The translations under genes and the position numbers were made by a program. This document shows, one piece after another, positions 1 to 64,000 of a stretch of DNA of 64,000 bases. The notes below the pieces were generated by a model, which saw nothing but the letters and a program-made list of their open reading frames with translations, did no database searches and was not told where the DNA came from. Position 1 is the first letter of the stretch. Every line of letters starts with the position of its first letter. Location of the stretch: assembly GCF_007858475.1 (NCBI RefSeq), contig NZ_VIGX01000011.1, positions 1-64,000 on the forward strand, read 5' to 3'. Source of the stretch: Tsukamurella conjunctivitidis (GTDB lineage: Bacteria; Actinomycetota; Actinomycetes; Mycobacteriales; Mycobacteriaceae).

Positions 1-1653
1 GTAGGCGGCCTGGATGGCGGCCTTGCCGGTCACGGCCTGCACTCGGGGCGCCGCGGCGGTGGCGGCGGGCGGGGCGGGGATGCCGGGGATCACGGGGGCG
101 GCCGGCGCGGTGGGTGCGGCCGGCGCGGCGGGAGCCGCGGGCGCCACAGGCGCCGCGGGGGAACCCGCGGCAGCGACCGCCGGGGCGGCGCCGGGGACCG
201 TCGGGACGGCAGGGGCCGCGGGCGCGGCCGGGGCCGCAGGGGCGCCGGGGGCTGCGGCGACAGCGCCTGCGCTCGGCGCGGTGGCGGTCGGGGTCGACGC
301 GCCCGTCGGGGCGGTCTGCGCGGCGTTCGGGGCCGTGGGGACCGGGTTGAACGGGTCGACGGGAGCCGCGACGATCGGGCGGTCGACGACGCGGCCGGGC
401 ACGGGCGCCTGGGTCGCGGTCGACGGCGCGGACGCGGCGCCGGGGGCGCTCGGGGCGCCGGGAGCCGGTGCCGACGCCGGGGCCTGGCCGTCGATGGTGA
501 ACCAGTCCGACCGGAGGCCGAGCTTCTTGCGGACCTCGTCGCCCTTCGCGGTGACGGTGCGGTTCGCCCCGACGATCTCGACCGCCTCGACGCGCCCGGC
601 CTGGGCCGATTGCACCTTGACCACGCGGATCGACTTCAGCGCACCGACGCCGAACTCCTGCGCGATCTTCGTGGCGGGCACCTTCTGGGTCCAGTTCTTG
701 AACGGCGAGACGACGTCGCCGTCGTCCTTGACGGCCGTGAAGTCGCCGCCCGCGGTCCAGCCGCCCGTGGAGCTGGAGAACTCGGTGGGCACGGCGAAGC
801 CGTTCTTCGCCATGACGAGGCCGGCGGTGCTCGCGACGGCCTTGTCGGTGCGCGGGTCCTCCTTGCCCGCGCCGCCGTAGACCTGCGAGTCCTGGGTGTC
901 GTTGTAGCGGTCGCCGCGCTTGGCGCCCTCGGCGAGGGCGTACGAGCGGGCGGCGATGGCCTGGGCGCGCAGAGCCTCGTAGCCGCCCTGATCCGCCCAC
1001 TCGACCTTGCTCTCGACGGGGACCACACCGCGGACGTAGTCCTCGATGTTGACCACGTTGAAGACCTTGCCGTCCTTCGCCGCGATGCCGCCGCGGTAGG
1101 TGGCGTTGGTGCCGCAGAACTTCAGCAGCTCGCCCGCGGGGCGGTTCGCGGCGGCGTTGAGCGGGGCGATGACGGCGTCGTCGCCGGCGGGGACGGTCTT
1201 GACGACGGGGCCGCCGCAGCCCGTGGTGATGACGGCGTTGCCGCCCTCGAGGCGCACGGCCTGGCCCTGCGCGATCGGCTGGTCGCCGATCTTCGCGCCG
1301 GCGGGGGCCAGCACGTTCGCGGTTTTCTGGGTGGTCAGCTGCACGCGGACGGGCAGGTTCACGTCGGCGCGGGAGAGCTGGGAGCCGCCGTAGTAGTGGG
1401 CGACGATCTGCTCGGCCTTCCAGCCCGACTTCGCGTAGCCGAAGGCCCCCCACTGGCCGAGGCCGCGGCCGTGGCCGTTGCCCTGCCCGGTGAAGGTGAC
1501 GTCGCTGCCGGCGGCCAGGTCGGGGTCGCCGACGATGTTCGTGGTGCTGAGCAGCGCGGTCGCGCCACCCACGGCCAGGACCGGGAGCAGCGCGAGCGCG
1601 ACGGTACGCCGTCCGCGGCGGCGACGAGGACCGCCGTCGATCCACACGGGCAT
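1..1653 (-). CDS. SpoIID/LytB-domain secreted cell-wall protein (3' end beyond window)
   Basis: An open frame of 551 codons runs off the left edge, so the C-terminus is missing. A basic N-terminus and a hydrophobic stretch (about residues 12-30) suggest a signal peptide or anchor. A GQGNGHGRGLGQWGAFGYA segment follows near residue 50. The SpoIID/LytB core lies near residues 195-330, with EDYVRGVVPVES, AIAARSYAL, DTQDSQVYGG and SSSTGG. From about residue 385 to the edge the protein is Ala/Pro-rich and probably unstructured. The last visible residues, TGKAAIQAAY, resemble the beginning of an LGFP wall-binding repeat. SpoIID family members are peptidoglycan lytic transglycosylases or amidase enhancers, so wall remodelling is inferred. 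AAGGAG precedes the ATG at 1653. Recognition of the core domain is firm; the substrate is not known. Confidence 0.82.
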   Translation of the reverse strand, partial: MPVWIDGGPRRRRGRRTVALALLPVLAVGGATALLSTTNIVGDPDLAAGSDVTFTGQGNGHGRGLGQWGAFGYAKSGWKAEQIVAHYYGGSQLSRADVNLPVRVQLTTQKTANVLAPAGAKIGDQPIAQGQAVRLEGGNAVITTGCGGPVVKTVPAGDDAVIAPLNAAANRPAGELLKFCGTNATYRGGIAAKDGKVFNVVNIEDYVRGVVPVESKVEWADQGGYEALRAQAIAARSYALAEGAKRGDRYNDTQDSQVYGGAGKEDPRTDKAVASTAGLVMAKNGFAVPTEFSSSTGGWTAGGDFTAVKDDGDVVSPFKNWTQKVPATKIAQEFGVGALKSIRVVKVQSAQAGRVEAVEIVGANRTVTAKGDEVRKKLGLRSDWFTIDGQAPASAPAPGAPSAPGAASAPSTATQAPVPGRVVDRPIVAAPVDPFNPVPTAPNAAQTAPTGASTPTATAPSAGAVAAAPGAPAAPAAPAAPAVPTVPGAAPAVAAAGSPAAPVAPAAPAAPAAPTAPAAPVIPGIPAPPAATAAAPRVQAVTGKAAIQAAY

Positions 1654-1729
1654 GGCTTCTCCTTAGCTCGACAGGTGAGCCGTGCCCGATCGGGCAAAGC
1701 TCAACGTGAGGTCGAGACTAACACCATCT

Positions 1730-1772
1730 GCAACATTCGTCACGTGAGCAACACTCGTCACATGTGTCACAT
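1730..1772. promoter_or_regulatory. Direct repeats of GTCAC(A/G)T upstream of the SpoIID-domain gene
   Basis: Two 16-bp copies, GCAACATTCGTCACGT (1730-1745) and GCAACACTCGTCACAT (1748-1763), are 18 bp apart. Within and after them GTCAC(A/G)T begins at 1739, 1757 and 1766, that is 18 and 9 bp apart. They lie 77-119 bp upstream of the ATG at 1653. Direct repeats of a GTCACA-like half-site resemble sites described for the response regulator MtrA, which controls wall-hydrolase genes in mycobacteria. The match to MtrA is an inference. Confidence 0.4.
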
Positions 1773-1807
1773 AGCGAAGGGGGTGGGTGGGCGCGCGGGG
1801 CCCAGAC

Positions 1808-1873
1808 CACATCTTTCGAAGCGTTCTGCGACGAGATGGCCCGGATCCCTCGCAGAACACTTCGAAAGATGTG
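1808..1873. repeat. Long inverted repeat after the HAD gene, possible terminator
   Basis: Arms 1808-1830 and 1851-1873 are reverse complements over 23 bp with one mismatch (22 of 23 pair). The loop is about 20 nt. Read on the minus strand the stem begins 8 nt after the stop of the HAD gene at 1882, so it could end that transcript. There is no U-tract, and the stem is much longer than an ordinary terminator. Confidence 0.6.
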
Positions 1874-1881
1874 TGCCGACG

Positions 1882-2859
1882 CTAGAACCAGCGCTCGAGC
1901 ACCCGGGCGACGCCGTCGTCGAGGTTGGTCGCCGTCACGACGTTCGCCGCGCCGCGGGCGATCGGGTGGGCGTTACCCATGGCGACGCCCATGCTGGCCC
2001 AGCGGAGCATCTCGGCATCGTTGGGCATGTCGCCGAAGGCGGCGGTGCGGACGCCGTCGGTCAGCCCCAGGTGCTCGATCGCGAGCCGGATCCCCGTGGC
2101 CTTGGTGACCCCGGGGACGTGGAACTCGATGAGCCCGTTGTTGGTGGCGTAGGTGACGTCGGCGAGGCCGTTCAGGTGCGGCGCGATCCGGGCGTGCATC
2201 TCATCGGAGGTCATCCCCGGCTGCCGGACCAGCAGCTTCACGGCGGGATGCGCGAGGACCTCGGCGTCGGCGGCGGTCACGGTGTCGGGCTCGAGCCAGG
2301 CGTGCTGATACCCGGTGGACGCGGCGAACCGCGGCGTCGCGGAGTCGTGCTCGCCCTGCGCGACCCGCTCGGCCGCGAAGCCGGCGCCGGGCAGGTGCCG
2401 TCGGACGAGCTCGGCGACGGTCTCGAGCAGCTCGGGCGACATCAGCGCCGCCGAGACCACCCGGCCCGAACCGGTGTCGTACAGCACCGCGCCGTTCGCG
2501 CAGACCGCCAGCGGCGCGAAGTCGAGCTGCGCGGCGATGGGATCGACGGCCCGCGGCGGCCGGCCGGTGGCGAGCACGAAGTGTCCGCCGGCCGCGCGCA
2601 CCGCGTTCACGGCGACGTGGGTGCGCAGCGTGAGCCGCTCGTGATCGTCGACGAGCGTGCCGTCGACGTCGCTCGCGACCAGCAGAGGCGCCGAGCCGAG
2701 CGCGTCGAGACCGGGCGCCTCGACGCCGGCCCCGCCCGCCTCGCGGGAGGCGTCCACCACGCCGAACTCGCTGCCGCCGGCCCCTGTCCGTGGCGCCTCA
2801 GGCACCGTCGGCCTGACGTTCCTCCCGGCCGCGGCGACGCTCCTCGAGGTCGGCGGCAT
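1882..2859 (-). CDS. Cof-type HAD superfamily phosphatase (Rv3813c-like)
   Basis: Predicted cytoplasmic Mg-dependent phosphohydrolase of the HAD Cof/type IIB group. The DVDGT catalytic loop is at residues 64-68, with the aspartyl nucleophile D64 and acid/base D66. ATGRP (motif II) follows, and GDMPNDAEML (motif IV) is near the C-terminus, with a cap region between. The substrate is unknown; relatives act on sugar phosphates, FMN or phospholipid precursors. The first roughly 57 residues are not typical of the family, and the first 20 overlap the end of the upstream acyltransferase gene. A GTG at 2760 (V34) or another internal start may therefore be the real one. The gene follows the acyltransferase in the same direction, as in mycobacteria. 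Confidence 0.85.
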   Translation of the reverse strand: MPPTSRSVAAAGRNVRPTVPEAPRTGAGGSEFGVVDASREAGGAGVEAPGLDALGSAPLLVASDVDGTLVDDHERLTLRTHVAVNAVRAAGGHFVLATGRPPRAVDPIAAQLDFAPLAVCANGAVLYDTGSGRVVSAALMSPELLETVAELVRRHLPGAGFAAERVAQGEHDSATPRFAASTGYQHAWLEPDTVTAADAEVLAHPAVKLLVRQPGMTSDEMHARIAPHLNGLADVTYATNNGLIEFHVPGVTKATGIRLAIEHLGLTDGVRTAAFGDMPNDAEMLRWASMGVAMGNAHPIARGAANVVTATNLDDGVARVLERWF

Positions 2860-3562
2860 CCATGGCGTCCGCCTCGTCCAGCGTGGGCGCGGTGCCGCCG
2901 AGGCGCGCTGGCACCCACGGCTCGCCCTGCGGGTGCGGCCCGTAGAGGTCCTGCAGCTGCAGCAGCATGGCCTGCATCGACTCCTTGAGCCGCGCGGTCA
3001 GCTCCTCCGGCGGCCCCACGGGGTCGAGCGGATCGCACACGCCGATGACGATGCGGAACTTGTTCCGGCCGAGCTTCTTGGGCAGGCCCTTGGTCCAGAT
3101 CTGCTGGGCGCCCCACACCACGACGGGGACGATCGGCACGTTCGCCTCGATGGCCATGCGGGCGGCGCCGGACTTGAAGCCCTTGAGCTCGAAGCTGCGG
3201 CTGTGCGTGGCCTCGGGGTACACGCCCACGAGCTCGCCGGCCTTGAGCGCGTCCACCGCGGCCGCGTACGCGGAGGCGCCGGCCTCGCGGTCGACGGGGA
3301 TGTGCTTGAGCGCGCGCATGATGGGCCCCGACGTGGAGTTGTCGAAGACCTCCTTCTTCGCCATGAACCGCACCTTGCGGCGCCCGGCTGCGTACGCGGG
3401 CTTCCCGGCGAAGGGGAAGTCCAGGTAGCCGGTGTGGTTGATGGCGACCACAGCCCCGCCCGTACGGGGGAACTTATGGAAGTCCACCTCGGTGAACTTG
3501 ATGCCTTGGAAGGCCCACATGCCGCGGGCAACTTCGAGAATCGTTCCGTAGACGGGTTCCAC
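2798..3562 (-). CDS. PlsC-family 1-acylglycerol-3-phosphate O-acyltransferase
   Basis: The 254-residue length fits the family. The HX4D acyltransferase motif is NHTGYLD (H43, D48). FMAKKE, HIPVDRE and the glycerophosphate-binding YPEATHSRS segment follow in the usual order. Family members transfer an acyl chain from acyl-CoA or acyl-ACP to lysophosphatidic acid at the inner membrane during phospholipid synthesis. M. tuberculosis carries several paralogues in the same neighbourhood (Rv3814c-Rv3816c); here there is one copy. The last 35 residues are charged (Arg/Glu-rich). The gene overlaps the HAD gene by up to 62 bp if that gene's longest start is used, which indicates co-transcription. The exact acyl acceptor is not provable from sequence. 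Confidence 0.9.
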   Translation of the reverse strand: MEPVYGTILEVARGMWAFQGIKFTEVDFHKFPRTGGAVVAINHTGYLDFPFAGKPAYAAGRRKVRFMAKKEVFDNSTSGPIMRALKHIPVDREAGASAYAAAVDALKAGELVGVYPEATHSRSFELKGFKSGAARMAIEANVPIVPVVVWGAQQIWTKGLPKKLGRNKFRIVIGVCDPLDPVGPPEELTARLKESMQAMLLQLQDLYGPHPQGEPWVPARLGGTAPTLDEADAMDAADLEERRRGREERQADGA

Positions 3563-3663
3563 ACCGCCAGCGTAGCCGCGGAGCCGAGTCCGCGGTGTGT
3601 CAGCCGGGTGCTCGGGCGCCCATTAGGCTGTAGCGGTAACGAACACAGGCGAAAGGCTCCACA

Positions 3664-5253
3664 GTGCAGGTCACCAGCGTCGGGCACGCGGGTTTCCACG
3701 TCTCCACCGCCGCAGGAACCATCCTGTGCGATCCGTGGGTCAACCCCGCGTACTTCGGGTCGTGGTTCCCCTTCCCGGACAACACCCAGCTGGACTGGAA
3801 GACGCTCGGCGACGTCGACTACCTCTACGTCTCCCACCTGCACCGGGATCACTTCGACGCGCGCAACCTCGCGGAGAACGTCAGCAAGGACGCCACCGTC
3901 CTGCTGCCCGACTACCCCGTGCCGGACCTGCGGCGCGAGCTGGAGAAACTGGGCTTCACGAAGTTCTTCGAGACGCAGGACTCGGTGAAGCACACGATCA
4001 GCGGCCCCAAGGGCGATCTGGACGTGATGATCATCGCGCTGCGCGCCCCCGCCGACGGCCCCATCGGCGACTCGGGCCTCGTCGTCTCCGACGGCGAGAC
4101 GGTGCTGTTCAACATGAACGACGCCCGCCCCGTCGACATGGAGGTGCTCGACGAGTTCGGCGGCGTCGACGTGCACCTGCTGCAGTACTCGGGCGCCATC
4201 TGGTACCCCATGGTCTACGACATGCCGAAGGGCTCCAAGCGGCGCTTCGCCGAGCAGAAGCGCCAGCGCGGCATGGACCGCGCGCGCAGCTACGTCGACC
4301 AGGTCGCCGGCACCTGGGTCGTGCCGTCGGCGGGCCCGCCCGCCTTCCTCGACCCCGAGCTGCGCTACCTCAACGACGAGGGCCGCGTGGACCGCGAGAC
4401 GATCGGCGGCGACCCGTCGAACATCTTCCCGGACCAGATCACCTTCCTCGAGGAGATGCGCAAGAACGGGAACGACGGGGGCCTGCTCATGATCCCCGGC
4501 ACGGTCGGCGAGTTCCGCGGCAAGGAGCTGGTGGCGCTCACGCACCCGGTCTCCGAGGCCGAGGTCATGGACATCTTCGAGAACAAGACCGCCTACCTGG
4601 ACGCCTTCGCGGCGCGTCAGGCACCGGTCCTGGAGGCCGAGAAGGCCACCTGGGCGAAGGACGACGGTACGCCGCTCCTCCCCGCTCTCAAGGCCAAGTT
4701 CGAGCCGATCATGCAGGCGTCCGCGCTGATCAGCGACGGTATCGGGTACCCGGTCGGGCTGGAGATGGCCGCGTCCGACGGCTCCGTCGAGACCGTGGTG
4801 CTCGACTTCCCGCAGCGCATCGTCCGCGGGCCGGAGGAGGGCGACGGCAAGTACCGGTACGGCTTCCGCATCGCCGCCGAGCTGGTGCGCACCGTGCTCC
4901 GCGACGACGAGCCGGACTGGGTGAACACGATCTTCCTGTCGACGCGGTTCACCACGTGGCGCATCGGCGGCTACAACGAGTTCCTCTACACCTTCTTCAA
5001 GTGCCTCACCGACGAGCGGATCGCCTACGCCGACGGCTGGTTCTCCGAGGCGCACGACGACACCGCGTCGACCGAGCTGGACGGCTGGGAGGTGCAGCGC
5101 CGCTGCCCGCACCTCAAGGCGGACCTGTCGAAGTTCGGTGTGGTCGAGGGCGGCAAGCTGACCTGCAACCTGCACGGCTGGCAGTGGGACCTGGAGTCGG
5201 GCCGCTGCCTGACCTCGAGTGGGCACGAGCTGCGCGCGAAGAAGCTGCCATGA
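3664..5253 (+). CDS. Metallo-beta-lactamase-fold / Rieske [2Fe-2S] fusion protein (Rv3818-like)
   Basis: 529 residues starting at GTG, preceded by a GAAAGG Shine-Dalgarno. The N-terminus is a metallo-hydrolase fold with SHLHRDHFD (H58, H60, D62, H63), a canonical dinuclear metal signature. The C-terminus holds a Rieske cluster site: C481 and H483 (CPH), then C501 and H504 (CNLH). The middle, about residues 290-460, matches nothing I know. The same two-domain order occurs in the M. tuberculosis protein Rv3818 and recalls CMP-Neu5Ac hydroxylase and UlaG-like enzymes, but no substrate is established. Redox-coupled hydrolysis or oxygenation is a guess. Its stop overlaps the next start (ATGA), so the two are probably translationally coupled. 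Confidence 0.85.
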   Translation: MQVTSVGHAGFHVSTAAGTILCDPWVNPAYFGSWFPFPDNTQLDWKTLGDVDYLYVSHLHRDHFDARNLAENVSKDATVLLPDYPVPDLRRELEKLGFTKFFETQDSVKHTISGPKGDLDVMIIALRAPADGPIGDSGLVVSDGETVLFNMNDARPVDMEVLDEFGGVDVHLLQYSGAIWYPMVYDMPKGSKRRFAEQKRQRGMDRARSYVDQVAGTWVVPSAGPPAFLDPELRYLNDEGRVDRETIGGDPSNIFPDQITFLEEMRKNGNDGGLLMIPGTVGEFRGKELVALTHPVSEAEVMDIFENKTAYLDAFAARQAPVLEAEKATWAKDDGTPLLPALKAKFEPIMQASALISDGIGYPVGLEMAASDGSVETVVLDFPQRIVRGPEEGDGKYRYGFRIAAELVRTVLRDDEPDWVNTIFLSTRFTTWRIGGYNEFLYTFFKCLTDERIAYADGWFSEAHDDTASTELDGWEVQRRCPHLKADLSKFGVVEGGKLTCNLHGWQWDLESGRCLTSSGHELRAKKLP

Positions 5254-6818
5254 GCGGGCCGCGGCGTCCGCGCAACAACCGGCAGCGCGTCGAGGACTAC
5301 TACGGCGTGCACGACACGGGCATGGGCTCGCGCCCGGCGCCCGCCGCACCGCCCGCTCCCCCGACGGTGCCCCCGGCGGGTCCACCGCAGGGCCCGCCCC
5401 AGGGGCAGGCACAGCAGGGACCTCCGCCGCAGGCTCCGCGCCGGCCGCGGGTGATCCCGCCGCCCGAGGAGCAGCTCGCCGCGAAGGAGGCGGCCCGTGC
5501 CGCCGCGGGCGTGCCGCCGTCCGCGCCCGGCTCGCCCTCCGCTCCGATGCCGGGCCCCGGTCCGGCACCGTCCGACCCGCTGGCCGGCGTCGCGGCCCCG
5601 TCGTTCCCGCAGCCGGGCAGCCCGGCGCCCGACGCGCCCCGCACCAAGCCCGACCCCTTGACCGATCCACTCACCTCGGAGACCTTCCAGGGCGTGCAGC
5701 AGGCGTCGGACACCTTCGAGGCGGGCGTGGTCGGCGGCTTCGGCTACAGCGCGTCGACGGGCCCGCAGACGCGTTCGAACACGTCCGCGACCGCGTTCGA
5801 CGGCGGCTTCGACCAGTTCGCGCCGCCCCGGTTCGAGCGCCGCGCCGACGGCCCCGAGGGGGACGGCTGGACCGACACCGCGCCGCAGCCGGGGCACGCG
5901 GGCGAGACCTTCGAGGCGACGTTCGAGGCGCACCCCGAGAGCGAGACGCTCGACGAGCCCGACGAGTCGTACATCGACGTCGAAGTGGTCGACGTCGAGG
6001 TGCACGAGGGTGCCGTGCCCACCGCGGCGGACGCGCCCGCGCGCGATGATGCCGAGGAGCACGAGGGCGAGGTGCACCACGCGGAGTTCGTCGACCACGA
6101 GCCCGAGACCGCACCCGTCGACGAGCCCGACGCCGCCGGGCATCCGACGGGGGCGACCGCGCATCCGGCGGACATCGACGTCGACGGGCAGGCGGACGCC
6201 GACGAGCGGCGCGGTGCGGCGACGAGCACCGGCACGGACGGGACCGGCGACGAGCACGCGGCGGCCGAAGAGGGCGTGGCGGGCGAGGAGTCCGGGCCCA
6301 CGGAGAAGCAGGCTCCGCCGCGGTTCCGCGAGCCGCTCGCGATCGACCCGTACCCGTACACGCAGATCGATGAGACCTACGTCGATCCCGAGACGCTGCA
6401 GGATCTGCAGGACCGCCAGGCACAGCACGAACCGAAGGAACCCGGTGACATGACCGAATTCAACGAGTCCCTCCAGGAAGCCATGACCATCGACGGCGCG
6501 CTCGGCGTGGCGCTCGTCGACGCGGGCAGCGGCATGGCCCTCGCGACCGCCGGCAACCCCGCGGAGTTCAACCTCGAGGTGGCGGCCGCCGGCAACTCGG
6601 CGCTGGTGCAGGCGATGAGCCGCACGCTGGGCGATCTGGACCTCGACGATCACATCGAGGACATCCTCATCACCCTCGGCACGCAGTACCAGATCGTGCG
6701 CCCGATCAACCAGGGCAGCGACGACCTGTTCCTCTACCTCGTGCTCGACCGCTCGCGCGCCAACCTCGCGATGGCCCGCTTCCGCCTCACCAAGCTCGCG
6801 GAGCAGATCGAGGTCTGA
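5250..6818 (+). CDS. Long disordered acidic protein with C-terminal roadblock/LC7-like domain
   Basis: 522 residues; the ATG overlaps the preceding stop by 4 bp. Residues 1-150 are Pro/Ala/Gly-rich with basic start RRPRNNRQRVEDYYGVHDTG. Residues 150-400 are strongly acidic (many Asp/Glu, e.g. DEPDESYIDVEVVDVEVHE) and probably unstructured. The last 122 residues form a compact alpha/beta segment (DGALGVALVDAGSGMALA, then DDLFLYLVLDRSRANLAMAR) that looks like a roadblock/LC7 (MglB-like) fold. A Met at 6450, residue 401, stands after GAAGGA with a 10-nt gap, so the domain may also be made alone. Coupling to the Rieske protein suggests a partner role. Roadblock domains bind small GTPases in other systems, but no GTPase gene lies nearby. 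Function unknown. Confidence 0.75.
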   Translation: MSGPRRPRNNRQRVEDYYGVHDTGMGSRPAPAAPPAPPTVPPAGPPQGPPQGQAQQGPPPQAPRRPRVIPPPEEQLAAKEAARAAAGVPPSAPGSPSAPMPGPGPAPSDPLAGVAAPSFPQPGSPAPDAPRTKPDPLTDPLTSETFQGVQQASDTFEAGVVGGFGYSASTGPQTRSNTSATAFDGGFDQFAPPRFERRADGPEGDGWTDTAPQPGHAGETFEATFEAHPESETLDEPDESYIDVEVVDVEVHEGAVPTAADAPARDDAEEHEGEVHHAEFVDHEPETAPVDEPDAAGHPTGATAHPADIDVDGQADADERRGAATSTGTDGTGDEHAAAEEGVAGEESGPTEKQAPPRFREPLAIDPYPYTQIDETYVDPETLQDLQDRQAQHEPKEPGDMTEFNESLQEAMTIDGALGVALVDAGSGMALATAGNPAEFNLEVAAAGNSALVQAMSRTLGDLDLDDHIEDILITLGTQYQIVRPINQGSDDLFLYLVLDRSRANLAMARFRLTKLAEQIEV

Positions 6819-7703
6819 TCAGGCGGCCCGGGCGCCCGCGTCGAGACGGGTGCGGCCGAGTGGGTCGAGCCCCAAGGCGAGGCGGGCGCGCAGGTCCACG
6901 AGGTGGCCGCGGTAGAGCAGGCTCGCGGGGTAGAACCGGTCGGCGACGCGCACCACGCGCATGAGGAGTTCGAGGCGGCGCTGCTCGGCGTCCGACCAGG
7001 TCCAGCCCATTGCCTCGCGGATGCGCGGGTGCACCGTGCCGCGGGTGAAGAACCGGAACGGTCGTCCCAGAAGGCCTGCGAGGATCACGCCGGCGGGCCC
7101 CATCGGCTCCTTGATGAAGTCGAGCGTCGCGAGATCCTCGAGGTAGTCGCGCACGGGCTGCGCGATCGCGACGTCGTCGAGCGAGGCCTCCCAGTACGCG
7201 GTGAACTCGGCCCAGGTCGCCGGCCACTCCTCGGCGGTGAGGTTCACGCCGGTGGCCAGCGTGACGGCGTCGGCGGTCAGCCTGTCGAGGGTCGGCTCGT
7301 CCAGCGCACCGTAGAGCAGCTGGTACTGGTCGACGTAGTAGTAGAACAGGCACGCAGCCACCCAGAGCTGCAGCTTGCGGGCGTTGCCGCTGTACCGGAC
7401 CGGGCTCTTCTCGGTGGAGTGGACGTGCGCGTGCACCGCCGCGATCGCCCGACGGTACGCCGACCGGTCCTGTTCGGAGCCGTAGAGCGCGACGGCGAGG
7501 TACTGCGTCGTGGTCCGCGCCCGCTTGAACGGCCGGTCGACGACCCGCCCGGAGGCCACCCGGCTCTCCTGCACACCGTGCCCGACGCCGGGGATGGCCA
7601 GCTGCATCACCACGTTGGCCGCGTTGTTCGACAACCCGGCGAGCGTCACGAGATCGTCCAGGGTCTCCGGCGTCCGCCGCCGCATGCGATAGAACTCGGT
7701 CAT
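6819..7703 (-). CDS. Oxygenase MpaB family (DUF2236) protein
   Basis: 294 residues from the ATG at 7703. A longer in-frame start at 7796 would run through AT-richer DNA that looks intergenic. The sequence has the DUF2236 pattern: a His-rich HAHVHSTE segment, then LQLWVAACLFYYYVDQYQLLYG, and a C-terminal helical region. Family members include the rubber oxygenase Lcp and the fungal MpaB enzyme, which bind heme b; many actinobacterial copies have no known substrate. Its stop codon abuts the stop of the preceding plus-strand gene with no intervening base. It is divergent from the membrane-protein gene at 7810. Heme binding and oxygenase activity are family inferences. Confidence 0.75.
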   Translation of the reverse strand: MTEFYRMRRRTPETLDDLVTLAGLSNNAANVVMQLAIPGVGHGVQESRVASGRVVDRPFKRARTTTQYLAVALYGSEQDRSAYRRAIAAVHAHVHSTEKSPVRYSGNARKLQLWVAACLFYYYVDQYQLLYGALDEPTLDRLTADAVTLATGVNLTAEEWPATWAEFTAYWEASLDDVAIAQPVRDYLEDLATLDFIKEPMGPAGVILAGLLGRPFRFFTRGTVHPRIREAMGWTWSDAEQRRLELLMRVVRVADRFYPASLLYRGHLVDLRARLALGLDPLGRTRLDAGARAA

Positions 7704-7809
7704 GAATCTATCGTGAACCACGTCACACGCGATTGTAAGAGTTTGCGAATATTCATTCACATTCCACTCGCCCGCCCCACCGCCGACAGCGTTCACCTAC
7801 GCTCGGCGC

Positions 7810-8370
7810 ATGATCGCTGAGCCTCGCACCCTCGTCCGAGCCGGGTGGCTCCTCACGGGCCTGGTCCTGGCGAACTGTGTCTTCGTGCTGCGCTCCACGA
7901 TGCTCGGCGTCGACGACTTCACGGAGATCTTGCCGTGGCTCTTCGGTCTCATCCTGTTCGGCCTGTGGGTGACCTACCTTGCCGTCTGTTTCCGCCGGGG
8001 GATGTCCCCCTCATGGCTCCTGCTGCCGATCCCACTCATCGGAGCACTCACCATCGCACTCTGGGTGACCGATACCCCGCGACGGCTGCAGTGGGCCTAC
8101 GACGAGCCCCGACTGACGGCGGCCGCCCAGCAAGTACTCACCGACCCACGCGTCGACTTCACCGACCAGGGCGATCGTCGCATCGGCACGCTGCGGGTCC
8201 ACCGGACGACCAAGCAGGGCGGCAACGTCGCCTTCGCAATCCCTCCCACCGACAACACGACCGGCATCAGCCACCTGGAGTACCGACCCGATGGCAGCAG
8301 TCCGGCCGTGGACAGCGTCGCCGTCGCTCACAGGCTCAGCCCGGAGTGGTGGCGCGTGATCGGATTCTGA
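7810..8370 (+). CDS. Small membrane protein of unknown function
   Basis: 186 residues. Three hydrophobic segments, at about residues 10-30, 40-62 and 70-88, are followed by a soluble C-terminal half of about 95 residues ending WWRVIGF. I do not recognise a family. The soluble part has no Cys pair and no catalytic-looking motif. It lies divergently from the MpaB-like gene and converges on serS with 33 bp between. Composition is like its neighbours apart from somewhat looser third-position GC, which may mean it is less highly expressed. Confidence 0.65.
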   Translation: MIAEPRTLVRAGWLLTGLVLANCVFVLRSTMLGVDDFTEILPWLFGLILFGLWVTYLAVCFRRGMSPSWLLLPIPLIGALTIALWVTDTPRRLQWAYDEPRLTAAAQQVLTDPRVDFTDQGDRRIGTLRVHRTTKQGGNVAFAIPPTDNTTGISHLEYRPDGSSPAVDSVAVAHRLSPEWWRVIGF

Positions 8371-8403
8371 CCGACGAGCGCAGGCGCGCCGCGGGCCGAA
8401 AAC

Positions 8404-9657
8404 CTACGGCCGCAGCACGTCCGTCCCGATGAAGGGCTGCAGCGCCGCGGGGACGCGCACGGAACCGTCGGGCTGCTGGTGGTTCTCCCAGATCGCGACG
8501 AGCCACCGCGTCGTGGCCAGGGTGCCGTTGAGGGTCGCGGCGATCTGCGGCCGGCCGTCGTCGTCGCGGTAGCGGATGCCCAGGCGGCGGGCCTGGAAGG
8601 TGGTGCAGTTCGAGGTCGACGTGAGCTCGCGGTAACGACCCTGCGACGGCACCCAGGCCTCGCTGTCGTACTTGCGCGCCGCCGACGAGCCGAGGTCGCC
8701 CGCCGCCACGTCGATCACCCGGTAGGGCACCTCGACGGCCGCGAGCATCTCCTTCTCCCAGTTCAGCAGGCGCTGATGCTCGGCCTCCGCGTCCTCGGGC
8801 TTGCAGTAGACGAACATCTCGATCTTGTCGAACTGGTGCACGCGGATGATGCCGCGCGTGTCCTTGCCGTACGAGCCGGCCTCGCGCCGGAAGCAGCTCG
8901 ACTGCGCGGCGTACCGGACGGGACCGTCGGACAGGTCCAGGATCTCGTCCATGTGATAGCCGGCGAGCGGCACCTCGGAGGTGCCCACGAGGTACAGGTC
9001 GTCGGCTTCGAGACGGTAGATCTCGTCGGCGTGCGCGCCGAGGAAGCCGGTGCCCGCCATGACCTCGGGCTTGACCAGGACGGGCGGCACCATCAGCGTG
9101 AAGCCGTTCGCGACGGCCTTCTGCACCGCGAGCTGCAGCAGCGCCATCTGGAACAGCGCGCCGTGGCCCTTCATGAAGTAGAAGCGCGACCCCGAGACCT
9201 TCGCGCCGCGCTCCATGTCCAGCAGGCCCAGGCCCTCGGCGAGCTCCAGGTGGTCCTTCGGGTTCTCGATCTCGGGGATCTCGCCCACGTGCTCGAGCAC
9301 GACGAAGTCGTCCTCACCGCCGGCCGGCACCCCGTCGATGATGACGTTGCCGATCTTCCGTGCGACCTCGTCGAAGACCTCATCGGCCCGGGCCTGCGCC
9401 GCCTCGGCCTCCTTGACCTTCCCGGCGAGCTCGCCCGCGGTCGCCACCAGGGCCTTGCGGTCCTCGGGGGCCGCCTTGCCGATCGATTTCGACGATGCCT
9501 TGTGCTCGGCCCGGAGGGTATCGGCCGCCAGCACCGCCGCCCGACGGTCCGCGTCCGCGGACAGCAGGGCGTCGACCAGCGACGGGTCCTCTCCACGGGC
9601 GCGCTGCGAGGCGCGCACACGGTCGGGGTTCTCGCGTACCAGCTTGACGTCGATCAC
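8404..9657 (-). CDS. serS: Seryl-tRNA synthetase
   Basis: 417 residues, the usual bacterial length. The N-terminal coiled-coil arm (about residues 25-105, Glu/Ala/Lys-rich) binds tRNA-Ser. The class II core carries motif 2 ([20 protein letters not shown]) and motif 3 ([17 protein letters not shown]). GTSEVPL and EISS-like [13 protein letters not shown] surround the serine and ATP pocket. The enzyme charges tRNA-Ser in the cytoplasm and also starts selenocysteine synthesis where present. Gene order with the septum-formation gene at 9745 matches Rv3834c-Rv3835. No T-box or other leader is visible in the 87-bp divergent gap. Confidence 0.97.
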
Positions 9658-9744
9658 CCGACCAGCCTATTACGGCACCGTCGACCGGCCCCAACCGCTA
9701 CACCGCCCACCCGTCCCGGCCCGCACCGGGCATGATGGAGGGCG

Positions 9745-10752
9745 ATGGCCGACGACACCGACACCCAGCCCGCCCCCACCGAGAAGTCCAGCCGCTCGGG
9801 AGCGGTTGCCGTGCGCGCCGTACTGGCCGCGGTGATCGTGGGCGCGCTCGCGATCGGCGCGGGCCTGTACTTCACCGGCGCGTTCGAGCCCAAGAACGAG
9901 GAGAAGGCGCCGCGACTCGCAGCGGCCGGGACCACGCTCGCCCGCTCCAAGCCCGGCACGTGCCTGACCTGGGACAAGGACCCCACCACCATGGCGCCCG
10001 TCGACTGCCTCCAGCCCCACAAGTTCGAGGTCGCGGGCGAGCCGGCCCGCACCCTGCCGGAGAACGCGCCCTACCCGACCCAGTCGGTCATCGCGGCGCA
10101 GCGCGACCAGCTGTGCCCGCCCGTCGTCACCGAGTACCTCGGCACCCGGCTCGACCCGAAGGGCCGGTTCCAGATGGGACTGCTCGCGCCCGGTGAGAAG
10201 GCGTGGGAGTCGGGCGACCGGACCATGCGCTGCGGAATCCAGGTGTCCGATGCAGCCGGCGAGGTGCAGGACGTGCAGGGCAAGGTCGTGAACCAGGACA
10301 AGTCGCTGACCTGGCCGCCGGGCACCTGCATCGGCATCGACGACCGCGGCCAGCTCACCGGCCCCGTCGCCTGCGCCCAGCCGCACGCCTTCGAGGTGAC
10401 CTCCGTGATCGACATGCGGCAGGGCTTCCCCGACGCCTCCTGGCCCACCGAGCGGCAGCAGGAGGAGTACCTGAGCCGCATCTGCCCGTCGCGCACCACG
10501 GGCTGGTTCGGCTCGCAGGACGGGCTCCGCAAGTCGGGCCTGCAGCTCGCCTGGAACAAGCTCTCCCAGCCCTCGTGGACCGCGGGCTCGCGCTCGGTGA
10601 TCTGCTTCCTCGCCTCGTCGAAGGACGGCAGGACCTTCACCCCGATCACGGGCTCCGCGAAGTCGCCCGACCTCCTTATCGACGGCAAGAAGCCCGTCAT
10701 GCCGACCTTCCCCGGCGCCGGCCCCGCCCCGACGCCCGCCCCCGGCCGGTAG
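9745..10752 (+). CDS. Septum-formation family membrane protein (Rv3835-like)
   Basis: 335 residues. A short charged N-terminus is followed by one transmembrane helix (about residues 22-45) and an exported domain. The exported part has two related units: GTCLTWDKDPTTMAPVDC with QPHKFEV, then GTCIGIDDRGQLTGPVAC with QPHAFEV. This is the duplicated Cys-containing pattern of the septum-formation family (Septum_form). The C-terminus is Pro/Ala-rich. The paired cysteines probably form disulfides outside the membrane. A role in division is only the family label and is weakly supported in the literature I know. The next gene begins 2 bp after its stop, so they form a unit. Confidence 0.85.
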   Translation: MADDTDTQPAPTEKSSRSGAVAVRAVLAAVIVGALAIGAGLYFTGAFEPKNEEKAPRLAAAGTTLARSKPGTCLTWDKDPTTMAPVDCLQPHKFEVAGEPARTLPENAPYPTQSVIAAQRDQLCPPVVTEYLGTRLDPKGRFQMGLLAPGEKAWESGDRTMRCGIQVSDAAGEVQDVQGKVVNQDKSLTWPPGTCIGIDDRGQLTGPVACAQPHAFEVTSVIDMRQGFPDASWPTERQQEEYLSRICPSRTTGWFGSQDGLRKSGLQLAWNKLSQPSWTAGSRSVICFLASSKDGRTFTPITGSAKSPDLLIDGKKPVMPTFPGAGPAPTPAPGR

Positions 10753-10754
10753 CC

Positions 10755-11099
10755 GTGCACGTCTCCCGCCGCGCCTTCCAGGAGTGGGTGTCGGACGCGC
10801 TCGACGACGTCCCGCCCGAGCTCGCCAAGGCGATGGACAACGTGGTGGTGCTGGTGCGCGACCGCAACGAGGAGGAGCCGACGCTGCTCGGCCTGTACGA
10901 GGGCATCGCGCTGACCGAGCGGGACTGGAACTACGTGGGCACCCTGCCGGACACCATCACCATCTACCGCGAGGCGCTCATGGACATCTGCGACACCGAG
11001 GAGCAGCTACGCCACGAGATCCGGGTGACCGTGCTGCACGAGATCGGCCACCATTTCGGAATTGACGACCACCGACTCCACGACCTGGGTTGGGCCTGA
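10755..11099 (+). CDS. Minimal zincin metallopeptidase (Rv3836-like)
   Basis: 114 residues from a GTG two bases after the preceding stop; an upstream start would lie inside the previous gene. The motif HEIGHHFGIDD (HExxHxxxxxD) near residue 96 marks the minimal metallopeptidase family (zincin-like, PF06262 type), where two His and an Asp bind Zn. The domain is otherwise small and lacks a signal peptide, so a cytoplasmic role is likely. The last 43 bp of this gene, including its stop, are copied just downstream at 11119-11161. Substrates of the family are unknown. Confidence 0.85.
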   Translation: MHVSRRAFQEWVSDALDDVPPELAKAMDNVVVLVRDRNEEEPTLLGLYEGIALTERDWNYVGTLPDTITIYREALMDICDTEEQLRHEIRVTVLHEIGHHFGIDDHRLHDLGWA

Positions 11100-11161
11100 C
11101 CGGGCGGGTGCCACCCTCCGGAATAGACGACCACCGACTCCACGACCCGGGCTGAGCCTGA
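11057..11161 (+). repeat. Duplicated 3' end of the metallopeptidase gene
   Basis: Copy 1 (11057-11099) is the coding 3' end of the metallopeptidase, including TGA. Copy 2 (11119-11161) repeats 39 of 43 bases in the intergenic DNA, 62 bp downstream. It ends 11 bp before the deoD start. Mismatches are scattered, so the copy is not very recent. It marks the left side of DNA that is absent between Rv3836 and Rv3837c in M. tuberculosis. Confidence 0.85.
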
Positions 11162-11172
11162 GAGGAATCCAC

Positions 11173-11880
11173 ATGCCGACACCGCACAACTCCGCCGCCC
11201 CCGGTGACTACGCGCCCGCCGTCCTCATGCCGGGCGACCCGCGGCGCGCCCGCCGCATCGCCGAAACCCTGTTCGACGATGCCCGCCTGGTCAACGAGGT
11301 GCGCGGGATGGAGGCGTACACGGGCACCGTGGGCGGGCGGCCGATCTCGGTGATGGGCTCGGGCATGGGCATGCCCACCATGACGATCTACGCCACCGAG
11401 CTGTACCGCGAGTACGGCGTGGAGCGGATCATCCGGGTGGGCACGTCGGGCGGCTTCCAGGACGACCTCGCCCTCGGCGACGTGATCGTCGCGACCGCCG
11501 CCCACACCGATTCCGCGATCAACGATCCCCGCATCCCCGGCGTGCGGTTCGCCCCCGCCGCGTCCTATCCGCTGCTCCGCGCCGCGGTGGACGCCGCCGA
11601 GCGGGCCGGCACGCCCGTGCGGGTGGGGCCGGTGTACTCGTCCGACCACTTCTACCTGGCGCGCCCGGGCCTGCACGAGGGCCTGCGCGACCACGGCGTC
11701 CTCGGCGTCGACATGGAGACCGCCGCGCTCTACGCCGTCGCCGCAGCGGAGGGCCGCGAGGCCCTGACGGTGCTCACGGTGAGCGATCACCTCTTCCGCG
11801 AGGAAGCGATGCCGTCCGACGACCGCGAGAAGAGCTTCGCCGCCGCCGCGAACATCGCGATCGAGGCCGCCTTCAGCTGA
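11173..11880 (+). CDS. deoD: DeoD-type purine nucleoside phosphorylase
   Basis: 235 residues from the ATG at 11173, which follows a GAGAGGA Shine-Dalgarno; upstream in-frame starts fall in duplicated DNA. Family motifs are VLMPGDPRRA (phosphate loop), MGSGMGMPTM, RVGTSGG, and GVDMETAALYAVAAAEG (Met-Glu binding the ribose). VLTVSDH carries the catalytic Asp of the hexameric, bacterial DeoD type. The enzyme cleaves purine (deoxy)ribonucleosides with phosphate to base plus (deoxy)ribose-1-phosphate. Mycobacteria usually use a different, trimeric enzyme, so this may be an acquired gene. It stands alone between the copied metallopeptidase tail and the pyrimidine block. Confidence 0.92.
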   Translation: MPTPHNSAAPGDYAPAVLMPGDPRRARRIAETLFDDARLVNEVRGMEAYTGTVGGRPISVMGSGMGMPTMTIYATELYREYGVERIIRVGTSGGFQDDLALGDVIVATAAHTDSAINDPRIPGVRFAPAASYPLLRAAVDAAERAGTPVRVGPVYSSDHFYLARPGLHEGLRDHGVLGVDMETAALYAVAAAEGREALTVLTVSDHLFREEAMPSDDREKSFAAAANIAIEAAFS

Positions 11881-11882
11881 GC

Positions 11883-11916
11883 ACTAACCCATCGGGTCCA
11901 GGCGCGACGGGGCGTC
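11883..11916. repeat. Left copy of 34-bp direct repeat flanking the pyrimidine block
   Basis: This segment matches 21114-21147 at 32 of 34 positions. At 21114 it is the 3' end and stop of the histidine phosphatase gene (coding DAPSHLDPMG). Here it has no gene attached. It lies 3 bp after the deoD stop and 8 bp before the transporter stop. The two copies bracket exactly seven genes. Confidence 0.9.
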
Positions 11917-11924
11917 GACCCGGG

Positions 11925-13448
11925 TCACGCCGGCGTACCCTGCACCGGCGCCCCGGCATCGTCCTCGGGCGCCCGAGGCGGCTGCGGAGGGGCCGCCTCG
12001 GCTTCCGGATCCGGGGTCCGACCGCCGCCGCCCAGGATCGGAGTGAGCACCAACACCAGCACCGCGCCGAGGGCGGCACCGATCGGCCAGCTCAGCGCCG
12101 TCACGTATTGCGAGCTCGGCACCAGGGCGATCACCACGGCCACGGCGCCGGAAATCACGAGGGCTACCACCGCGGCGGGGTTGACGCCCCGGACGAAGTA
12201 GTAGGAGCCGTCGGGACGAGTGGAGTACAGGTCGGCGATCCGCGTGCCCTGCTTGCGGATCAGGTAGTAGTCCACGACCAGGATCCCGAACACCGGCCCC
12301 ATCAGCGCCCCGACACCGCCGAGGAAGTAGACCACCGCGGCCTCGCTGCCCCACACCTTCCACGGCAGCACGACGATGGACAGCACGGCGGTGATGATGC
12401 CGCCGGTGCGGAAGGAGATGTACTTGGGCGCCACGTTGCTGATGTCGTAGGACGGCGAGACGAAGTTCAGCACCACGTTGATCCCCACGGTGGCGACCGC
12501 GAACAGGAGCGCGGCGATCACGACGACGACGTCCGAGTCGATCTCCGAGACCAGCGCCACCGGATCTTTCGAGCTGTCGCCGAACACCTTGAGCGAGCAC
12601 AGCGAGATCACCAGGGAGATCAGCACGAAGGCGGTCTCGTTGAGCGGGATCCCGAGCGCGTTCCCGCGCCGGATGGCGCGGGTGGAGGGCGACAGTCGAG
12701 CGAAGTCGGCGTAGTTCACGAGAGGGCCGGCCATGAACGCCACCATCAGGAAGGCGACGGCCACGAAGGCCGCGACGGTGCTCGGCCCCGACAGCGGAGA
12801 TCCGGCGCGCGCGTTCCAGTCGATGCTCCAGTCCGCCTTGTTCAGCATCCACAGCGCCAGCGCGAACATCCCGATCCACACCACCGGACCGGCGAAGTCC
12901 GAGACCCGGCGGACGATGTCCATGCCGTACGACAGGATCAGCAGCTGCACCACCCACAGGCTCATGAAGACCGCCCATCCGAGCGGGCTCTGCCCGAGGA
13001 AGCCGCCGTGCGTCCAGGCCTCGGTGGAGGGCCAGATCCGCACGATGAGGGCGATCACCGCCAGCGCCGCGAGGTAGGTCTGGATGCCGTACCAGAACAC
13101 GGCGACCAGGCCGCGCAGCAGCGCGGGAATGTTGGCGCCGAAGATCCCGAAGGTCGCCCGGGCGAACACCGGGAAGGGCACGCCCACCTTCTGCCCGGCC
13201 ACGCCGATCAGGTTCGATCCGGCCCACAGCATCAGGACGCCGACGAACAGCGCGACCACGGTCTGCCACCCCGTGAGGCCGAGCGCCAGCATGCCGACGG
13301 CGAATCCGTAGCTCCCCAGGCTGTGCGCCGAGGTCATCCACAGGCAGAACAGGTCCCACGACTTCCAAGTGGCGTTCTCCTTGGTGGTGGGAGCCAGATC
13401 AGCGTTCAACAGCGCCGAACCGCTGGGCGCGGTAACCCGTTCGGACAT
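11925..13448 (-). CDS. NCS1-family nucleobase/hydantoin:cation symporter
   Basis: 507 residues with about 12 transmembrane helices. The N-terminal NATWKSWDLFCLWM and SLGSYGFAVGMLALGLTGWQ segments, GVAGQKVGVPFPVFARATFG and VNYADFARL are typical of NCS1 (Mhp1, PucI) carriers. These import hydantoin, allantoin, uracil or cytosine with Na+ or H+. The gene is the last of the minus-strand cluster of dihydropyrimidine catabolism, so uracil, dihydrouracil or a hydantoin is the likely cargo; the sequence alone cannot choose. The C-terminal 40 residues are Pro/Ala/Glu-rich. The stop lies 8 bp from the flanking direct repeat. Confidence 0.88.
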   Translation of the reverse strand: MSERVTAPSGSALLNADLAPTTKENATWKSWDLFCLWMTSAHSLGSYGFAVGMLALGLTGWQTVVALFVGVLMLWAGSNLIGVAGQKVGVPFPVFARATFGIFGANIPALLRGLVAVFWYGIQTYLAALAVIALIVRIWPSTEAWTHGGFLGQSPLGWAVFMSLWVVQLLILSYGMDIVRRVSDFAGPVVWIGMFALALWMLNKADWSIDWNARAGSPLSGPSTVAAFVAVAFLMVAFMAGPLVNYADFARLSPSTRAIRRGNALGIPLNETAFVLISLVISLCSLKVFGDSSKDPVALVSEIDSDVVVVIAALLFAVATVGINVVLNFVSPSYDISNVAPKYISFRTGGIITAVLSIVVLPWKVWGSEAAVVYFLGGVGALMGPVFGILVVDYYLIRKQGTRIADLYSTRPDGSYYFVRGVNPAAVVALVISGAVAVVIALVPSSQYVTALSWPIGAALGAVLVLVLTPILGGGGRTPDPEAEAAPPQPPRAPEDDAGAPVQGTPA

Positions 13449-13469
13449 GACGGAGCCCCTGTCGTTCGA

Positions 13470-14966
13470 TCAGTCGTTCTGCGGGAACCCGAGATTGATG
13501 CCGCCGTGGCTGGGATCCAGCCACCGCGACGTGACGGCCTTCTCTCGGGTAAAGAAGGCATAGCCGGCGGCGCCGTAGGCCTTCGCATCGCCGAACATCG
13601 ACGCCTTCCATCCGCCGAAGCTGTAGTAGGCCACGGGAACCGGGATCGGGACGTTGATCCCGATCATGCCCACCTGCACCTGCCGCTGGAAGCGGCGCGC
13701 CGCGCCGCCGTCGTTGGTGAAGATCGCGGTGCCGTTGCCGTAGGGAGAGGCGTTGATGATGTCGACCGCCTCGGCGAACCCGGACACCCGGATCACCGAG
13801 AGCACGGGGCCGAAGATCTCGTCGCAGTAGGCCTGGGAGTCGAGCGGGACCCGGTCGAGCAGGGTGGGGCCGAGCCAGAAACCGTCGGCGGCACCGTCGA
13901 ACTCGCCGCCGCGCCCGTCGACGACAACGGTGGCACCGTCGGCGGCGGCCACGTCGATGTACCCGGACACCCGGTCGCGGTGCGCGGCGGTGATCAGGGG
14001 TCCCATGTCGCACCCCCGCCGGCCGTCACCCGTCCGCAGCGCCGCCATCCGGGTGCGGATCCGCTCGATCAGAGCGTCCGCCACCGAATCGACCACCAGG
14101 AGTGCGGAGACCGCCATGCACCGCTCACCCGCACTGCCGAATCCGGCGTTCACCGCGGCGTCGGCGGCGAGATCCAGATCGGCGTCCGGGAGCACGAGCA
14201 TGTGGTTTTTGGCGCCGCCGAGTGCCTGCACCCGCTTCCCCGCCACGGTCGCTTGCTGGTACACGTACTGCGCGATGGGGGTGGAGCCGACGAACGAGAT
14301 CGCCGCCACGCCGGGGTGCACCAACAGCGCGTCGACGGCCTCCTTGTCGCCGTGCACCACGTTCATCACCCCGGGCGGCAGGCCGGCCTCATCGAGCAGG
14401 GCGGCCAACCAGTTCGAGGCCGACGGGTCCTTCTCGCTCGGCTTGAGCACCACCGCGTTCCCGGCCGCGATGGCGAGCGGGAAGAACCACAGCGGCACCA
14501 TGGCCGGGAAGTTGAACGGACTGATGATGCCGACCACGCCGAGCGGCTCCCGCACCGAGTACACGTCGACACCGGTGGACGCGTTCTGGGTGAATTCGCC
14601 CTTGTTCAGGTGCGGCATGGTGAGCGCGAAGTCGACCACCTCGATCCCGCGGGCGATCTCGCCGGCGGCGTCGGCGAGCACCTTGCCGTGTTCGGCGGTG
14701 AGGATCTGCGCCAGCTCGTCGCGGCGGGTGGTGAGCAGCTCGCGGAACCGGAACAGCACGTCCATGCGGCGGGCGATGGACGCCTCGCCCCAGTCCACCT
14801 GGGCGGCCCGGGCCTGCGTCACGACGGCGTCGACATCGGCGGCGGAGGCGAGCCGGACCTCGGTGCTGACCACGCCGAGGGCCGGATCGTACACCGGTGC
14901 GGTGCGGGTGGAGGTGCCGGCCCACGGCCGGCCGGCGACGAGGTGATCCAGGGTGGTGACGGTCAT
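13470..14966 (-). CDS. mmsA: CoA-acylating methylmalonate/malonate-semialdehyde dehydrogenase
   Basis: 498 residues. The aldehyde dehydrogenase fold shows ISPFNFPAMVPLWFFP, catalytic Cys C283 in GSAGERCMA, and GGAKNHMLV. The last has Asn where ordinary ALDHs carry the general-base Glu, as in CoA-acylating MmsA enzymes. The reaction converts malonate semialdehyde (or methylmalonate semialdehyde) plus CoA and NAD+ to acetyl-CoA (or propionyl-CoA). That is the natural last step after transamination of beta-alanine (or beta-aminoisobutyrate). Its ATG overlaps the aminotransferase stop (ATGA, 14963-14966) and follows GGGAG. Valine catabolism is the alternative role, but the neighbours favour pyrimidines. 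Confidence 0.92.
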   Translation of the reverse strand: MTVTTLDHLVAGRPWAGTSTRTAPVYDPALGVVSTEVRLASAADVDAVVTQARAAQVDWGEASIARRMDVLFRFRELLTTRRDELAQILTAEHGKVLADAAGEIARGIEVVDFALTMPHLNKGEFTQNASTGVDVYSVREPLGVVGIISPFNFPAMVPLWFFPLAIAAGNAVVLKPSEKDPSASNWLAALLDEAGLPPGVMNVVHGDKEAVDALLVHPGVAAISFVGSTPIAQYVYQQATVAGKRVQALGGAKNHMLVLPDADLDLAADAAVNAGFGSAGERCMAVSALLVVDSVADALIERIRTRMAALRTGDGRRGCDMGPLITAAHRDRVSGYIDVAAADGATVVVDGRGGEFDGAADGFWLGPTLLDRVPLDSQAYCDEIFGPVLSVIRVSGFAEAVDIINASPYGNGTAIFTNDGGAARRFQRQVQVGMIGINVPIPVPVAYYSFGGWKASMFGDAKAYGAAGYAFFTREKAVTSRWLDPSHGGINLGFPQND

Positions 14967-16279
14967 CGGTGTTCTCCCATCAGGACGGAGCGGTAGATCG
15001 CGATCGCCTCGGCGACCTCGGAATCGGTGACGGTGCACGGCGGGACCACATGGATCCGGTTGTCGGCCACCATCGGCAGCAGCCCGCCGGCGATGAGGCT
15101 GGCCTTGATCCGGGCCAGCCGGTCGGCACGGAGCGGCGCACGGGTGGTGCGGTCCTCGACGAGCTCGAGCGCCCAGAAGACGCCCTCGCCGCGCACCTCG
15201 CCGATCAGCGGGCAGTCGTCGGCGAGCGCGCGCAGTGCGGGACCGAGCACGTCGCGACCGATGCGGGCGGCGTTCTCGACGATGCCCTCCTCGGCCATCG
15301 CATCGAGCGCCGCCACGATGGACGCGCACGCCAGCGGGTGGCCGCTGTACGTCAGGCCGCCGGGGAAGACGCGATCGTCGAAGGTCTTCGCGATGGCCTC
15401 GCCGATGACAATGCCGCCGACCGGTACGTATCCGGAGTTGACGCCCTTGGCGAAGGTGATGAGGTCCGGCCGCACGCCGTGCCGGGTGTGCGCGAACCAC
15501 GCGCCGGTCCGGCCGAAGCCGGCCATCACCTCGTCGAGGATGAGCAGGATGCCGTGGCGGTCGGCGATCTCCCGCACACCCGCCAGGTATCCGGGCGGCG
15601 GCACCAGCACCCCGGCGGTACCGGGTACGGACTCCAGCAGGATCGCCGCGACGCTGTTCGGGCCCTCGACCACGACGGTGCGCTCCAGGTGCGCGAGCGC
15701 GCGCTCGCACTCCTGCTCCCGCGTCTGCGCCCAGAACTCGGAGCGGTACAGATACGGGCCGTGGAAGTGCGCGTGGCCGTGGGCGTACTCGTTCGGCAGG
15801 CGTCGCCAGTCGCCGGTCGCCACGACGGCCGCCCCCGTGTTGCCGTGATAGGAGCGGTAGGCACTGAGCACCTTGGTGCGCCCGGTGTGCAAGCGCGCCA
15901 TGCGGATCGCGTTCTCCACCGCGTCCGCGCCGCCGTTGGTGAAGAAGACCTTGGTGAAGCCCTCGGGCGCCAGCCCGACGATCCGGCTGGCCGCCTCGCC
16001 GCGCGCCAGATTGGCGACGGACGGCCCGACCGTGCACAACTGCTCCGCCTGATCGGCGATCGCGCGCAACATCTTCGGGTGCTGGTGCCCGATGTTGACG
16101 TTGACCAGTTGGCTGGAGAAGTCGAGGTAGCTGCGCCCGGAAGCGTCCCACACCCGGGTGCCGAGCGCGCCGCTGATCACCATCGGGTCGAGCGCGGCCT
16201 GCGCCGACCAGGAGTGGAAGACGAAGTCCCGATCCAGCTCGTACGCGCGACGATCCAGGTCCGCGGTGTCGGCGGCCAT
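14963..16279 (-). CDS. Class III aminotransferase, probable beta-alanine/omega-amino acid transaminase
   Basis: 438 residues from the ATG at 16279, preceded by AAGGA within the end of the upstream gene. Fold-type I class III features are FTNGGADAVENAIRMAR, SYHGNTGA, LILDEVMAGFGRTG with D249, and FAKGVNSGYVPVGG with the PLP lysine K278. In this cluster it would move the amino group of beta-alanine or 3-aminoisobutyrate to pyruvate or 2-oxoglutarate, giving malonate or methylmalonate semialdehyde for the downstream MmsA. Substrate assignment rests on context. The gene is separated from the LLM gene by one base. Confidence 0.9.
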   Translation of the reverse strand: MAADTADLDRRAYELDRDFVFHSWSAQAALDPMVISGALGTRVWDASGRSYLDFSSQLVNVNIGHQHPKMLRAIADQAEQLCTVGPSVANLARGEAASRIVGLAPEGFTKVFFTNGGADAVENAIRMARLHTGRTKVLSAYRSYHGNTGAAVVATGDWRRLPNEYAHGHAHFHGPYLYRSEFWAQTREQECERALAHLERTVVVEGPNSVAAILLESVPGTAGVLVPPPGYLAGVREIADRHGILLILDEVMAGFGRTGAWFAHTRHGVRPDLITFAKGVNSGYVPVGGIVIGEAIAKTFDDRVFPGGLTYSGHPLACASIVAALDAMAEEGIVENAARIGRDVLGPALRALADDCPLIGEVRGEGVFWALELVEDRTTRAPLRADRLARIKASLIAGGLLPMVADNRIHVVPPCTVTDSEVAEAIAIYRSVLMGEHR

Positions 16280-16280
16280 G

Positions 16281-17306
16281 TCAGGCGTCCTTCTTCGCCG
16301 TGATGGTGCGGTTGACGGCGGGGATGATGTGTTCGCCGTACTGGCGCATCGTCTCCTCCTTCTGGTCGTGCTGCAGGTAGCCGGCGAACTGGTGCACACC
16401 GAGCTTCTGCAGCGCCTCGATCTTGGTGAGGTGATCGGCCACGGAGCCCAGCAGGCAGAACCGGTCGATCACTTCGTCGGACACGAAGTCGGCGTGGGTG
16501 TTCCCCGCCTGCCCGTGCTGGTTGTAGTCGTACCCGCTGCGCTGGGCGATGTAGTCGGTCAGCGCGGCGGGCACCGCGCCGCCGGTGGCGCCGTACCGGG
16601 CGACGATGTCGGCCACGTGGTTTCCGACCATGCCGCCGAACCACCGGCACTGATCGCGCTGGTGGGCGAGATCGTCCCCGATGTACATCGGGGCGGCGAC
16701 GCAGATCTTCACCGCCTCGGGATCGCGGCCGGCGTCCGACGCGGCGGACTTCACCGCGTCGATCATCCACGCGGCGATGTCCAGGTCGGCCAGCTGCAGG
16801 ATGAACCCGTCGGCCACCTCGCCGGTCAGGGCCAGGGCCTTGGGGCCGTACGCCGCCACCCACATCTCCAGTTCCGAGCCGGCGCTCCAGGGGAACTGCA
16901 GTGTCGAGCCGCGGTACTCGACCGGACGGGAGTTGGCGAGTTCGCGGATTACGTGGATGGATTCACGCAGGGTCGCCAGGGTGGTGGGCTTCCCGTTGGT
17001 CACCCGGACCGCGGAATCGCCGCGTCCGATGCCGCAGACCGTCCGGTTGCCGAACATCTCGTTGAGCGTTGCGTACAGCGACGCGGTGACGGTCCAGTCG
17101 CGGGTGGCGGGGTTGGTCACCATGGGCCCCACCGTGACCCGCCGGGTCTCGGCGAGCATCTGCGAGTACAGCACGTAGGGCTCCTGCCACAGCAGGTGCG
17201 AGTCGAACGTCCACACGTGGTTGAAGCCGTGCGACTCCGCCAGTTTCGTGAGTGCGATGGTGCGGGCGGCGGGCGGGTGACACTGCAGGACGACGCCGAA
17301 ATCCAT
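16281..17306 (-). CDS. Luciferase-like (LLM) flavin/F420-dependent oxidoreductase in a pyrimidine catabolic cluster
   Basis: 341 residues with the bacterial luciferase-like TIM barrel: MDFGVVLQCHPPAARTIALT start, HVWTFDSHLLWQEPYVL, VGPMVTNPATRDWTV, and GIGRGDSAVRV. Such proteins use FMNH2 or the deazaflavin F420. It resembles a subgroup often found beside hydantoinases (the CPS_4043 type, as I recall it). It is not RutA: length and motifs differ from that uracil oxygenase. The cluster has no PydA/PreTA dihydropyrimidine dehydrogenase, so this enzyme may interconvert uracil and dihydrouracil or attack the ring; that is a hypothesis. AGGAG precedes the ATG; the gap to hydA is 9 bp. Confidence 0.8.
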   Translation of the reverse strand: MDFGVVLQCHPPAARTIALTKLAESHGFNHVWTFDSHLLWQEPYVLYSQMLAETRRVTVGPMVTNPATRDWTVTASLYATLNEMFGNRTVCGIGRGDSAVRVTNGKPTTLATLRESIHVIRELANSRPVEYRGSTLQFPWSAGSELEMWVAAYGPKALALTGEVADGFILQLADLDIAAWMIDAVKSAASDAGRDPEAVKICVAAPMYIGDDLAHQRDQCRWFGGMVGNHVADIVARYGATGGAVPAALTDYIAQRSGYDYNQHGQAGNTHADFVSDEVIDRFCLLGSVADHLTKIEALQKLGVHQFAGYLQHDQKEETMRQYGEHIIPAVNRTITAKKDA

Positions 17307-17315
17307 GGTCAGCTC

Positions 17316-18737
17316 CTAGATGAGGTACTGGCTAAGTGCGCGATGGACGAACCGGCCGTCGCCCTTGCGCCCGAGGTACTGGCCGTCGTCGACGATCACC
17401 TTGCCGCGCGAGAGCACGGTGTCCACGTGGCCGTCGATCTCGAATCCCTCCCAGGCGGAGTAGTCGAGGTTCATGTGGTGCGTCTTCTCGAGCCCGATGG
17501 ACGTGTGCCCGTTCGGGTCGTAGACCACGATGTCCGCATCGGCCCCCGGGGCGAGTACCCCCTTGCGGCCGTACATCCCGAACATCCGGGCCGGCGTCGT
17601 CGACGTGATCTCCACCCAGCGTTCCAGGGTGATCTTGCCCGACACCACGCCCTGGTACATCAGGTCCATCCGGTGTTCCACCGAGCCGATGCCGTTGGGG
17701 ATCTTGGAGAAGTCGCCGATCCCCATGTCCTTCTGGCCCTTCATGCAGAAGGGGCAGTGATCGGTGGACACCATCTGCAGGTCGTTGGTGCGCAGCGCCT
17801 GCCAGACCTCGTCCTGGTGGTGCTCGTGCTTGGACCGCAGGGGCGTGGAGCACACCCACTTCGCGCCCTCGAAACCCGGTGCGCCGAGCTGATCCTCGAG
17901 CGAGAGGTAGAGGTACTGCGGGCAGGTCTCCCCGTACACGTTCTGTCCCTGATCCCGCGCCGCGGCGAGCTGCGCCACGGCCTGCTTCGCCGAGACGTGC
18001 ACCACGTACAGGGGCGCCCCGGTCAACTGCGCCAGCATGATCGCGCGGTGCGTGGCCTCCTCCTCGAGCTGCCAGGCGCGGGCGATGCCGTGGTAGTACG
18101 GATCGGTCTTGCCCTGCGCGAGGAGTTGCTGCACGAGCACGTCGATCGCGGGGCCGTTCTCGGCGTGCATCATCGTCAGCAGTCCGGTGTCGGCGGACAC
18201 CTGCATGGCCTGCAGGATCTGCGCGTCGTCGCTGTAGAACACGCCCGGGTAGGCCATGAACATCTTGAAGCTGGTGATGCCCTCATCCTGCAGGCCGCGG
18301 ATCGCCGACAGCGATGCCGAGTTCACATCTCCCACGATCTGGTGGAACGCGTAGTCCACGGCGCATTCCCCGCCGGCCATCGCGTGCCAGGTGGCGAGCG
18401 AGTCCTCCAGTCGCTCACCGAACTTCTGCACGGCGAAATCGACGATGGTGGTGGTTCCGCCCCAGGCCGCCGCGCGCGTGCCGGTCTCGAAGGTGTCCGA
18501 GGCGTTGGTGCCGCCGAAGGGCATCGACATGTGCGTGTGCGCGTCGATCCCGCCGGGGATCACGTACTTGCCGGTTGCGTCGATCACGGTGTCCGCGGTG
18601 GCCGCGAGGTCGCTGCCGAGCACGGTGGTGCCCGGTTCGAGCAGGGCGACGATGCGCTCCCCGTCGACCAGCACGTCCGCCGCTCCGCGGCCGGTGGCCG
18701 AGACCACGGTGCCGCCGGTGATGAAGGTCGTCGACAT
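17316..18737 (-). CDS. hydA: Dihydropyrimidinase / D-hydantoinase
   Basis: 473 residues, typical length. The cyclic amidohydrolase metal site is complete: HTH at H67 and H69, the carboxylated lysine K158 in SFKMFMAYPG (Y163 is the substrate-binding Tyr), H191 in MMHAENG, a further His in YVVHVSAKQ, and the catalytic Asp in STDHCPF. The enzyme opens 5,6-dihydrouracil or dihydrothymine to the N-carbamoyl-beta-amino acid and also accepts hydantoins. Together with the downstream ureidopropionase it forms the core of the reductive pyrimidine pathway. It is cytoplasmic and expected to be a homotetramer. Separated by 8 bp from the upstream ureidopropionase gene. Confidence 0.95.
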   Translation of the reverse strand: MSTTFITGGTVVSATGRGAADVLVDGERIVALLEPGTTVLGSDLAATADTVIDATGKYVIPGGIDAHTHMSMPFGGTNASDTFETGTRAAAWGGTTTIVDFAVQKFGERLEDSLATWHAMAGGECAVDYAFHQIVGDVNSASLSAIRGLQDEGITSFKMFMAYPGVFYSDDAQILQAMQVSADTGLLTMMHAENGPAIDVLVQQLLAQGKTDPYYHGIARAWQLEEEATHRAIMLAQLTGAPLYVVHVSAKQAVAQLAAARDQGQNVYGETCPQYLYLSLEDQLGAPGFEGAKWVCSTPLRSKHEHHQDEVWQALRTNDLQMVSTDHCPFCMKGQKDMGIGDFSKIPNGIGSVEHRMDLMYQGVVSGKITLERWVEITSTTPARMFGMYGRKGVLAPGADADIVVYDPNGHTSIGLEKTHHMNLDYSAWEGFEIDGHVDTVLSRGKVIVDDGQYLGRKGDGRFVHRALSQYLI

Positions 18738-18745
18738 GGCGGCGC

Positions 18746-19594
18746 CTACCGAGCCGGGATCGCGGTGTAGGAGTCAGGCCGGCGGTCCCGATAGAACTGC
18801 CAGTCGTTGCGGACCGCGCGGACCAGTCCGAGGTCGAGGTCGCGGATCACGATCTCCTCCGTGTCGGTCGAGCCCGCGTCGCCGACCAGGTTGCCGCGCG
18901 GGTCCACGAAGTAGGAGGTGCCGTAGAAGGTGACGGCGAGGTCGCCGAATTCGTCCGTCTCCGTGCCGATCCGGTTGTTCGCCGCGACGAAGTACTGGTT
19001 GGCCGCCGCCGCGGCCGGCTGCTCGAGCTCCCACAGGCGGTTCGACAGCCCGGGCTTGGTCGCCGACGGATTGAAGACCAGTTCGGCCCCGCCCAGGCCC
19101 AGCTCGCGCCAGCCCTCCGGGAAGTGCCGGTCGTAGCAGATGTACACGCCGACCTTGCCGACGGCGGTGTCGAACACCGGGTATCCGAGGTTACCCGGCC
19201 GGAAGTAGAACTTCTCCCAGAAGCGATCCAGGTTCGGGATGTGGTGCTTGCGGTACTTGCCGAGGTAGGTGCCGTCGGCGTCGAGAACGGCGGCGGTGTT
19301 GTAGTACAGGCCGGGCATCTCCTCCTCGTACACGGGGAGCACGATGACCACCCCGAGTTCGCGGGCGAGGGCTCCGAACCGCTCGGTCAGCGGGCCCGGC
19401 ACCTGCTGGGCGTACTCGTAGTACTTGGCGTCCTCGACGATGCCGAAGTAGGGGCCGTGGAACAGCTCCTGGAAGCAGACGATCTGTGCGCCGTCCGCCG
19501 CGGCCTGCCGCGCCAGCGCCTCGTGCTTGTCCACCATCGACGCCTCGTCGCCGGTCCATGTGGCCTGAGTGATGGCCGCCCTGATCACCGTCAT
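18746..19594 (-). CDS. Beta-ureidopropionase / N-carbamoyl amidohydrolase (nitrilase superfamily)
   Basis: 282 residues. The nitrilase triad is present: E43 in CFQELFHGPYF, K116 in GKYRKHHIP, C153 in VYICYDRHFPEGWRELG. The HHIPN segment and FNPSATKPGLSNRLWELEQ match N-carbamoyl-beta-alanine amidohydrolases (PydC/UPB1 type). The product is beta-alanine (or beta-aminoisobutyrate), CO2 and ammonia. It is the first gene of the six-gene minus-strand operon, and its ATG at 19594 follows GGAGG at suitable spacing. The promoter must lie in the AT-rich gap shared with the divergent MocR gene. Confidence 0.93.
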   Translation of the reverse strand: MTVIRAAITQATWTGDEASMVDKHEALARQAAADGAQIVCFQELFHGPYFGIVEDAKYYEYAQQVPGPLTERFGALARELGVVIVLPVYEEEMPGLYYNTAAVLDADGTYLGKYRKHHIPNLDRFWEKFYFRPGNLGYPVFDTAVGKVGVYICYDRHFPEGWRELGLGGAELVFNPSATKPGLSNRLWELEQPAAAAANQYFVAANNRIGTETDEFGDLAVTFYGTSYFVDPRGNLVGDAGSTDTEEIVIRDLDLGLVRAVRNDWQFYRDRRPDSYTAIPAR

Positions 19595-19716
19595 CGTGTC
19601 CTCCGATCCGTCTCGACTTGCTTCTGTTACTCTATTGTTTGAACATTTCTCTAATATTTCAGCTGCGTGAGGTTACGTTAAGGAGTGTGCCGCACCGCGG
19701 CGCTCGTGGAGGCGAG
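19595..19716. promoter_or_regulatory. Divergent promoter region between pyrimidine operon and MocR regulator
   Basis: This 122-bp gap is markedly AT-richer than its surroundings (19618-19680 includes TTACTCTATTGTTTGAACAT and TCTAATATTT). GGAGG at 19708-19712 serves the regulator; GGAGGA serves the operon. MocR proteins usually bind in such divergent gaps and control both sides. No clear repeated half-sites could be fixed by eye. Confidence 0.6.
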
Positions 19717-21105
19717 ATGGATAAATCACCGACCGAACCGGTCCGCGACACCCCCGCCCTCCACATCGACGATCCGTCGCCGGCCGGGATCGCCGGCGCC
19801 ATCGCCCGGATGATCAACGCCGGCGAGCTGGTCCCCGGCGACCGGCTGCCCACCGTGCGCGCCCTCTCCCGACAACTGAACGTCTCGCCCGCCACCGTCA
19901 GCCAGGGCTGGCAGGCCCTCGCCCGGTCCGGCCTCGTCGTCTCGCGGGGCCGCAGCGGCACCTTCGTCGCCGAGGGGGCCGCGCGGAGGCCCGCACCGGC
20001 ATCGCGGACGATGACGATGGCCGGCCCGGACGGGGACGTCCGGTGGGATCTGTCCCTCGGGGCTCCCGACCCGCGCCTCCTGCCCGAGATCGCGCAATCC
20101 CTTGGCGCCGTTGCCCGCCGGGCGGAGACCACGAACTACCACGAGCACCCCGTGGTCCCCGAACTCGGCGCTCTGCTGAGCGACAGCTGGCCGACCTCCT
20201 CCGAAGCACTGACGATCGTCGACGGCGCGCTCGACGCAGTGGTCCGGGCGGTGGACGCCGTCACCCGCTACGGCGACCGGGTCATCGTGGAGAACCCGAC
20301 CTTCCCCCAGTTCCTCGACCTCCTGGAGGTCAACGGCCTGCACCCCCTGCCGGTCCGGCTGGACGAGGAGGGGATCCGGCCGGACGACTTCGCGCGCGCG
20401 CTGGAACAGGGCCCGTCCGCCGCGATCATCCAGCCGCGAGCGCAGAACCCCACCGGCCGGTCGATGTCGCGGAGCCGCGCGGAGGAACTCGTCCGCCTGC
20501 TGCGCGGGGACGCGCGCTGCATGGTGATCGAGGACGACCACTCCGGTTCGGTCGTCTCCGCGGGCGACCTCAGCCTCGGCCAATGGATACCCGAACGGGT
20601 CCTGCACATTCGGAGCTTCTCCAAATCGCACGGGCCCGACCTCCGGATCGCCGCGATGTCCGGCCCCGCCGCCGTGATCAACCGGGTGGTCGCGCGGCGC
20701 GCACTCGGCCCCGGGTGGACGCCGCGGATCCTCCAGCGCCTGCTCTACGACCTTCTCTCCGACGCGACGGCGGAACGCACCGTGGCCCGCGCCCGCGACG
20801 AGTACGCGCGCCGCCGCGACGCGCTCGTCCCCGCGCTCGCGGGAATCGACGCCGGCGCGGCCACCGCGGAGGGACTCAACCTCTGGATCCCCGTGGAGGA
20901 CGAACGGCGAGCCCTGATCCATCTGGCCGCCGAGGGCATCCGCGTGGCCCCCGGCACGCCGTTCGTGGTGGGCACACCGGACATCGACCACATCCGCGTC
21001 ACGATCGCCCCGCTCGACACCGACTTCGCCGACGTCGGCCGCGCCGTGGCCACCGCCGCCGCCCCCGTCCGGCGGGACGGGTTCTACGCGCTCCGCGAGC
21101 TCTGA
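19717..21105 (+). CDS. MocR-type (GntR wHTH / aminotransferase) regulator of the pyrimidine block
   Basis: 462 residues from the ATG at 19717 (GGAGG four bases upstream); an in-frame ATG at 19618 lies in promoter-like DNA and is not favoured. The N-terminal winged helix contains LPTVRALSRQLNVSPATVSQ and SRGRSGTFV. The rest is a fold-type I aminotransferase domain with PRAQNPTG, a VIEDDHSG aspartate, and SFSKSHGPDLR with the PLP lysine. MocR regulators sense a metabolite as an external aldimine. Divergent placement implies that it controls the catabolic operon, perhaps in response to beta-alanine or an amino intermediate. Activator versus repressor cannot be decided here. Confidence 0.9.
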   Translation: MDKSPTEPVRDTPALHIDDPSPAGIAGAIARMINAGELVPGDRLPTVRALSRQLNVSPATVSQGWQALARSGLVVSRGRSGTFVAEGAARRPAPASRTMTMAGPDGDVRWDLSLGAPDPRLLPEIAQSLGAVARRAETTNYHEHPVVPELGALLSDSWPTSSEALTIVDGALDAVVRAVDAVTRYGDRVIVENPTFPQFLDLLEVNGLHPLPVRLDEEGIRPDDFARALEQGPSAAIIQPRAQNPTGRSMSRSRAEELVRLLRGDARCMVIEDDHSGSVVSAGDLSLGQWIPERVLHIRSFSKSHGPDLRIAAMSGPAAVINRVVARRALGPGWTPRILQRLLYDLLSDATAERTVARARDEYARRRDALVPALAGIDAGAATAEGLNLWIPVEDERRALIHLAAEGIRVAPGTPFVVGTPDIDHIRVTIAPLDTDFADVGRAVATAAAPVRRDGFYALREL

Positions 21106-21113
21106 ACGCGCGG

Positions 21114-21147
21114 ACTAGCCCATCGGGTCCAGGTGCGACGGGGCGTC
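21114..21147. repeat. Right copy of 34-bp direct repeat (3' end of histidine phosphatase gene)
   Basis: 32 of 34 bases match 11883-11916. This copy contains the stop codon and last ten codons of the histidine phosphatase gene, so it is the functional, presumably ancestral, copy. It begins 8 bp after the MocR stop. Confidence 0.9.
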
Positions 21148-21741
21148 TGCCCAGCTCACCAGCTCCCAGCCGGCGTCGACGGGGCGGAGCACGATCTCGC
21201 CGGTGTTCGGCAGGTGATGCTTGTGCGCGTAGGCGCCGTCGACCCCCGACAGGTGGAAGCCGACGAGCCGGATGGCGGCCCCGTGGCTGACCAGGTAGGC
21301 GTCGCCGCGCGGCAGGTGCTCGGCGCGGATCGCGTCCACCGCGGGCAGGTACCGCGCCAGCAGATCCTCGGCGCTCTCGCCGCCGGGCATCGCGGCGGTC
21401 GGCTCGCCGGAGTACCAGCGGCGCACGACGTCCTGGAAGACCTCGATGGAGGCCTCGTCGTTGAAGCCCTCGAGGTCGCCGGCCTGCACCTCGTGCACCC
21501 CGTCGATCACGGAGGTCGGCACGCCCCAGGCGTCGGCGATGTGTCCCGCGGTCTGCTGCGCGCGGCGCGCGACCGAGCTGAGCAGCACGGCCGGAGCGGC
21601 GTTCGGCCGCCCGACGCCGAACCGACGGGCCTGCTCGGCCCCCTCGGGCGTGAGCGGCGCGCCGGGCGGCAGGGTGTCGAGGATCCGTGCGACGTTCGCG
21701 GTGGTCTGGCCGTGCCGGACCAGGTGCAGCAGGCCGGTCAT
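21115..21741 (-). CDS. Histidine phosphatase superfamily protein (phosphoglycerate mutase-like, Rv3837c-like)
   Basis: 208 residues. The phosphohistidine motif LVRHGQT (H10) lies at the N-terminus, and a second catalytic His is in YLVSHGAAIRL. A Glu-containing HEVQAGDLEGF segment supplies the acid/base. Family members remove phosphate from sugar phosphates or small metabolites; only some are true mutases. Its start overlaps the pheA stop by 4 bp (ATGA), so it is co-transcribed with pheA as in mycobacteria. The 3' end is duplicated 9.2 kb away. Confidence 0.9.
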   Translation of the reverse strand: MTGLLHLVRHGQTTANVARILDTLPPGAPLTPEGAEQARRFGVGRPNAAPAVLLSSVARRAQQTAGHIADAWGVPTSVIDGVHEVQAGDLEGFNDEASIEVFQDVVRRWYSGEPTAAMPGGESAEDLLARYLPAVDAIRAEHLPRGDAYLVSHGAAIRLVGFHLSGVDGAYAHKHHLPNTGEIVLRPVDAGWELVSWADAPSHLDPMG

Positions 21742-22670
21742 CGCTCTCCCCTCCGCAGGCCGTCGAACCAGGCCTCGGAGTCACCGGGGTCGACGGGGGC
21801 CGTGCCGGGCCCGCCCGGGCGCGGCCAGGAGCCCAGGAAGCGGAGGTCGTCGCACACCCGGTGCAGGGCGCGCAGCGCCTCGCCCACCGCGGGATCGTCG
21901 ATGTGGCCGACGCAGTCGAAGTGGAAGACGTAGCTGCCGAAGACGGTTCGCTTCGGGCGTGACTCGATCCGCGTGAGATCCACACCGCGCAACGCGAACT
22001 CGGCCATCGCCAGGGCCAGCGACCCGGGCCTGCTCGGCACGTCGAGAACGACCGCCGTGCAGTCGCTGCCGGTGCGCTCGGGCGCCGGACCGGGCTTGCC
22101 GCACAGCACGAATCGAGTGCGGGCGTCGGCGACGTCGGCCACGCCGGTCGCCGCCTCGGGGACGTCGTACATCCGCGCGGCGAGCGCCGTGGTGACCCCG
22201 GCGTCCACCCGCCCCTCCGCCACGTCGAGTGCCGCGGCGGCGTTGGAGGCGGCCGGAACCACCTGAGCCTGCGGCATGTTCGCGGCGAGCCACGCGCGGA
22301 CCTGCGCGGCGGCCACCGGATACGCGCCCACGGTCCGGGCCTCGGCCAGCGGCTTCGACGACGCGAGCGAGAAGGCGACGGCCAGGTCGGTCTCGGCGAA
22401 GATCTGCAGCGGCGCGCCGAACCCGAGGGTGTCGAGCGTCGGTGTGACGGGCCCCTCGACGGACGACTCGATGGGCACGCACGCGAGATCGGCGGCACCG
22501 TCGGAGACCATCTCGAGGGCGGCCACCTGACTGGGGGCGCTGATCCGCTCCGCCCCGACGAGGTCGACGCCGGGCACCGTCATCGCACCGCGAGCGGCGA
22601 GTTCCTGGCACTGGAGCAGCGCCATCTCGGTGAACGTCCCCTCGGGGCCGAAGTAGGCGATGCGCGTCAC
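21738..22670 (-). CDS. pheA: Prephenate dehydratase
   Basis: 310 residues. The N-terminal PDT domain (about 1-190) begins IAYFGPEGTFTEMAL and includes VPIESSVEGPVTPTLD and DARTRFVLC. The C-terminal ACT domain has RPGSLALAMAEFALRGVDLTRIESRP, whose GALV/ESRP-like pattern binds phenylalanine for feedback control. The reaction makes phenylpyruvate from prephenate with loss of water and CO2, the committed step of phenylalanine synthesis. There is no chorismate mutase domain, as is normal in actinobacteria. The start at 22670 is the first ATG of the conserved region. Confidence 0.96.
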   Translation of the reverse strand: MTRIAYFGPEGTFTEMALLQCQELAARGAMTVPGVDLVGAERISAPSQVAALEMVSDGAADLACVPIESSVEGPVTPTLDTLGFGAPLQIFAETDLAVAFSLASSKPLAEARTVGAYPVAAAQVRAWLAANMPQAQVVPAASNAAAALDVAEGRVDAGVTTALAARMYDVPEAATGVADVADARTRFVLCGKPGPAPERTGSDCTAVVLDVPSRPGSLALAMAEFALRGVDLTRIESRPKRTVFGSYVFHFDCVGHIDDPAVGEALRALHRVCDDLRFLGSWPRPGGPGTAPVDPGDSEAWFDGLRRGER

Positions 22671-22746
22671 GCCACGAGCCTAGCGGGGCCGCCACCGCGG
22701 GGCGGCCACGCGGCGATTTAGTAGAGTCACTTCAATCTTTGCAGAG

Positions 22747-23736
22747 ATGGGGATGGGGATGTCGTACGACGAGAATCCGCTGGACCGGATCAGTTCCGGT
22801 CCGGCGCCGACGGGTCCGAGTCCGTGGCGCTCGAACCGCCTCCCCACCGGCAGTCCCTACGCGGGCGGCGGCCGGTACGGAACCGGCGACGTGCGGAACC
22901 GCCGGCGGCGGCTCGGTCGCGGCGGATGGATCACGCTCGTCGTCGCGGTCGTCCTGATCGCCGGGGCCGTGGGGTGGGCAGCGGTCTCCAAGCCCGGGAC
23001 GCCCGAGTTCGCCTCCCCGATCGGCACGGCGACGGCTCCCCCGCCGCCGCCGAGCGTCGGCCAGATCACCGGCAGCAGCGTCTTCACCACCGGCCTGGTC
23101 TCGCCGCCCGGATGCGCGCTCCCGCCGCTCGCCGCCACCCGCGAATCCGTCGAGGCCTTCGCGCGGACCGGCACCGTCTGCCTCGAGGCCGTGTGGGGCC
23201 TGCGCGCCGGAACCGTCCGCCCGTTCAGCTCGCCCGACGACGTGCCGCCCGGCCCGGGCTGCTACACCGGCGTCCCGGTGACCAGCTACGGGACCTGCAA
23301 CGACATCATCTACCTCAACGTCGACGCGGCGATCGAGGCCGCCGGCAACCAGGCCCCGCGCCTGCTGCAGTGGCTCGCGATGGCGGTCGCCGACCGGGCC
23401 GAAAGCCGCGCGGGTGTCGCCTCCGACACGGGCGCGCTGGTCCGGTCCGTCGACGCCGACAGCGCCCTCGGACTCGAGTACCGCAAGCGCGATAAGGCGC
23501 AGCACCTGTGCCTCGCTGGCGCCACGATCCAGCGCCTGGTCGACCACGGGATCACGCGTGCCGATGTCGAGCAGGCGTCGGCCCAGTCCCGCGTCTGGAC
23601 GTTGCTCGGCGAGGGCCCGGACGGCCCGCGCGTCCAGGCCGCCACGGCGCAGCAGTGGTTCGACCGCGGCAGCCTGTCCCCGACGCAGGAGGTCTGCCGG
23701 ACCGCGTGGACCGTCCCCGTCGACCAGGTGTCCTGA
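22747..23736 (+). CDS. Membrane-anchored protein resembling a neutral zinc metallopeptidase that has lost its HExxH site
   Basis: 329 residues (or 325 from the ATG at 22759, where G-rich DNA could act as ribosome site). A Gly/Arg-rich cytoplasmic N-terminus of about 55 residues precedes one transmembrane helix (about 60-80) and an exported domain with several Cys. The arrangement of DIIYLNVDAAIEA, then WLAMAVADRAESRAG, then KAQHLCLAGATIQRLVDHGITRADVEQA parallels the YpfJ-type metallopeptidase pattern (ELQADCLAG). The helix that should carry HExGH reads AMAVADRAESRAG, so catalysis appears lost. It could be a binding or regulatory pseudo-protease. The similarity is by eye and needs a profile search. 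Confidence 0.6.
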   Translation: MGMGMSYDENPLDRISSGPAPTGPSPWRSNRLPTGSPYAGGGRYGTGDVRNRRRRLGRGGWITLVVAVVLIAGAVGWAAVSKPGTPEFASPIGTATAPPPPPSVGQITGSSVFTTGLVSPPGCALPPLAATRESVEAFARTGTVCLEAVWGLRAGTVRPFSSPDDVPPGPGCYTGVPVTSYGTCNDIIYLNVDAAIEAAGNQAPRLLQWLAMAVADRAESRAGVASDTGALVRSVDADSALGLEYRKRDKAQHLCLAGATIQRLVDHGITRADVEQASAQSRVWTLLGEGPDGPRVQAATAQQWFDRGSLSPTQEVCRTAWTVPVDQVS

Positions 23737-23737
23737 G

Positions 23738-24133
23738 CTACTTCAGCCCGAGGGCCCGCAGCCGATCAGTGACCGCCTGCGGGTCCGGGGCGACGAGGTG
23801 CCGCAGCCGCTCACGCACCGCGTCCTGCGCCATCGGGTTGAGTGCGGCGAGCCGCGCCTCGTCGGGAGCCTCGAGGGCCGCCGGGATGTCGTCGCCGGTG
23901 AGCGCCGCGACGGTCGCGCAGAGCACGGCCACGGCCTGGTCGGCATCCGCCACCGCGATCTCGAAACCGGGCCCCTCGTCGTGCACGCCGTGCACGAGGA
24001 ACTCCACGAGCGCGGTGGGATCGCCGGGCGCGTAGGTGCAGCTCGGACGGCCCGACGGTGCCGCCACGGCCAGCCCGTCGACCAGGGACATCGGCTCGCG
24101 CGGGGGCGCGAGCAACTCCAGTTCGATCGCCAT
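23738..24133 (-). CDS. Hypothetical protein
   Basis: 131 residues from the ATG at 24133; the codon before it is an in-frame GTG. No transmembrane segment, signal or recognised motif. The C-terminal half is helical and Ala/Arg/Leu-rich (AQDAVRERLRHLVAPDPQAVTDRLRALGLK). It is convergent with the preceding membrane protein (1-bp gap) and divergent from the DUF2470 gene, with the IdeR-like box in the shared gap, so it could be iron-controlled too. Function unknown. Confidence 0.6.
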   Translation of the reverse strand: MAIELELLAPPREPMSLVDGLAVAAPSGRPSCTYAPGDPTALVEFLVHGVHDEGPGFEIAVADADQAVAVLCATVAALTGDDIPAALEAPDEARLAALNPMAQDAVRERLRHLVAPDPQAVTDRLRALGLK

Positions 24134-24172
24134 CACGTTGACCCTAACTCTTGCCCGGGGTTGCTCGCCGCA

Positions 24173-24191
24173 TTAGGTTAGGGTTACCTTC
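24173..24191. promoter_or_regulatory. IdeR/DtxR iron box
   Basis: TTAGGTTAGGGTTACCTTC closely matches the actinobacterial IdeR/DtxR consensus TTAGGTTAGGCTAACCTAA (15 of 19 by eye). It ends 33 bp upstream of the DUF2470 gene start at 24225. Repression by Fe-loaded IdeR is expected, giving expression in low iron. Confidence 0.82.
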
Positions 24192-24224
24192 ATGTCTATC
24201 CAGCACCGAGCGAGAGGAGTCGTC

Positions 24225-24959
24225 ATGAGCGCCCCGACCATCGCCGAGCCGACACCGGCCGAGCGCGTCCGCACCATCGCGGCCGTCCCCCATGCCGCGG
24301 TCCTCGCGGCCGACGGTTACGAGCCGATCACCGTCGCGCTGCACCACGTGCTGGGCGACCGACTCGTGGTCGCCGTCTCCGACGACGCGCCCTGGCTCGA
24401 GGGCGCGCGCGCCATGGTGGAGATCAACGACATCTCGCCGCTCCCGCTGCGCGAGCGCACCCGCTCCCTCGTCTGGCTCTCCGGCCGGCTGTCCGAGGTG
24501 GCCGACGGTGCCGCGCTCGCCGCCCGCATCGCGGTGGACAACCCGCTCGAGGAACTGCTCGACGTGGGCAACGGCTCGCGGCTGCTGACCATGCCGATCG
24601 AGACGGCCGTGCTCGCGGACGCCGCCGGCGCCTCGTCCGTGACGGGCGACGAGTTGGCCGCCGCCGAACCGGATCCGTTCGCCGGCTACGAGACCGCCTG
24701 GCTCGCGCATGTGGAATCCGGGCACCCGGAGATGGTCGGGCAGCTCGCCCGCCGCCTGCCCGGGAAGCTGCGCAACCACCGCATCCGGCTCCTGGGCATC
24801 GACCGCTTCGGCATCCGCCTGCGCGCCGAGCACCACGAGCTCTCCGACGTGGACGTGCGGCTGAACTTCCAGCAGCCCGCCGACGACATGGCCGCGCTCC
24901 AGCGCGGCATCCGCATCCTGCTGGGCTGCCCGTTCCTCAACGGCCTCCGCACGAGCTGA
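24225..24959 (+). CDS. DUF2470 / HugZ-like protein, predicted iron-regulated heme-handling protein
   Basis: 244 residues from the ATG at 24225, which follows GAGAGGAG; an upstream ATG at 24192 lies against the IdeR box and is unlikely. The N-terminal part resembles a split-barrel flavin/heme fold. The C-terminal WLAHVESGHPEMV with LLGIDRFGIRLRAEHH is typical of DUF2470, the C-terminal domain of HugZ-type heme oxygenases. In actinobacteria such genes are often under IdeR. A role in heme binding or breakdown during iron limitation is inferred from the domain plus the box. Catalytic residues cannot be assigned. Confidence 0.8.
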   Translation: MSAPTIAEPTPAERVRTIAAVPHAAVLAADGYEPITVALHHVLGDRLVVAVSDDAPWLEGARAMVEINDISPLPLRERTRSLVWLSGRLSEVADGAALAARIAVDNPLEELLDVGNGSRLLTMPIETAVLADAAGASSVTGDELAAAEPDPFAGYETAWLAHVESGHPEMVGQLARRLPGKLRNHRIRLLGIDRFGIRLRAEHHELSDVDVRLNFQQPADDMAALQRGIRILLGCPFLNGLRTS

Positions 24960-24961
24960 GC

Positions 24962-25040
24962 GTTCTCAGGATGTCGAATTCCTGAGCGGCGGAGGCGCGC
25001 TCACACACCTCGACCGCACCAGAACTCGACGTTGTGAAGC
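24962..25040. repeat. Inverted pair of about 22-bp motifs left of the DUF559 pseudogene
   Basis: Unit A lies at 24962-24984 on the minus strand (AGGAATTCGACATCCTGAG). Unit B is at 25019-25040 on the plus strand (AGAACTCGACGTTGTGAAGC). Both fit the loose consensus RGAAYTCGACATCGTGA and point away from each other. A second such pair lies on the other side of the gene. Confidence 0.6.
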
Positions 25041-25132
25041 AATCGACCGTCCGGCGAAGGTTTCGTACGCTTTCTGGGGATAGCGGCCGTCGGCCGGGCG
25101 CCCCGCTCGCGTCGGCGGGGGACCGTTGCGTC

Positions 25133-25982
25133 ATGGACCTCAGCGCACTGATCGCCGCGCACGCCGATGGAGGGGTCGTCTCCCGCGCCCGACTACTCGC
25201 GCTCGGTGCCGATCCGCGGGAGGTCAGCGCGCTGCGCCACGCCGGCGCCCTCACGGTGATCCGGCGGGGTTGGTACGCGATCGTCGGCGCGGATCCCGCG
25301 GTGGTCGCGGCGGTGCGCAGCGGCGGCACACTGACCTGCGTCTCGGCCCTGCGGTTCGCCCAGGGCGTGTGGGTGCCGCCCGGCATCACGAGGGCGCACG
25401 TCCGCTGGCCGGCGCACCTCGCGACGGCGGCCTCGGCCCGTCGGCTCCGAACTCGCGCAACAGGCACGCCCCGGTGCGGCACGCCGAGCACACCCGGCTC
25501 GACCGACCGCTCCACCCGCTGCCACGCGCATCGCGGGCTGCCGACGTCGATCCGCGCGATCGACCCCCTCACCGTGGCACTGCAGTGCGCGGCGCACTGC
25601 CTCTCGGACGACTACCTGGTGGCGGTGCTGGACTCGACGCTGCGGATGCCGCATCCGGCTCCGGAACCACCATGTCCTGGTGCGGAGTCAAGCTGAGATC
25701 GAGGACGTCGGCCGCGTCGACCTTCTCGTCGGCGAGAAGCTGATCCTCGAGTGCGACAGCCGGGAGTTCCACAACGACGCGCAGCGTCGGAAGGACAATC
25801 GACGCGACCGCATCGCCACGGTGGGCGGCTACTGCGTGCTGCGGATCGACTACGCCGAGGTGATGTTCGGCTGGGATGCGGTGTTCGCCGACGTCATGGA
25901 CCTCGTGCGCGTCCGTCGGCATCGCGCACCCCGGCCGAGGCGGCTCACGATATCGAGTTCTGGAGACACGGAGGTGTTCTGA
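25133..25982 (+). pseudogene. DUF559 / AbiEi-like protein gene, broken by internal deletion and frameshift
   Basis: The first frame starts at ATG 25133 and encodes MDLSALIAAHADGGVVSRARLLALGADPREV, a winged-helix start like AbiEi antitoxin-type DUF559 proteins. It continues to IDPLTVALQCAAHCL and AVLDSTL near 25640. Another frame then picks up RIRLRNHHVLVRSQAEIEDVG and LILECDSREFHNDAQ to the stop at 25982. That is the Vsr-like DUF559 nuclease end. About 60 residues normally between these parts are missing. A further frame change may exist near 25450-25545, where the reading looks unnatural. Relatives are about 300 residues, so this is a decayed copy. Confidence 0.75.
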
Positions 25983-26020
25983 CGCACGTCCGCCTCGTCG
26001 AAACCCGACATCGTGAACCG
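25942..26020. repeat. Inverted pair of about 22-bp motifs right of the DUF559 pseudogene
   Basis: Unit C at 25942-25963 (minus strand CCAGAACTCGATATCGTGAG) overlaps the end of the pseudogene. Unit D at 25999-26020 (plus strand AAACCCGACATCGTGAACCG) follows it. Together with units A and B they frame the locus symmetrically. Unit C matches unit B at 17 of 22 positions. Confidence 0.6.
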
Positions 26021-26029
26021 TCGACGGGT

Positions 26030-27559
26030 TCAGTGCGCCTGCACCGTGATGTCGGTGCCCTTCGGGGTCAGGGCGTACACCCCGACCGCGACGACGAACA
26101 GGATCACGCCGCCGACCAGGCCGGTGGTCTGCAGTGACGCCGTGAAGCCGGTCGCCGCGTGCTCGGCGAGCGCGGGCAGGCCCGCCTGCTGCGCGATCGC
26201 CATGGCGGCGCCCAGCGATTCGCCCGCGGCGTCGGCGACCGCCGCATCCACGCCGGGGATCGCGCCGAAGTCGGCGTCCGCCGTGTAGAGCATCGCGGCG
26301 ACGCTGCCGAGGATCGCGACGCCGAGCACGTTGCCCAGGTCGTAGCTCGTCTCCTCGAGCGCGGCGGCGTTGCCCGCCTTCTCCTCCGGCGTCCCGGACA
26401 TGATCATCGCGGAGGCCACCGTCATCGCGCCCATGCCGAGTCCCACGAGGACGAGCGGCGCCAGCAGGCCCGCGTAGTCCAGGTGCTCGGGCGCCGCGAG
26501 GAGAACCATGCCGATCGACGCCGCCACCAGACCACCCGCGAGGACGATTCGCGCGTTCAGGACGTTCGCCAGCCACGGCGCGGCGAGCGAGGCCACCACC
26601 GCGGCCACGGCGACGGGGAGCAGCCGGACGCCGGTCTCGATGGGCCCGTAGCCCGCCACCAGCTGCATCCACTGCGCGAGCAGCAGCAGCGCCGCGGCCA
26701 TCGCGAACATGACGCCCAGCGCCGCGATGATGCCCGCGGAGAACTGGCGCCGCTCGAAGAGCCGCACGTCGAGCAGCGGGTTCTCGCGGCGCAGCGACCG
26801 CCGCACGAACAGCCCGAGCACCACGACGGCGATCAGCAGGGCCACCAGCCCCGGCCCCGAGAGCAGGGTGTGGTCCTTCGCGAACCGCTTGATGGACCAC
26901 ACCAGCGCGACCATCCCGGTGATCGACATGAGCGCGCCGAGCCAGTCCCATGCGCCGGGCGAGGCGACCTTCGATTCGGGCAGCAGGAAGAAGCCGACGA
27001 TCAGCACGATCACCATCACCGGAACGTTCACCATGAAGGCGGCGCGCCACGAGAAGTTCTCCAGCAGAACGCCGCCCACGATCGGTCCGATGGCCGCGCC
27101 GACGCCGGAGACCGCGGCCCACAGACCGAGCGCCTTGGCGCGCTCCGCGGGATCGGTGAAGATCACCCGCAGCATGGTCAGCGTGGTCGGCATGATCATC
27201 GCGCCGCCCACGCCGAGGGCCGCCCGGAGGGCGATCACCTGGGCCGGCGTCTCCGCCCACATCACCAACGCCGAGGCGACGCCGAAGACGATGTAGCCGA
27301 GGAGCAGCATGCGTTTGCGGCCGAACCGGTCGCCCAGCGAGCTGGTGGAGACGAGCAGCCCGGCGAGCACGAGCGAGTAGGCGTCGATGATCCAGAGCTG
27401 TTGCGCCGCGGTGGGCCGCAGGTCGGCGGCGAGGTCGGGGATGGCGATGTTGAGGATCGTCATGTCCACGGTGATGACGAGCAGGCTCGCCGAGAGGAGC
27501 AGCGCCGCGGCCCAGCGCCGGGTCGCGGACGCCACGGGCGCGGTCGAGAGGTCGGTCAT
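26030..27559 (-). CDS. DHA2-family MFS multidrug exporter
   Basis: 509 residues from the ATG at 27559, which overlaps the TetR stop (ATGA). Fourteen transmembrane helices are apparent. DHA2 motifs include LGDRFGRKRMLLLG (motif A), LRAALGVGGAMIMPTTLTML and GLWAAVSGVGAAIGPIVGGVLLE (motif C). WRAAFMVNVPV is typical of EmrB/QacA drug:H+ antiporters. It would export lipophilic cationic drugs or dyes from the cytoplasm. It is the second gene of an operon led by its probable repressor. The substrate is unknown. Confidence 0.92.
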   Translation of the reverse strand: MTDLSTAPVASATRRWAAALLLSASLLVITVDMTILNIAIPDLAADLRPTAAQQLWIIDAYSLVLAGLLVSTSSLGDRFGRKRMLLLGYIVFGVASALVMWAETPAQVIALRAALGVGGAMIMPTTLTMLRVIFTDPAERAKALGLWAAVSGVGAAIGPIVGGVLLENFSWRAAFMVNVPVMVIVLIVGFFLLPESKVASPGAWDWLGALMSITGMVALVWSIKRFAKDHTLLSGPGLVALLIAVVVLGLFVRRSLRRENPLLDVRLFERRQFSAGIIAALGVMFAMAAALLLLAQWMQLVAGYGPIETGVRLLPVAVAAVVASLAAPWLANVLNARIVLAGGLVAASIGMVLLAAPEHLDYAGLLAPLVLVGLGMGAMTVASAMIMSGTPEEKAGNAAALEETSYDLGNVLGVAILGSVAAMLYTADADFGAIPGVDAAVADAAGESLGAAMAIAQQAGLPALAEHAATGFTASLQTTGLVGGVILFVVAVGVYALTPKGTDITVQAH

Positions 27560-28122
27560 TCCGTCGTCTCCTGTCGAGGGGTCCACAGTGCGGTGATCGC
27601 ACGTTCGAGCAGCTCCGGATCGGCGGGCTGCTCGTCGAGCACGGTGGTCATGATCGCGCCGTCGGTGAACATCGCTACCGCGCGGGCGCTTTCGGGGGTG
27701 ATGTAGCGCTCCAGGGTGGCCGCGAAGTCCGCGGCCCAGTGGGTGCTCAACGCGCGCAGGTCAGGATGCGACGGCGCGGCGCAGGTCACCGCGAAATCGC
27801 CGCCGACGAGCTGCGGGTCGCTCAGATAGCAGTGGAGCGCGGCGGTGTAGGCCGCCGGCGAGGCACCGTCGCGGACGAAGGTCTCCTCCAGCTCGTCGAG
27901 CCAGACCTCAGCCTCCTCGATCAGCGACCTGAGCGCGGCCGCACGCAGGTCGGCGAGCGTGGCGAAGTACTGCGTGGTCGAGCCGAGGGGGACCTCGGCA
28001 CGCGCGGCGACCTTCCGGTGCGTCAGCGCGTCCGGGCCCGATTCGACGACGATCGCCGCGGCGGCGGCGATGATCTCGCGCCGACGACGTTCCGGGTCGC
28101 GGCGGCGGGGCGTCTCGGTCAT
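27556..28122 (-). CDS. TetR-family repressor of the adjacent exporter
   Basis: 188 residues from the ATG at 28122, which has GAGGAG at good spacing; an ATG 12 bases earlier lacks one. The N-terminal HTH covers RREIIAAAAAIVVESGPDALTHRKVAARAEVPLGSTTQYF split across residues 15-55. The C-terminal ligand domain is helical. Position at the head of an operon with the MFS exporter and a strong palindrome just upstream make autoregulated, ligand-released repression the likely mode. Confidence 0.93.
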   Translation of the reverse strand: MTETPRRRDPERRRREIIAAAAAIVVESGPDALTHRKVAARAEVPLGSTTQYFATLADLRAAALRSLIEEAEVWLDELEETFVRDGASPAAYTAALHCYLSDPQLVGGDFAVTCAAPSHPDLRALSTHWAADFAATLERYITPESARAVAMFTDGAIMTTVLDEQPADPELLERAITALWTPRQETTE

Positions 28123-28140
28123 CACTCTCCTCATGGACGT

Positions 28141-28164
28141 TTGTACATGTACAACTGTACATCA
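28141..28164. promoter_or_regulatory. TetR operator palindrome
   Basis: TTGTACATGTACAA (28141-28154) is a perfect 14-bp palindrome. A second dyad, TGTACAACTGTACA (28149-28162 region), overlaps its right half. It lies about 20 bp upstream of the TetR start and before the divergent gene at 28199, so it could control both directions. Confidence 0.8.
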
Positions 28165-28198
28165 TGTGCGACAGCGAAGAACGGGTTAGATTGGGGCG

Positions 28199-29029
28199 AT
28201 GAGCACCACACCGGACGATCCGTCGCCTGACCAGCCCGAAAGCGCGTCGAAGCCCGACTTCGCCTCGCGCACCAAGAGCCACGTCGATGACGTGACCACC
28301 CGCGCGCGGACCCACGTCGACGACGCGGCGGCGCGCGCCCGGACGCACGCCGACGACGTCGCCGGCCGGGCCAAGACGAAGGCCGGCGACGCCGCGACCC
28401 GCGCCGGCGAGGCGGCGAAGAAGTGGCTGCGCCGCGCGATCGTCGCGGCCGTCCTCATCCTGGTCCTCATCGGCGCCTACTTCGCGCTCGCGGCGTACCT
28501 GCCGCGCAAGTGGGCGGACATGCTCGTCGGCTGGGTGGGCACCGACGGCGGCACTCTGAAGGGCACCGCGTTCGGGCTCGGCATCGGCTTCCTCTGCGCC
28601 GGACTCCCGCTCCTGATCCTGTGGTTCGCCGCCAAGCGGGCGGCCAGCCATCCGAAGATCGCGACCGTGCTCGGGCTCATCGCCGTGGTGGTCGCCGTGC
28701 CGAACCTCATGACGCTCGCCGTCGCCATCGGCACCGGCAGCGGCGCGAACTACGCGCGCACCAAGCTCGACCAGAACGCCGCGGGCTTCCGCTGGTCGAC
28801 GCTCATCGGCGTGATCATCGGCGTCCTCGCCGCGATCGCCCTCGCGATCTTCCTCGAGGTTCAGCGCCGCAAGCGAGCGAAGAAGAAGCAGCGCAAGGCC
28901 GCCGAGAAGGAGGCCAAGGCGCTCGCCAAGCAGGCGGAGAAGGACGCGAAGGCCGCCGAGAAAGCCCGCGGCGGCCACGCTCCCGGCCTCGACGAGCAGC
29001 CACCGTCGGGCGAGGGCGACGGGCGATAG
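28199..29029 (+). CDS. Membrane protein with amphipathic repeats and basic tail
   Basis: 276 residues. The first 75 residues contain imperfect repeats of ARTHxDDxAxR (KSHVDDVTTRARTHVDDAAA, then RARTHADDVAGRAKTKAGDA), an amphipathic helix of the LEA/apolipoprotein sort. Four hydrophobic helices follow (about 78-100, 118-142, 155-180 and 200-222). The C-terminus is highly basic and helical (RRKRAKKKQRKAAEKEAKALAKQAEKD in two stretches). I know relatives only as uncharacterised actinobacterial membrane proteins. It is divergent from the TetR gene and convergent with the purine permease. Function unknown. Confidence 0.7.
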   Translation: MSTTPDDPSPDQPESASKPDFASRTKSHVDDVTTRARTHVDDAAARARTHADDVAGRAKTKAGDAATRAGEAAKKWLRRAIVAAVLILVLIGAYFALAAYLPRKWADMLVGWVGTDGGTLKGTAFGLGIGFLCAGLPLLILWFAAKRAASHPKIATVLGLIAVVVAVPNLMTLAVAIGTGSGANYARTKLDQNAAGFRWSTLIGVIIGVLAAIALAIFLEVQRRKRAKKKQRKAAEKEAKALAKQAEKDAKAAEKARGGHAPGLDEQPPSGEGDGR

Positions 29030-29035
29030 CGCCCG

Positions 29036-30496
29036 TCAGATCCCGAACAGCACCTCGATCGGCTCCTTCGCGAAGTACAGCAGGAACAGCCCGGAGACGA
29101 TCCACAGCAGCGGGTGCACCTCCCTGGCCTTCCCGCGCGCCACGGCCATCACCACCCAGGTGATGAAGCCGATGCCGATGCCGTTGGCGATCGAGTAGGT
29201 GAAGGGCATCGAGACCACCGTGAGGAAGACCGGCAGCACGACGTAGAACTTGCTCCAGTCGATGTCCTTGAGCTGGCCCAGCATCATCGCGCCCACGATG
29301 ACCAGCGCCGGAGCGGCGGCCTCGGAGGGGACCACCTCGTAGAGCGGGGTGAAGAACATCGCGGCCAGGAAGAGCACGCCGGTCACGATGTTCGCGAGGC
29401 CCGTCCGCGCCCCCTCGGCGATGCCCGACGCGGACTCCACGAAGACCGTGTTCGACGAGGCCGAGGCGCCGCCGCCCACGATCGCGCCCGCACCCTCCAC
29501 GGCCAGCGCCTTGCCGATGTTCGGCACCGTGCCGTCCTCGCGCATCAGGTTCGCCTCCTTGGTGAGGCCGGTGATGGTGCCCATGGCGTCGAAGAAGTTC
29601 GACAGCACCAGCGCGAAGACCAGCACCGACGCCGCCAGCACACCGATGCGGGTGAACGCGCCGAAGACGTCGACCTCGCCGACCAGCGACAGGTCCGGCA
29701 ACCCGCCGAGGCTCGACGGGAGCTCGGGGATGTTCAGGCTCCAGCCGTGCGGGTCCTTGAACGACGGCCCGAGGCCGGCCACCTTCTGCACGATCAGGGC
29801 GACGATCGTGGTGATGACGATGCCGAGCAGGATCGCGCCCGGCACCTTGCGGACCACGAGCACACCGATGAGCAGGACGCCGAAGACGAAGACCGCCGTG
29901 GGCCAGGCCGCGACGGAGTTGCCGATGCCGAGGCCCACGGGCACCGTCGTGCCGGCGGCGTCCGGGATGCGCCGGACGAAGCCCGCATCCACGAAGCCGA
30001 TGAACGCGATGAAGCAGCCGATGCCCGCGGCGATCGCGGCCTTGAGCTCGGCGGGGATGGCGCGGAAGACCGCCGTGCGGAAGCCCGTGACGCCGAGCAG
30101 CACGATGATGATGCCGTCGATCACCACCAGACCCATGGCCTCGGGCCAGGTGACCTGCGGCGCGACGCTCACGGCCAGGAGGCTGTTGACGCCGAGACCG
30201 GCGGCGATGCCGAACGGATAGTTGACGATGGCGCCGAAGACGATGCACATCACGCCCGCGGCGAGCGCCGTCACCGCGGCGACCTGCGCGGTGGGCAGCA
30301 CGTGGCCGAGCACGTCGACGTTCTTGCTCTGCCCGACGACACCGCCGATGATGATCGGGTTGAGCACCACGATGTAGGCCATCGTGAAGAACGTGACGAG
30401 ACCGCCGCGGAGCTCGCGCGGCACCGTCGAGCCGCGCTCGGAGATGCGGAAGTACCGGTCGATGGGCCCCAACTGGGGCTCGGTGGGAGCGGACAC
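29036..30496 (-). CDS. AzgA-type (NCS2) purine permease
   Basis: 486 residues from the GTG at 30496, which follows GAAGGGG; longer in-frame starts read through the divergent CPBP gene. About 13 membrane helices. RYFRISERGSTVPRELRGGLVTFFTMAYIVVLNP, in two parts, is the diagnostic AzgA start. FFDAMGTITGLTKEANL and GIAEGARTGLANIVTGVLF mark the substrate-binding core with paired half-helices. Family members import adenine, guanine or hypoxanthine with protons. It stands alone, divergent from the CPBP gene. A purine cargo is confident; the exact base is not. Confidence 0.92.
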   Translation of the reverse strand: MSAPTEPQLGPIDRYFRISERGSTVPRELRGGLVTFFTMAYIVVLNPIIIGGVVGQSKNVDVLGHVLPTAQVAAVTALAAGVMCIVFGAIVNYPFGIAAGLGVNSLLAVSVAPQVTWPEAMGLVVIDGIIIVLLGVTGFRTAVFRAIPAELKAAIAAGIGCFIAFIGFVDAGFVRRIPDAAGTTVPVGLGIGNSVAAWPTAVFVFGVLLIGVLVVRKVPGAILLGIVITTIVALIVQKVAGLGPSFKDPHGWSLNIPELPSSLGGLPDLSLVGEVDVFGAFTRIGVLAASVLVFALVLSNFFDAMGTITGLTKEANLMREDGTVPNIGKALAVEGAGAIVGGGASASSNTVFVESASGIAEGARTGLANIVTGVLFLAAMFFTPLYEVVPSEAAAPALVIVGAMMLGQLKDIDWSKFYVVLPVFLTVVSMPFTYSIANGIGIGFITWVVMAVARGKAREVHPLLWIVSGLFLLYFAKEPIEVLFGI

Positions 30497-30560
30497 GTCG
30501 TGACCCCTTCGCTCGCTGCAGGACCGGGCAATCGTAACGGTGCCCGGATAGGGTGTCCCG

Positions 30561-31340
30561 GTGAGCGCCCCCGAGCCCGTGCCGACCGCCGAGCGACGCC
30601 CGTTACGCGCCGAGGTCGCCATCGTGCTGCTGGTGACTTTCGCCTGGTCGGGGCTGTATTCGGTGATTCGGTTGATCGGCTACCAGCTCGGCGCGGGCGT
30701 GGGCTCGACGACGGTGACCCTCAACCCGGTGCGGAGCCCGCACGCGGTGATCGACTTCCTCCTGCAGGTGATGGGGGCCGTCCAGCTCTTCGGCTGGGCG
30801 GCGCTGGCCCTGTACCTGCTGTACCGGTCCGGCATCGGTTTCGCCGACATCGGCTTCGCGCTGCGCCGGCCGCGGCGCGCGCTGTTGCGCGACATCGGCC
30901 TGGGGACCGGGCTCGCGGCGCTCATCGGCGTCCCCGGCCTGGCGCTCTACGCGGCGGGCCGCGCGCTGGGCGTCACCGCGAGCGTCGTGCCCGCGTCGGG
31001 CGATGTGCAGTGGTGGCGCGTCCTCGCGTACGTGCTGCTCGCGGCGGGGAACGCCGTCGCCGAGGAGGTCGTGGTCGTGGGCTACCTCATGACCCGGCTG
31101 CGGCAGCTGGGTGTCGGGCGGGCCGGTTCCATCGCGGCGTCGTCCGTGCTGCGCGGTTCGTACCACCTCTACCAGGGCTTCGGCGCGGGCCTCGGGAACC
31201 TCGTGATGGGCGTGATCTTCGGCGCCGCCTACGAGCGGTGGCGCCGGCTGTGGCCGCTGGTCATCGCCCACTTCCTGCTCGATGTCGTGGCCTTCGTAGG
31301 CTACGCGCTGTTGCGCCCCTACCTCGGATTCCTCGGTTGA
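30561..31340 (+). CDS. CPBP-family intramembrane glutamic endopeptidase
   Basis: 259 residues from a GTG. Six to seven membrane helices. The CPBP/Abi motifs are AVAEEVVVVGYLMTRL (motif 1, Glu-Glu pair), SSVLRGSYHLYQGFGA (motif 2, His) and WPLVIAHFLLDVV (motif 3, His/Asp). The conserved Arg of EExxxR is replaced by Gly, seen in some actinobacterial members. Eukaryotic Rce1 relatives cut prenylated proteins; bacterial ones act in bacteriocin immunity or surface-protein processing. Substrate unknown. Confidence 0.85.
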   Translation: MSAPEPVPTAERRPLRAEVAIVLLVTFAWSGLYSVIRLIGYQLGAGVGSTTVTLNPVRSPHAVIDFLLQVMGAVQLFGWAALALYLLYRSGIGFADIGFALRRPRRALLRDIGLGTGLAALIGVPGLALYAAGRALGVTASVVPASGDVQWWRVLAYVLLAAGNAVAEEVVVVGYLMTRLRQLGVGRAGSIAASSVLRGSYHLYQGFGAGLGNLVMGVIFGAAYERWRRLWPLVIAHFLLDVVAFVGYALLRPYLGFLG

Positions 31341-31406
31341 CCCACCCTGCGACCCGGGTCACGCGCTGAGGCGATTTCTCAGTTCGTGCCCGTACAGTCG
31401 ATGTGC

Positions 31407-32831
31407 GTGAACGACGAACGACCGCGCGACGAGCGGAACCTCGCCTGGTCGCAGGTCCCCGAGGGCGACCCGCGCTCCCGCGCGCCGCGGCACCCGCAGG
31501 GCATCCCCCGCCCGCGGCAGGGCGCCCGGCCCGGCCCGCCCCCGCAGCGTCCCGCGCAACAGCCGCCCCGCCGGCCGATTCCGCCCCAGCAGCCCGCCCC
31601 GGCACCGCCCCGGGCCACCCGGGTCGAGCGCCCGCAACCGCAGCCCCGCCAGGCTTGGGCTCCCCGCCAGGAGCCGGAACCGGTCCCCGCGAGCGAGGTC
31701 AAGCGCACCGTCGGGGCGCGGGGCTCCAGCGACGGCCGGGTCCCGCCGCCCCCGCGCCCGCCGCGCGGCCGCTCCCGCGACCGGGATCCGGGCCGACGGT
31801 CCTCCGCCCCCGCTCCGGCGGCGCCAGCGCCGAAGAAGCTCCGGCGCAAGCGCAAGCTGCACCCCTTCCGCTGGCTGGGCCTGTTCCTCGTCCTGCTGCT
31901 CGTGGGCACGGTGGCCGGCACGATCTACTTCGACGGCAAGCTCACGCGGATCGACGCGCTCGCGGCGTACGCGGGCCGCGTCGCCGACACCCCGGGGACG
32001 AACTGGCTGCTCGTGGGCACCGACGCCCGCGAGGGCCTCACGCCCGCGCAGCAGAAGGCCCTCGCCACGGGCGGAGACCTCGGCGGCGCCCGCACCGACA
32101 CGATCATGCTGGTGCACATCCCGACGTCGGGCGACGCGACGGTGGTCTCGATCCCCCGCGACCTCTACGTGCAGATCCCCGGTCAGGGCGGACACAAGAT
32201 CAACGCCGCCTACTTCCTCGGCAGCACCTCGGGCGCCGGCGACGCGGGCGGCGCACAGCTGCTCGTGCAGACCTTCGAGAAGGCCTCGGGCGTGCACATC
32301 GATCACTACGCGGAGATCGGCTTCGGCGGCTTCGCGACCATGGTCGACGCGATCGGCGGGGTCGAGATGTGCCCGAAGTACCCGATCAACGACCCCAAGG
32401 CCGGGCTGCGCATCAAGGCCGGATGCCAGACGCTCGACGGTGCCCAGGCCCTCGGCTACGTCCGCACCCGCGCCACCCCGAACGCCGACCTCGACCGGGT
32501 GGTGCATCAGCGCGAGTTCATGTCGGCGCTGTTCAAGGAGGCGACCTCGCCCACGACGCTGCTCAACCCCTTCGAGGTGTGGGGCCTGTCGAACGCGGTG
32601 GTCGAGGCGCTCTCCGTCGACAAGGAGACGCACCTGTGGGACCTCGCCCGCCTCGCCTGGGCGATGAGCGGCACCACCGTGACCACGACGACGCCCACCG
32701 CGGGCAGCGAGTACACCAGCGACGGGGACTCCCTGGCGTGGGGGAAGAACACCGACGAGTTCTTCGGTCTGCTGGCCGCCGACCGCCCCGTTCCCGCTCG
32801 TCTCCTGAGCGGGACCCCGGGAACCGGTTAA
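31407..32831 (+). CDS. LytR-CpsA-Psr (LCP) family cell-wall glycopolymer ligase (Rv3840-like)
   Basis: 474 residues if read from GTG 31407. A TACAGT -10-like element ends 8 bases before it, so the mRNA may be leaderless; GTG 31386 and ATG 31401 are alternatives. A Pro/Arg-rich cytoplasmic region of about 145 residues precedes one transmembrane helix (HPFRWLGLFLVLLLVGTVAG) and the LCP domain. LCP residues include GARTDTIMLVHI, VSIPRDLYVQIPG and HKINAAYFLG, which bind the polyprenyl pyrophosphate substrate. In mycobacteria Lcp1 links arabinogalactan to peptidoglycan; this is one of several paralogues, so the exact polymer is uncertain. The TetR gene begins 9 bp downstream. Confidence 0.88.
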   Translation: MNDERPRDERNLAWSQVPEGDPRSRAPRHPQGIPRPRQGARPGPPPQRPAQQPPRRPIPPQQPAPAPPRATRVERPQPQPRQAWAPRQEPEPVPASEVKRTVGARGSSDGRVPPPPRPPRGRSRDRDPGRRSSAPAPAAPAPKKLRRKRKLHPFRWLGLFLVLLLVGTVAGTIYFDGKLTRIDALAAYAGRVADTPGTNWLLVGTDAREGLTPAQQKALATGGDLGGARTDTIMLVHIPTSGDATVVSIPRDLYVQIPGQGGHKINAAYFLGSTSGAGDAGGAQLLVQTFEKASGVHIDHYAEIGFGGFATMVDAIGGVEMCPKYPINDPKAGLRIKAGCQTLDGAQALGYVRTRATPNADLDRVVHQREFMSALFKEATSPTTLLNPFEVWGLSNAVVEALSVDKETHLWDLARLAWAMSGTTVTTTTPTAGSEYTSDGDSLAWGKNTDEFFGLLAADRPVPARLLSGTPGTG

Positions 32832-32840
32832 GGTGGCGCC

Positions 32841-33500
32841 ATGAATGAACGCGGCCGTATCGGCCGCCCGCCGAAGGTGAATCGCGAGCAGGTGGTGGCC
32901 GCCGCCGCCGACATCCTCACCACCGACGGGCCGTTGAAGTTCTCGATGCGCACCCTCGCCGCGCGCCTGGACATCAGCGCCATGGGCATCTACCACTACT
33001 TCGACTCGAAGAACGACCTGCTCGGCGCCGTTCTCGAGCATCAGTCCTGGAACACGCCCGTGCCGGAGCTGGCCGAGGATCCGCATGAGCGGCTGGTGCA
33101 GCTGCCGCTCATCGTGATCGACCACCTCACGCGCCATCCGTGGGTCATCGACGTGCTCTCGGCCGACGAGATCATCGACGCCTACTCGGCGTGGTCCTTC
33201 GACGAGTTCCTGCGGACCACCGACGAGATCGGCATTCCCGAGGCCGAGTCGCTGCACCTGCTGCTCGGGCTGTGGCGGTTCACCATCGGCGAGGTCACGG
33301 TGCGCACCAACCAGGCGATGCGCGACGCCCGCCCGACGTCGAGCGCCTGGTACGAACGGGAGATCCCGCAGCACGTCATCGACCGGCCACGGCTGGCCCG
33401 CGCCCTCGGCGCGCTGGATCCGAGCGCCGAGACCTACGACGTGCGGCAGACCATCCTCGCGTACCTCCGCGGCGCGCTCGGCGACCGCTTCCACGGCTGA
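32841..33500 (+). CDS. TetR-family transcriptional regulator
   Basis: 219 residues. The HTH lies near residues 16-60: VNREQVVAAAADILT, then FSMRTLAARLDISAMGIYHYF and DSKNDLLGAV. The ligand-binding half is acidic and helical. It sits 9 bp after the LCP gene and probably shares its transcript. No obvious palindrome is seen just before it. Target genes are unknown. Confidence 0.9.
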   Translation: MNERGRIGRPPKVNREQVVAAAADILTTDGPLKFSMRTLAARLDISAMGIYHYFDSKNDLLGAVLEHQSWNTPVPELAEDPHERLVQLPLIVIDHLTRHPWVIDVLSADEIIDAYSAWSFDEFLRTTDEIGIPEAESLHLLLGLWRFTIGEVTVRTNQAMRDARPTSSAWYEREIPQHVIDRPRLARALGALDPSAETYDVRQTILAYLRGALGDRFHG

Positions 33501-33521
33501 CCCGGCGCCCGCCGGGCGGAC

Positions 33522-34418
33522 CTACAGCGAGACCTGGCGGCCGCGCAGCCCGTCGCGGCTGCGCCGCTGCGCGGCGGTGAGCTCGGAATCGTCGGTGAGG
33601 GCCTCGGCGAGGCGCTTCGCCAGTTCGACGGTGCCCGGCACCCACTCGTCCGGGTGCGACTCCGGATCGAGGTCGAAGACCGGCACGAGCAGGCCGTCGG
33701 AGCGGAACGAGCCGGCGAACCGCGAGCCCTCGCCCACGGTGAGGCCGCCGGCGGCGTGCACACGGGCCAGCGCGGCCATCAGCTCGTCCTCGGGCGCGGG
33801 GTGCACCCAGCGCAGGTGCGCCTTGGAGCCGGTGTCGGCCCACCAGGGCGCGCCGACGCCGTCTGCGCCCAGGTCCAGGCGCGCGGCGGGGGTGATGAGC
33901 GAGTTGGCGTGCTCGACGAGCTGCCGGGTCTGCGCATCGGCATCGCCGGCGAGCCACCAGTCGAAGTCCTTGTGCACGGTCACCTCGAGCGGCGCGGCGG
34001 CGTCGAGAACCTCGAGCAGCGCGCCGTCGCGCTCCTCGGAGAGCGCCTCGCCCGCCTCGGCGTCGGCGGCGAACCGGGCGGCGCCGGCGAGCGCGGCGCC
34101 GGGCTCGAGCGGGCGGGTCGCGGTCTGCAGGGCGGCGTAGCCGATGACCCCGTCGGACTCCTCGCGGACGAGGGCCTGCGCGGCGCCTGGGAGCACCGTC
34201 GCGAGGCGGATCTCGCGGTTCGCGCCGGCCACCGTCAGGGGCGCGGTGGCGCTGGGCACGAAATTGCGGAGGGCGACGATGTCGCACTCGGCGACCAGGC
34301 CCTCGAAAGGACGGGCGGTGTCCGCGGCGCTCGCCTCGGCGCGGGCGCGCTGGGCGGCGACCTTCTCGGCACGGTTCGATCCCTCGCGGGGAGTGGCATT
34401 GCGTTCGCGTCTACCCAT
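33522..34418 (-). CDS. DUF5926 family protein
   Basis: 298 residues from the ATG at 34418. The start MGRRERN with an Arg/Lys/Ala-rich segment is basic and probably unstructured. The rest is a soluble domain with HKDFDWWLAGD, WADTGSKAHLRWVHPAPEDELMAALARVH (split), and GSRFAGSFRSDGLLVPVFDL. The family is common beside glpQ in Mycobacteriales and has no known activity. It follows glpQ by 10 bp in the same direction. No signal peptide or membrane helix. Some databases once labelled relatives as topoisomerase II or SecA-like; nothing here supports that. Confidence 0.8.
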   Translation of the reverse strand: MGRRERNATPREGSNRAEKVAAQRARAEASAADTARPFEGLVAECDIVALRNFVPSATAPLTVAGANREIRLATVLPGAAQALVREESDGVIGYAALQTATRPLEPGAALAGAARFAADAEAGEALSEERDGALLEVLDAAAPLEVTVHKDFDWWLAGDADAQTRQLVEHANSLITPAARLDLGADGVGAPWWADTGSKAHLRWVHPAPEDELMAALARVHAAGGLTVGEGSRFAGSFRSDGLLVPVFDLDPESHPDEWVPGTVELAKRLAEALTDDSELTAAQRRSRDGLRGRQVSL

Positions 34419-34428
34419 GCCCGGCAGC

Positions 34429-35187
34429 CTATCCCCGCAGCCAGGAGCGCGTGCGGGCCGGGTGGTTGGTGGCGATCCACTCGACGCCGAGGCCGTTGCA
34501 GAGGGCGACGTCGGCCTCGGAATCGACGGTCCAGCAGTAGGTGAAACGGCCGGCGGCACGGGCCTTGGCCACGGTGTCGGGGCGCTCGCGCAGCGAATCC
34601 ACCGACGGCCCGATGCCCTGGGCGCGGACCGCGGTCGCGGCGCCGCCGCCGAGCAGCCGCGAGGCCTCACCCAGGAGCACTGCGGGGACGCCCGGCGCGT
34701 TGCGCCGCACGCGCCAGACGGCGGAGCCGGAGAAGGAGATGACGACGACGGGCGCGTCGGCCGGGTCGTCGGGGTGGGAGAGGCCGTGCCGCTGCAGGGT
34801 GGCGAGCAGCTTCTGCTCCACCATCGCGCCGAACCGCACGGGGTGCTTGGTCTCGACGAAGAGCTTGCGCCCGGACGTGCGGGCCAGCTCGATCAGTTCG
34901 TCGAGGGTGACCACCGACTCCGCGTGGCCGGGCCGCTTCCACGAGCCGAAGTCCATGGCCCGCAGGTCGGCGAGATCGAGCTCCGAGACGGCGCCGGTGC
35001 CGTCGGACGTGCGCTCGACGGTGCGGTCGTGGAGGCAGACGAGATGCTGGTCCTTGGTGAGCCGGACGTCGCATTCGATCGCGTCGGCGCCCTCCGCGAC
35101 GGCCGCCTCGAAGGCGCTCATGGTGTGCTCGGGGAACTCCCCGCTGGCACCCCGGTGGGCCACGATCCCCGCTACGCCGCCAACCAT
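34429..35187 (-). CDS. glpQ: Glycerophosphodiester phosphodiesterase (GlpQ1-like)
   Basis: 252 residues from the ATG at 35187, which follows AGGAGG. The GDPD signature is complete: VAHRGASGEFPEHT with catalytic H11 and R12 and metal-binding Glu, ECDVRLTKD, and VCLHDRTVERTSDG with the second catalytic His. FVETKHP supplies a further metal ligand. The enzyme splits glycerophosphodiesters into glycerol-3-phosphate and an alcohol. There is no signal peptide, so it acts inside the cell. It overlaps the DUF4328 gene by 16 bp. The equivalent M. tuberculosis gene is Rv3842c. Confidence 0.93.
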   Translation of the reverse strand: MVGGVAGIVAHRGASGEFPEHTMSAFEAAVAEGADAIECDVRLTKDQHLVCLHDRTVERTSDGTGAVSELDLADLRAMDFGSWKRPGHAESVVTLDELIELARTSGRKLFVETKHPVRFGAMVEQKLLATLQRHGLSHPDDPADAPVVVISFSGSAVWRVRRNAPGVPAVLLGEASRLLGGGAATAVRAQGIGPSVDSLRERPDTVAKARAAGRFTYCWTVDSEADVALCNGLGVEWIATNHPARTRSWLRG

Positions 35188-36005
35188 CGCGTCCCGTCCT
35201 CCTGCTTCCGGGCCGTGGGCCCCCCGTCGATCACGCGGACCAACCGTGCCGTGACCAGCAGGAACGCTCCGCACAGCAGGTAGGTCAGCGCGGTGTAGAC
35301 CATCGCGTCGGCGCCGTGCTGCAGGCCGCCGTCCGCGCGCGAGTACGCCACGCACCCCAGCGTGACGATAGTCAGCGCGACCCACGCGACCCACCACCGC
35401 CGGATGAACAGAGCGCGACGATCCGTCGCCAGCCCCGCGGCCCGCTTCTGCGCGTCGGCCAGCTCGAGGACGAGGACGGGCGCGGCCGCGAGATTCACGA
35501 CGGGGACCAGGCAGTACACCCACAACTGCCACCCGGGTCGGGGCTCGCGCGTACCCAGGTCGGCGTAAGCGCGCTCGCGCGCGACCCGCAACCACAGCGC
35601 GAGCACGACGAACAGCGCGATCACCGCGAGCACGGCCAGCCACCCCACGGCGAAGACGGCGACGGTCGCGGTCACGGCGAGCCACCCCGGCAGGGGGGCC
35701 GCCCGGTTGATCACCAGGAGCAGGTAGGCCAGGCCCTCCACGACCGCCGCGGCGAAGACGATGCCGGTGGTCAGGCGGAGGACGAAGGGAGTCGCTTCGG
35801 CCGCGGTCTCCGCCGTGGTCGGCGCGGTCGACGGGGCCGGGGTGAAGTCCTGCCGCAGCCCCCAGCGCGGGGTGACGGGGTAGCGCGGCGTCGGCTTCGG
35901 GTCCGACGGTCCGCGGCGCGGCACCGGCAGCGTCTCGGGTGGGCGACGGGCCAGCCAGCGGAGCCGGCCGCGGGGCTGCGCGGTGCGCCCGGGGTTCGGG
36001 TACAT
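35172..36005 (-). CDS. DUF4328-type membrane protein
   Basis: 277 residues. A Pro/Arg-rich N-terminus of about 70 residues precedes six hydrophobic segments. GWLAVLAVIALFVVLALWLRVARERAYADLG and RPGWQLWVYCLVPVVNLAAAPVLVLELADA, read in parts, have the WxxxxVPVxNL signature of DUF4328 proteins. These are found widely in actinobacteria and are uncharacterised. The ATG shares one base with the rhodanese stop (TGATG), so translation is likely coupled. Overlaps glpQ at its 3' end. Confidence 0.8.
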   Translation of the reverse strand: MYPNPGRTAQPRGRLRWLARRPPETLPVPRRGPSDPKPTPRYPVTPRWGLRQDFTPAPSTAPTTAETAAEATPFVLRLTTGIVFAAAVVEGLAYLLLVINRAAPLPGWLAVTATVAVFAVGWLAVLAVIALFVVLALWLRVARERAYADLGTREPRPGWQLWVYCLVPVVNLAAAPVLVLELADAQKRAAGLATDRRALFIRRWWVAWVALTIVTLGCVAYSRADGGLQHGADAMVYTALTYLLCGAFLLVTARLVRVIDGGPTARKQEDGTRWLAA

Positions 36006-36355
36006 CACACGACCCCCGGGCTGCCGTCCGGTCGCACCACGGGTCGGCCGACGGACGCCCAGGCGATCATCCCGCCGTCCACGACGGCGGCCTCGATCCC
36101 GACGGTCTCGAGGTAGCGCACGGCCTGCTCGGAGCGTCCCCCGCCACGACAGATGACGTACACCCGGTCGTCGAGGTCGATCTCCTCGAAGCGGACGGGC
36201 AGATCGGGCAGCGGCAGGTGCACGGCTCCGGGAGCGTGGCCGAGCTCCCATTCGCCCGGGTCGCGGACGTCGAGCACGGTGAGGCCCGGCGCCGCGGCGA
36301 GGTCGGCGGGCAGGGCGTCGACGGGGATCGGACCGTCCGCGGGGTAGTCGGTCAT
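36005..36355 (-). CDS. Single-domain rhodanese (sulfurtransferase)
   Basis: 116 residues, one rhodanese domain. LDVRDPGEWELGHAPGAVHLPLPDL is the CH2A region (read in two parts) and VICRGGGRSEQA holds the active-site Cys with a loop of the usual length. Such proteins move sulfane sulfur from thiosulfate or persulfide to cyanide or thiols. Partner and physiological substrate are unknown. It begins the four-gene minus-strand run that ends with DUF5926. Confidence 0.92.
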   Translation of the reverse strand: MTDYPADGPIPVDALPADLAAAPGLTVLDVRDPGEWELGHAPGAVHLPLPDLPVRFEEIDLDDRVYVICRGGGRSEQAVRYLETVGIEAAVVDGGMIAWASVGRPVVRPDGSPGVV

Positions 36356-36394
36356 GGCTCCAGTCTTCCACGGGCGGCGGGGGCCGCCGACGAT

Positions 36395-36479
36395 TCATCC
36401 ACAGTTTCCACAGGCTCATCCACAACTTGAGGGTTGTGCTGTGAGTGCTTCACCAGCGCGAATCGCGCGCCCTGTGGAT
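36395..36479. promoter_or_regulatory. Cluster of DnaA-box-like TCCACA motifs
   Basis: TCATCCACA (36395-36403), GTTTCCACA (36404-36412) and TCATCCACA (36417-36425) lie in a row. A fourth, inverted copy (TGTGGAT) is near 36473. Each is one or two bases from the DnaA box TTATCCACA. CACAAC/GTTGTG also forms a small hairpin at 36421-36438. This gap separates the rhodanese from the S49 gene. Confidence 0.35.
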
Positions 36480-36487
36480 CGACCATG

Positions 36488-37396
36488 TCAAGCCCCGAAG
36501 TTCGCCCACAGGCCGCGGCGCTGCAGGCCCGCGAGCGCACCGTCGAGCACGCCGGCCGTGACGGAGGCGGCGAGCCCGGCACCGTCGACCGCGGTGCCGC
36601 CGCCCAGCAGGCGTGCGAGCAGGGGTTTCGGGGTGTGCATGGCCTCGACCTCCGCGTCGGGGTAGCGCTCGTCGAGCACGCCGCGCAGGGTGCCGATGCC
36701 GTCGGCGAGACCCAGGTCGACGGCCTTGCGACCGATCCACACCTCGCCCGTGAAGAGGGATGGATCCTGGCCCAGGCGATCGCCGCGACGGCTGGTGACC
36801 CACTCGCGGAAGGCGCTGTGGATATCGCCCTGGATGCCGTGCAGCCACTCGATGTCGCCCTCGCGGACGTCCTCGAACATGTCGAGGCGGTGCTTGGCAT
36901 CGCCCTCGGTGAAGACGCGACGCTCGAGGCCGATCTTGCCGATCAGCTCCTTCGCCCCGAAGCTCGCGGAGATCACGCCGATGGACCCGACGATGGACGT
37001 GGTGGTCACGAAGATCTCGTCGGCGGCGCAGGCCAGCCAGTACCCGCCCGACGCCGCGACGTCCTCGCAGAAGGCGAGGACGGGCAGTTCGTGCTTCGCG
37101 GCGAGTTGCCGGATCCGGGTGGCGATGAGCTCGGACTGGGCCGGCGAGCCTCCGGGGCTGTTGAGCACGAGCGCGACGGCGACGGCATCGTCGGTCTCGA
37201 AGGCGCGGCGGAGCACCGACTCGACCCCCGCGAGGTTGAGGGTGCCGCGGCCGAGCCCGCCCGACATGGCGGGCGCCGCGATGGGGCCTTCGAGGCGCAC
37301 GACGGGGACCACTCCCCCGGCCTGCCCGAGGGCGGAGCGCACGCGATGACTGGCGGCCTTCGCCGCGTCCTGCAGTTCGGTCACGAGGGGACTCAT
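36488..37396 (-). CDS. S49-family (SppA/SohB) serine protease
   Basis: 302 residues from the ATG at 37396. VALVLNSPGGSPAQSELIATRIRQLA (in parts) and CEDVAASGGYWLACAADEIF contain the S49 nucleophile serine in AASGGYW. TTTSIVGSIGVISA follows, where the oligomer interface and the base lysine are found in relatives. No strong membrane anchor precedes the domain, so it resembles short cytoplasmic or peripheral SppA forms. Family members degrade cleaved signal peptides or membrane protein fragments. It starts a run with no close partner; 91 bp separate it from the rhodanese. Confidence 0.9.
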   Translation of the reverse strand: MSPLVTELQDAAKAASHRVRSALGQAGGVVPVVRLEGPIAAPAMSGGLGRGTLNLAGVESVLRRAFETDDAVAVALVLNSPGGSPAQSELIATRIRQLAAKHELPVLAFCEDVAASGGYWLACAADEIFVTTTSIVGSIGVISASFGAKELIGKIGLERRVFTEGDAKHRLDMFEDVREGDIEWLHGIQGDIHSAFREWVTSRRGDRLGQDPSLFTGEVWIGRKAVDLGLADGIGTLRGVLDERYPDAEVEAMHTPKPLLARLLGGGTAVDGAGLAASVTAGVLDGALAGLQRRGLWANFGA

Positions 37397-37442
37397 GGCC
37401 CCGACGGTAGCGGGCGAATCCGGCATCCGTGATCGCCGCAGG

Positions 37443-37862
37443 TCAGGGCGCGAGCGGAGACCCGGGGAAGTTCCGCGCGACGGTCCACACGACGGCCAGC
37501 ACGCCGACGGTGATCCAGAGGTACTTGTTCTGCGGCACCGCCGGCACCGAGAAGCCCACCCGGCGGCCGAGCCAGGCGAGCCACAGCCAGACCAGCACCG
37601 CGCCGGCCGGGTAGATCAGCGCGTTCGAGCCGAGGGCGGCCAGGAAGTCGCCGTTGGTGACGTCGTTGACGGCGCGCAGGCCGCCGCAGCCGGGGCAGTA
37701 CAGCCCGGTCGCGGCGTAGAGCGGGCACACGCCCCAGCTGTTCTGGACGTGCGGATCACGCACGTGCAGCGCGAGGACGACGGCGCCGGTCCCCGCCGCG
37801 GCGGCGAGGGGCCATGCGGCCGCCCGCAGGCGCGCGGCCGGCGACGGCGCGGTCGTGGTCAT
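37443..37862 (-). CDS. DUF2752 membrane protein
   Basis: 139 residues with three to four hydrophobic helices. CPLYAATGLYCPGCGGLRAVNDVTNGD, read in parts, is the DUF2752 signature with three cysteines. The family is widespread in actinobacteria and unassigned; cysteines may bind metal or form a disulfide at the membrane face. It lies between the S49 gene and the small membrane gene at 37931, all in the same direction. Confidence 0.85.
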   Translation of the reverse strand: MTTTAPSPAARLRAAAWPLAAAAGTGAVVLALHVRDPHVQNSWGVCPLYAATGLYCPGCGGLRAVNDVTNGDFLAALGSNALIYPAGAVLVWLWLAWLGRRVGFSVPAVPQNKYLWITVGVLAVVWTVARNFPGSPLAP

Positions 37863-37930
37863 GTCCTCAGGTTAGCGCCGCGCCCCGCGGGCGCGCCGGT
37901 GCGGAGTGGGGCACTCGCGGCGGCGCATCC

Positions 37931-38338
37931 CTACAGCGCGGAGACGAACGCGAGACCGCCGAACAGGCAGCCGAGGGAGACGAGCGCGTCGAGCAGCGCG
38001 TACCCCCAGGCGAGGCGGCGATTGAGCAGGTTGAGCACCGCGTGCGCGCCGAAGGTGGTGCCGAGCAGCAGCGAAGTCAGGAAGGTGATGGCCAGCACGT
38101 CGAACGTGCCGGTGTACGTGCACGCCATCGCCGCGCACTCGCGGATCGAGGGCATCGCGCGCACGGCGAGCACGAGGTTGAGAATCGTCGCCGTGAAGGA
38201 GGCGACGAGCAGTGTCATCGACACGACGATGTCGGCGCGGGTCTGGCGGCCGCCGACGAGGGTGCGAATGCGGCCAGCCCGATCACCGCTGAGGCGCTGG
38301 GTGCGCACCCCGATGCTGGTTCCGGTCATGTCCACCAT
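37931..38338 (-). CDS. Four-helix membrane protein of unknown function
   Basis: 135 residues from the ATG at 38338, or 132 from the next ATG at 38329; neither has a strong ribosome site. Three or four hydrophobic helices; two Cys in RECAAMACTYTGTFD lie in a loop. Nothing matches a family I know. It follows the same direction as the DUF2752 gene. The 282-bp gap upstream of it (38339-38620) carries an AT-richer stretch and the CRP-type site near its right end. Confidence 0.65.
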   Translation of the reverse strand: MVDMTGTSIGVRTQRLSGDRAGRIRTLVGGRQTRADIVVSMTLLVASFTATILNLVLAVRAMPSIRECAAMACTYTGTFDVLAITFLTSLLLGTTFGAHAVLNLLNRRLAWGYALLDALVSLGCLFGGLAFVSAL

Positions 38339-38579
38339 CGTCGCGCGCCGGACGGCGGATTCCAAGCGTTTGCGATAGGAACCAGTGGCGTTTCTATCGG
38401 ATCCCGCCGAAGCGATGCAGGTGGACGCCGTAAATCGATCCGCCGGTCTAATAGGTCACATTTGCTTGAATGAACAACAAACATCGGGCATTTCCGCCCG
38501 GCCGCCGATGCACGCCCCGCGCCGCCCTGGGCGATTTCCTACCCCGGTGTAGGTCCGCTACAGTGTTCCACACCACATC

Positions 38580-38595
38580 TGTGACGCGCTTCACA
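38580..38595. promoter_or_regulatory. Perfect CRP-type binding site
   Basis: TGTGACGCGCTTCACA matches the consensus TGTGA-N6-TCACA of CRP, GlxR and M. tuberculosis Crp (Rv3676) at every fixed base. It ends 25 bp before the ATG of the 50-residue peptide gene. A TACAGT -10-like element at 38559-38564 would put the site just downstream of the start point, which suggests repression. Confidence 0.75.
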
Positions 38596-38620
38596 GGTGC
38601 AACACACGGAAGGCGGCGCG

Positions 38621-38773
38621 ATGACGGTCAAGCACACCCACTCCCTCGCCGCCGGGCGCGATGCTGCGTCGCGCAGTTCCTGCACCGTGTACTTCTCGCG
38701 ATCGCTGACGCGCACGCTGCTGACGGTCGCCGTGCTCGCGCTGGCCCTGGCGCTCATCGTCGTCCTGGGCTGA
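38621..38773 (+). CDS. Small single-helix membrane protein (50 residues)
   Basis: 50 residues: MTVKHTHSLAAGRDAASRSS, then a Cys and Tyr, a basic SRSLTR, and a hydrophobic helix (TLLTVAVLALALALIVVLG) to the end. GGAAGG precedes the ATG at 8 bp. The codons are typical for this genome (third-position GC is high). With one helix and a positive flank it would sit with its N-terminus in the cytoplasm. A CRP-type site lies just upstream and sodA 198 bp downstream. It is unknown to me. Confidence 0.65.
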   Translation: MTVKHTHSLAAGRDAASRSSCTVYFSRSLTRTLLTVAVLALALALIVVLG

Positions 38774-38971
38774 CCCCTCCGTTCGGCACGCGCCACTTCT
38801 CGGCCGGGGCCCTCGTCGTCGCCCCGGCGAAACCGCCGCACCCCGCGAACCTCAACCGCACTTCATGCGCTTTCGGCCGTCCTTATTGCGGAACCATTCC
38901 AGATAAGAAAGGCTGGAAGGGTACGAAGGACCAACCAGGAAGCGATCGCTTCCGCTATCGAAGGGAAAGAC

Positions 38972-39574
38972 GTGGCCGTCTACACTCTGCCGGACCTCGA
39001 CTACGACTACAGCGCGCTCGCGCCCCACATCTCGGGCGAGATCATGGAGCTGCACCACAGCAAGCACCACGCCGCCTACGTCGCCGGCGCCAACCAGGCC
39101 CTCGAGCAGCTCGCGGAGGCCCGCGAGGACGGCTCGATCGCCACCAAGGCGCCGCTGCTGAGCAAGAACCTCGCCTTCCACCTCGGTGGCCACACCAACC
39201 ACTCGATCTTCTGGAAGAACCTGTCCCCCAACGGTGGCGACAAGCCGGTGGGCGACCTGGCCGCCGCCATCGACGAGTACTTCGGCGACTTCGACAAGTT
39301 CCAGGCCCACTTCACCGCCGTCGCGATGACGCTGCAGGGCTCCGGCTGGTCCGTGCTGGCGTACGACCACATCGGTCAGCGCCTCGTGCTCCAGCAGCTC
39401 ACCGACCAGCAGGGCAACATCTCGATCAACCTGACCCCGCTGCTCATGCTCGACATGTGGGAGCACGCCTTCTACCTGCAGTACAAGAACGTCAAGGCCG
39501 ATTACGTCAAGGCCTGGTGGAACGTCGTGAACTGGGACGACGTCGCTGCGCGCTACGCCGCAGCGAAGGCCTGA
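38972..39574 (+). CDS. sodA: Fe/Mn superoxide dismutase
   Basis: 200 residues from a GTG after GAAGGGA. Metal ligands are His in [11 protein letters not shown] (first), His in [12 protein letters not shown] (second), and Asp and His in [11 protein letters not shown]. The sequence [19 protein letters not shown] is typical of mycobacterial Fe- or Mn-type enzymes, and the Gln/His that sets the metal preference cannot be judged by eye. The enzyme turns superoxide into H2O2 and O2; mycobacterial SodA leaves the cell without a signal peptide, and none is seen here. Alone in its transcription unit, ended by a hairpin at 39595. Confidence 0.97.
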
Positions 39575-39594
39575 TCCTCCCTTCTCAGCCTCGG

Positions 39595-39627
39595 AACCCC
39601 GTCCAGCGCACTCGCGCCGGCGGGGTT
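39595..39627 (+). terminator. Hairpin terminator after sodA
   Basis: AACCCCG (39595-39601) pairs with CGGGGTT (39621-39627), extended by two more pairs, with an inner AGCGC/GCGC helix. TTCG and more T follow. It lies 20 bp after the sodA stop. Confidence 0.75.
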
Positions 39628-39703
39628 TCGTCGTTCCCCGCTCATGGGCACGACGACCATTCGCTATCGTGAGTTCGAAATCCACGTATCGGAAAGGTCC
39701 GTC

Positions 39704-40177
39704 ATGCTCTCGCGCCTCACCGCAGCCCTCACTTCCGCTGCCACCGTCGTCGTCCTCGCCCCGGCCGTCGCGCACGCCGCGCCCGCCCCCGGCGACGAGG
39801 CCACCGCCCGCCGCATCGCGTGCCAGGAGTACGCGGTCGGAGCGGCGACCCTCGACTACCGCGCACCGGCGGTGTGGCGCGCCAACGTCGTCCGCGGCAC
39901 ATCGCCCGAACTGCGCACGAAGATCGAGAGCAGCTCCGGCGCACTCGAGCGGATCCAGCAGGATCTGAAGTGGGTTGCCAACGCCAGGCTTTCCGGTGCC
40001 GAGGTCCGCCCCATCGGTGGCGACGTCTGGGCGGCGAAGTGCTTCGTCGCCGTTCACTCGACCACGGTGAAGTCGCCCCAGGGCATCGACACCGTCGCCG
40101 TCTACAACATCACGCTCGACAAGAAGCGCAACTGGCTCATCACCGATGTCACCGGGGACGACACCCAGCGGCGCTGA
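39704..40177 (+). CDS. Secreted protein of unknown function
   Basis: 157 residues from the ATG at 39704, which has GGAAAGG upstream; an in-frame start at 39644 lies before the ribosome site. A Sec signal peptide is clear (MLSRLTAALTSAATVVVLAP, then AVAHA cut before AP). The mature part is about 130 residues with two Cys (IACQEY and AAKCFV) that could pair. Its shape, with a basic C-terminal strand DKKRNWLITDVTG, is like small NTF2-like or Mce-associated secreted proteins, but I cannot claim homology. Confidence 0.75.
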   Translation: MLSRLTAALTSAATVVVLAPAVAHAAPAPGDEATARRIACQEYAVGAATLDYRAPAVWRANVVRGTSPELRTKIESSSGALERIQQDLKWVANARLSGAEVRPIGGDVWAAKCFVAVHSTTVKSPQGIDTVAVYNITLDKKRNWLITDVTGDDTQRR

Positions 40178-40220
40178 CGCCGCGGCGCCGGATGTCAGTC
40201 GGCGATGCGAGAGTGGGCAC

Positions 40221-40829
40221 ATGACGCAGCCGGGATACGACGCCCTCGCCGACCTCTACGCCGAGACCTTCCCGGATCCGTATCAGTTCCCGATCGAGCG
40301 GCACGCCGCGGCGGCCTTCGCGGAAGCGGCCGCCGAGCGGCCGGGCCGCACGGTGGACGTGGGCTGCGGGCTCGGCCACGTCGCGGCGGATCTCGCCGAG
40401 CGGGGGCTCGACGTGGTCGGGGTCGACCCCAGCGCCGGCATGCTCACACACGCCCGCCGGTTGTACCCGGAGCTGCCCTTCGTCGACGGTGACGCCTCCC
40501 TCGCCGCCCTGCCCTCGGACGTCCCGATCGCGGCGATCCTCGCCCGGTTCAGCCTGATCCACGTGGCGCCGGCGCAGGTCCGCGCCGCGCTGCGCGGCTG
40601 GGCCGGCCGCGTGGATGCGGGCACGCCGGTGCTCGTCGCCTTCCAGGCCGCCGATGAGCCCGGCCCTCCGATCGCCTTCGACCACGTCGTGGCGCCCGCC
40701 TGGCGCTGGAATCCCGACGCGTTCGCGCAGGCTCTGGCCGACGCGGGCTTCTCCGAGTCGTGGCGGATCATCCACCGCGACAAGGACTACCGCTTCCCCA
40801 TGGCACAGCTCCTCGCCGTCCGCGCCTGA
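40221..40829 (+). CDS. SAM-dependent methyltransferase
   Basis: 202 residues from the ATG at 40221; an upstream start at 40146 would overlap the secreted-protein gene. The class I SAM fold is shown by VDVGCGLGHVAADLAERG (motif I), VVGVDPSAGML (motif II, Asp for ribose) and IAAILARFSLIHV (motif IV region). The family often methylates small molecules or isoprenoid quinones; nothing points to a substrate. A perfect 12-bp-stem hairpin follows its stop. Confidence 0.88.
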   Translation: MTQPGYDALADLYAETFPDPYQFPIERHAAAAFAEAAAERPGRTVDVGCGLGHVAADLAERGLDVVGVDPSAGMLTHARRLYPELPFVDGDASLAALPSDVPIAAILARFSLIHVAPAQVRAALRGWAGRVDAGTPVLVAFQAADEPGPPIAFDHVVAPAWRWNPDAFAQALADAGFSESWRIIHRDKDYRFPMAQLLAVRA

Positions 40830-40837
40830 CCCGGGCG

Positions 40838-40865
40838 CGACGGTGCCGGACGGCCGGCACCGTCG
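40838..40865 (+). terminator. Perfect 12-bp hairpin after the methyltransferase gene
   Basis: CGACGGTGCCGG (40838-40849), a 4-base loop ACGG, and CCGGCACCGTCG (40854-40865). There is no T-run. It lies 8 bp after the stop and separates this gene from the riboswitch. Both arms contain the window's recurrent 10-mer. Confidence 0.75.
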
Positions 40866-40973
40866 GATCCGGGTACCCGAAACCGGCCCGACGGGCCCGT
40901 GAAGAATCCATGCAGGGCTTCAAAACTCTTGCGCTACTTGTCATTTCGACGAACCCCGACTAATCTGGTGATC

Positions 40974-41072
40974 GCACGAAGGGGAGTAGCCCCCAATCGC
41001 GCGGTCGACACACTGGCGAGAGCCCGGCCGCGCGAACCGAGCCGGAGGCTTCGGTGGGCGAGACCTTTGTGC
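40974..41072 (+). ncRNA. yybP-ykoY manganese riboswitch aptamer
   Basis: The leader has the conserved family elements: AAGGGGAGTAGC near 40979-40990 and GAGACCTTTG at 41060-41069. P1 forms between GCACGAAGG (40974-40982) and CCTTTGTGC (41064-41072), all paired with one G-U. GC-rich helices fill the space between. The family binds Mn2+ at a three-way junction and commonly precedes exporters of the Gdt1/UPF0016 type, as here. Not a computed match; recognition is from the conserved bases and context. Confidence 0.85.
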
Positions 41073-41115
41073 CACTTGCGCGGTCCGACGGTCGGATCCG
41101 TGTGGCACAGGTCTT
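41061..41115 (+). promoter_or_regulatory. Expression platform: hairpin competing with riboswitch P1
   Basis: TTGTGCCAC region (AGACCTTTGTGCCAC, 41061-41075) can pair with GTGGCACAGGTCT (41103-41115), leaving a two-base bulge. The left arm of this hairpin is also the right strand of P1, so the two exclude each other. The hairpin ends 3 bp before the AGGAGG ribosome site (41119-41124). Metal binding that holds P1 should prevent it and turn the gene on. Confidence 0.7.
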
Positions 41116-41132
41116 CGCAGGAGGTATGCACC

Positions 41133-41873
41133 GTGCTCAACGCGTTGCTCATCAGTTTCGCCGTCGTCTTCGTGGCCGAGCTCGGCGACAAGTCCCAGCT
41201 CATGGCGATGACCTTCGCCGCCCGCTTCAAGTGGTGGGTCGTCCTCCTCGGTATCACCGCGGCGACCGCTCTCACCCACATCGCGTCGGTGGGGATCGGC
41301 TTCGCCCTCGGCTCGGCGATCCCCAGCCAGCTCATCACCGCCGTCGCGGGCATCTCGATGCTGGTCTTCGCCTTCTGGACGTGGCGCGGTGACACCCTCT
41401 CCGACGATGAGAGCGGCACCGCCGACCGTGTGACGCGATCCGTCTTCCTCGCGGTCGCCTCGGCCTTCTTCCTCGCGGAGCTCGGCGACAAGACGATGCT
41501 CGCGACGATCACCCTCACGACGCAGCACAACTGGTTCGGCGTGTGGATCGGCTCGACCCTCGGCATGGTGGCCGCAGACGCCCTCGCCATCGCGGTCGGA
41601 GCCCTGCTCGGCTCGAGGCTGCCCGAGCGCGCCATCGCGATCGGCGCCACCGTCCTGTTCTTCGGCTTCGGCGCCTGGCTCCTGGCCGAGGCCTGGCCGG
41701 AGCTGGACGGCACCAGCCGCATCGTCACCGGCCTGGTCGTCGCCGTCACGATGGTCGGCGGCGGACTGATCGTGCGCCGGGCCCACCGCGCCGCGGCGGC
41801 GGCACCGTCGACCCCGGAGGTCCCGACGGCCGACGACAGCACCCCCGGACCCGGAAGAACCGCCCTTCACTAA
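41133..41873 (+). CDS. Gdt1/UPF0016 family cation exporter (predicted Mn2+ efflux)
   Basis: 246 residues from the GTG after AGGAGG; an ATG at 41126 is out of frame. Two repeats of the family motif: FVAELGDKSQLMAMTFA near residue 13 and FLAELGDKTMLATITL near residue 112. Each helix pair around the ELGDK acidic pairs forms the metal and H+ path in TMEM165/Gdt1 transporters. Six transmembrane helices; a C-terminal Ala/Pro-rich tail. The manganese riboswitch upstream supports Mn2+ as substrate, though relatives also move Ca2+. The gene converges with nothing; an SDR gene follows 59 bp later. Confidence 0.93.
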   Translation: MLNALLISFAVVFVAELGDKSQLMAMTFAARFKWWVVLLGITAATALTHIASVGIGFALGSAIPSQLITAVAGISMLVFAFWTWRGDTLSDDESGTADRVTRSVFLAVASAFFLAELGDKTMLATITLTTQHNWFGVWIGSTLGMVAADALAIAVGALLGSRLPERAIAIGATVLFFGFGAWLLAEAWPELDGTSRIVTGLVVAVTMVGGGLIVRRAHRAAAAAPSTPEVPTADDSTPGPGRTALH

Positions 41874-41932
41874 TGTGAGGTGGGTCGCGCCGCCCACCGG
41901 CGAGTGCGCTCCACTACAGAAGGGAATCAGCC

Positions 41933-42691
41933 ATGGATGTCTCCGGCTCCTCCGTCATCGTCACCGGTGGCGCATCCGGCCTCGGCGCCGCCACCGCGAA
42001 GCGCTTCGCCGATGCCGGCGCCACCGTCTTCGGCCTCGACCTGCAGCCGTCGATCGATAAGGCGACCCCGGTCGAGAACGTGCACCTCATCGCGACCGAC
42101 GTCACCAAGGAGGACGAGGTCCTCGCCGCGATCGCCGAGGCCGTCAAGGCGGGCCCGCTCCGGGTGGCCGTCAACTGCGCCGGCGTCGGCTGGGCCGGCC
42201 GCATCCTGTCGAAGAACGGGCCGCACGCGCTGGACCTGTTCCAGACGGTCATCAACATCAACCTGGTGGGCACGTTCAACGTGATGCGCCTGGCCGCCGA
42301 CCAGATGTCCAAGCAGGAGGCCGTCGACGAGCAGGGCTCGCGCGGCCTCATCGTCAACACCGCCTCCGTCGCGGCGTTCGAGGGCCAGATCGGCCAGATC
42401 GCCTACACCGCGTCCAAGGGCGGCGTGCACGCGATGACGATCACCGCGGCGCGCGACCTCGCGCAGTTCGGCATCCGCGTCAACACCATCGCCCCCGGCA
42501 CCATCAACACCCCGATGCTCGCCGGCGTCACCCCCGAGTTCAAGAAGACCCTCGAGGCGGGCATCCCGTTCCCGTCGCGCCTGGGCGAGCCCGCCGAGTA
42601 CGCGCAGCTGGCGTGCTTCCTCTCGGAGCACGACTACATCAACGGCGAGACGATCCGCATGGATGGGGCACTGCGGATGGCGCCGCGCTAG
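41933..42691 (+). CDS. SDR-family 3-hydroxyacyl-CoA dehydrogenase (type II, HSD17B10-like)
   Basis: 252 residues. VTGGASGLGAATAKRFADAG is the NAD-binding Rossmann start, NCAGVGWAGRI the NNAG-like motif, and AYTASKGGVHAM has the catalytic Tyr and Lys, with Ser in NTASVAAFEG. The sequence INTPMLAGVTPEFKKTLEAGIPFPSRLG, in parts, is typical of HADH2/HSD17B10 enzymes that oxidise 3-hydroxyacyl-CoAs (for example 2-methyl-3-hydroxybutyryl-CoA in isoleucine breakdown). Its last codon converges with the membrane-protein gene (4-bp overlap of 3' ends). AAGGGA precedes the ATG. Confidence 0.88.
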   Translation: MDVSGSSVIVTGGASGLGAATAKRFADAGATVFGLDLQPSIDKATPVENVHLIATDVTKEDEVLAAIAEAVKAGPLRVAVNCAGVGWAGRILSKNGPHALDLFQTVININLVGTFNVMRLAADQMSKQEAVDEQGSRGLIVNTASVAAFEGQIGQIAYTASKGGVHAMTITAARDLAQFGIRVNTIAPGTINTPMLAGVTPEFKKTLEAGIPFPSRLGEPAEYAQLACFLSEHDYINGETIRMDGALRMAPR

Positions 42692-43800
42692 ATCTGCAGC
42701 TCTTCCGCCGGCGTCGCCCCGACCGCGTCCGACAGGACGAGGAGCGGGGCGGCGTCGTCGTCGATGGAGGTGCCGTCGGGCGGCAGCACCATGCTCGACG
42801 GTGCCGGGGTCGCCCCGGCCTCGTTGCGCAGGTCGATCGCCACGAGCAGGTTGTGCACGTTTTCCTCGGGCACCCCGTCGCCGAAGTCGTCGGGCAGGTA
42901 CGGGCTGAGCTGCACCAGCACGTCGCGGATCTCGACGACCCGGCGCTGGAAGCGCAGGTGCGGGTCGCGGCGGGCCTTGCCCGCGTCGAGCACCACCTCG
43001 GGCACGGCGGTGGTGAGCAGCGTCCACAGCGGTTCGAGCCGCTTGTAGTCGCGGCGGTGCTTCTTGCGGTACTGCAGCTGCACGACGAAGCCGCGCACGC
43101 CCGGGTAGCTCAGGCCCACCACGAACAGCAGGATGCCGCCCGCGGTGCAGGCCTGCGACAGACTGAGAAGCATCGGCCAGGAGGCGACGTGGCCCGCGCT
43201 GGTGAGCACGAAGGCCACCTGGGCGAGGGAGCCGACCGCGGTGATGGCGAGGCCCGCGGACATGAGCCGCAGCGAGGTCGTGAGGTAGCCGTCGGCGAAG
43301 GGCATGAGCCGCGTCAGCGAGAGCACGCAGTCGGCGAGCCCGTACATGAGGTAGCCGCCCGCGATCACGAAGAAGACGGCGAAGCCGAGTTCCTGCACCG
43401 TGAGGGTGTCGAGGGTGGCGTCGCGCAGCGAGGGCGGCGTCACCGTCATGGCGACGGACAGGCCCACGACCGCCGCGATGAGCGGGATCGCTTCCATGCC
43501 GGCGCGGCGCTGCCGGGCCGATTCGGTGGGGCCGTAGAAGAACGCGACGGCCAGCGCCGCCACGCCCAGGGCGAGCGAGGCGTAGCCGCCAAGGCGCGAG
43601 GAACCGCGCCAGAGCGCACCGTCGATGCTCTCGGCGAGTGGCGAGCCGAGCAGGAGGACGGCCAGGGTGAGCGCGGCGATCGCGACCGTGACCGCGACGG
43701 CCTGGATGCCGGCCTTCGCGCGGTAGAGCCGGTCGACGCGCCAGCACAACACCAGTGTGAAGAACGCGACGCCGAGTACGTTCACGAGCTTCACAGCCAC
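42688..43800 (-). CDS. Seven-helix membrane protein of the HTH/ImmA module (MAB_1171c-like)
   Basis: 370 residues from a GTG at 43800; a GTG at 43794 that overlaps the previous stop as GTGA is an alternative. Seven hydrophobic helices fill residues 1-235. A basic soluble tail follows (LQYRKKHRRDYKRLEPLW, then RRVVEIRDVLVQL). The pattern fits the MAB_1171c family, described only as putative transporters in databases I know. The tail could act on DNA or protein. It overlaps the ImmA/IrrE gene by 10 bp, in a unit led by an HTH gene. Function unknown. Confidence 0.75.
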   Translation of the reverse strand: MAVKLVNVLGVAFFTLVLCWRVDRLYRAKAGIQAVAVTVAIAALTLAVLLLGSPLAESIDGALWRGSSRLGGYASLALGVAALAVAFFYGPTESARQRRAGMEAIPLIAAVVGLSVAMTVTPPSLRDATLDTLTVQELGFAVFFVIAGGYLMYGLADCVLSLTRLMPFADGYLTTSLRLMSAGLAITAVGSLAQVAFVLTSAGHVASWPMLLSLSQACTAGGILLFVVGLSYPGVRGFVVQLQYRKKHRRDYKRLEPLWTLLTTAVPEVVLDAGKARRDPHLRFQRRVVEIRDVLVQLSPYLPDDFGDGVPEENVHNLLVAIDLRNEAGATPAPSSMVLPPDGTSIDDDAAPLLVLSDAVGATPAEELQI

Positions 43801-44303
43801 CGGGAATGACCTCCCAGGGCGCGCTGGATCCCGCGCAGGCTGTCGTGCTTGGCGGTGCGACCGGCGAGGGCGCCGGCCTCAGAGGCCCACCCGAGGATGA
43901 TGGAGGCGATCATCTCGGCCTCCCACTCGTGCTCGTCGTCGTAACAGGTTCGGTGCAGGGCGGCATCGGCCTCCGGGGAGGACATCTCCGCGGTCTGCGG
44001 GGCGGCCGCAGCGGGGCCGGCGTTCTGGTGGCCCGCGATGAGGTGGCCGAACTCGTGGATGATGATCTGGTCGCGATGCGTGCGCGACGTATTGGCCTGG
44101 TAGAAGAAGTAGTCGGCGTCGTCACCCACCAGCCACAGCCCGTTCGGCATACCGACCGGCAGGGGCTGGGAGATCACCAGGATGTCCCGGCCGCGGCGCT
44201 TGCCGTACTTCTCGCACAGCTGCACGGCGTCGAAGGGCAGGTCCAGATCGAGGCTGCGCACCTCGTTCTCGCACAGGCGGCGCAGCGCTTTCACGGAACG
44301 CAT
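43791..44303 (-). CDS. ImmA/IrrE-family metallopeptidase
   Basis: 170 residues from the ATG at 44303, which follows GGAGGTGG. The motif IIIHEFGHLIAGHQ (HExxH) gives the zinc site, with Glu in EHEWEAEMIAS as third ligand. A preceding WLVGDDADYFFYQANTSRTHRDQ is typical of ImmA/IrrE proteins (COG2856 type). Relatives cut an HTH repressor: ImmA cleaves ImmR in ICEBs1, IrrE cleaves DdrO. Here an HTH gene lies 91 bp upstream on the same strand. That it cleaves that regulator is inferred. Confidence 0.88.
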   Translation of the reverse strand: MRSVKALRRLCENEVRSLDLDLPFDAVQLCEKYGKRRGRDILVISQPLPVGMPNGLWLVGDDADYFFYQANTSRTHRDQIIIHEFGHLIAGHQNAGPAAAAPQTAEMSSPEADAALHRTCYDDEHEWEAEMIASIILGWASEAGALAGRTAKHDSLRGIQRALGGHSRWL

Positions 44304-44394
44304 AGACCACCTCCACACGGTCGTAGAGGGACGACGCGCGCCGGAGGCACACCCACGGCGGCCCGGACGGGCCGCACCGTGTCAGCCGATGAGG

Positions 44395-44886
44395 CTAGAG
44401 CCCCTCGTTTTCGCGCGAGTCTACGGGAAGCTCGGGCGGGTCGGCGGGCAAGCCCTGCTGCACGCGCAGCACCTTGATGAGCTCGTTGACCATGTTCACC
44501 GAGTCCGGCGAGAGCCCCGCCAGGCGGAACGCGGCCATCTGCACCTTGGTGTCGGCCTGCAGACGCATGAGGTGGATCTGATCGCGCGTGCGCTGGGCGG
44601 CCTCGTCCTCGAGGAAGTAGTGCACGTCCACGCCGAACGCGGCCGAGATGCCCTCGACGGTGCGGAAGGACGGCGACTTCGCCTTGCCGGAACGGAGCTG
44701 GCTCAGGTACGACTCGCCCAGGCGGAAGCCCAGGGCGGTCGAGCGCTGGGCGATCGCCTTCGCGGTGAATGCGCGGCCGTTCGGGCCGGGCACCGTGCGG
44801 AACAGCTCCTCGAGACGACTCGCGAACAAGCCCTGGCCCACCAGGGCGTCGCTGTCGTACTTATTACCTGTATCCACTTGTGCCAT
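44395..44886 (-). CDS. EspR-like XRE-family DNA-binding regulator
   Basis: 163 residues from the ATG at 44886; GTG at V4 has better spacing from GAGAGGG and may be the start. HTH region: FASRLEELFRTV, then AFTAKAIAQRST, ESYLSQLRSGKAKSPSFRTVEGISAAFGVDVHYF (in parts). The YLSQLRSGKxxxPS segment resembles EspR (Rv3849) of M. tuberculosis, which has a long C-terminal dimer region like LSPDSVNMVNELIKVL here. EspR is a nucleoid-associated regulator of ESX-1 secretion genes; the position near sodA fits. It leads the ImmA/IrrE module instead of standing alone. Which role applies cannot be told. Confidence 0.85.
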   Translation of the reverse strand: MAQVDTGNKYDSDALVGQGLFASRLEELFRTVPGPNGRAFTAKAIAQRSTALGFRLGESYLSQLRSGKAKSPSFRTVEGISAAFGVDVHYFLEDEAAQRTRDQIHLMRLQADTKVQMAAFRLAGLSPDSVNMVNELIKVLRVQQGLPADPPELPVDSRENEGL

Positions 44887-45069
44887 CCCTCTCTATCACC
44901 GGCACGACCTCCGCCCGCGGAACACATTTTGTTGCGAGTCCACAAGCTTCAATCACACTATAGCGCACTTCACCATGAGACACGACCGCTTCGTGATCAG
45001 CTATCACTCATGAGCGCGGATACTGTATTCTTACCTACGCCTGTGTACGAATAGCGGAAGGGGTGTGTT
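44887..45069. promoter_or_regulatory. AT-rich divergent promoter region with ATACTGTAT dyad
   Basis: 183 bp between the EspR-like gene and the secreted low-complexity protein, AT-richer than the window. CACACTATAGCGC contains a possible -10 element. GGATACTGTATTC (near 45017-45029) has the dyad ATAC-T-GTAT; the same 12-mer GATACTGTATTC recurs at 56709-56720. It might be a regulator site or a promoter. Confidence 0.5.
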
Positions 45070-46239
45070 GTGTCGCGTCCGACGCACCTCGGTCGACGTC
45101 TCCGCGCCATCGGCGTGACCGCTCTCGCCGTGGGCGCCATCGCGTCCGCGCCCGCCTGGGCCGACCCCGATTCGTCCGATAACAGCAGCTCCGGCTCCGA
45201 TTCGACGTCGCAGACGGACTCCGGCTCGTCCGGCTCCACCGGTTCGTCCTCCAGCTCCAGCGGCTCGTCGAGCGCGGGGTCCTCGAGCGCCGGCTCCTCC
45301 GGCTCGATCGGTGCGTCGAGCACCGGCTCGTCCGGGCGCGGTTCCGGGTCCGACGACAGCTCGTCCGCGCGGACGAGCTCCTCCGACGACGACAAGGCCG
45401 GCGCCGACAAGACCGATCCGACCACGCACGAGAAGGACCCCGACGAGGGCAAGGACGCGGACGACAAAGACCAGTCCGGCAAGGACAAGGACCAGTCCGG
45501 CAAGGACAAGGACCAGTCCGGCAAGGACAAGCACGGGGGCGGTCTCCTCGGAGGAATCCTCGGAGGGATCTTCGGCCACGGCGGCTCCGGCGGCGGTTCG
45601 ACGGGTGGTTCGACCGGCGGCTCGACGGGTTCGACCGGCGGCTCGGCCGGCGCCCCCGCCACCGGCCCGAGCGGCACGAGCGGCTCCACCGGTACGACGG
45701 GCTCCGGCGGCGCGCCCATCTCCAGCGGCGGCGGCGTCCGCACCGGCAACCCGCTCCCCGAGTCCTCGGGAGCGGGGAAGGACAGTGCCGACGGCGGCAG
45801 CGGTGGCAGCGCCCCGAACTCCGGCGCCCCGGCTGCGGCGCCCGCCGCACCGGCGGCACCCGTCCCCGCGGCCCCCGTCGTCGCGGCACCGATCATCGTC
45901 CCGCCGGCCGTGATGGGGCCGGCCGTCCCCGCGCCGGCGGCGAAGCCGCGCCCCGCGGCCCCGGCCCCCGCGCCGGCACCGGCACCTGCACCGGCACCTG
46001 CGCCGGCACCGTCGAACACCGATCGCGCGCCGTCGGACCGCAGCTCCGGGGGGAGCGGTGAGTCGACCGTCTTCGCGGCGGCGTACACCTCCGCGCAGCG
46101 CGTCGCGCCCGTCGCGGCGGAGACCGCACGGCAGCTCTCGCCCGCGATGATCGCCATCCTCGGCGGCATCGCGCTGCTGGGCAGCGGCAGCTTCGCCGAT
46201 GCCCTGCGGCGCGCGCACCTGCGCCAGGCCCAGGCCTGA
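45070..46239 (+). CDS. Secreted low-complexity Ser/Gly/Ala/Pro-rich wall protein with C-terminal anchor
   Basis: 389 residues from a GTG after GGAAGGGG. A signal peptide (LRAIGVTALAVGAIASAP, cut after AWA) leads to a Ser/Thr/Asp-rich region (residues 30-110), then KDKDQSG repeated three times (45461-45531), Gly-rich GGLLGGILGGIFG, and long Ala/Pro stretches. A hydrophobic helix (SPAMIAILGGIALLGSG) near the end is followed by a short basic tail, a form of surface anchor without LPXTG. No catalytic domain. It probably spans the wall as a stalk or spacer. Divergent from the EspR-like gene. Confidence 0.7.
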   Translation: MSRPTHLGRRLRAIGVTALAVGAIASAPAWADPDSSDNSSSGSDSTSQTDSGSSGSTGSSSSSSGSSSAGSSSAGSSGSIGASSTGSSGRGSGSDDSSSARTSSSDDDKAGADKTDPTTHEKDPDEGKDADDKDQSGKDKDQSGKDKDQSGKDKHGGGLLGGILGGIFGHGGSGGGSTGGSTGGSTGSTGGSAGAPATGPSGTSGSTGTTGSGGAPISSGGGVRTGNPLPESSGAGKDSADGGSGGSAPNSGAPAAAPAAPAAPVPAAPVVAAPIIVPPAVMGPAVPAPAAKPRPAAPAPAPAPAPAPAPAPAPSNTDRAPSDRSSGGSGESTVFAAAYTSAQRVAPVAAETARQLSPAMIAILGGIALLGSGSFADALRRAHLRQAQA

Positions 46240-46258
46240 CGCCCGCCTCCGGCCGGAG

Positions 46259-47806
46259 CTAGCCCTCCACGACCGGCAGCGCCAACACGCGCTCGCTCGC
46301 CATGAACGCGCGCAGCGCGGCGGTGGCCTTCACATCGTCCTCGTTGTACTCGAGGATCCGCTGCCGCTGCGCCGCACGATCCGCGTCGGCGAACCCCGCG
46401 TCGATGCCGACACCCACCCGGTACCAGAGCATCGACGCCTCGCCGCCCGCCTCGGCGTCGCGCCACTGGAATCCGGCGACCGGCGCGACCTTCTTCAGGC
46501 CGCGCCCCTCGAGGGAGAGGAAGGCGTCGCCGACGGCGTCGAACATGTCGACCCACTCCGGTGAGGCGATGAACTCCTCCACCGCGCGCCGTGCGGGGAT
46601 GCCAGGCTCGCCGGCGAACCGGTCGGCGGAGGCCAGCAGCCACTTGTTCTCGGCGTTCTGCGAGTAGCAGTACGCGGCGAAGGTCTTGCCGGCGGCGTGC
46701 GCCTCCGCGCGACGGTCCATCAGGTACGCCCAGAACTCGGCGAAGGAGCGGGCCTCGTCGCGCGTGGGCACGGGGTCCCAGGTGACGAACGGCCGGTACC
46801 CGAGCTCGACCCCGTCGCGCCGCAGCCACGTGCCCCAGAGGTACGCGCCGTACTCCTGGTAGCTCTCCATGTCGACGTCCACCTCGACGTCGGCCCGCCG
46901 GACCTTCACCTCGGGCCGCCGGCGCACCAGCACCTGCCCCTCGCGCCAGGCCCGCGCCATGGCCCGCAGGTCCGCGATCGGCACGGGCACGTCCTCGGGC
47001 TGCGGCCCCGCGTACTCGGCCAGTTGGTCGACGGTGACGATGCCCACCGCCCGCAGTCCCGCCACCGAGCGCCCGTCGGCCACCAGGCTCACATCGCGCG
47101 CCAGCGTCAGCGTCTGCGCGCACTGCGGCCACCAGGGGCACCGCCGGCATTCCGCGACGCGCACCGGCTCGGTCGGGGCGGTCCCGGCCAGCACGGCCCG
47201 ACGGTCCGCGAACCGCTCGTCGTAGGCGGCCAGGAGCGGGCCGACCTCGTGCACGACGATGCGCGCACCGTCGACCCCGATGCTGCCGCCGAGCAGTGTG
47301 CGGGACGCGAAGCCCGAGTCCTGCAGCATGCGGGTGAGGTGGGCCAGGCGCATCTGGTCGCCGCGGTGCTGCCGCGAGCGAACCGTCCCGTCCTCCCGGG
47401 GTTCCCAGCGGTCCAGCGGCGACGTGACGGCGCCGGAGCCCGGGTCGCAGGTCTTGTGGTTGACCACGATGACGGGGATGTAGCCGTCGGCGAGGCGGAT
47501 CAGGAGCTCGCTGTGGCCGCGACGGTCGTGGGCCGTGGGGAGCACGGCGTTCCAGATGCGGTCGGCGCCGTCCTCCATCGCGGCGAGGGTGCGGCGCACC
47601 GCGCCCTCCCCCGGCTCGATGATCGTCAGCCCCGGCAGCCGGTCCCGGACGGAGGCGCGGAAGACCGCCGCCGCCTCGACCCGCAGCTCCATGCCGGGGT
47701 CGGGGTCGCCCTGCGGTGCCCGCGCCTCGAGCGCCAAGCGGTGCCGACAACCGGTGAGCGACCGCGCGCTCACCGGATTCGTCGTCGTTGCCTCGTCGAT
47801 GTTCAC
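46259..47806 (-). CDS. TM0106-family RecB-like nuclease
   Basis: 515 residues read from a GTG at 47806. RecB-type nuclease features: SARSLTGCRHRLALEARAP near the start, VVNHKTCDPGS, and a Cys-rich VRVAECRRCPWWPQCAQTL that fits an iron-sulfur-like cluster of AddB/Cas4 type. The C-terminal half (VDVDMESYQEYGAYLWGTWL, then YNEDDVKATAALRAFM) resembles an RNase H-like/DnaQ-type domain with catalytic acids (D/E...ED). This TM0106 arrangement is common in actinobacteria and is of unknown role. Upstream ATG starts give an unnatural basic N-terminus and overlap the divergent gene. Confidence 0.8.
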   Translation of the reverse strand: MNIDEATTTNPVSARSLTGCRHRLALEARAPQGDPDPGMELRVEAAAVFRASVRDRLPGLTIIEPGEGAVRRTLAAMEDGADRIWNAVLPTAHDRRGHSELLIRLADGYIPVIVVNHKTCDPGSGAVTSPLDRWEPREDGTVRSRQHRGDQMRLAHLTRMLQDSGFASRTLLGGSIGVDGARIVVHEVGPLLAAYDERFADRRAVLAGTAPTEPVRVAECRRCPWWPQCAQTLTLARDVSLVADGRSVAGLRAVGIVTVDQLAEYAGPQPEDVPVPIADLRAMARAWREGQVLVRRRPEVKVRRADVEVDVDMESYQEYGAYLWGTWLRRDGVELGYRPFVTWDPVPTRDEARSFAEFWAYLMDRRAEAHAAGKTFAAYCYSQNAENKWLLASADRFAGEPGIPARRAVEEFIASPEWVDMFDAVGDAFLSLEGRGLKKVAPVAGFQWRDAEAGGEASMLWYRVGVGIDAGFADADRAAQRQRILEYNEDDVKATAALRAFMASERVLALPVVEG

Positions 47807-47903
47807 TTCACTAGCAGTATGGCGGGCGGCACCGACAACCCGCGGAGCCGCGCTGTGCAATGCTGTAGCGGACGGCAGTACTGACCTACAAGGACGTGCA
47901 CTG

Positions 47904-48599
47904 ATGGGTTTGTTCGGCAAGAAGACGAAGTCCTCCCGCGCGGAACGTCGCGCGCAGGCCAAGGCGCTCAAGTCCAAGGCGCGCCTCGAGGCGAAGCTCG
48001 CCGCCAAGAACGCGGATCGTGATGCCAAGCGCGTCGTGAAGACCGCGTCGAAGAGCGAGCGCAAGGCCCTCAAGGCCGACCTGCAGCGTTCCAAGATCGT
48101 GGCGAAGGCGCAGGGCAAGGCCGATGCGGCCAACCTGAAGATCGCCGAGACGAACGCCCGCGCGGCCGTCGAGGGCAAGCTGCTCTCCGAGGCGCGGCTC
48201 AAGCGCTACATCTCGACCGCGCGCCTCCTGGCGCCCGTCGTGGTGCCGATCGCCTACCGGGCCGCACAGGCCGGCCGGAACCAGCTCGACGCCGCGAAGG
48301 CCTCGCGCCTGGGCGTGCCGGTCGACGAGGTCGCGGCGTTCGCCGGCTACGGCGGCGGCCTGTCGGCGCGGGTCGCGGCGGCCCGGCGCTCCCTGGATCA
48401 GCTCGCGGCCACGCACCCCGATGCGGAGACCAAGTCCTTCACCGCCGCCGTCGCGCAGCGCCTCGACGATCTGGGCACCGCGATCACCGCGTCCGAGTCG
48501 ATGCCGCCCGCCCGGCGTCGCCCGGCGCACCAGGCGATCGCCCGCGAGCTCGACGGCATCGACGCCGACCTGCTCAACCGCCTCGGCGTCAGCTCCTGA
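47904..48599 (+). CDS. Basic coiled-coil protein (DUF6474-like)
   Basis: 231 residues from the ATG at 47904. The first 100 residues are almost all Lys/Arg/Ala (KKTKSSRAERRAQAKALKSK and more), predicted as a long helix. A hydrophobic part (RLLAPVVVPIAYRAAQAG) and a soluble Ala-rich end follow. Mycobacterial relatives in this family have no known role. High positive charge could bind nucleic acid or the membrane. It is divergent from the RecB-like nuclease (97-bp gap). Confidence 0.72.
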   Translation: MGLFGKKTKSSRAERRAQAKALKSKARLEAKLAAKNADRDAKRVVKTASKSERKALKADLQRSKIVAKAQGKADAANLKIAETNARAAVEGKLLSEARLKRYISTARLLAPVVVPIAYRAAQAGRNQLDAAKASRLGVPVDEVAAFAGYGGGLSARVAAARRSLDQLAATHPDAETKSFTAAVAQRLDDLGTAITASESMPPARRRPAHQAIARELDGIDADLLNRLGVSS

Positions 48600-48621
48600 T
48601 CCGGGCCCTCCGCGCGGCGGT

Positions 48622-49182
48622 TCACCGCTGCCGCGCGGAGGCGTCGGTGACCAGCTCCGGACACGACGCACCGGTCCGTAGCTCGTAGTGCCAGACCTCG
48701 TTCGCGTACGTCCGGCACAGACCGAAGCGCTCGGAGTAGCGGTCCATCCAGTAGGCGGCCTCCGTCGGACCGACGTCGACGGCGTCCCCCGTCACGTGCT
48801 CCGACTCCGCCGGGCTCGCGACCAGCCGCGCCGCCTCCTCCGCCCCGTCGCGGCGCACGGCATCGTCGTAGAGGTACTGCTGGTATCGAGCCGATCGCCA
48901 GCCCGAGGTGAGATGCATCGTCACGCCGTCGCGCTCGGCCGCCTGTGCCGCCCTCCGCACCGCCTTCCGCAGGCGCGGGTCGAGCTTCGTGACCGCCGGG
49001 ACGTCCGCGTCGACGGCCACGCGGTCCAGGACGACGCCGTCGGCCTCCCCCAGTTGCCCGACGGTGCCCGGACCCGTCCCGTTCGGTATCCCCGGGAGCG
49101 TCTCCGAACACGCCGCGATCACCGCCACAGCGGCGATCAACACCGCCAGCGCCGCAGCCGATTTCGTGAGTAGCTGAGCCAT
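48622..49182 (-). CDS. VanY-type D-alanyl-D-alanine carboxypeptidase lipoprotein
   Basis: 186 residues. A signal peptide with lipobox (AVIAACS) directs lipidation at the Cys. The peptidase M15B site is seen in MHLTSGWRSARYQQYLYD, ESEHVTGDAVDVGP (His and Asp ligands) and EVWHYELRTG (catalytic Glu-equivalent and His). The enzyme would trim the last D-Ala from peptidoglycan stems on the outer face of the membrane. Length fits the short VanY group. It converges with the preceding gene (22-bp gap) and is divergent from the glycosyltransferase (191 bp, no other feature seen). Confidence 0.88.
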   Translation of the reverse strand: MAQLLTKSAAALAVLIAAVAVIAACSETLPGIPNGTGPGTVGQLGEADGVVLDRVAVDADVPAVTKLDPRLRKAVRRAAQAAERDGVTMHLTSGWRSARYQQYLYDDAVRRDGAEEAARLVASPAESEHVTGDAVDVGPTEAAYWMDRYSERFGLCRTYANEVWHYELRTGASCPELVTDASARQR

Positions 49183-49373
49183 GTGCTCACGATGGGCTGC
49201 GCACGTCTCGGTACCGTCCCCGACGGTCCGCCGTCCCGTCCCAGTCGCGCCTCAAACCTGCGACCCACGCTGTACCGCACACCCTGCGAAGCCCGCGACG
49301 ACGGTGTGGGCCTGTGAGTAGTCTCACCGGCTGCCGCACTGCGACCACCGCGGGGCGGACGTAGCGTTTCGCC

Positions 49374-50234
49374 ATGGCAGAGAGCACATTGACCGTTGTC
49401 GTTCCCGCCTACAACGAGGACGAGGTCATCGAGGAATGCCTCGAGCGACTGCTCGCCGAGGGCTCCGAGATCGACGAGATCATCGTGGTCGACAACAACT
49501 CGACCGACCGCACCGTCGCCCTGGTGGAGGCCACTGCCGCGGCGAACCCCGTCGTGAAACTGATCCGCGAGACCCGGCAGGGCCTGGTGTGGGCCCGCAA
49601 CGCGGGTCTCGACGCCGCCACGTCGTCGGTGATCGCCCGCATCGACGCGGACACCGTCGTCGCTCCGGGGTGGGCGCGGCGCCTGCGCACGTTCTTCGAC
49701 ACCGACGACGGCCGCGGCTTCGACGTCGTCTCCACCCTCGGGGAGTTCCGCGGGCTGCCCGGACGCCGCTTCCAGTCCGCGCTGAACAAGTGGAACGATC
49801 CGTTCGGGCGCAACGAGAAGCGCGCGCAGCGGGTGAGCTACTGCTTCGGCCCGAGCATGGCCTTCCGCGCCGAGACGTGGCGTCGGATACGGCCGCGCGT
49901 CGCGATGCGCCGCGACGTCTTCGAGGACGTCGACATCGCCCTCTGCGTCCAGGACTCCGGCGGGGAGTGCGCGCTGATCCGCGATGTCGTGGTGGAGGTC
50001 TCGCCCCGCCGCTTCTACACCGGCGTCGGCAGCTACGCGACGTACGCCGCGTACCTGCCCCGCACCTTCTGGATCCACGGCAGGCGGGGAACGGCCACCT
50101 GGCTGACGGCGGCGCTCCCGCTGACCGTCGGCTTCCACGCGGCGCGACTCGCGATCCTGCGCGGCATCGGCGACGGCGGCTTCGCCCTGCGGAACGTCTT
50201 CCGAAGCACCGGCACGGAGCGAGAGCGACCATGA
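49374..50234 (+). CDS. Family 2 glycosyltransferase
   Basis: 286 residues. The GT-A start TLTVVVPAYNEDEVIEECLERL binds the UDP/GDP-sugar, with IIVVDNNSTDRT and IARIDADTVV (the DxD metal motif). FGPSMAFRAETWRRI and EDVDIALCV (ED catalytic pair) follow. The donor and acceptor are unknown; relatives build polyprenyl-linked sugars or wall glycolipids. Its stop overlaps the next gene (ATGA), so they work together. The 191 bp before it (49183-49373) contain no ORF I can support. Confidence 0.88.
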   Translation: MAESTLTVVVPAYNEDEVIEECLERLLAEGSEIDEIIVVDNNSTDRTVALVEATAAANPVVKLIRETRQGLVWARNAGLDAATSSVIARIDADTVVAPGWARRLRTFFDTDDGRGFDVVSTLGEFRGLPGRRFQSALNKWNDPFGRNEKRAQRVSYCFGPSMAFRAETWRRIRPRVAMRRDVFEDVDIALCVQDSGGECALIRDVVVEVSPRRFYTGVGSYATYAAYLPRTFWIHGRRGTATWLTAALPLTVGFHAARLAILRGIGDGGFALRNVFRSTGTERERP

Positions 50235-50860
50235 GGCGGCCGCCACCGGCGATCCTGGGCGCACTCCTCCCGGTGATCGCCTACTTCAGCGCCACGCGCC
50301 TGGCCGGCCTGTCACAGCTGAACGGCGTCGTGCTCGGCATCGTCACGGGTTTGGTGATCGTCGCCTGGCGCATGCTCGCCACCCGCCAGGTCGGTCAGCT
50401 GGAGCTGTTCACGACGGCCATCCTCGCCGTGGCCCTCATCCCGTCACTCGTCACCGGGGAACCGCGGATCGCCCTGGCGGCGCAGTCCATCGACGGCTTC
50501 TTCGCGGCGGCCTACTTCCTCGTCTCGGCCTTCACCCGCAGACCACTCGTGGCGAGCATCCTCGAGCCGATGTACGTGAAGGCGCTCAAGGTCGAACCGA
50601 CGGCGTGGGAGCGGTGCCTCGATGAGTCACCGCGGTTCCGCAACCGGATCCGCTGGATGAGCGCGGTCTGCGCCGTCACCGCAGTCACCGGATCGTCGGC
50701 CGGCCTGTACCTCGCCCTGCACTACCCGATCGACACCGTGGTTCTCGTCGGTCCGGTGATCGGCTTCGTCCTGGTACCGCTGGCACTGATCGTCATCAAA
50801 CTGGCGGACCGGCCCCTCCGCACGGAGCTGCGCCGCCCCGCAGGCCCCCAACCCGCCTGA
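50231..50860 (+). CDS. Integral membrane protein coupled to the glycosyltransferase
   Basis: 209 residues; start overlaps the glycosyltransferase stop. Five or six hydrophobic helices with short loops. WRMLATRQVGQLELFTTAIL and DESPRFRNRIRWMSAVCAVTA (parts) resemble VC0807-like small membrane proteins in databases, whose role is not known. Coupling suggests that it anchors the glycosyltransferase or handles its lipid substrate. Confidence 0.75.
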   Translation: MRRPPPAILGALLPVIAYFSATRLAGLSQLNGVVLGIVTGLVIVAWRMLATRQVGQLELFTTAILAVALIPSLVTGEPRIALAAQSIDGFFAAAYFLVSAFTRRPLVASILEPMYVKALKVEPTAWERCLDESPRFRNRIRWMSAVCAVTAVTGSSAGLYLALHYPIDTVVLVGPVIGFVLVPLALIVIKLADRPLRTELRRPAGPQPA

Positions 50861-50870
50861 CCGCGCGCGG

Positions 50871-51362
50871 TCACCACCGCAGCGTGAGCTCGCCCCCGTC
50901 GGGCAGCGCCGCCCAGCGCGGCGCGAAATCGTCGTACCGCGCGAAGATCCGCTCGCGCAGTGCGGGGTCGATGTCCGCGTCGTCGAGCGCGCCGGGCCAC
51001 GCGGGCTCCGGCTTCCGATGCCCGCGCTCGACCTCCCACAGCGCTGCGGTGAGCGACGCGAGGTACTCCGAGCGCGCCATGTCCGCCGACTGCGCCGCGG
51101 TCGGCCGCCGCTTCCTCCGCGAGGCCTTGCGGCGCTCCGCGGGATCCGCGGGCCAGAAGAGCCCGTCGAGCCCGTTCGCGTCGGCGATCCGGCCGAACAC
51201 CCCGCCGCGCAGGCCCGCCTCGGCCTCGACGATGAGGTGCGCCGCGTCGTGCGGCACCGGCGGCCGGCCTCCCGGGCCGCCGCGGGGCGCCAGCTCCGGG
51301 CCCTGCGCACGGCTGATCCGCACGTCGTACCCGTTCCGCCGCTTGATGAACGTCACCTCCAT
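50871..51362 (-). CDS. Hypothetical protein
   Basis: 163 residues from the ATG at 51362 (GAGACC about 8 bp upstream). The start MEVTFIKRRNGYDVRISRAQGPELAPRGG (in parts) is followed by HDAAHLIVEAEAGLRGGVFG, which resembles a small domain seen in many actinobacterial hypothetical proteins. No signal or helix. It converges with the membrane gene (10-bp gap) and diverges from the SGNH hydrolase. Function unknown. Confidence 0.65.
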   Translation of the reverse strand: MEVTFIKRRNGYDVRISRAQGPELAPRGGPGGRPPVPHDAAHLIVEAEAGLRGGVFGRIADANGLDGLFWPADPAERRKASRRKRRPTAAQSADMARSEYLASLTAALWEVERGHRKPEPAWPGALDDADIDPALRERIFARYDDFAPRWAALPDGGELTLRW

Positions 51363-51449
51363 GCCGTCCAGGGTCTCGCCGGGGGCGCCCGCTGCGCAAC
51401 GGGTTTTCGACGGGCTGCGGAAGGTCGCCGCGGGCAATACAGTGACGGC

Positions 51450-52376
51450 ATGTCGATGCGCGCGCGCCGGTCCCCGTCCCTGCTCGGCGCGGCGGTCCTC
51501 GCCACGACGGCCGCGATCGGCGCAGGAGCGGCGCAGGCCGCGCCTGCCGCGCCCGTGTACGTCGCGCTCGGCGACTCGTACTCCTCGCTGCCCGCCGATG
51601 CCACCGTCGGTCCGACGCAACAGGAGCTCTCCTGCGGGCGATCCACGGGCAACTACCCCAAGCTGGTGGCCGCCTCCCTGGGACTCGCTCCGAACGCGCT
51701 GCGGGACAACACCTGCGGCGGCGCCAAGACCCAGGACGCCTTCACGAGCCAGCGCGCCGGCTCGGCGGACACCGGCTACTACAACGCCGCTCCGCAGCTC
51801 GACGGGATCACATCCGCCACCCGACTCGTCACGATCTCGCTCGGCGGCAACGACGGCGACCTGTACTCGAGCATCCTCGAATCGTGCGCGGTCGGCCCGA
51901 CGTCGGCGGCGGCGCGGTGCACCGCCGATCAGCGCACGCGCCCGGCCCGCCTGTCCGACGACGCCGTCTCCTCCCGGCTCGCACGGATCACCGCGGCCAA
52001 CGAGCGCATCATCCGCGCCGTTCGCGAGCGGTCGCCCGGCGCACGAATCCTCGTGGTGGGCTATCCCTCCGTCTTCGCCGGCGACCGGACCTGCGCCGCG
52101 ATCGCGCCCTTCCGCTCCGTCTCGATCCCGTGGATGCGCAGCGTCCTCACCGAGCGGCTCAACCGGGCCGTGCACCGCGCAGCGGTGACCGAGCGCGCCG
52201 AGTACATCGACATGGAGCCCGCGTCGAAGGGGCACGAGCTGTGCAGCGCGCAGCCGTGGATCAACGGCGTCGAGGAGGTTCCCCGCGCCGCCGGGATGCA
52301 CCCCTTCCCCGAGGAGGGCCGGGCGGTCGCCGCAGCCGTCACCGCCGCGGTGCGGGCATCAGGCCCGCGCCCGTAA
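51450..52376 (+). CDS. Secreted SGNH/GDSL hydrolase (lipase-esterase)
   Basis: 308 residues from the ATG at 51450 (or the ATG at 51456). The signal peptide ends in AAQA. The SGNH blocks are ALGDSYSS (nucleophile Ser), the Gly in CGGAKT, SLGGNDGDL (Asn), and GMHPFPEEG (His). Five or more Cys suggest disulfides in the exported protein. This is the Streptomyces-type SGNH fold (Rv0518-like). Substrate could be lipids, acylated sugars or peptidoglycan acetyl groups; only the hydrolase fold is supported. Confidence 0.9.
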   Translation: MSMRARRSPSLLGAAVLATTAAIGAGAAQAAPAAPVYVALGDSYSSLPADATVGPTQQELSCGRSTGNYPKLVAASLGLAPNALRDNTCGGAKTQDAFTSQRAGSADTGYYNAAPQLDGITSATRLVTISLGGNDGDLYSSILESCAVGPTSAAARCTADQRTRPARLSDDAVSSRLARITAANERIIRAVRERSPGARILVVGYPSVFAGDRTCAAIAPFRSVSIPWMRSVLTERLNRAVHRAAVTERAEYIDMEPASKGHELCSAQPWINGVEEVPRAAGMHPFPEEGRAVAAAVTAAVRASGPRP

Positions 52377-52406
52377 CGACGGCAGGAACGGCGGCAGGAA
52401 CTCGGA

Positions 52407-53957
52407 CTACCGCCCGATCAGCTTGAGCGCCTTGATCACCGAGGGCACGACGTTGAGGAAGACGTTGCGCGGCACGCCCTTGATCCCGCCGATGCCGATG
52501 ATCCGCTGCTGCGCGATGGTCTTGGACTCGCAGTACTTGAGCAGGCCCTCCGCGCCGTGGCGGCGGCCCACGCCGGAGATGCCCATGCCGCCCATGGGCG
52601 CCGCGGTGGAGCCCCACGCCGCGGCGTAGCCCTCGTTGATGTTGACGGTGCCGGCGTTGATGCGCTCGGCGATCTCCTGCGCCTGCTTCGACGAGCCGGC
52701 GAAGACGCTGGCGTTGAGACCGTACTCGGTGTCGTTCGCCTTCTCGACGGCCTCGTCGATGGAGTCGACGGGGTAGATCGAGACGAGCGGGCCGAAGGTC
52801 TCCGACTTGAAGCAGACGGCCTCCTCCGGGACGTCCTTGAGCACGGTCGGCTCGTAGAAGAAGGGCCCGAGGTCGGGACGGGCCTTGCCGCCGGCGAGCA
52901 CCGTGGCGCCCTTGGCGACGGCGTCGTCGACGTGCGCGGCGACCGTATCGATCTGCGACTTCGACGCGAGCGAGCCCATCTCGTTCTCGAAGTCGTAGCC
53001 GGCGCCCAGGGCGAGGTTCGCGGTGCGCTCGGCGAAGGCGCGCGCGAACTCGTCGGCGATCGCCCGCTCGACGTAGATCCGCTCGATCGAGATGCACAGC
53101 TGACCCGAGTTCGAGAACGCGGCGCGGGCGGCACCGTCGGCCGTGTGCGCGATGTCGGCGTCCTTGGTGACGACCATCGGGTTCTTGCCGCCCAGCTCGG
53201 CGGAGAAGCCGATGAGGCGCTTGCCGCACTGCTCCGCGAGGGTCGCGCCGGTGGCGGAGGAGCCGGTGAACATGAGGTAGTCGGCCCGCTCGACGATCGC
53301 GGTGCCGACGACGCCGCCGGGTCCCGGGACCACGGCGAAGAGGTCGCGCGGCAGGCCAGCACGGTAGAGCAGCTCGACGGCCGCGAGCGCGCAGTAGGGC
53401 GTCTGCGAATCGGGCTTGAGGACGACGGCGTTGCCGGCGGCGAGCGCGGCGATGCCGTCCGAGACGGCCAGGGTGATGGGGTAGTTCCACGGCGCGATCA
53501 CGCCGACGACGCCCTTGGGCTGGTAGCGCACGCGGGTCTTGGTGAACACCGGCAGCATGCCGTCGGTGCTCTTCTCCGCCAGGATCTTCGGCGCGTTCTT
53601 GCCGTACCAGCGGGCCGTCATGGCGACGTCCAGCGCCTCCTCCTGGGCGTACTGGCGGGCCTTACCGGTCTCCAACTGCACCATGTCCATCAGCTCGCCG
53701 CGGTGATCGCCGACCAGATCGGCGAACTTCAGCAGCACCGCGGCGCGGTCCTTCGCACTGCGAGCGGCCCACTGCTTCTGCGCGAGACGAGCCCGCTCGA
53801 AGGCCTTCTCCACGTCCTCGACGGTGCCGACGGGGATGGTGGTCACCTTCTCGCCCGAGAACGCCTCGAGGACGTCGCGCGACTCGCGCTGCTCGGGGTG
53901 ATCGATCGCCGCAAGGGCGCGAAGACGGTCGAACGTGGCCTGGGTGGGTGCTGGCAT
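52407..53957 (-). CDS. gabD2: Succinate-semialdehyde dehydrogenase (NADP+), GabD2-like
   Basis: 516 residues. The ALDH sequence shows VIAPWNYPITL, VLKPDSQTPYCALAAVELLYRAGLP, GFSAELGGKNPM with the general base Glu, and NSGQLCISIERIYV with the nucleophile Cys. It is very like M. tuberculosis GabD2 (Rv1731): the runs AVVLKPDSQTPYCALA and GGKARPDIGP-like match by memory. The reaction gives succinate from succinate semialdehyde in GABA or 2-oxoglutarate-decarboxylase bypass pathways. It is alone on the minus strand, 30 bp after the SGNH gene. The 238 bp upstream (53958-54195) hold no ORF I support. Confidence 0.92.
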   Translation of the reverse strand: MPAPTQATFDRLRALAAIDHPEQRESRDVLEAFSGEKVTTIPVGTVEDVEKAFERARLAQKQWAARSAKDRAAVLLKFADLVGDHRGELMDMVQLETGKARQYAQEEALDVAMTARWYGKNAPKILAEKSTDGMLPVFTKTRVRYQPKGVVGVIAPWNYPITLAVSDGIAALAAGNAVVLKPDSQTPYCALAAVELLYRAGLPRDLFAVVPGPGGVVGTAIVERADYLMFTGSSATGATLAEQCGKRLIGFSAELGGKNPMVVTKDADIAHTADGAARAAFSNSGQLCISIERIYVERAIADEFARAFAERTANLALGAGYDFENEMGSLASKSQIDTVAAHVDDAVAKGATVLAGGKARPDLGPFFYEPTVLKDVPEEAVCFKSETFGPLVSIYPVDSIDEAVEKANDTEYGLNASVFAGSSKQAQEIAERINAGTVNINEGYAAAWGSTAAPMGGMGISGVGRRHGAEGLLKYCESKTIAQQRIIGIGGIKGVPRNVFLNVVPSVIKALKLIGR

Positions 53958-54195
53958 GACGCCAGGTTACCTGCTTGTTGACGACGCCTCAATAGCGCGC
54001 CGATTTCCGAGGCGGAGAACCAGCCGAATTCGTCGCGGGGCCGGATACATGTGCTCTGAGCTCGTATTCAGCGGATTTTCCGAAGCCTCCCCTCCACAGG
54101 TGAGGTTATGAATCCGCCGATGACGGCGCGGCGCCGCAGATATCGATCGCCACCTCGAAATCAGCCGATTCCTCGAGCCGGATACCCTGGCGACC

Positions 54196-54687
54196 ATGAG
54201 CGACGTGCAGTTCACCCCCACCGCGGACCTGGTCGACGAGATCGGCCCCGACGTGCGCAGCTGCGACACCCAGTTCCGCCAGTTCGGCGGGAGGCGACAG
54301 TTCGCCGGCGAGGTCGTCACGGTCAAGTGCTTCCAGGACAACGCGCTGCTCAAGTCGATCCTGGGCGAGCCCGGCGAGGGGCGAGTCCTGGTCATCGACG
54401 GCTCGGACGCCGACGGTGTGCCGTCGCTGCACACCGCGCTGGTCGGCGACCTCATCGCCGAGCTCGGTCGCGGCAACGGCTGGGCGGGGATCGTGGCCTA
54501 CGGCGCCGTGCGCGACGCCGCCGTGATCGGCACGCTCGACATCGGCGTCAAGGCGCTCGGAACCAACCCGCGCAAGTCCACCAAGACCGCCGAGGGGCAG
54601 CGCGACGTGCCGCTCACCTTCGGCGGCGTCACGTTCCACCCGGGCGACGTGCTGTTCAGCGACGACGACGGCATCGTCCTCCGGTAG
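54196..54687 (+). CDS. rraA: Ribonuclease E activity regulator RraA
   Basis: 163 residues. The RraA/demethylmenaquinone methyltransferase-like fold has [41 protein letters not shown] (parts), and [30 protein letters not shown] (parts). RraA binds RNase E and lowers its activity; actinobacteria keep the gene in this order (Rv3853). Some relatives are aldolases (HMG/CHA type), so RraA function in Mycobacteriales is not proved. The first ATG fits the family start. MerR gene follows 30 bp later. Confidence 0.92.
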
Positions 54688-54717
54688 CGGCCCGCGAAAG
54701 CGCCCCTGTCCGAAGCC

Positions 54718-55449
54718 GTGTGGAGCACGCGAGAGGTCGCTGAGCTGGCGGGGACCAGTCTGCGCACCGTGCGGCACTACCACGAGGTCGGCCTGCTGAA
54801 CGAGCCCGAGCGACGCTCGAACGGGTACAAGACCTACGGCGTGGAGCATCTCGTACGACTGGTCTGGATCCGCCGGATGACGGGACTGGGCTTCAGCCTC
54901 GCGCAGATCGCCGCGATGGACACCGACGGTGTGGACGACGACGCGGCGGCCGCGCTCGACGCGAAGCTCGCCGCGGACATCGCCCGGCTGCAGGGAGTCC
55001 GCGAGGAACTCCGCGAGCTCCGTCGGTCGACGGCACCGTCGGACCTCCCACCCGGGCTGTCGGAGGCTGCGACCGCCCACCAGCTCTCCCCCGCCGACCG
55101 CAAGTTCAGCGTCGTCCTCGCCCAGCTGGTGGGCCCGGCGCGGGCCGAGGAGTACGCGCGGATGCTCACCGCGCACGGCCGCACCGCCGCGGGCGACGAC
55201 TTCGACCGGCTGCCCGCCGACGCGGACGACGGGACGATCGAGGACGTCACCAGGCGCCTCGTCCCCGAGGTCCTGCGGCAGATGACGGACTTCCCGGAGC
55301 TCGGCATCTGGTCCGAGGAGGGCGGTCACGATCAGCGGACGGCGCAGCGGGTCATCCTCGCCGCGCTGTCGGAGCTCTACAACCCCGCGCAGCTCGCGGT
55401 GCTGGGCCGGGTCGCTGTGGCCGCGGCCTCGGCCCGCGAGGAGAACTGA
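54718..55449 (+). CDS. MerR-family transcriptional regulator
   Basis: 243 residues from a GTG. The winged HTH is WSTREVAELAGTSLRTVRHYHEVGLLNEPERRSNGYKTYG (in parts), with the RHYxxxGLL signature. LGFSLAQIAAM and a coiled coil follow. The C-terminus, about 140 residues, has no metal-binding Cys set and looks like a multidrug-sensing or antibiotic-type (TipA-like) domain. It overlaps nothing; the S4 gene converges 4 bp after its stop. Target unknown. Confidence 0.88.
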   Translation: MWSTREVAELAGTSLRTVRHYHEVGLLNEPERRSNGYKTYGVEHLVRLVWIRRMTGLGFSLAQIAAMDTDGVDDDAAAALDAKLAADIARLQGVREELRELRRSTAPSDLPPGLSEAATAHQLSPADRKFSVVLAQLVGPARAEEYARMLTAHGRTAAGDDFDRLPADADDGTIEDVTRRLVPEVLRQMTDFPELGIWSEEGGHDQRTAQRVILAALSELYNPAQLAVLGRVAVAAASAREEN

Positions 55450-55453
55450 CCGC

Positions 55454-55684
55454 TCAGCGCGCGACGCGGGCGGACCGCCCGAAGACCTCCACCACGTCGC
55501 CGACCGCGAGCTGCCGCCCCCGACGGGTGTCGACCTCGCCGTTCACGGCGACCTCGCCCTCGGCGATCACCGCCTTCGCCTCGGCGCCGGAGTCGATGAG
55601 ACCCGCCAGCTTGAGGAACTGCCCCAGCCGGATCACCTCGTCGCTGATGGTCACGTCGATCGCCTCACTCACGCCCCACATCAT
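55454..55684 (-). CDS. Small S4-domain RNA-binding protein
   Basis: 76 residues, one S4 domain: VIRLGQFLKLAGLIDSGAEAKAVIAEGEVAVNGEVDTRRGRQL (in parts), then DVVEVFG. This is the YbcJ/YaaA-like form that binds structured RNA, perhaps rRNA or tRNA. The start may be ATG 55684, ATG 55681 or GTG 55672 (V5). The longest start overlaps the divergent hydrolase ATG by 2 bp. Both mRNAs may be leaderless. Confidence 0.85.
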   Translation of the reverse strand: MMWGVSEAIDVTISDEVIRLGQFLKLAGLIDSGAEAKAVIAEGEVAVNGEVDTRRGRQLAVGDVVEVFGRSARVAR

Positions 55685-56564
55685 GCCCGACTACTCTCGG
55701 GGCGTGCTGCTCGATCTCGCGGGTACCCGCACCCATGTGGTGGTCGACGCGGCGGCCGGGCGCGTCTCCGGCCCGCCCGTCGTGCTGAACTCCGGTCTGG
55801 CCGGGAACTGGTTCGACTGGGACGCCGTCACCGAACTGCTCACGCCCGGCCGCACCGTCGTCCGACTGGACCGGCCCGGGTACGGCCTCTCCGATCCGTG
55901 GCCCGACGGTGCCGTCCCCACGCTCGATTCCGAGGTCACCCGGCTGCGCGAGCTGCTCGACGCGCTCGACCTGGAGTCGGCGGTGCTGGTCGGGCATTCC
56001 ATGGCGAGCTTCTACGTCGAGGCCTTCGTGCGCGAACACCCCCGGCGAACGGCGGGATCGGTCCTGCTCGACGGCAGTATCGAGCCGTCGCCGCGGTGGG
56101 TTCTGCCGGGCGACCTGCGGGACGCGCTCCTGCTGCGGACGGCCGATGCCGCCGCCGCGGTGCGGATGAACCTGTTCGGCCCGGTCGCACACCGGATGCT
56201 CGGTGCAGGGGCTCCGCCGCCGGAGTACGCGGAGATCCTCTCCTCCGAGGCGTATTTCCGCGCGGCCTTCCTGGAGAACGGCCGCTATCCCGTGCTGGCC
56301 CACGACATCGCGGAGCTGCGCGAGCGGACGCCGCTGCCGGCCGGGGTCCCGATCACGGTCGCCGCGGCGTTCGCCGGGCGCCGCACTCCGTGGGCGAAGC
56401 ACTGGCTGGAGCAGCAGCGGGAGCTGGCCGACGTGCTGCGGGCGCGGTTCGCCGTGATCGCGCCCAGCGGGCATCAGGCCATGGTCGATCAGCCCGCGCA
56501 AACGGCGGCGCTGATCCTGGATGCGACTATCCCGCGCGGAGAACCCGAAGATCCGAGGCGGTGA
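55683..56564 (+). CDS. Alpha/beta hydrolase
   Basis: 293 residues from the ATG at 55683; GTG 55704 is an alternative that clears the S4 gene. VVLNSGLAGNWFDWDAV (oxyanion side), VVRLDRPGYGLSDPW, VLVGHSMASFYVEAFV with nucleophile Ser in GHSMAS, DGS and SGHQAMVDQP with the catalytic His. Typical of short-chain esterases and haloperoxidase-like enzymes; no substrate is apparent. Head-to-head with the S4 gene. Its 3' end overlaps by 38 bp the small ORF on the other strand. Confidence 0.88.
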   Translation: MPDYSRGVLLDLAGTRTHVVVDAAAGRVSGPPVVLNSGLAGNWFDWDAVTELLTPGRTVVRLDRPGYGLSDPWPDGAVPTLDSEVTRLRELLDALDLESAVLVGHSMASFYVEAFVREHPRRTAGSVLLDGSIEPSPRWVLPGDLRDALLLRTADAAAAVRMNLFGPVAHRMLGAGAPPPEYAEILSSEAYFRAAFLENGRYPVLAHDIAELRERTPLPAGVPITVAAAFAGRRTPWAKHWLEQQRELADVLRARFAVIAPSGHQAMVDQPAQTAALILDATIPRGEPEDPRR

Positions 56565-56667
56565 CGAGGCGCTCGCCGTCCTCGGTGAGGGTGCGCGCGA
56601 GGCGACGGTTCCGCAAGCGGGAGATCGCCTTCGAGCCCAACAGGGTGGTGCGTCGGTGCAGCTTCAC
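56527..56667 (-). CDS. Possible 46-residue basic protein
   Basis: Starts GTG at 56667 after CCCGGAGATT, stop TAG at 56527. The product reads MKLHRRTTLLGSKAISRLRN, then RRLARTLTEDGERLVTASDL and RVLRAG: strongly basic, no helix in the membrane. The ribosome site is good and codon third positions are GC-rich. It overlaps the 3' end of the hydrolase gene, convergent. It would be divergent from the DUF937 gene, sharing the ATACTGTAT dyad. Unknown, and possibly not translated. Confidence 0.45.
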   Translation of the reverse strand: MKLHRRTTLLGSKAISRLRNRRLARTLTEDGERLVTASDLRVLRAG

Positions 56668-56708
56668 AGGAATCTCCGGGCGATCTCGATGCGGAACGGT
56701 TGGTTACA

Positions 56709-56720
56709 GATACTGTATTC
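56709..56720. promoter_or_regulatory. Second copy of GATACTGTATTC dyad
   Basis: The same 12-mer as near 45018, here in the divergent gap before the DUF937 gene and the small minus-strand ORF. The core ATAC-T-GTAT is a perfect dyad. Role unknown; it may be a repressor site or an AT-rich promoter element. Confidence 0.4.
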
Positions 56721-56864
56721 CTCGTTCGGGGCGGGGTCCAGCGCTCAGCTCCGAAGCGTGTCGCTCCTCACATCCGGGTTCCGGCGAGCAGCCGCACATC
56801 CCGCCGCTACGCTGTGGGTGTTCGTTCACTTCTTTGCGTCCTCACACATCCTCCAAGGAGAACC

Positions 56865-57386
56865 GTGTCCGATCTCGACGATCTGATCAAGTCCATCCCG
56901 CTCGCGGATATCGCCGCTCAGCTCGGCGTCTCGGAGGACGTCGCCTCGGAGGCCGTCAACCAGACGGTGCCGACGCTGCTCGCCGGCCTGCAGGCGCAGG
57001 ACACCACCGAGGCCCCCGCCGATCTCGCCCAGGCCGCCGACAGCGGCGACGGCCAGCAGATCGTGTCCAGCCTGTTCGGTGAGAAGACCGACGACGTGGC
57101 CGCCGCGGCCGCCGCGCCGCTGTCCTCCGGCGTCACCGACGGCCTCGTCAAGCAGCTGCTCCCGATCCTCGCGCCCATCGTCATCAGCTTCGTCATGAAG
57201 AAGCTGGCCGGCGGCGGCGCGGCCGCACCGCAGCAGGAGCAGGCCCCGGCCCCGCAGCAGGGCGGCGGCGACGTCCTCGGCAGCATCCTGGGCAACATGC
57301 TCGGCGGAGGCAATCAGCAGGCCGGCGGCAACGCCGCGGGCAACGTCCTGGGCAGCATCCTGGGCGGCCTGCTCAAGGGCAAGTAG
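56865..57386 (+). CDS. DUF937 protein (YidB-like)
   Basis: 173 residues from the GTG at 56865, eight bases after AAGGAG begins. DLDDLIKSIPLADIAAQLGVSEDVASEAVNQTVPTLLAGLQ (in parts) is the DUF937 helical repeat start. A Gly/Gln-rich tail (GDVLGSILGNMLGG, then NVLGSILGGLLKGK) ends it. Bacterial YidB/DUF937 proteins are of unknown function, perhaps stress or lysozyme-inhibitor like. A perfect hairpin terminator follows. Confidence 0.85.
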   Translation: MSDLDDLIKSIPLADIAAQLGVSEDVASEAVNQTVPTLLAGLQAQDTTEAPADLAQAADSGDGQQIVSSLFGEKTDDVAAAAAAPLSSGVTDGLVKQLLPILAPIVISFVMKKLAGGGAAAPQQEQAPAPQQGGGDVLGSILGNMLGGGNQQAGGNAAGNVLGSILGGLLKGK

Positions 57387-57400
57387 CCCACCGGAACGAC

Positions 57401-57434
57401 CGAAGGCCGGCTCCCGTGCGGGAGCCGGCCTTCG
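57401..57434. terminator. Bidirectional terminator between DUF937 gene and gltD
   Basis: CGAAGGCCGGCTCCC (57401-57415), loop GTGC, and GGGAGCCGGCCTTCG (57420-57434): 15 perfect pairs. It lies 14 bp after the DUF937 stop and 30 bp before the gltD stop, so it can end both convergent transcripts. Confidence 0.9.
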
Positions 57435-57464
57435 TCGTCCGACGGTGCGCCGTCGGCCGCGGAG

Positions 57465-58923
57465 CTACCGCTGCGGCGCGGTGGTGGGGACGATCGGCGC
57501 GGGCAGCGCGGTATCCCCCATGAGGAAGCGGTCGACGGCGGCCGCGGCGCTGCGGCCCTCGGCGATCGCCCACACGATGAGCGACTGGCCACGGCCGGCG
57601 TCGCCGGCCACGAAGACGCCGGGCACCGTCGACTGGAAGTCGTCGTCGCGGGCGACGTTGCCGCGGTCGCTGTACTCGACGCCGAGCTTGTCGAGCAGGT
57701 CGTCGCGCTGCGGGCCGACGAAGCCCATGGCGAGCAGCACCAGATCGGCCTCGAGGGTGAAGTCGGTGCCCTCGACCTTCTCGAAGCGGCCGCCCTCCAT
57801 CTTGACCTCGTAGGCCTTGAGGCCGGTGACCCGGCCGTCCTCGCCGACGAACTCCTCGGTGCTGACGGAGAAGACGCGCTCGCCGCCCTCCTCGTGCGCG
57901 GAGCTGATGCGGTACATCAGCGGGTAGGTCGGCCACGGGGTCGACTCGGCGCGCTCGCGCGGCGGGATCGGCATGATCTCGAACTGGTGCACGCTGGCCG
58001 CGCCCTGGCGCAGCGAGGTGCCCAGGCAGTCGGCGCCGGTGTCACCGCCGCCGATGATGACGACCTTCTTGTCCTTGGCGTGCAGCGGCGGCAGGCCGTT
58101 CTCGTCGACGACGTCGTCGCCGACCGCGGCGCGGTTGGCCCACGGCAGGAACTCCATCGCCTGATGGATGCCGTCCAGCTCGCGCCCGGGGATCGGCAGG
58201 TCGCGCCAGACGGTCGCGCCGTTCGCGAGCACGACCGCGTCGAAGTCCTCGCGGAGCTGTTCGACGGTCACGTCGACGCCCACGTTGACGCCGGTCTTGA
58301 AGACCGTGCCCTCGGCGTTCATCTGGGCGAGGCGGCGATCGATGTGCCGCTTCTCCATCTTGAACTCGGGGATGCCGTAGCGGAGCAGGCCGCCGATGCG
58401 GTCGGCGCGCTCGAAGACCGTCACGGTGTGGCCGCCGCGGGTGAGCTGCTGCGCCGCGGCGAGACCCGCCGGGCCGGAGCCGACGACGGCGATCTTCTTG
58501 CCGGTCAGCTTGGTCGGGTGCTGCGGCGAGACCCACCCCTCGTCGAAGGCCTTGTCGATGAGTTCGACCTCGACCTGCTTGATGGTGACGGGGTCCTGGT
58601 TGATGCCGAGGACGCACGAGGCCTCGCAGGGCGCGGGGCACAGCCGCCCGGTGAACTCCGGGAAGTTGTTCGTCGCGTGCAGCCGCTCGATGCCGTCCTG
58701 CCACCGGTCCTTGTACGCCAGCGTGTTCCACTCGGGGATCAGGTTCCCCAGCGGGCAGCCGTTGTGGCAGAACGGGATACCGCAGTCCATGCACCGGGAC
58801 GCCTGCTTGCGCAGGGTGGTCCCGTCGAAGGGCTTGTAGACCTCGTTCCAGTCCAGGAGCCGGAGCGGAACCGGCCGGCGGACCGGCAGCTCGCGCGAGT
58901 TGTTCTTCAGAAAGCCTTGCGGA

Positions 58924-58931
<8 letters not shown>
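57465..58931 (-). CDS. gltD: Glutamate synthase (NADPH) small subunit
   Basis: 488 residues from a GTG that overlaps the gltB stop by 8 bp. The N-terminal 4Fe-4S Cys sets are [17 protein letters not shown] and [12 protein letters not shown]. Two Rossmann folds follow: [20 protein letters not shown] for FAD and [13 protein letters not shown] for NADPH. The subunit passes electrons from NADPH to the GltB FMN/3Fe-4S centre, which joins ammonia (from glutamine) to 2-oxoglutarate. The length and order match Rv3858c. Confidence 0.96.
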
Positions 58932-63531
<4,600 letters not shown>

Positions 63532-63748
63532 CGAATACCTGCCTCTACGCAGCGCCTCACGGCGGAACGGGTTCTTCAAGGTTCGGCGATCGGGACTGCA
63601 GATCACCTCAGGCATCGTTGGCTGTACCAGAAACTGTAGTTTCCCACTCCTCGATCACCAAATGAAAGGTCAACCTTACCGGTCATGACCTGCGTCGATC
63701 CGGCGGAGAGGCCACCGAGCGCCCTCGTTTCGGCTAGGTTTCCGGGAC
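63532..63748. other. Divergent intergenic region upstream of gltB
   Basis: 217 bp between gltB and the FetB-like gene. It is AT-richer around 63610-63690 (CAGAAACTGTAGTTTCCCAC). AGGTCAACCT within AAAGGTCAACCTTACC is a small dyad reminiscent of iron-box halves. No ORF or RNA element can be supported. Confidence 0.5.
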
Positions 63749-64000
63749 GTGACCGGAAGTGATCCGGGCGAGCTGCTCACGGTGGGCCCGGGGCTCGCCG
63801 TCGCCCTCGTCGCCCTCGCCCTGACGGGCGCCGCGGTGGCGTGGCTGGGGCGCACCGGATACGGCCCCGCGATCCTCGGCGCCACGGCGCGGGCGGTCGT
63901 CCAGCTGGCCGTCCTGGGGATGGCGCTCAGCCTGATCGTCCGGAGCCTGTGGTTCACGGCGGCGTTCGTGGTGCTCATGGGCGGCACCGCCGGCTGGACG
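63749..64000 (+). CDS. FetB-like (UPF0014) ABC transporter permease, 5' part
   Basis: 84 codons from a GTG to the right edge; the gene continues. VTGSDPGELL leads into a hydrophobic helix (GPGLAVALVALALTGAAVAW), a basic loop, and ATARAVVQLAVLGMALSLIV, the typical first two helices and RxxxQL region of UPF0014 permeases. FetAB exports iron in E. coli. The ATPase partner would lie downstream. Identification from so short a part is moderate. Confidence 0.6.
   Translation, partial: MTGSDPGELLTVGPGLAVALVALALTGAAVAWLGRTGYGPAILGATARAVVQLAVLGMALSLIVRSLWFTAAFVVLMGGTAGWT

Follow-up and report, generated by a model that had tools for sequence, protein, structure and literature searches.

A seven-gene catabolic block flanked by a duplicated phosphatase gene end in a variable chromosomal slot of Tsukamurella

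Genomic islands located at the 3' ends of genes, as those of the tRNA type, are flanked by direct repeats that restore the 3' end of the gene, and operons for reductive pyrimidine or hydantoin breakdown comprise hydA, an amidohydrolase, an aminotransferase, a semialdehyde dehydrogenase and an NCS1 transporter. Integrase-free hotspots, with turnover by recombination at the flanking core genes, have been described (Oliveira et al. 2017, PMC5635113). In E. coli, the single crossover of a shortened circle gave a partial-duplication PCR product in 56 of 60 clones, with duplications of 109-950 bp in the 14 that were sequenced (PMC3240628), and in T6SS/Rhs loci orphaned displaced genes or 3' regions have been proposed to follow illegitimate recombination (PMC5361080). 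The locus presented here belongs to this already described kind, an integrase-free hotspot with an orphaned-end insertion. It shares with the hotspots (PMC5635113) the conserved flanks, a cargo that varies from genome to genome and the lack of a detected integrase, and it is likened to them by flanks and cargo only; the variation is here across species of one genus and there within species, and here a duplicated gene end marks the insertion. With the E. coli degraded-circle crossover and the T6SS/Rhs loci (PMC3240628, PMC5361080) it shares insertion without an integrase and partial duplications or orphaned ends, the duplication being of 46 bp here and thus shorter than those of E. coli. At base level, it documents how an entire metabolic operon can be gained by a chromosome though no mobile element is visible, and both of its loci offer empty sites for comparison.

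The stretch of DNA analysed (64,000 nt, hereafter the window) belongs to the 113-kb contig C21 of the Tsukamurella conjunctivitidis genome, coded G000. On the plus strand, a metallopeptidase-family gene (metpep, 10755-11099, matching the 'metallopeptidase family protein' of T. tyrosinosolvens) forms the conserved left side of a variable slot and is followed by a 43-bp duplicate (11119-11161, 91%) of its own 3' end (11057-11099). The preliminary description had taken the genes bordering the block to be a pair of the Rv3836/Rv3837c type; the left neighbour is actually deoD, a variable slot gene on the plus strand coding for a purine-nucleoside phosphorylase (about 11173-11880, NF004489 and TIGR00107 above cut-off), which sits between metpep and the block, so that the metallopeptidase gene lies beyond it. 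Four of the block products score above fitting curated cut-offs, all encoded on the minus strand: the CoA-acylating methylmalonate-semialdehyde dehydrogenase MmsA (13470-14996, start codon provisional, TIGR01722), a class-III aminotransferase of the PRK06062 type (14963-16399, start probably over-long, NF004718), an LLM-class (F420 type) oxidoreductase (16281-17306, TIGR03842) and HydA, a dihydropyrimidinase/D-hydantoinase (17316-18737, TIGR02033). Three fall below the cut-offs of their best models, namely an NCS1-family transporter (11925-13448, minus strand, TIGR00800), a carbon-nitrogen hydrolase, perhaps a beta-ureidopropionase (18746-19594, minus strand, TIGR03381), and a MocR-type regulator (19618-21105, plus strand, start probably over-long, NF012025 the best of the listed models). 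On the right side, both on the minus strand, are found a histidine-phosphatase-family gene with an intact reading frame (21115-21741, listed NCBIfam models below cut-offs, 'histidine phosphatase family protein' in the T. tyrosinosolvens annotation) and pheA, coding for prephenate dehydratase (21738-22670, assigned by genus comparison). No tRNA was found in the window, and no known RNA family reached the gathering threshold between 9000 and 24000.

The block is flanked by direct repeats at the 3' end of a gene. The left copy (11883-11916) and the right copy (21114-21147) are identical at 32 of 34 bases, and no match with three mismatches or fewer to the 34-bp repeat was obtained in 100 dinucleotide shuffles of the window. 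Ungapped similarity of the copies extends to 46 bp (11883-11928 and 21114-21159, 40 of 46 bases identical). Of the two, the right one constitutes the native 3' terminus of the phosphatase gene and the left one is orphaned, with the NCS1 stop codon (11925-11927) included in its last bases; on both sides, 8 bp separate the 34-bp copy from the nearest stop codon of the block. The preliminary description, in which a 34-bp repeat with two mismatches, made of the phosphatase gene end and its orphaned copy, enclosed seven genes with 8-bp spacers, is thus borne out by the coordinates. We searched also the whole genome with a 71-base query around the left copy, which returned the query itself, the right copy and a single 40-bp match at 85% (E 3.9e-6), located in a coding sequence of GntR/FadR appearance and probably due to chance; beyond it nothing was better than E 0.09. 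A repeat widespread in the chromosome, which by the preliminary description would speak against its reading, was therefore rejected, the single similarity outside the locus lying within coding sequence.

The phosphatase gene is present in all 16 Tsukamurella genomes compared, and its surroundings were taken from the 15 others, the stretches of G008 and G011 ending at contig ends and that of G012 being short. The same flanks enclose differing cargo across these genomes, as in a hotspot. The slot is empty (28 bp at most) in four of them (G001, G003, G012, G014), with metpep adjoining the phosphatase gene; it holds deoD and the block in two (G000 and G013, the latter T. sputi HKU70, whose block includes the LLM gene), deoD and other ORFs in two (G007 and G009, with a fragmented deoD in G009) and another ORF without deoD in two (G010, G011). 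In the remaining six (G002, G004, G005, G006, G008, G015), deoD alone adjoins the phosphatase gene, with a single repeat copy, which is the empty one-copy site that the preliminary description had expected from an insertion; a named T. tyrosinosolvens record has the same empty site as G015. The left copy was observed in both slot carriers. At E 1e-40 or better, deoD was detected in 10 of the 16 genomes and always in the slot.

This type of hydA occurs in only 4 of the 16 genomes and is absent from 12. In two of the carriers, G003, which we take to be T. paurometabola, and G014 (Tsukamurella sp. TY48), the whole block lies at a second locus, its neighbours being a gene for an MFS-type transporter on one side and, on the other, a small gene beside a TrmH-type methyltransferase gene, as named from a reading of the ORFs. 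These neighbours are adjacent, and the site is empty, in 12 of the 16 genomes, including the window genome and G013; in G010 and G011 they are arranged differently. Similarity to the window block extends as far as the stop codon of the MocR gene at one end and breaks off within the NCS1 tail at the opposite end. Neither phosphatase sequence nor a clear flanking or junction repeat was found at the second locus of G003 and G014, where the best junction alignments, with scores of 13 (G014) and 16 (G003, long and gapped), are read as chance. From this it follows that the target gene, and not the block, supplied the 46 bp in the window lineage. In the window, NCS1 has its stop codon within this target-derived sequence, as does, by alignment, NCS1 in G013, and the NCS1 protein has 507 residues at the slot compared to 488 in G014 at the second locus.

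A profile search for the tyrosine integrase PF00589 gave no match on contig C21, in agreement with the statement of the preliminary description that no integrase accompanies the block; at E <= 0.001, the profile matched 12 places elsewhere in the genome. The geometry of the locus, with a repeat at the 3' end, an intact gene and the displaced end on the far side, is that expected if the block had entered by site-specific integration at the phosphatase 3' end, the integrase acting in trans or being since lost and the repeats representing attL and attR. We consider this very improbable: although an integrase from one of the 12 other places could act in trans, none is found on the contig, the block at the second locus carries neither this sequence nor a clear repeat, and for the other slot cargo (G007, G009, G010, G011) the alignments to the phosphatase end score 14 at best (12-14 in G007, read as chance, with none reaching 12 in the other three). 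Plasmid records were queried with 7,101 bases of the block (14000-21100), and none of them reached a coverage of 80%. Compared to the tRNA-type islands, the repeat at a gene 3' end is shared, whereas PF00589 on the contig, a tRNA in the window and a repeat carried by the block elsewhere are lacking, and the integrase-att reading was set aside on these grounds. The earlier proposal of insertion at a gene's 3' end is thereby divided: insertion itself is supported by the one-copy empty sites and by the left copy of both carriers, and a site-specific element is not.

The differences at four-fold-degenerate sites were compared between the block and six core genes. They amount to 0.233 in the block and 0.255 in the core for G000-G013, and since block and core diverged alike between these two genomes, one old insertion, before their split, is indicated. 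The corresponding values for block and core are 0.309 and 0.384 for G000-G014, 0.389 and 0.425 for G000-G003, and 0.345 and 0.382 for G003-G014. The divergence of G000 from G003 and G014, near that of the core, could also be read as the sign of a block that was ancestral in the genus, changed locus once and underwent numerous losses, the empty sites of the slot having arisen by recombination between the repeats. This requires loss in the lineages of the 12 genomes devoid of this hydA, and the block tree tends to group G014 with the window lineage and not with its species sister G003. The core tree, built without G008 (too few genes on a short contig), joins G003 and G014 with a support of 100. 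In the block tree, for which a Gordonia and five Nocardia served as outgroup, G014 groups with G000 and G013 (support of 83 for all positions and 87 for positions 1+2). An AU test of the G003+G014 clade in the block, chosen post hoc once this grouping had been seen broken in the tree, gave p 0.13 for all positions and 0.019 for positions 1+2. We regard an ancestral block with many losses as improbable. The block tree may also hint at a transfer from a TY48-like lineage, and no more than hint.

Outside Tsukamurella, 29 of the 80 loci returned by a scan of public genomes were examined. All seven genes occur in the same order in Gordonia polyisoprenivorans and in 14 Nocardia loci, and both deoD and the phosphatase gene are absent from these examined stretches. 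Seven Mycobacteroides/Mycobacterium and three Nocardia loci have only the ureidopropionase (UP), hydA, LLM and NCS1 genes, the rest being one Nocardia locus at a contig end, two Tsukamurella loci and one Gordonia locus with distant matches only. A literature search on the block in Tsukamurella found no matching paper.

Taken with moderate confidence, the reading that we favour is an insertion without an integrase, accompanied by a 46-bp duplication of the target, that would have preceded the separation of the window species from T. sputi. In their shared ancestor, a conserved catabolic operon, acquired horizontally or relocated from elsewhere in the genus, would have entered the variable slot between two convergent genes. 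Host recombination or end-joining, and not an integrase brought by the block, would have made the join within the final 46 bp of the phosphatase gene. We infer this recombination step, and the origin of the duplication at insertion: one copy of the 46 bp would have stayed as the end of the intact phosphatase gene, and the other would have been stranded beyond the block beside deoD, where it now holds the NCS1 stop codon. Either of two routes could produce a block flanked by 46-bp copies in one step: a fragment captured by end-joining as a staggered break in the phosphatase end was sealed, or a circularised fragment that bore a truncated part of the phosphatase gene and integrated by a single crossover. 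The end-joining protein Ku is encoded in all 16 genomes. No intermediate or donor junction was found among the sequences compared, nor a donor with block and phosphatase sequence outside the slot.

The same arrangement may have been reached in two steps, the phosphatase end being first duplicated near-tandemly and the block later entering the spacer without any new duplication. The left copy may be older than the block, since gene ends are duplicated near-tandemly in the slot in the absence of cargo as well: in G014, which has no cargo, 20 bp of the phosphatase end recur near-tandemly, and the 43-bp duplication of the metpep end is found in G000, G002, G006, G013 and G015. A scan of genus sequence (about 404 kb) listed 16 near-tandem repeats, of which the slot accounts for 6, all being the metpep end in six stretches, including both T. 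tyrosinosolvens-type copies (L027, L042), and the other 10 look mostly like repeats within coding sequence. A clear repeat is also lacking at the second locus, where the block entered a short intergenic gap. Against this history, the phosphatase duplication is absent from all six genomes with deoD only. We regard the two-step history as possible although on the unlikely side, and as an account of the locus it is nearly as good as the one-step routes.

The copies may not have evolved independently. At 45 sites compared, the left copy of the window differs from the G002 sequence at 5 and the right copy at 1. The left and right copies of G013 agree over the first 36 bases of the left one; both have a C at position 4, which does not occur in any of the 12 other genomes in the comparison (this excluded G010 and G011 as unalignable, and G015 as the same as T. 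tyrosinosolvens). The left copy of G013 has 1 change relative to G002, with about 5.2 expected on the branch if neutral (P(0) 0.005, P(<=1) 0.034). Gene conversion between the G013 copies might be hinted at by this one informative base. Deletion of the block by recombination between the copies, as put forward in the preliminary description, is possible.

The gene set of the block is that of the reductive pyrimidine and hydantoin operons, with the difference that the TIGR03842 LLM oxidoreductase is present and PreA was not found. A PreA-type dihydropyrimidine dehydrogenase is the usual first enzyme of the reductive pyrimidine pathway. No protein above the cut-off of the PreA model NF006183 was detected in five Tsukamurella genomes, the four carriers and one non-carrier, each of them giving two weak matches (47.6 bits at most for a cut-off of 335). 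PDB relatives were sought for four of the seven products (LLM, HydA, carbon-nitrogen hydrolase and NCS1). The best matches of the LLM protein, by sequence, are F420-dependent methylene-tetrahydromethanopterin reductases (Mer), and because its best solved matches are of this type an F420-dependent reduction of the pyrimidine ring by the LLM enzyme is a fair hypothesis. The carbon-nitrogen hydrolase scores 246.3 bits with TIGR03381, below the cut-off of 410.25, and has beta-ureidopropionases among its PDB matches. HydA, which also has PDB sequence matches, reaches 557.7 bits with TIGR02033 (cut-off 393.25), a model that does not separate dihydropyrimidinases from hydantoinases, and the solved relatives of the transporter are hydantoin transporters; both points count against the hypothesis of an F420-dependent ring reduction. 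As a tentative and still rather doubtful view, we propose that the block might constitute a pyrimidine pathway complete in itself that moves horizontally, with the TIGR03842 enzyme, probably with F420H2, in place of PreA, and that this replacement would be the rule in the order.

The order-wide searches covered 249 genomes, with the best 6-8 candidates scored per genome and the PreA type defined by the NF006183 model only. PreA was found at E <= 1e-80 in none of the 249, and the controls, E. coli and Deinobacterium chartae, were detected. Among the candidates scored, TIGR03842 (E 1e-80) was present in 52 genomes and dihydropyrimidinase (E 1e-120) in 55, with both in 50. The two genomes with LLM only, G168 and G180, are 79% and 76% complete, respectively. 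In five, only hydA is present. Of these, G036 and G162 score slightly above the cut-off and G048 is 74% complete; G110 and G219 are complete genomes and argue against a strict LLM-hydA rule. Of the 53 TIGR03842 copies from these searches, 51 lie no more than 3 kb from a hydA of the same orientation, the distance being at most 203 bp for 50 of them. In the G003 copy of the LLM gene, the matching region contains one in-frame stop. This linkage of LLM and hydA in an order without PreA matches points to a candidate first step of pyrimidine (or hydantoin) breakdown, one that is directly assayable.

In the window, the metallopeptidase gene that borders one side of the variable slot has its 3' end duplicated: a second copy of 43 bp, sharing 91% identity with the gene's own end (11057-11099 and 11119-11161), sits directly before deoD. 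Since the metallopeptidase end is duplicated as well as that of the histidine phosphatase gene, gene-end duplications occur at both ends of the slot. The 43-bp duplication was present in five of the 16 Tsukamurella genomes, and a 15-bp piece in G008. In Tsukamurella sp. TY48 (G014), the phosphatase gene 3' end has a 20-bp near-tandem copy (L041, 17877-17896) without any cargo. Outside the locus, a 40-bp stretch of L009 (4789-4828), 85% identical to the left repeat copy (11883-11928), lies within a GntR/FadR-looking coding sequence and probably reflects chance. The deoD gene of G009 (slot region, L036) is broken into pieces, one of them with an internal TGA, which may correspond to decay or to a sequencing error.

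Among the 249 genomes of the order Mycobacteriales, hydA adjoins the LLM oxidoreductase (TIGR03842) in 51 of its 53 copies, the window pair spanning 16281-18737, and no genome reached the threshold (E <= 1e-80) for a PreA-type dihydropyrimidine dehydrogenase (NF006183). The LLM match of the Tsukamurella genome G003 (G003:C1:849349-850335) carries a single in-frame stop (TAG). The T. tyrosinosolvens record NZ_LR134454.1 (L027), titled 'plasmid 12', may be a piece of chromosome wrongly labelled as a plasmid, because it holds serS, pheA and further core-looking genes.
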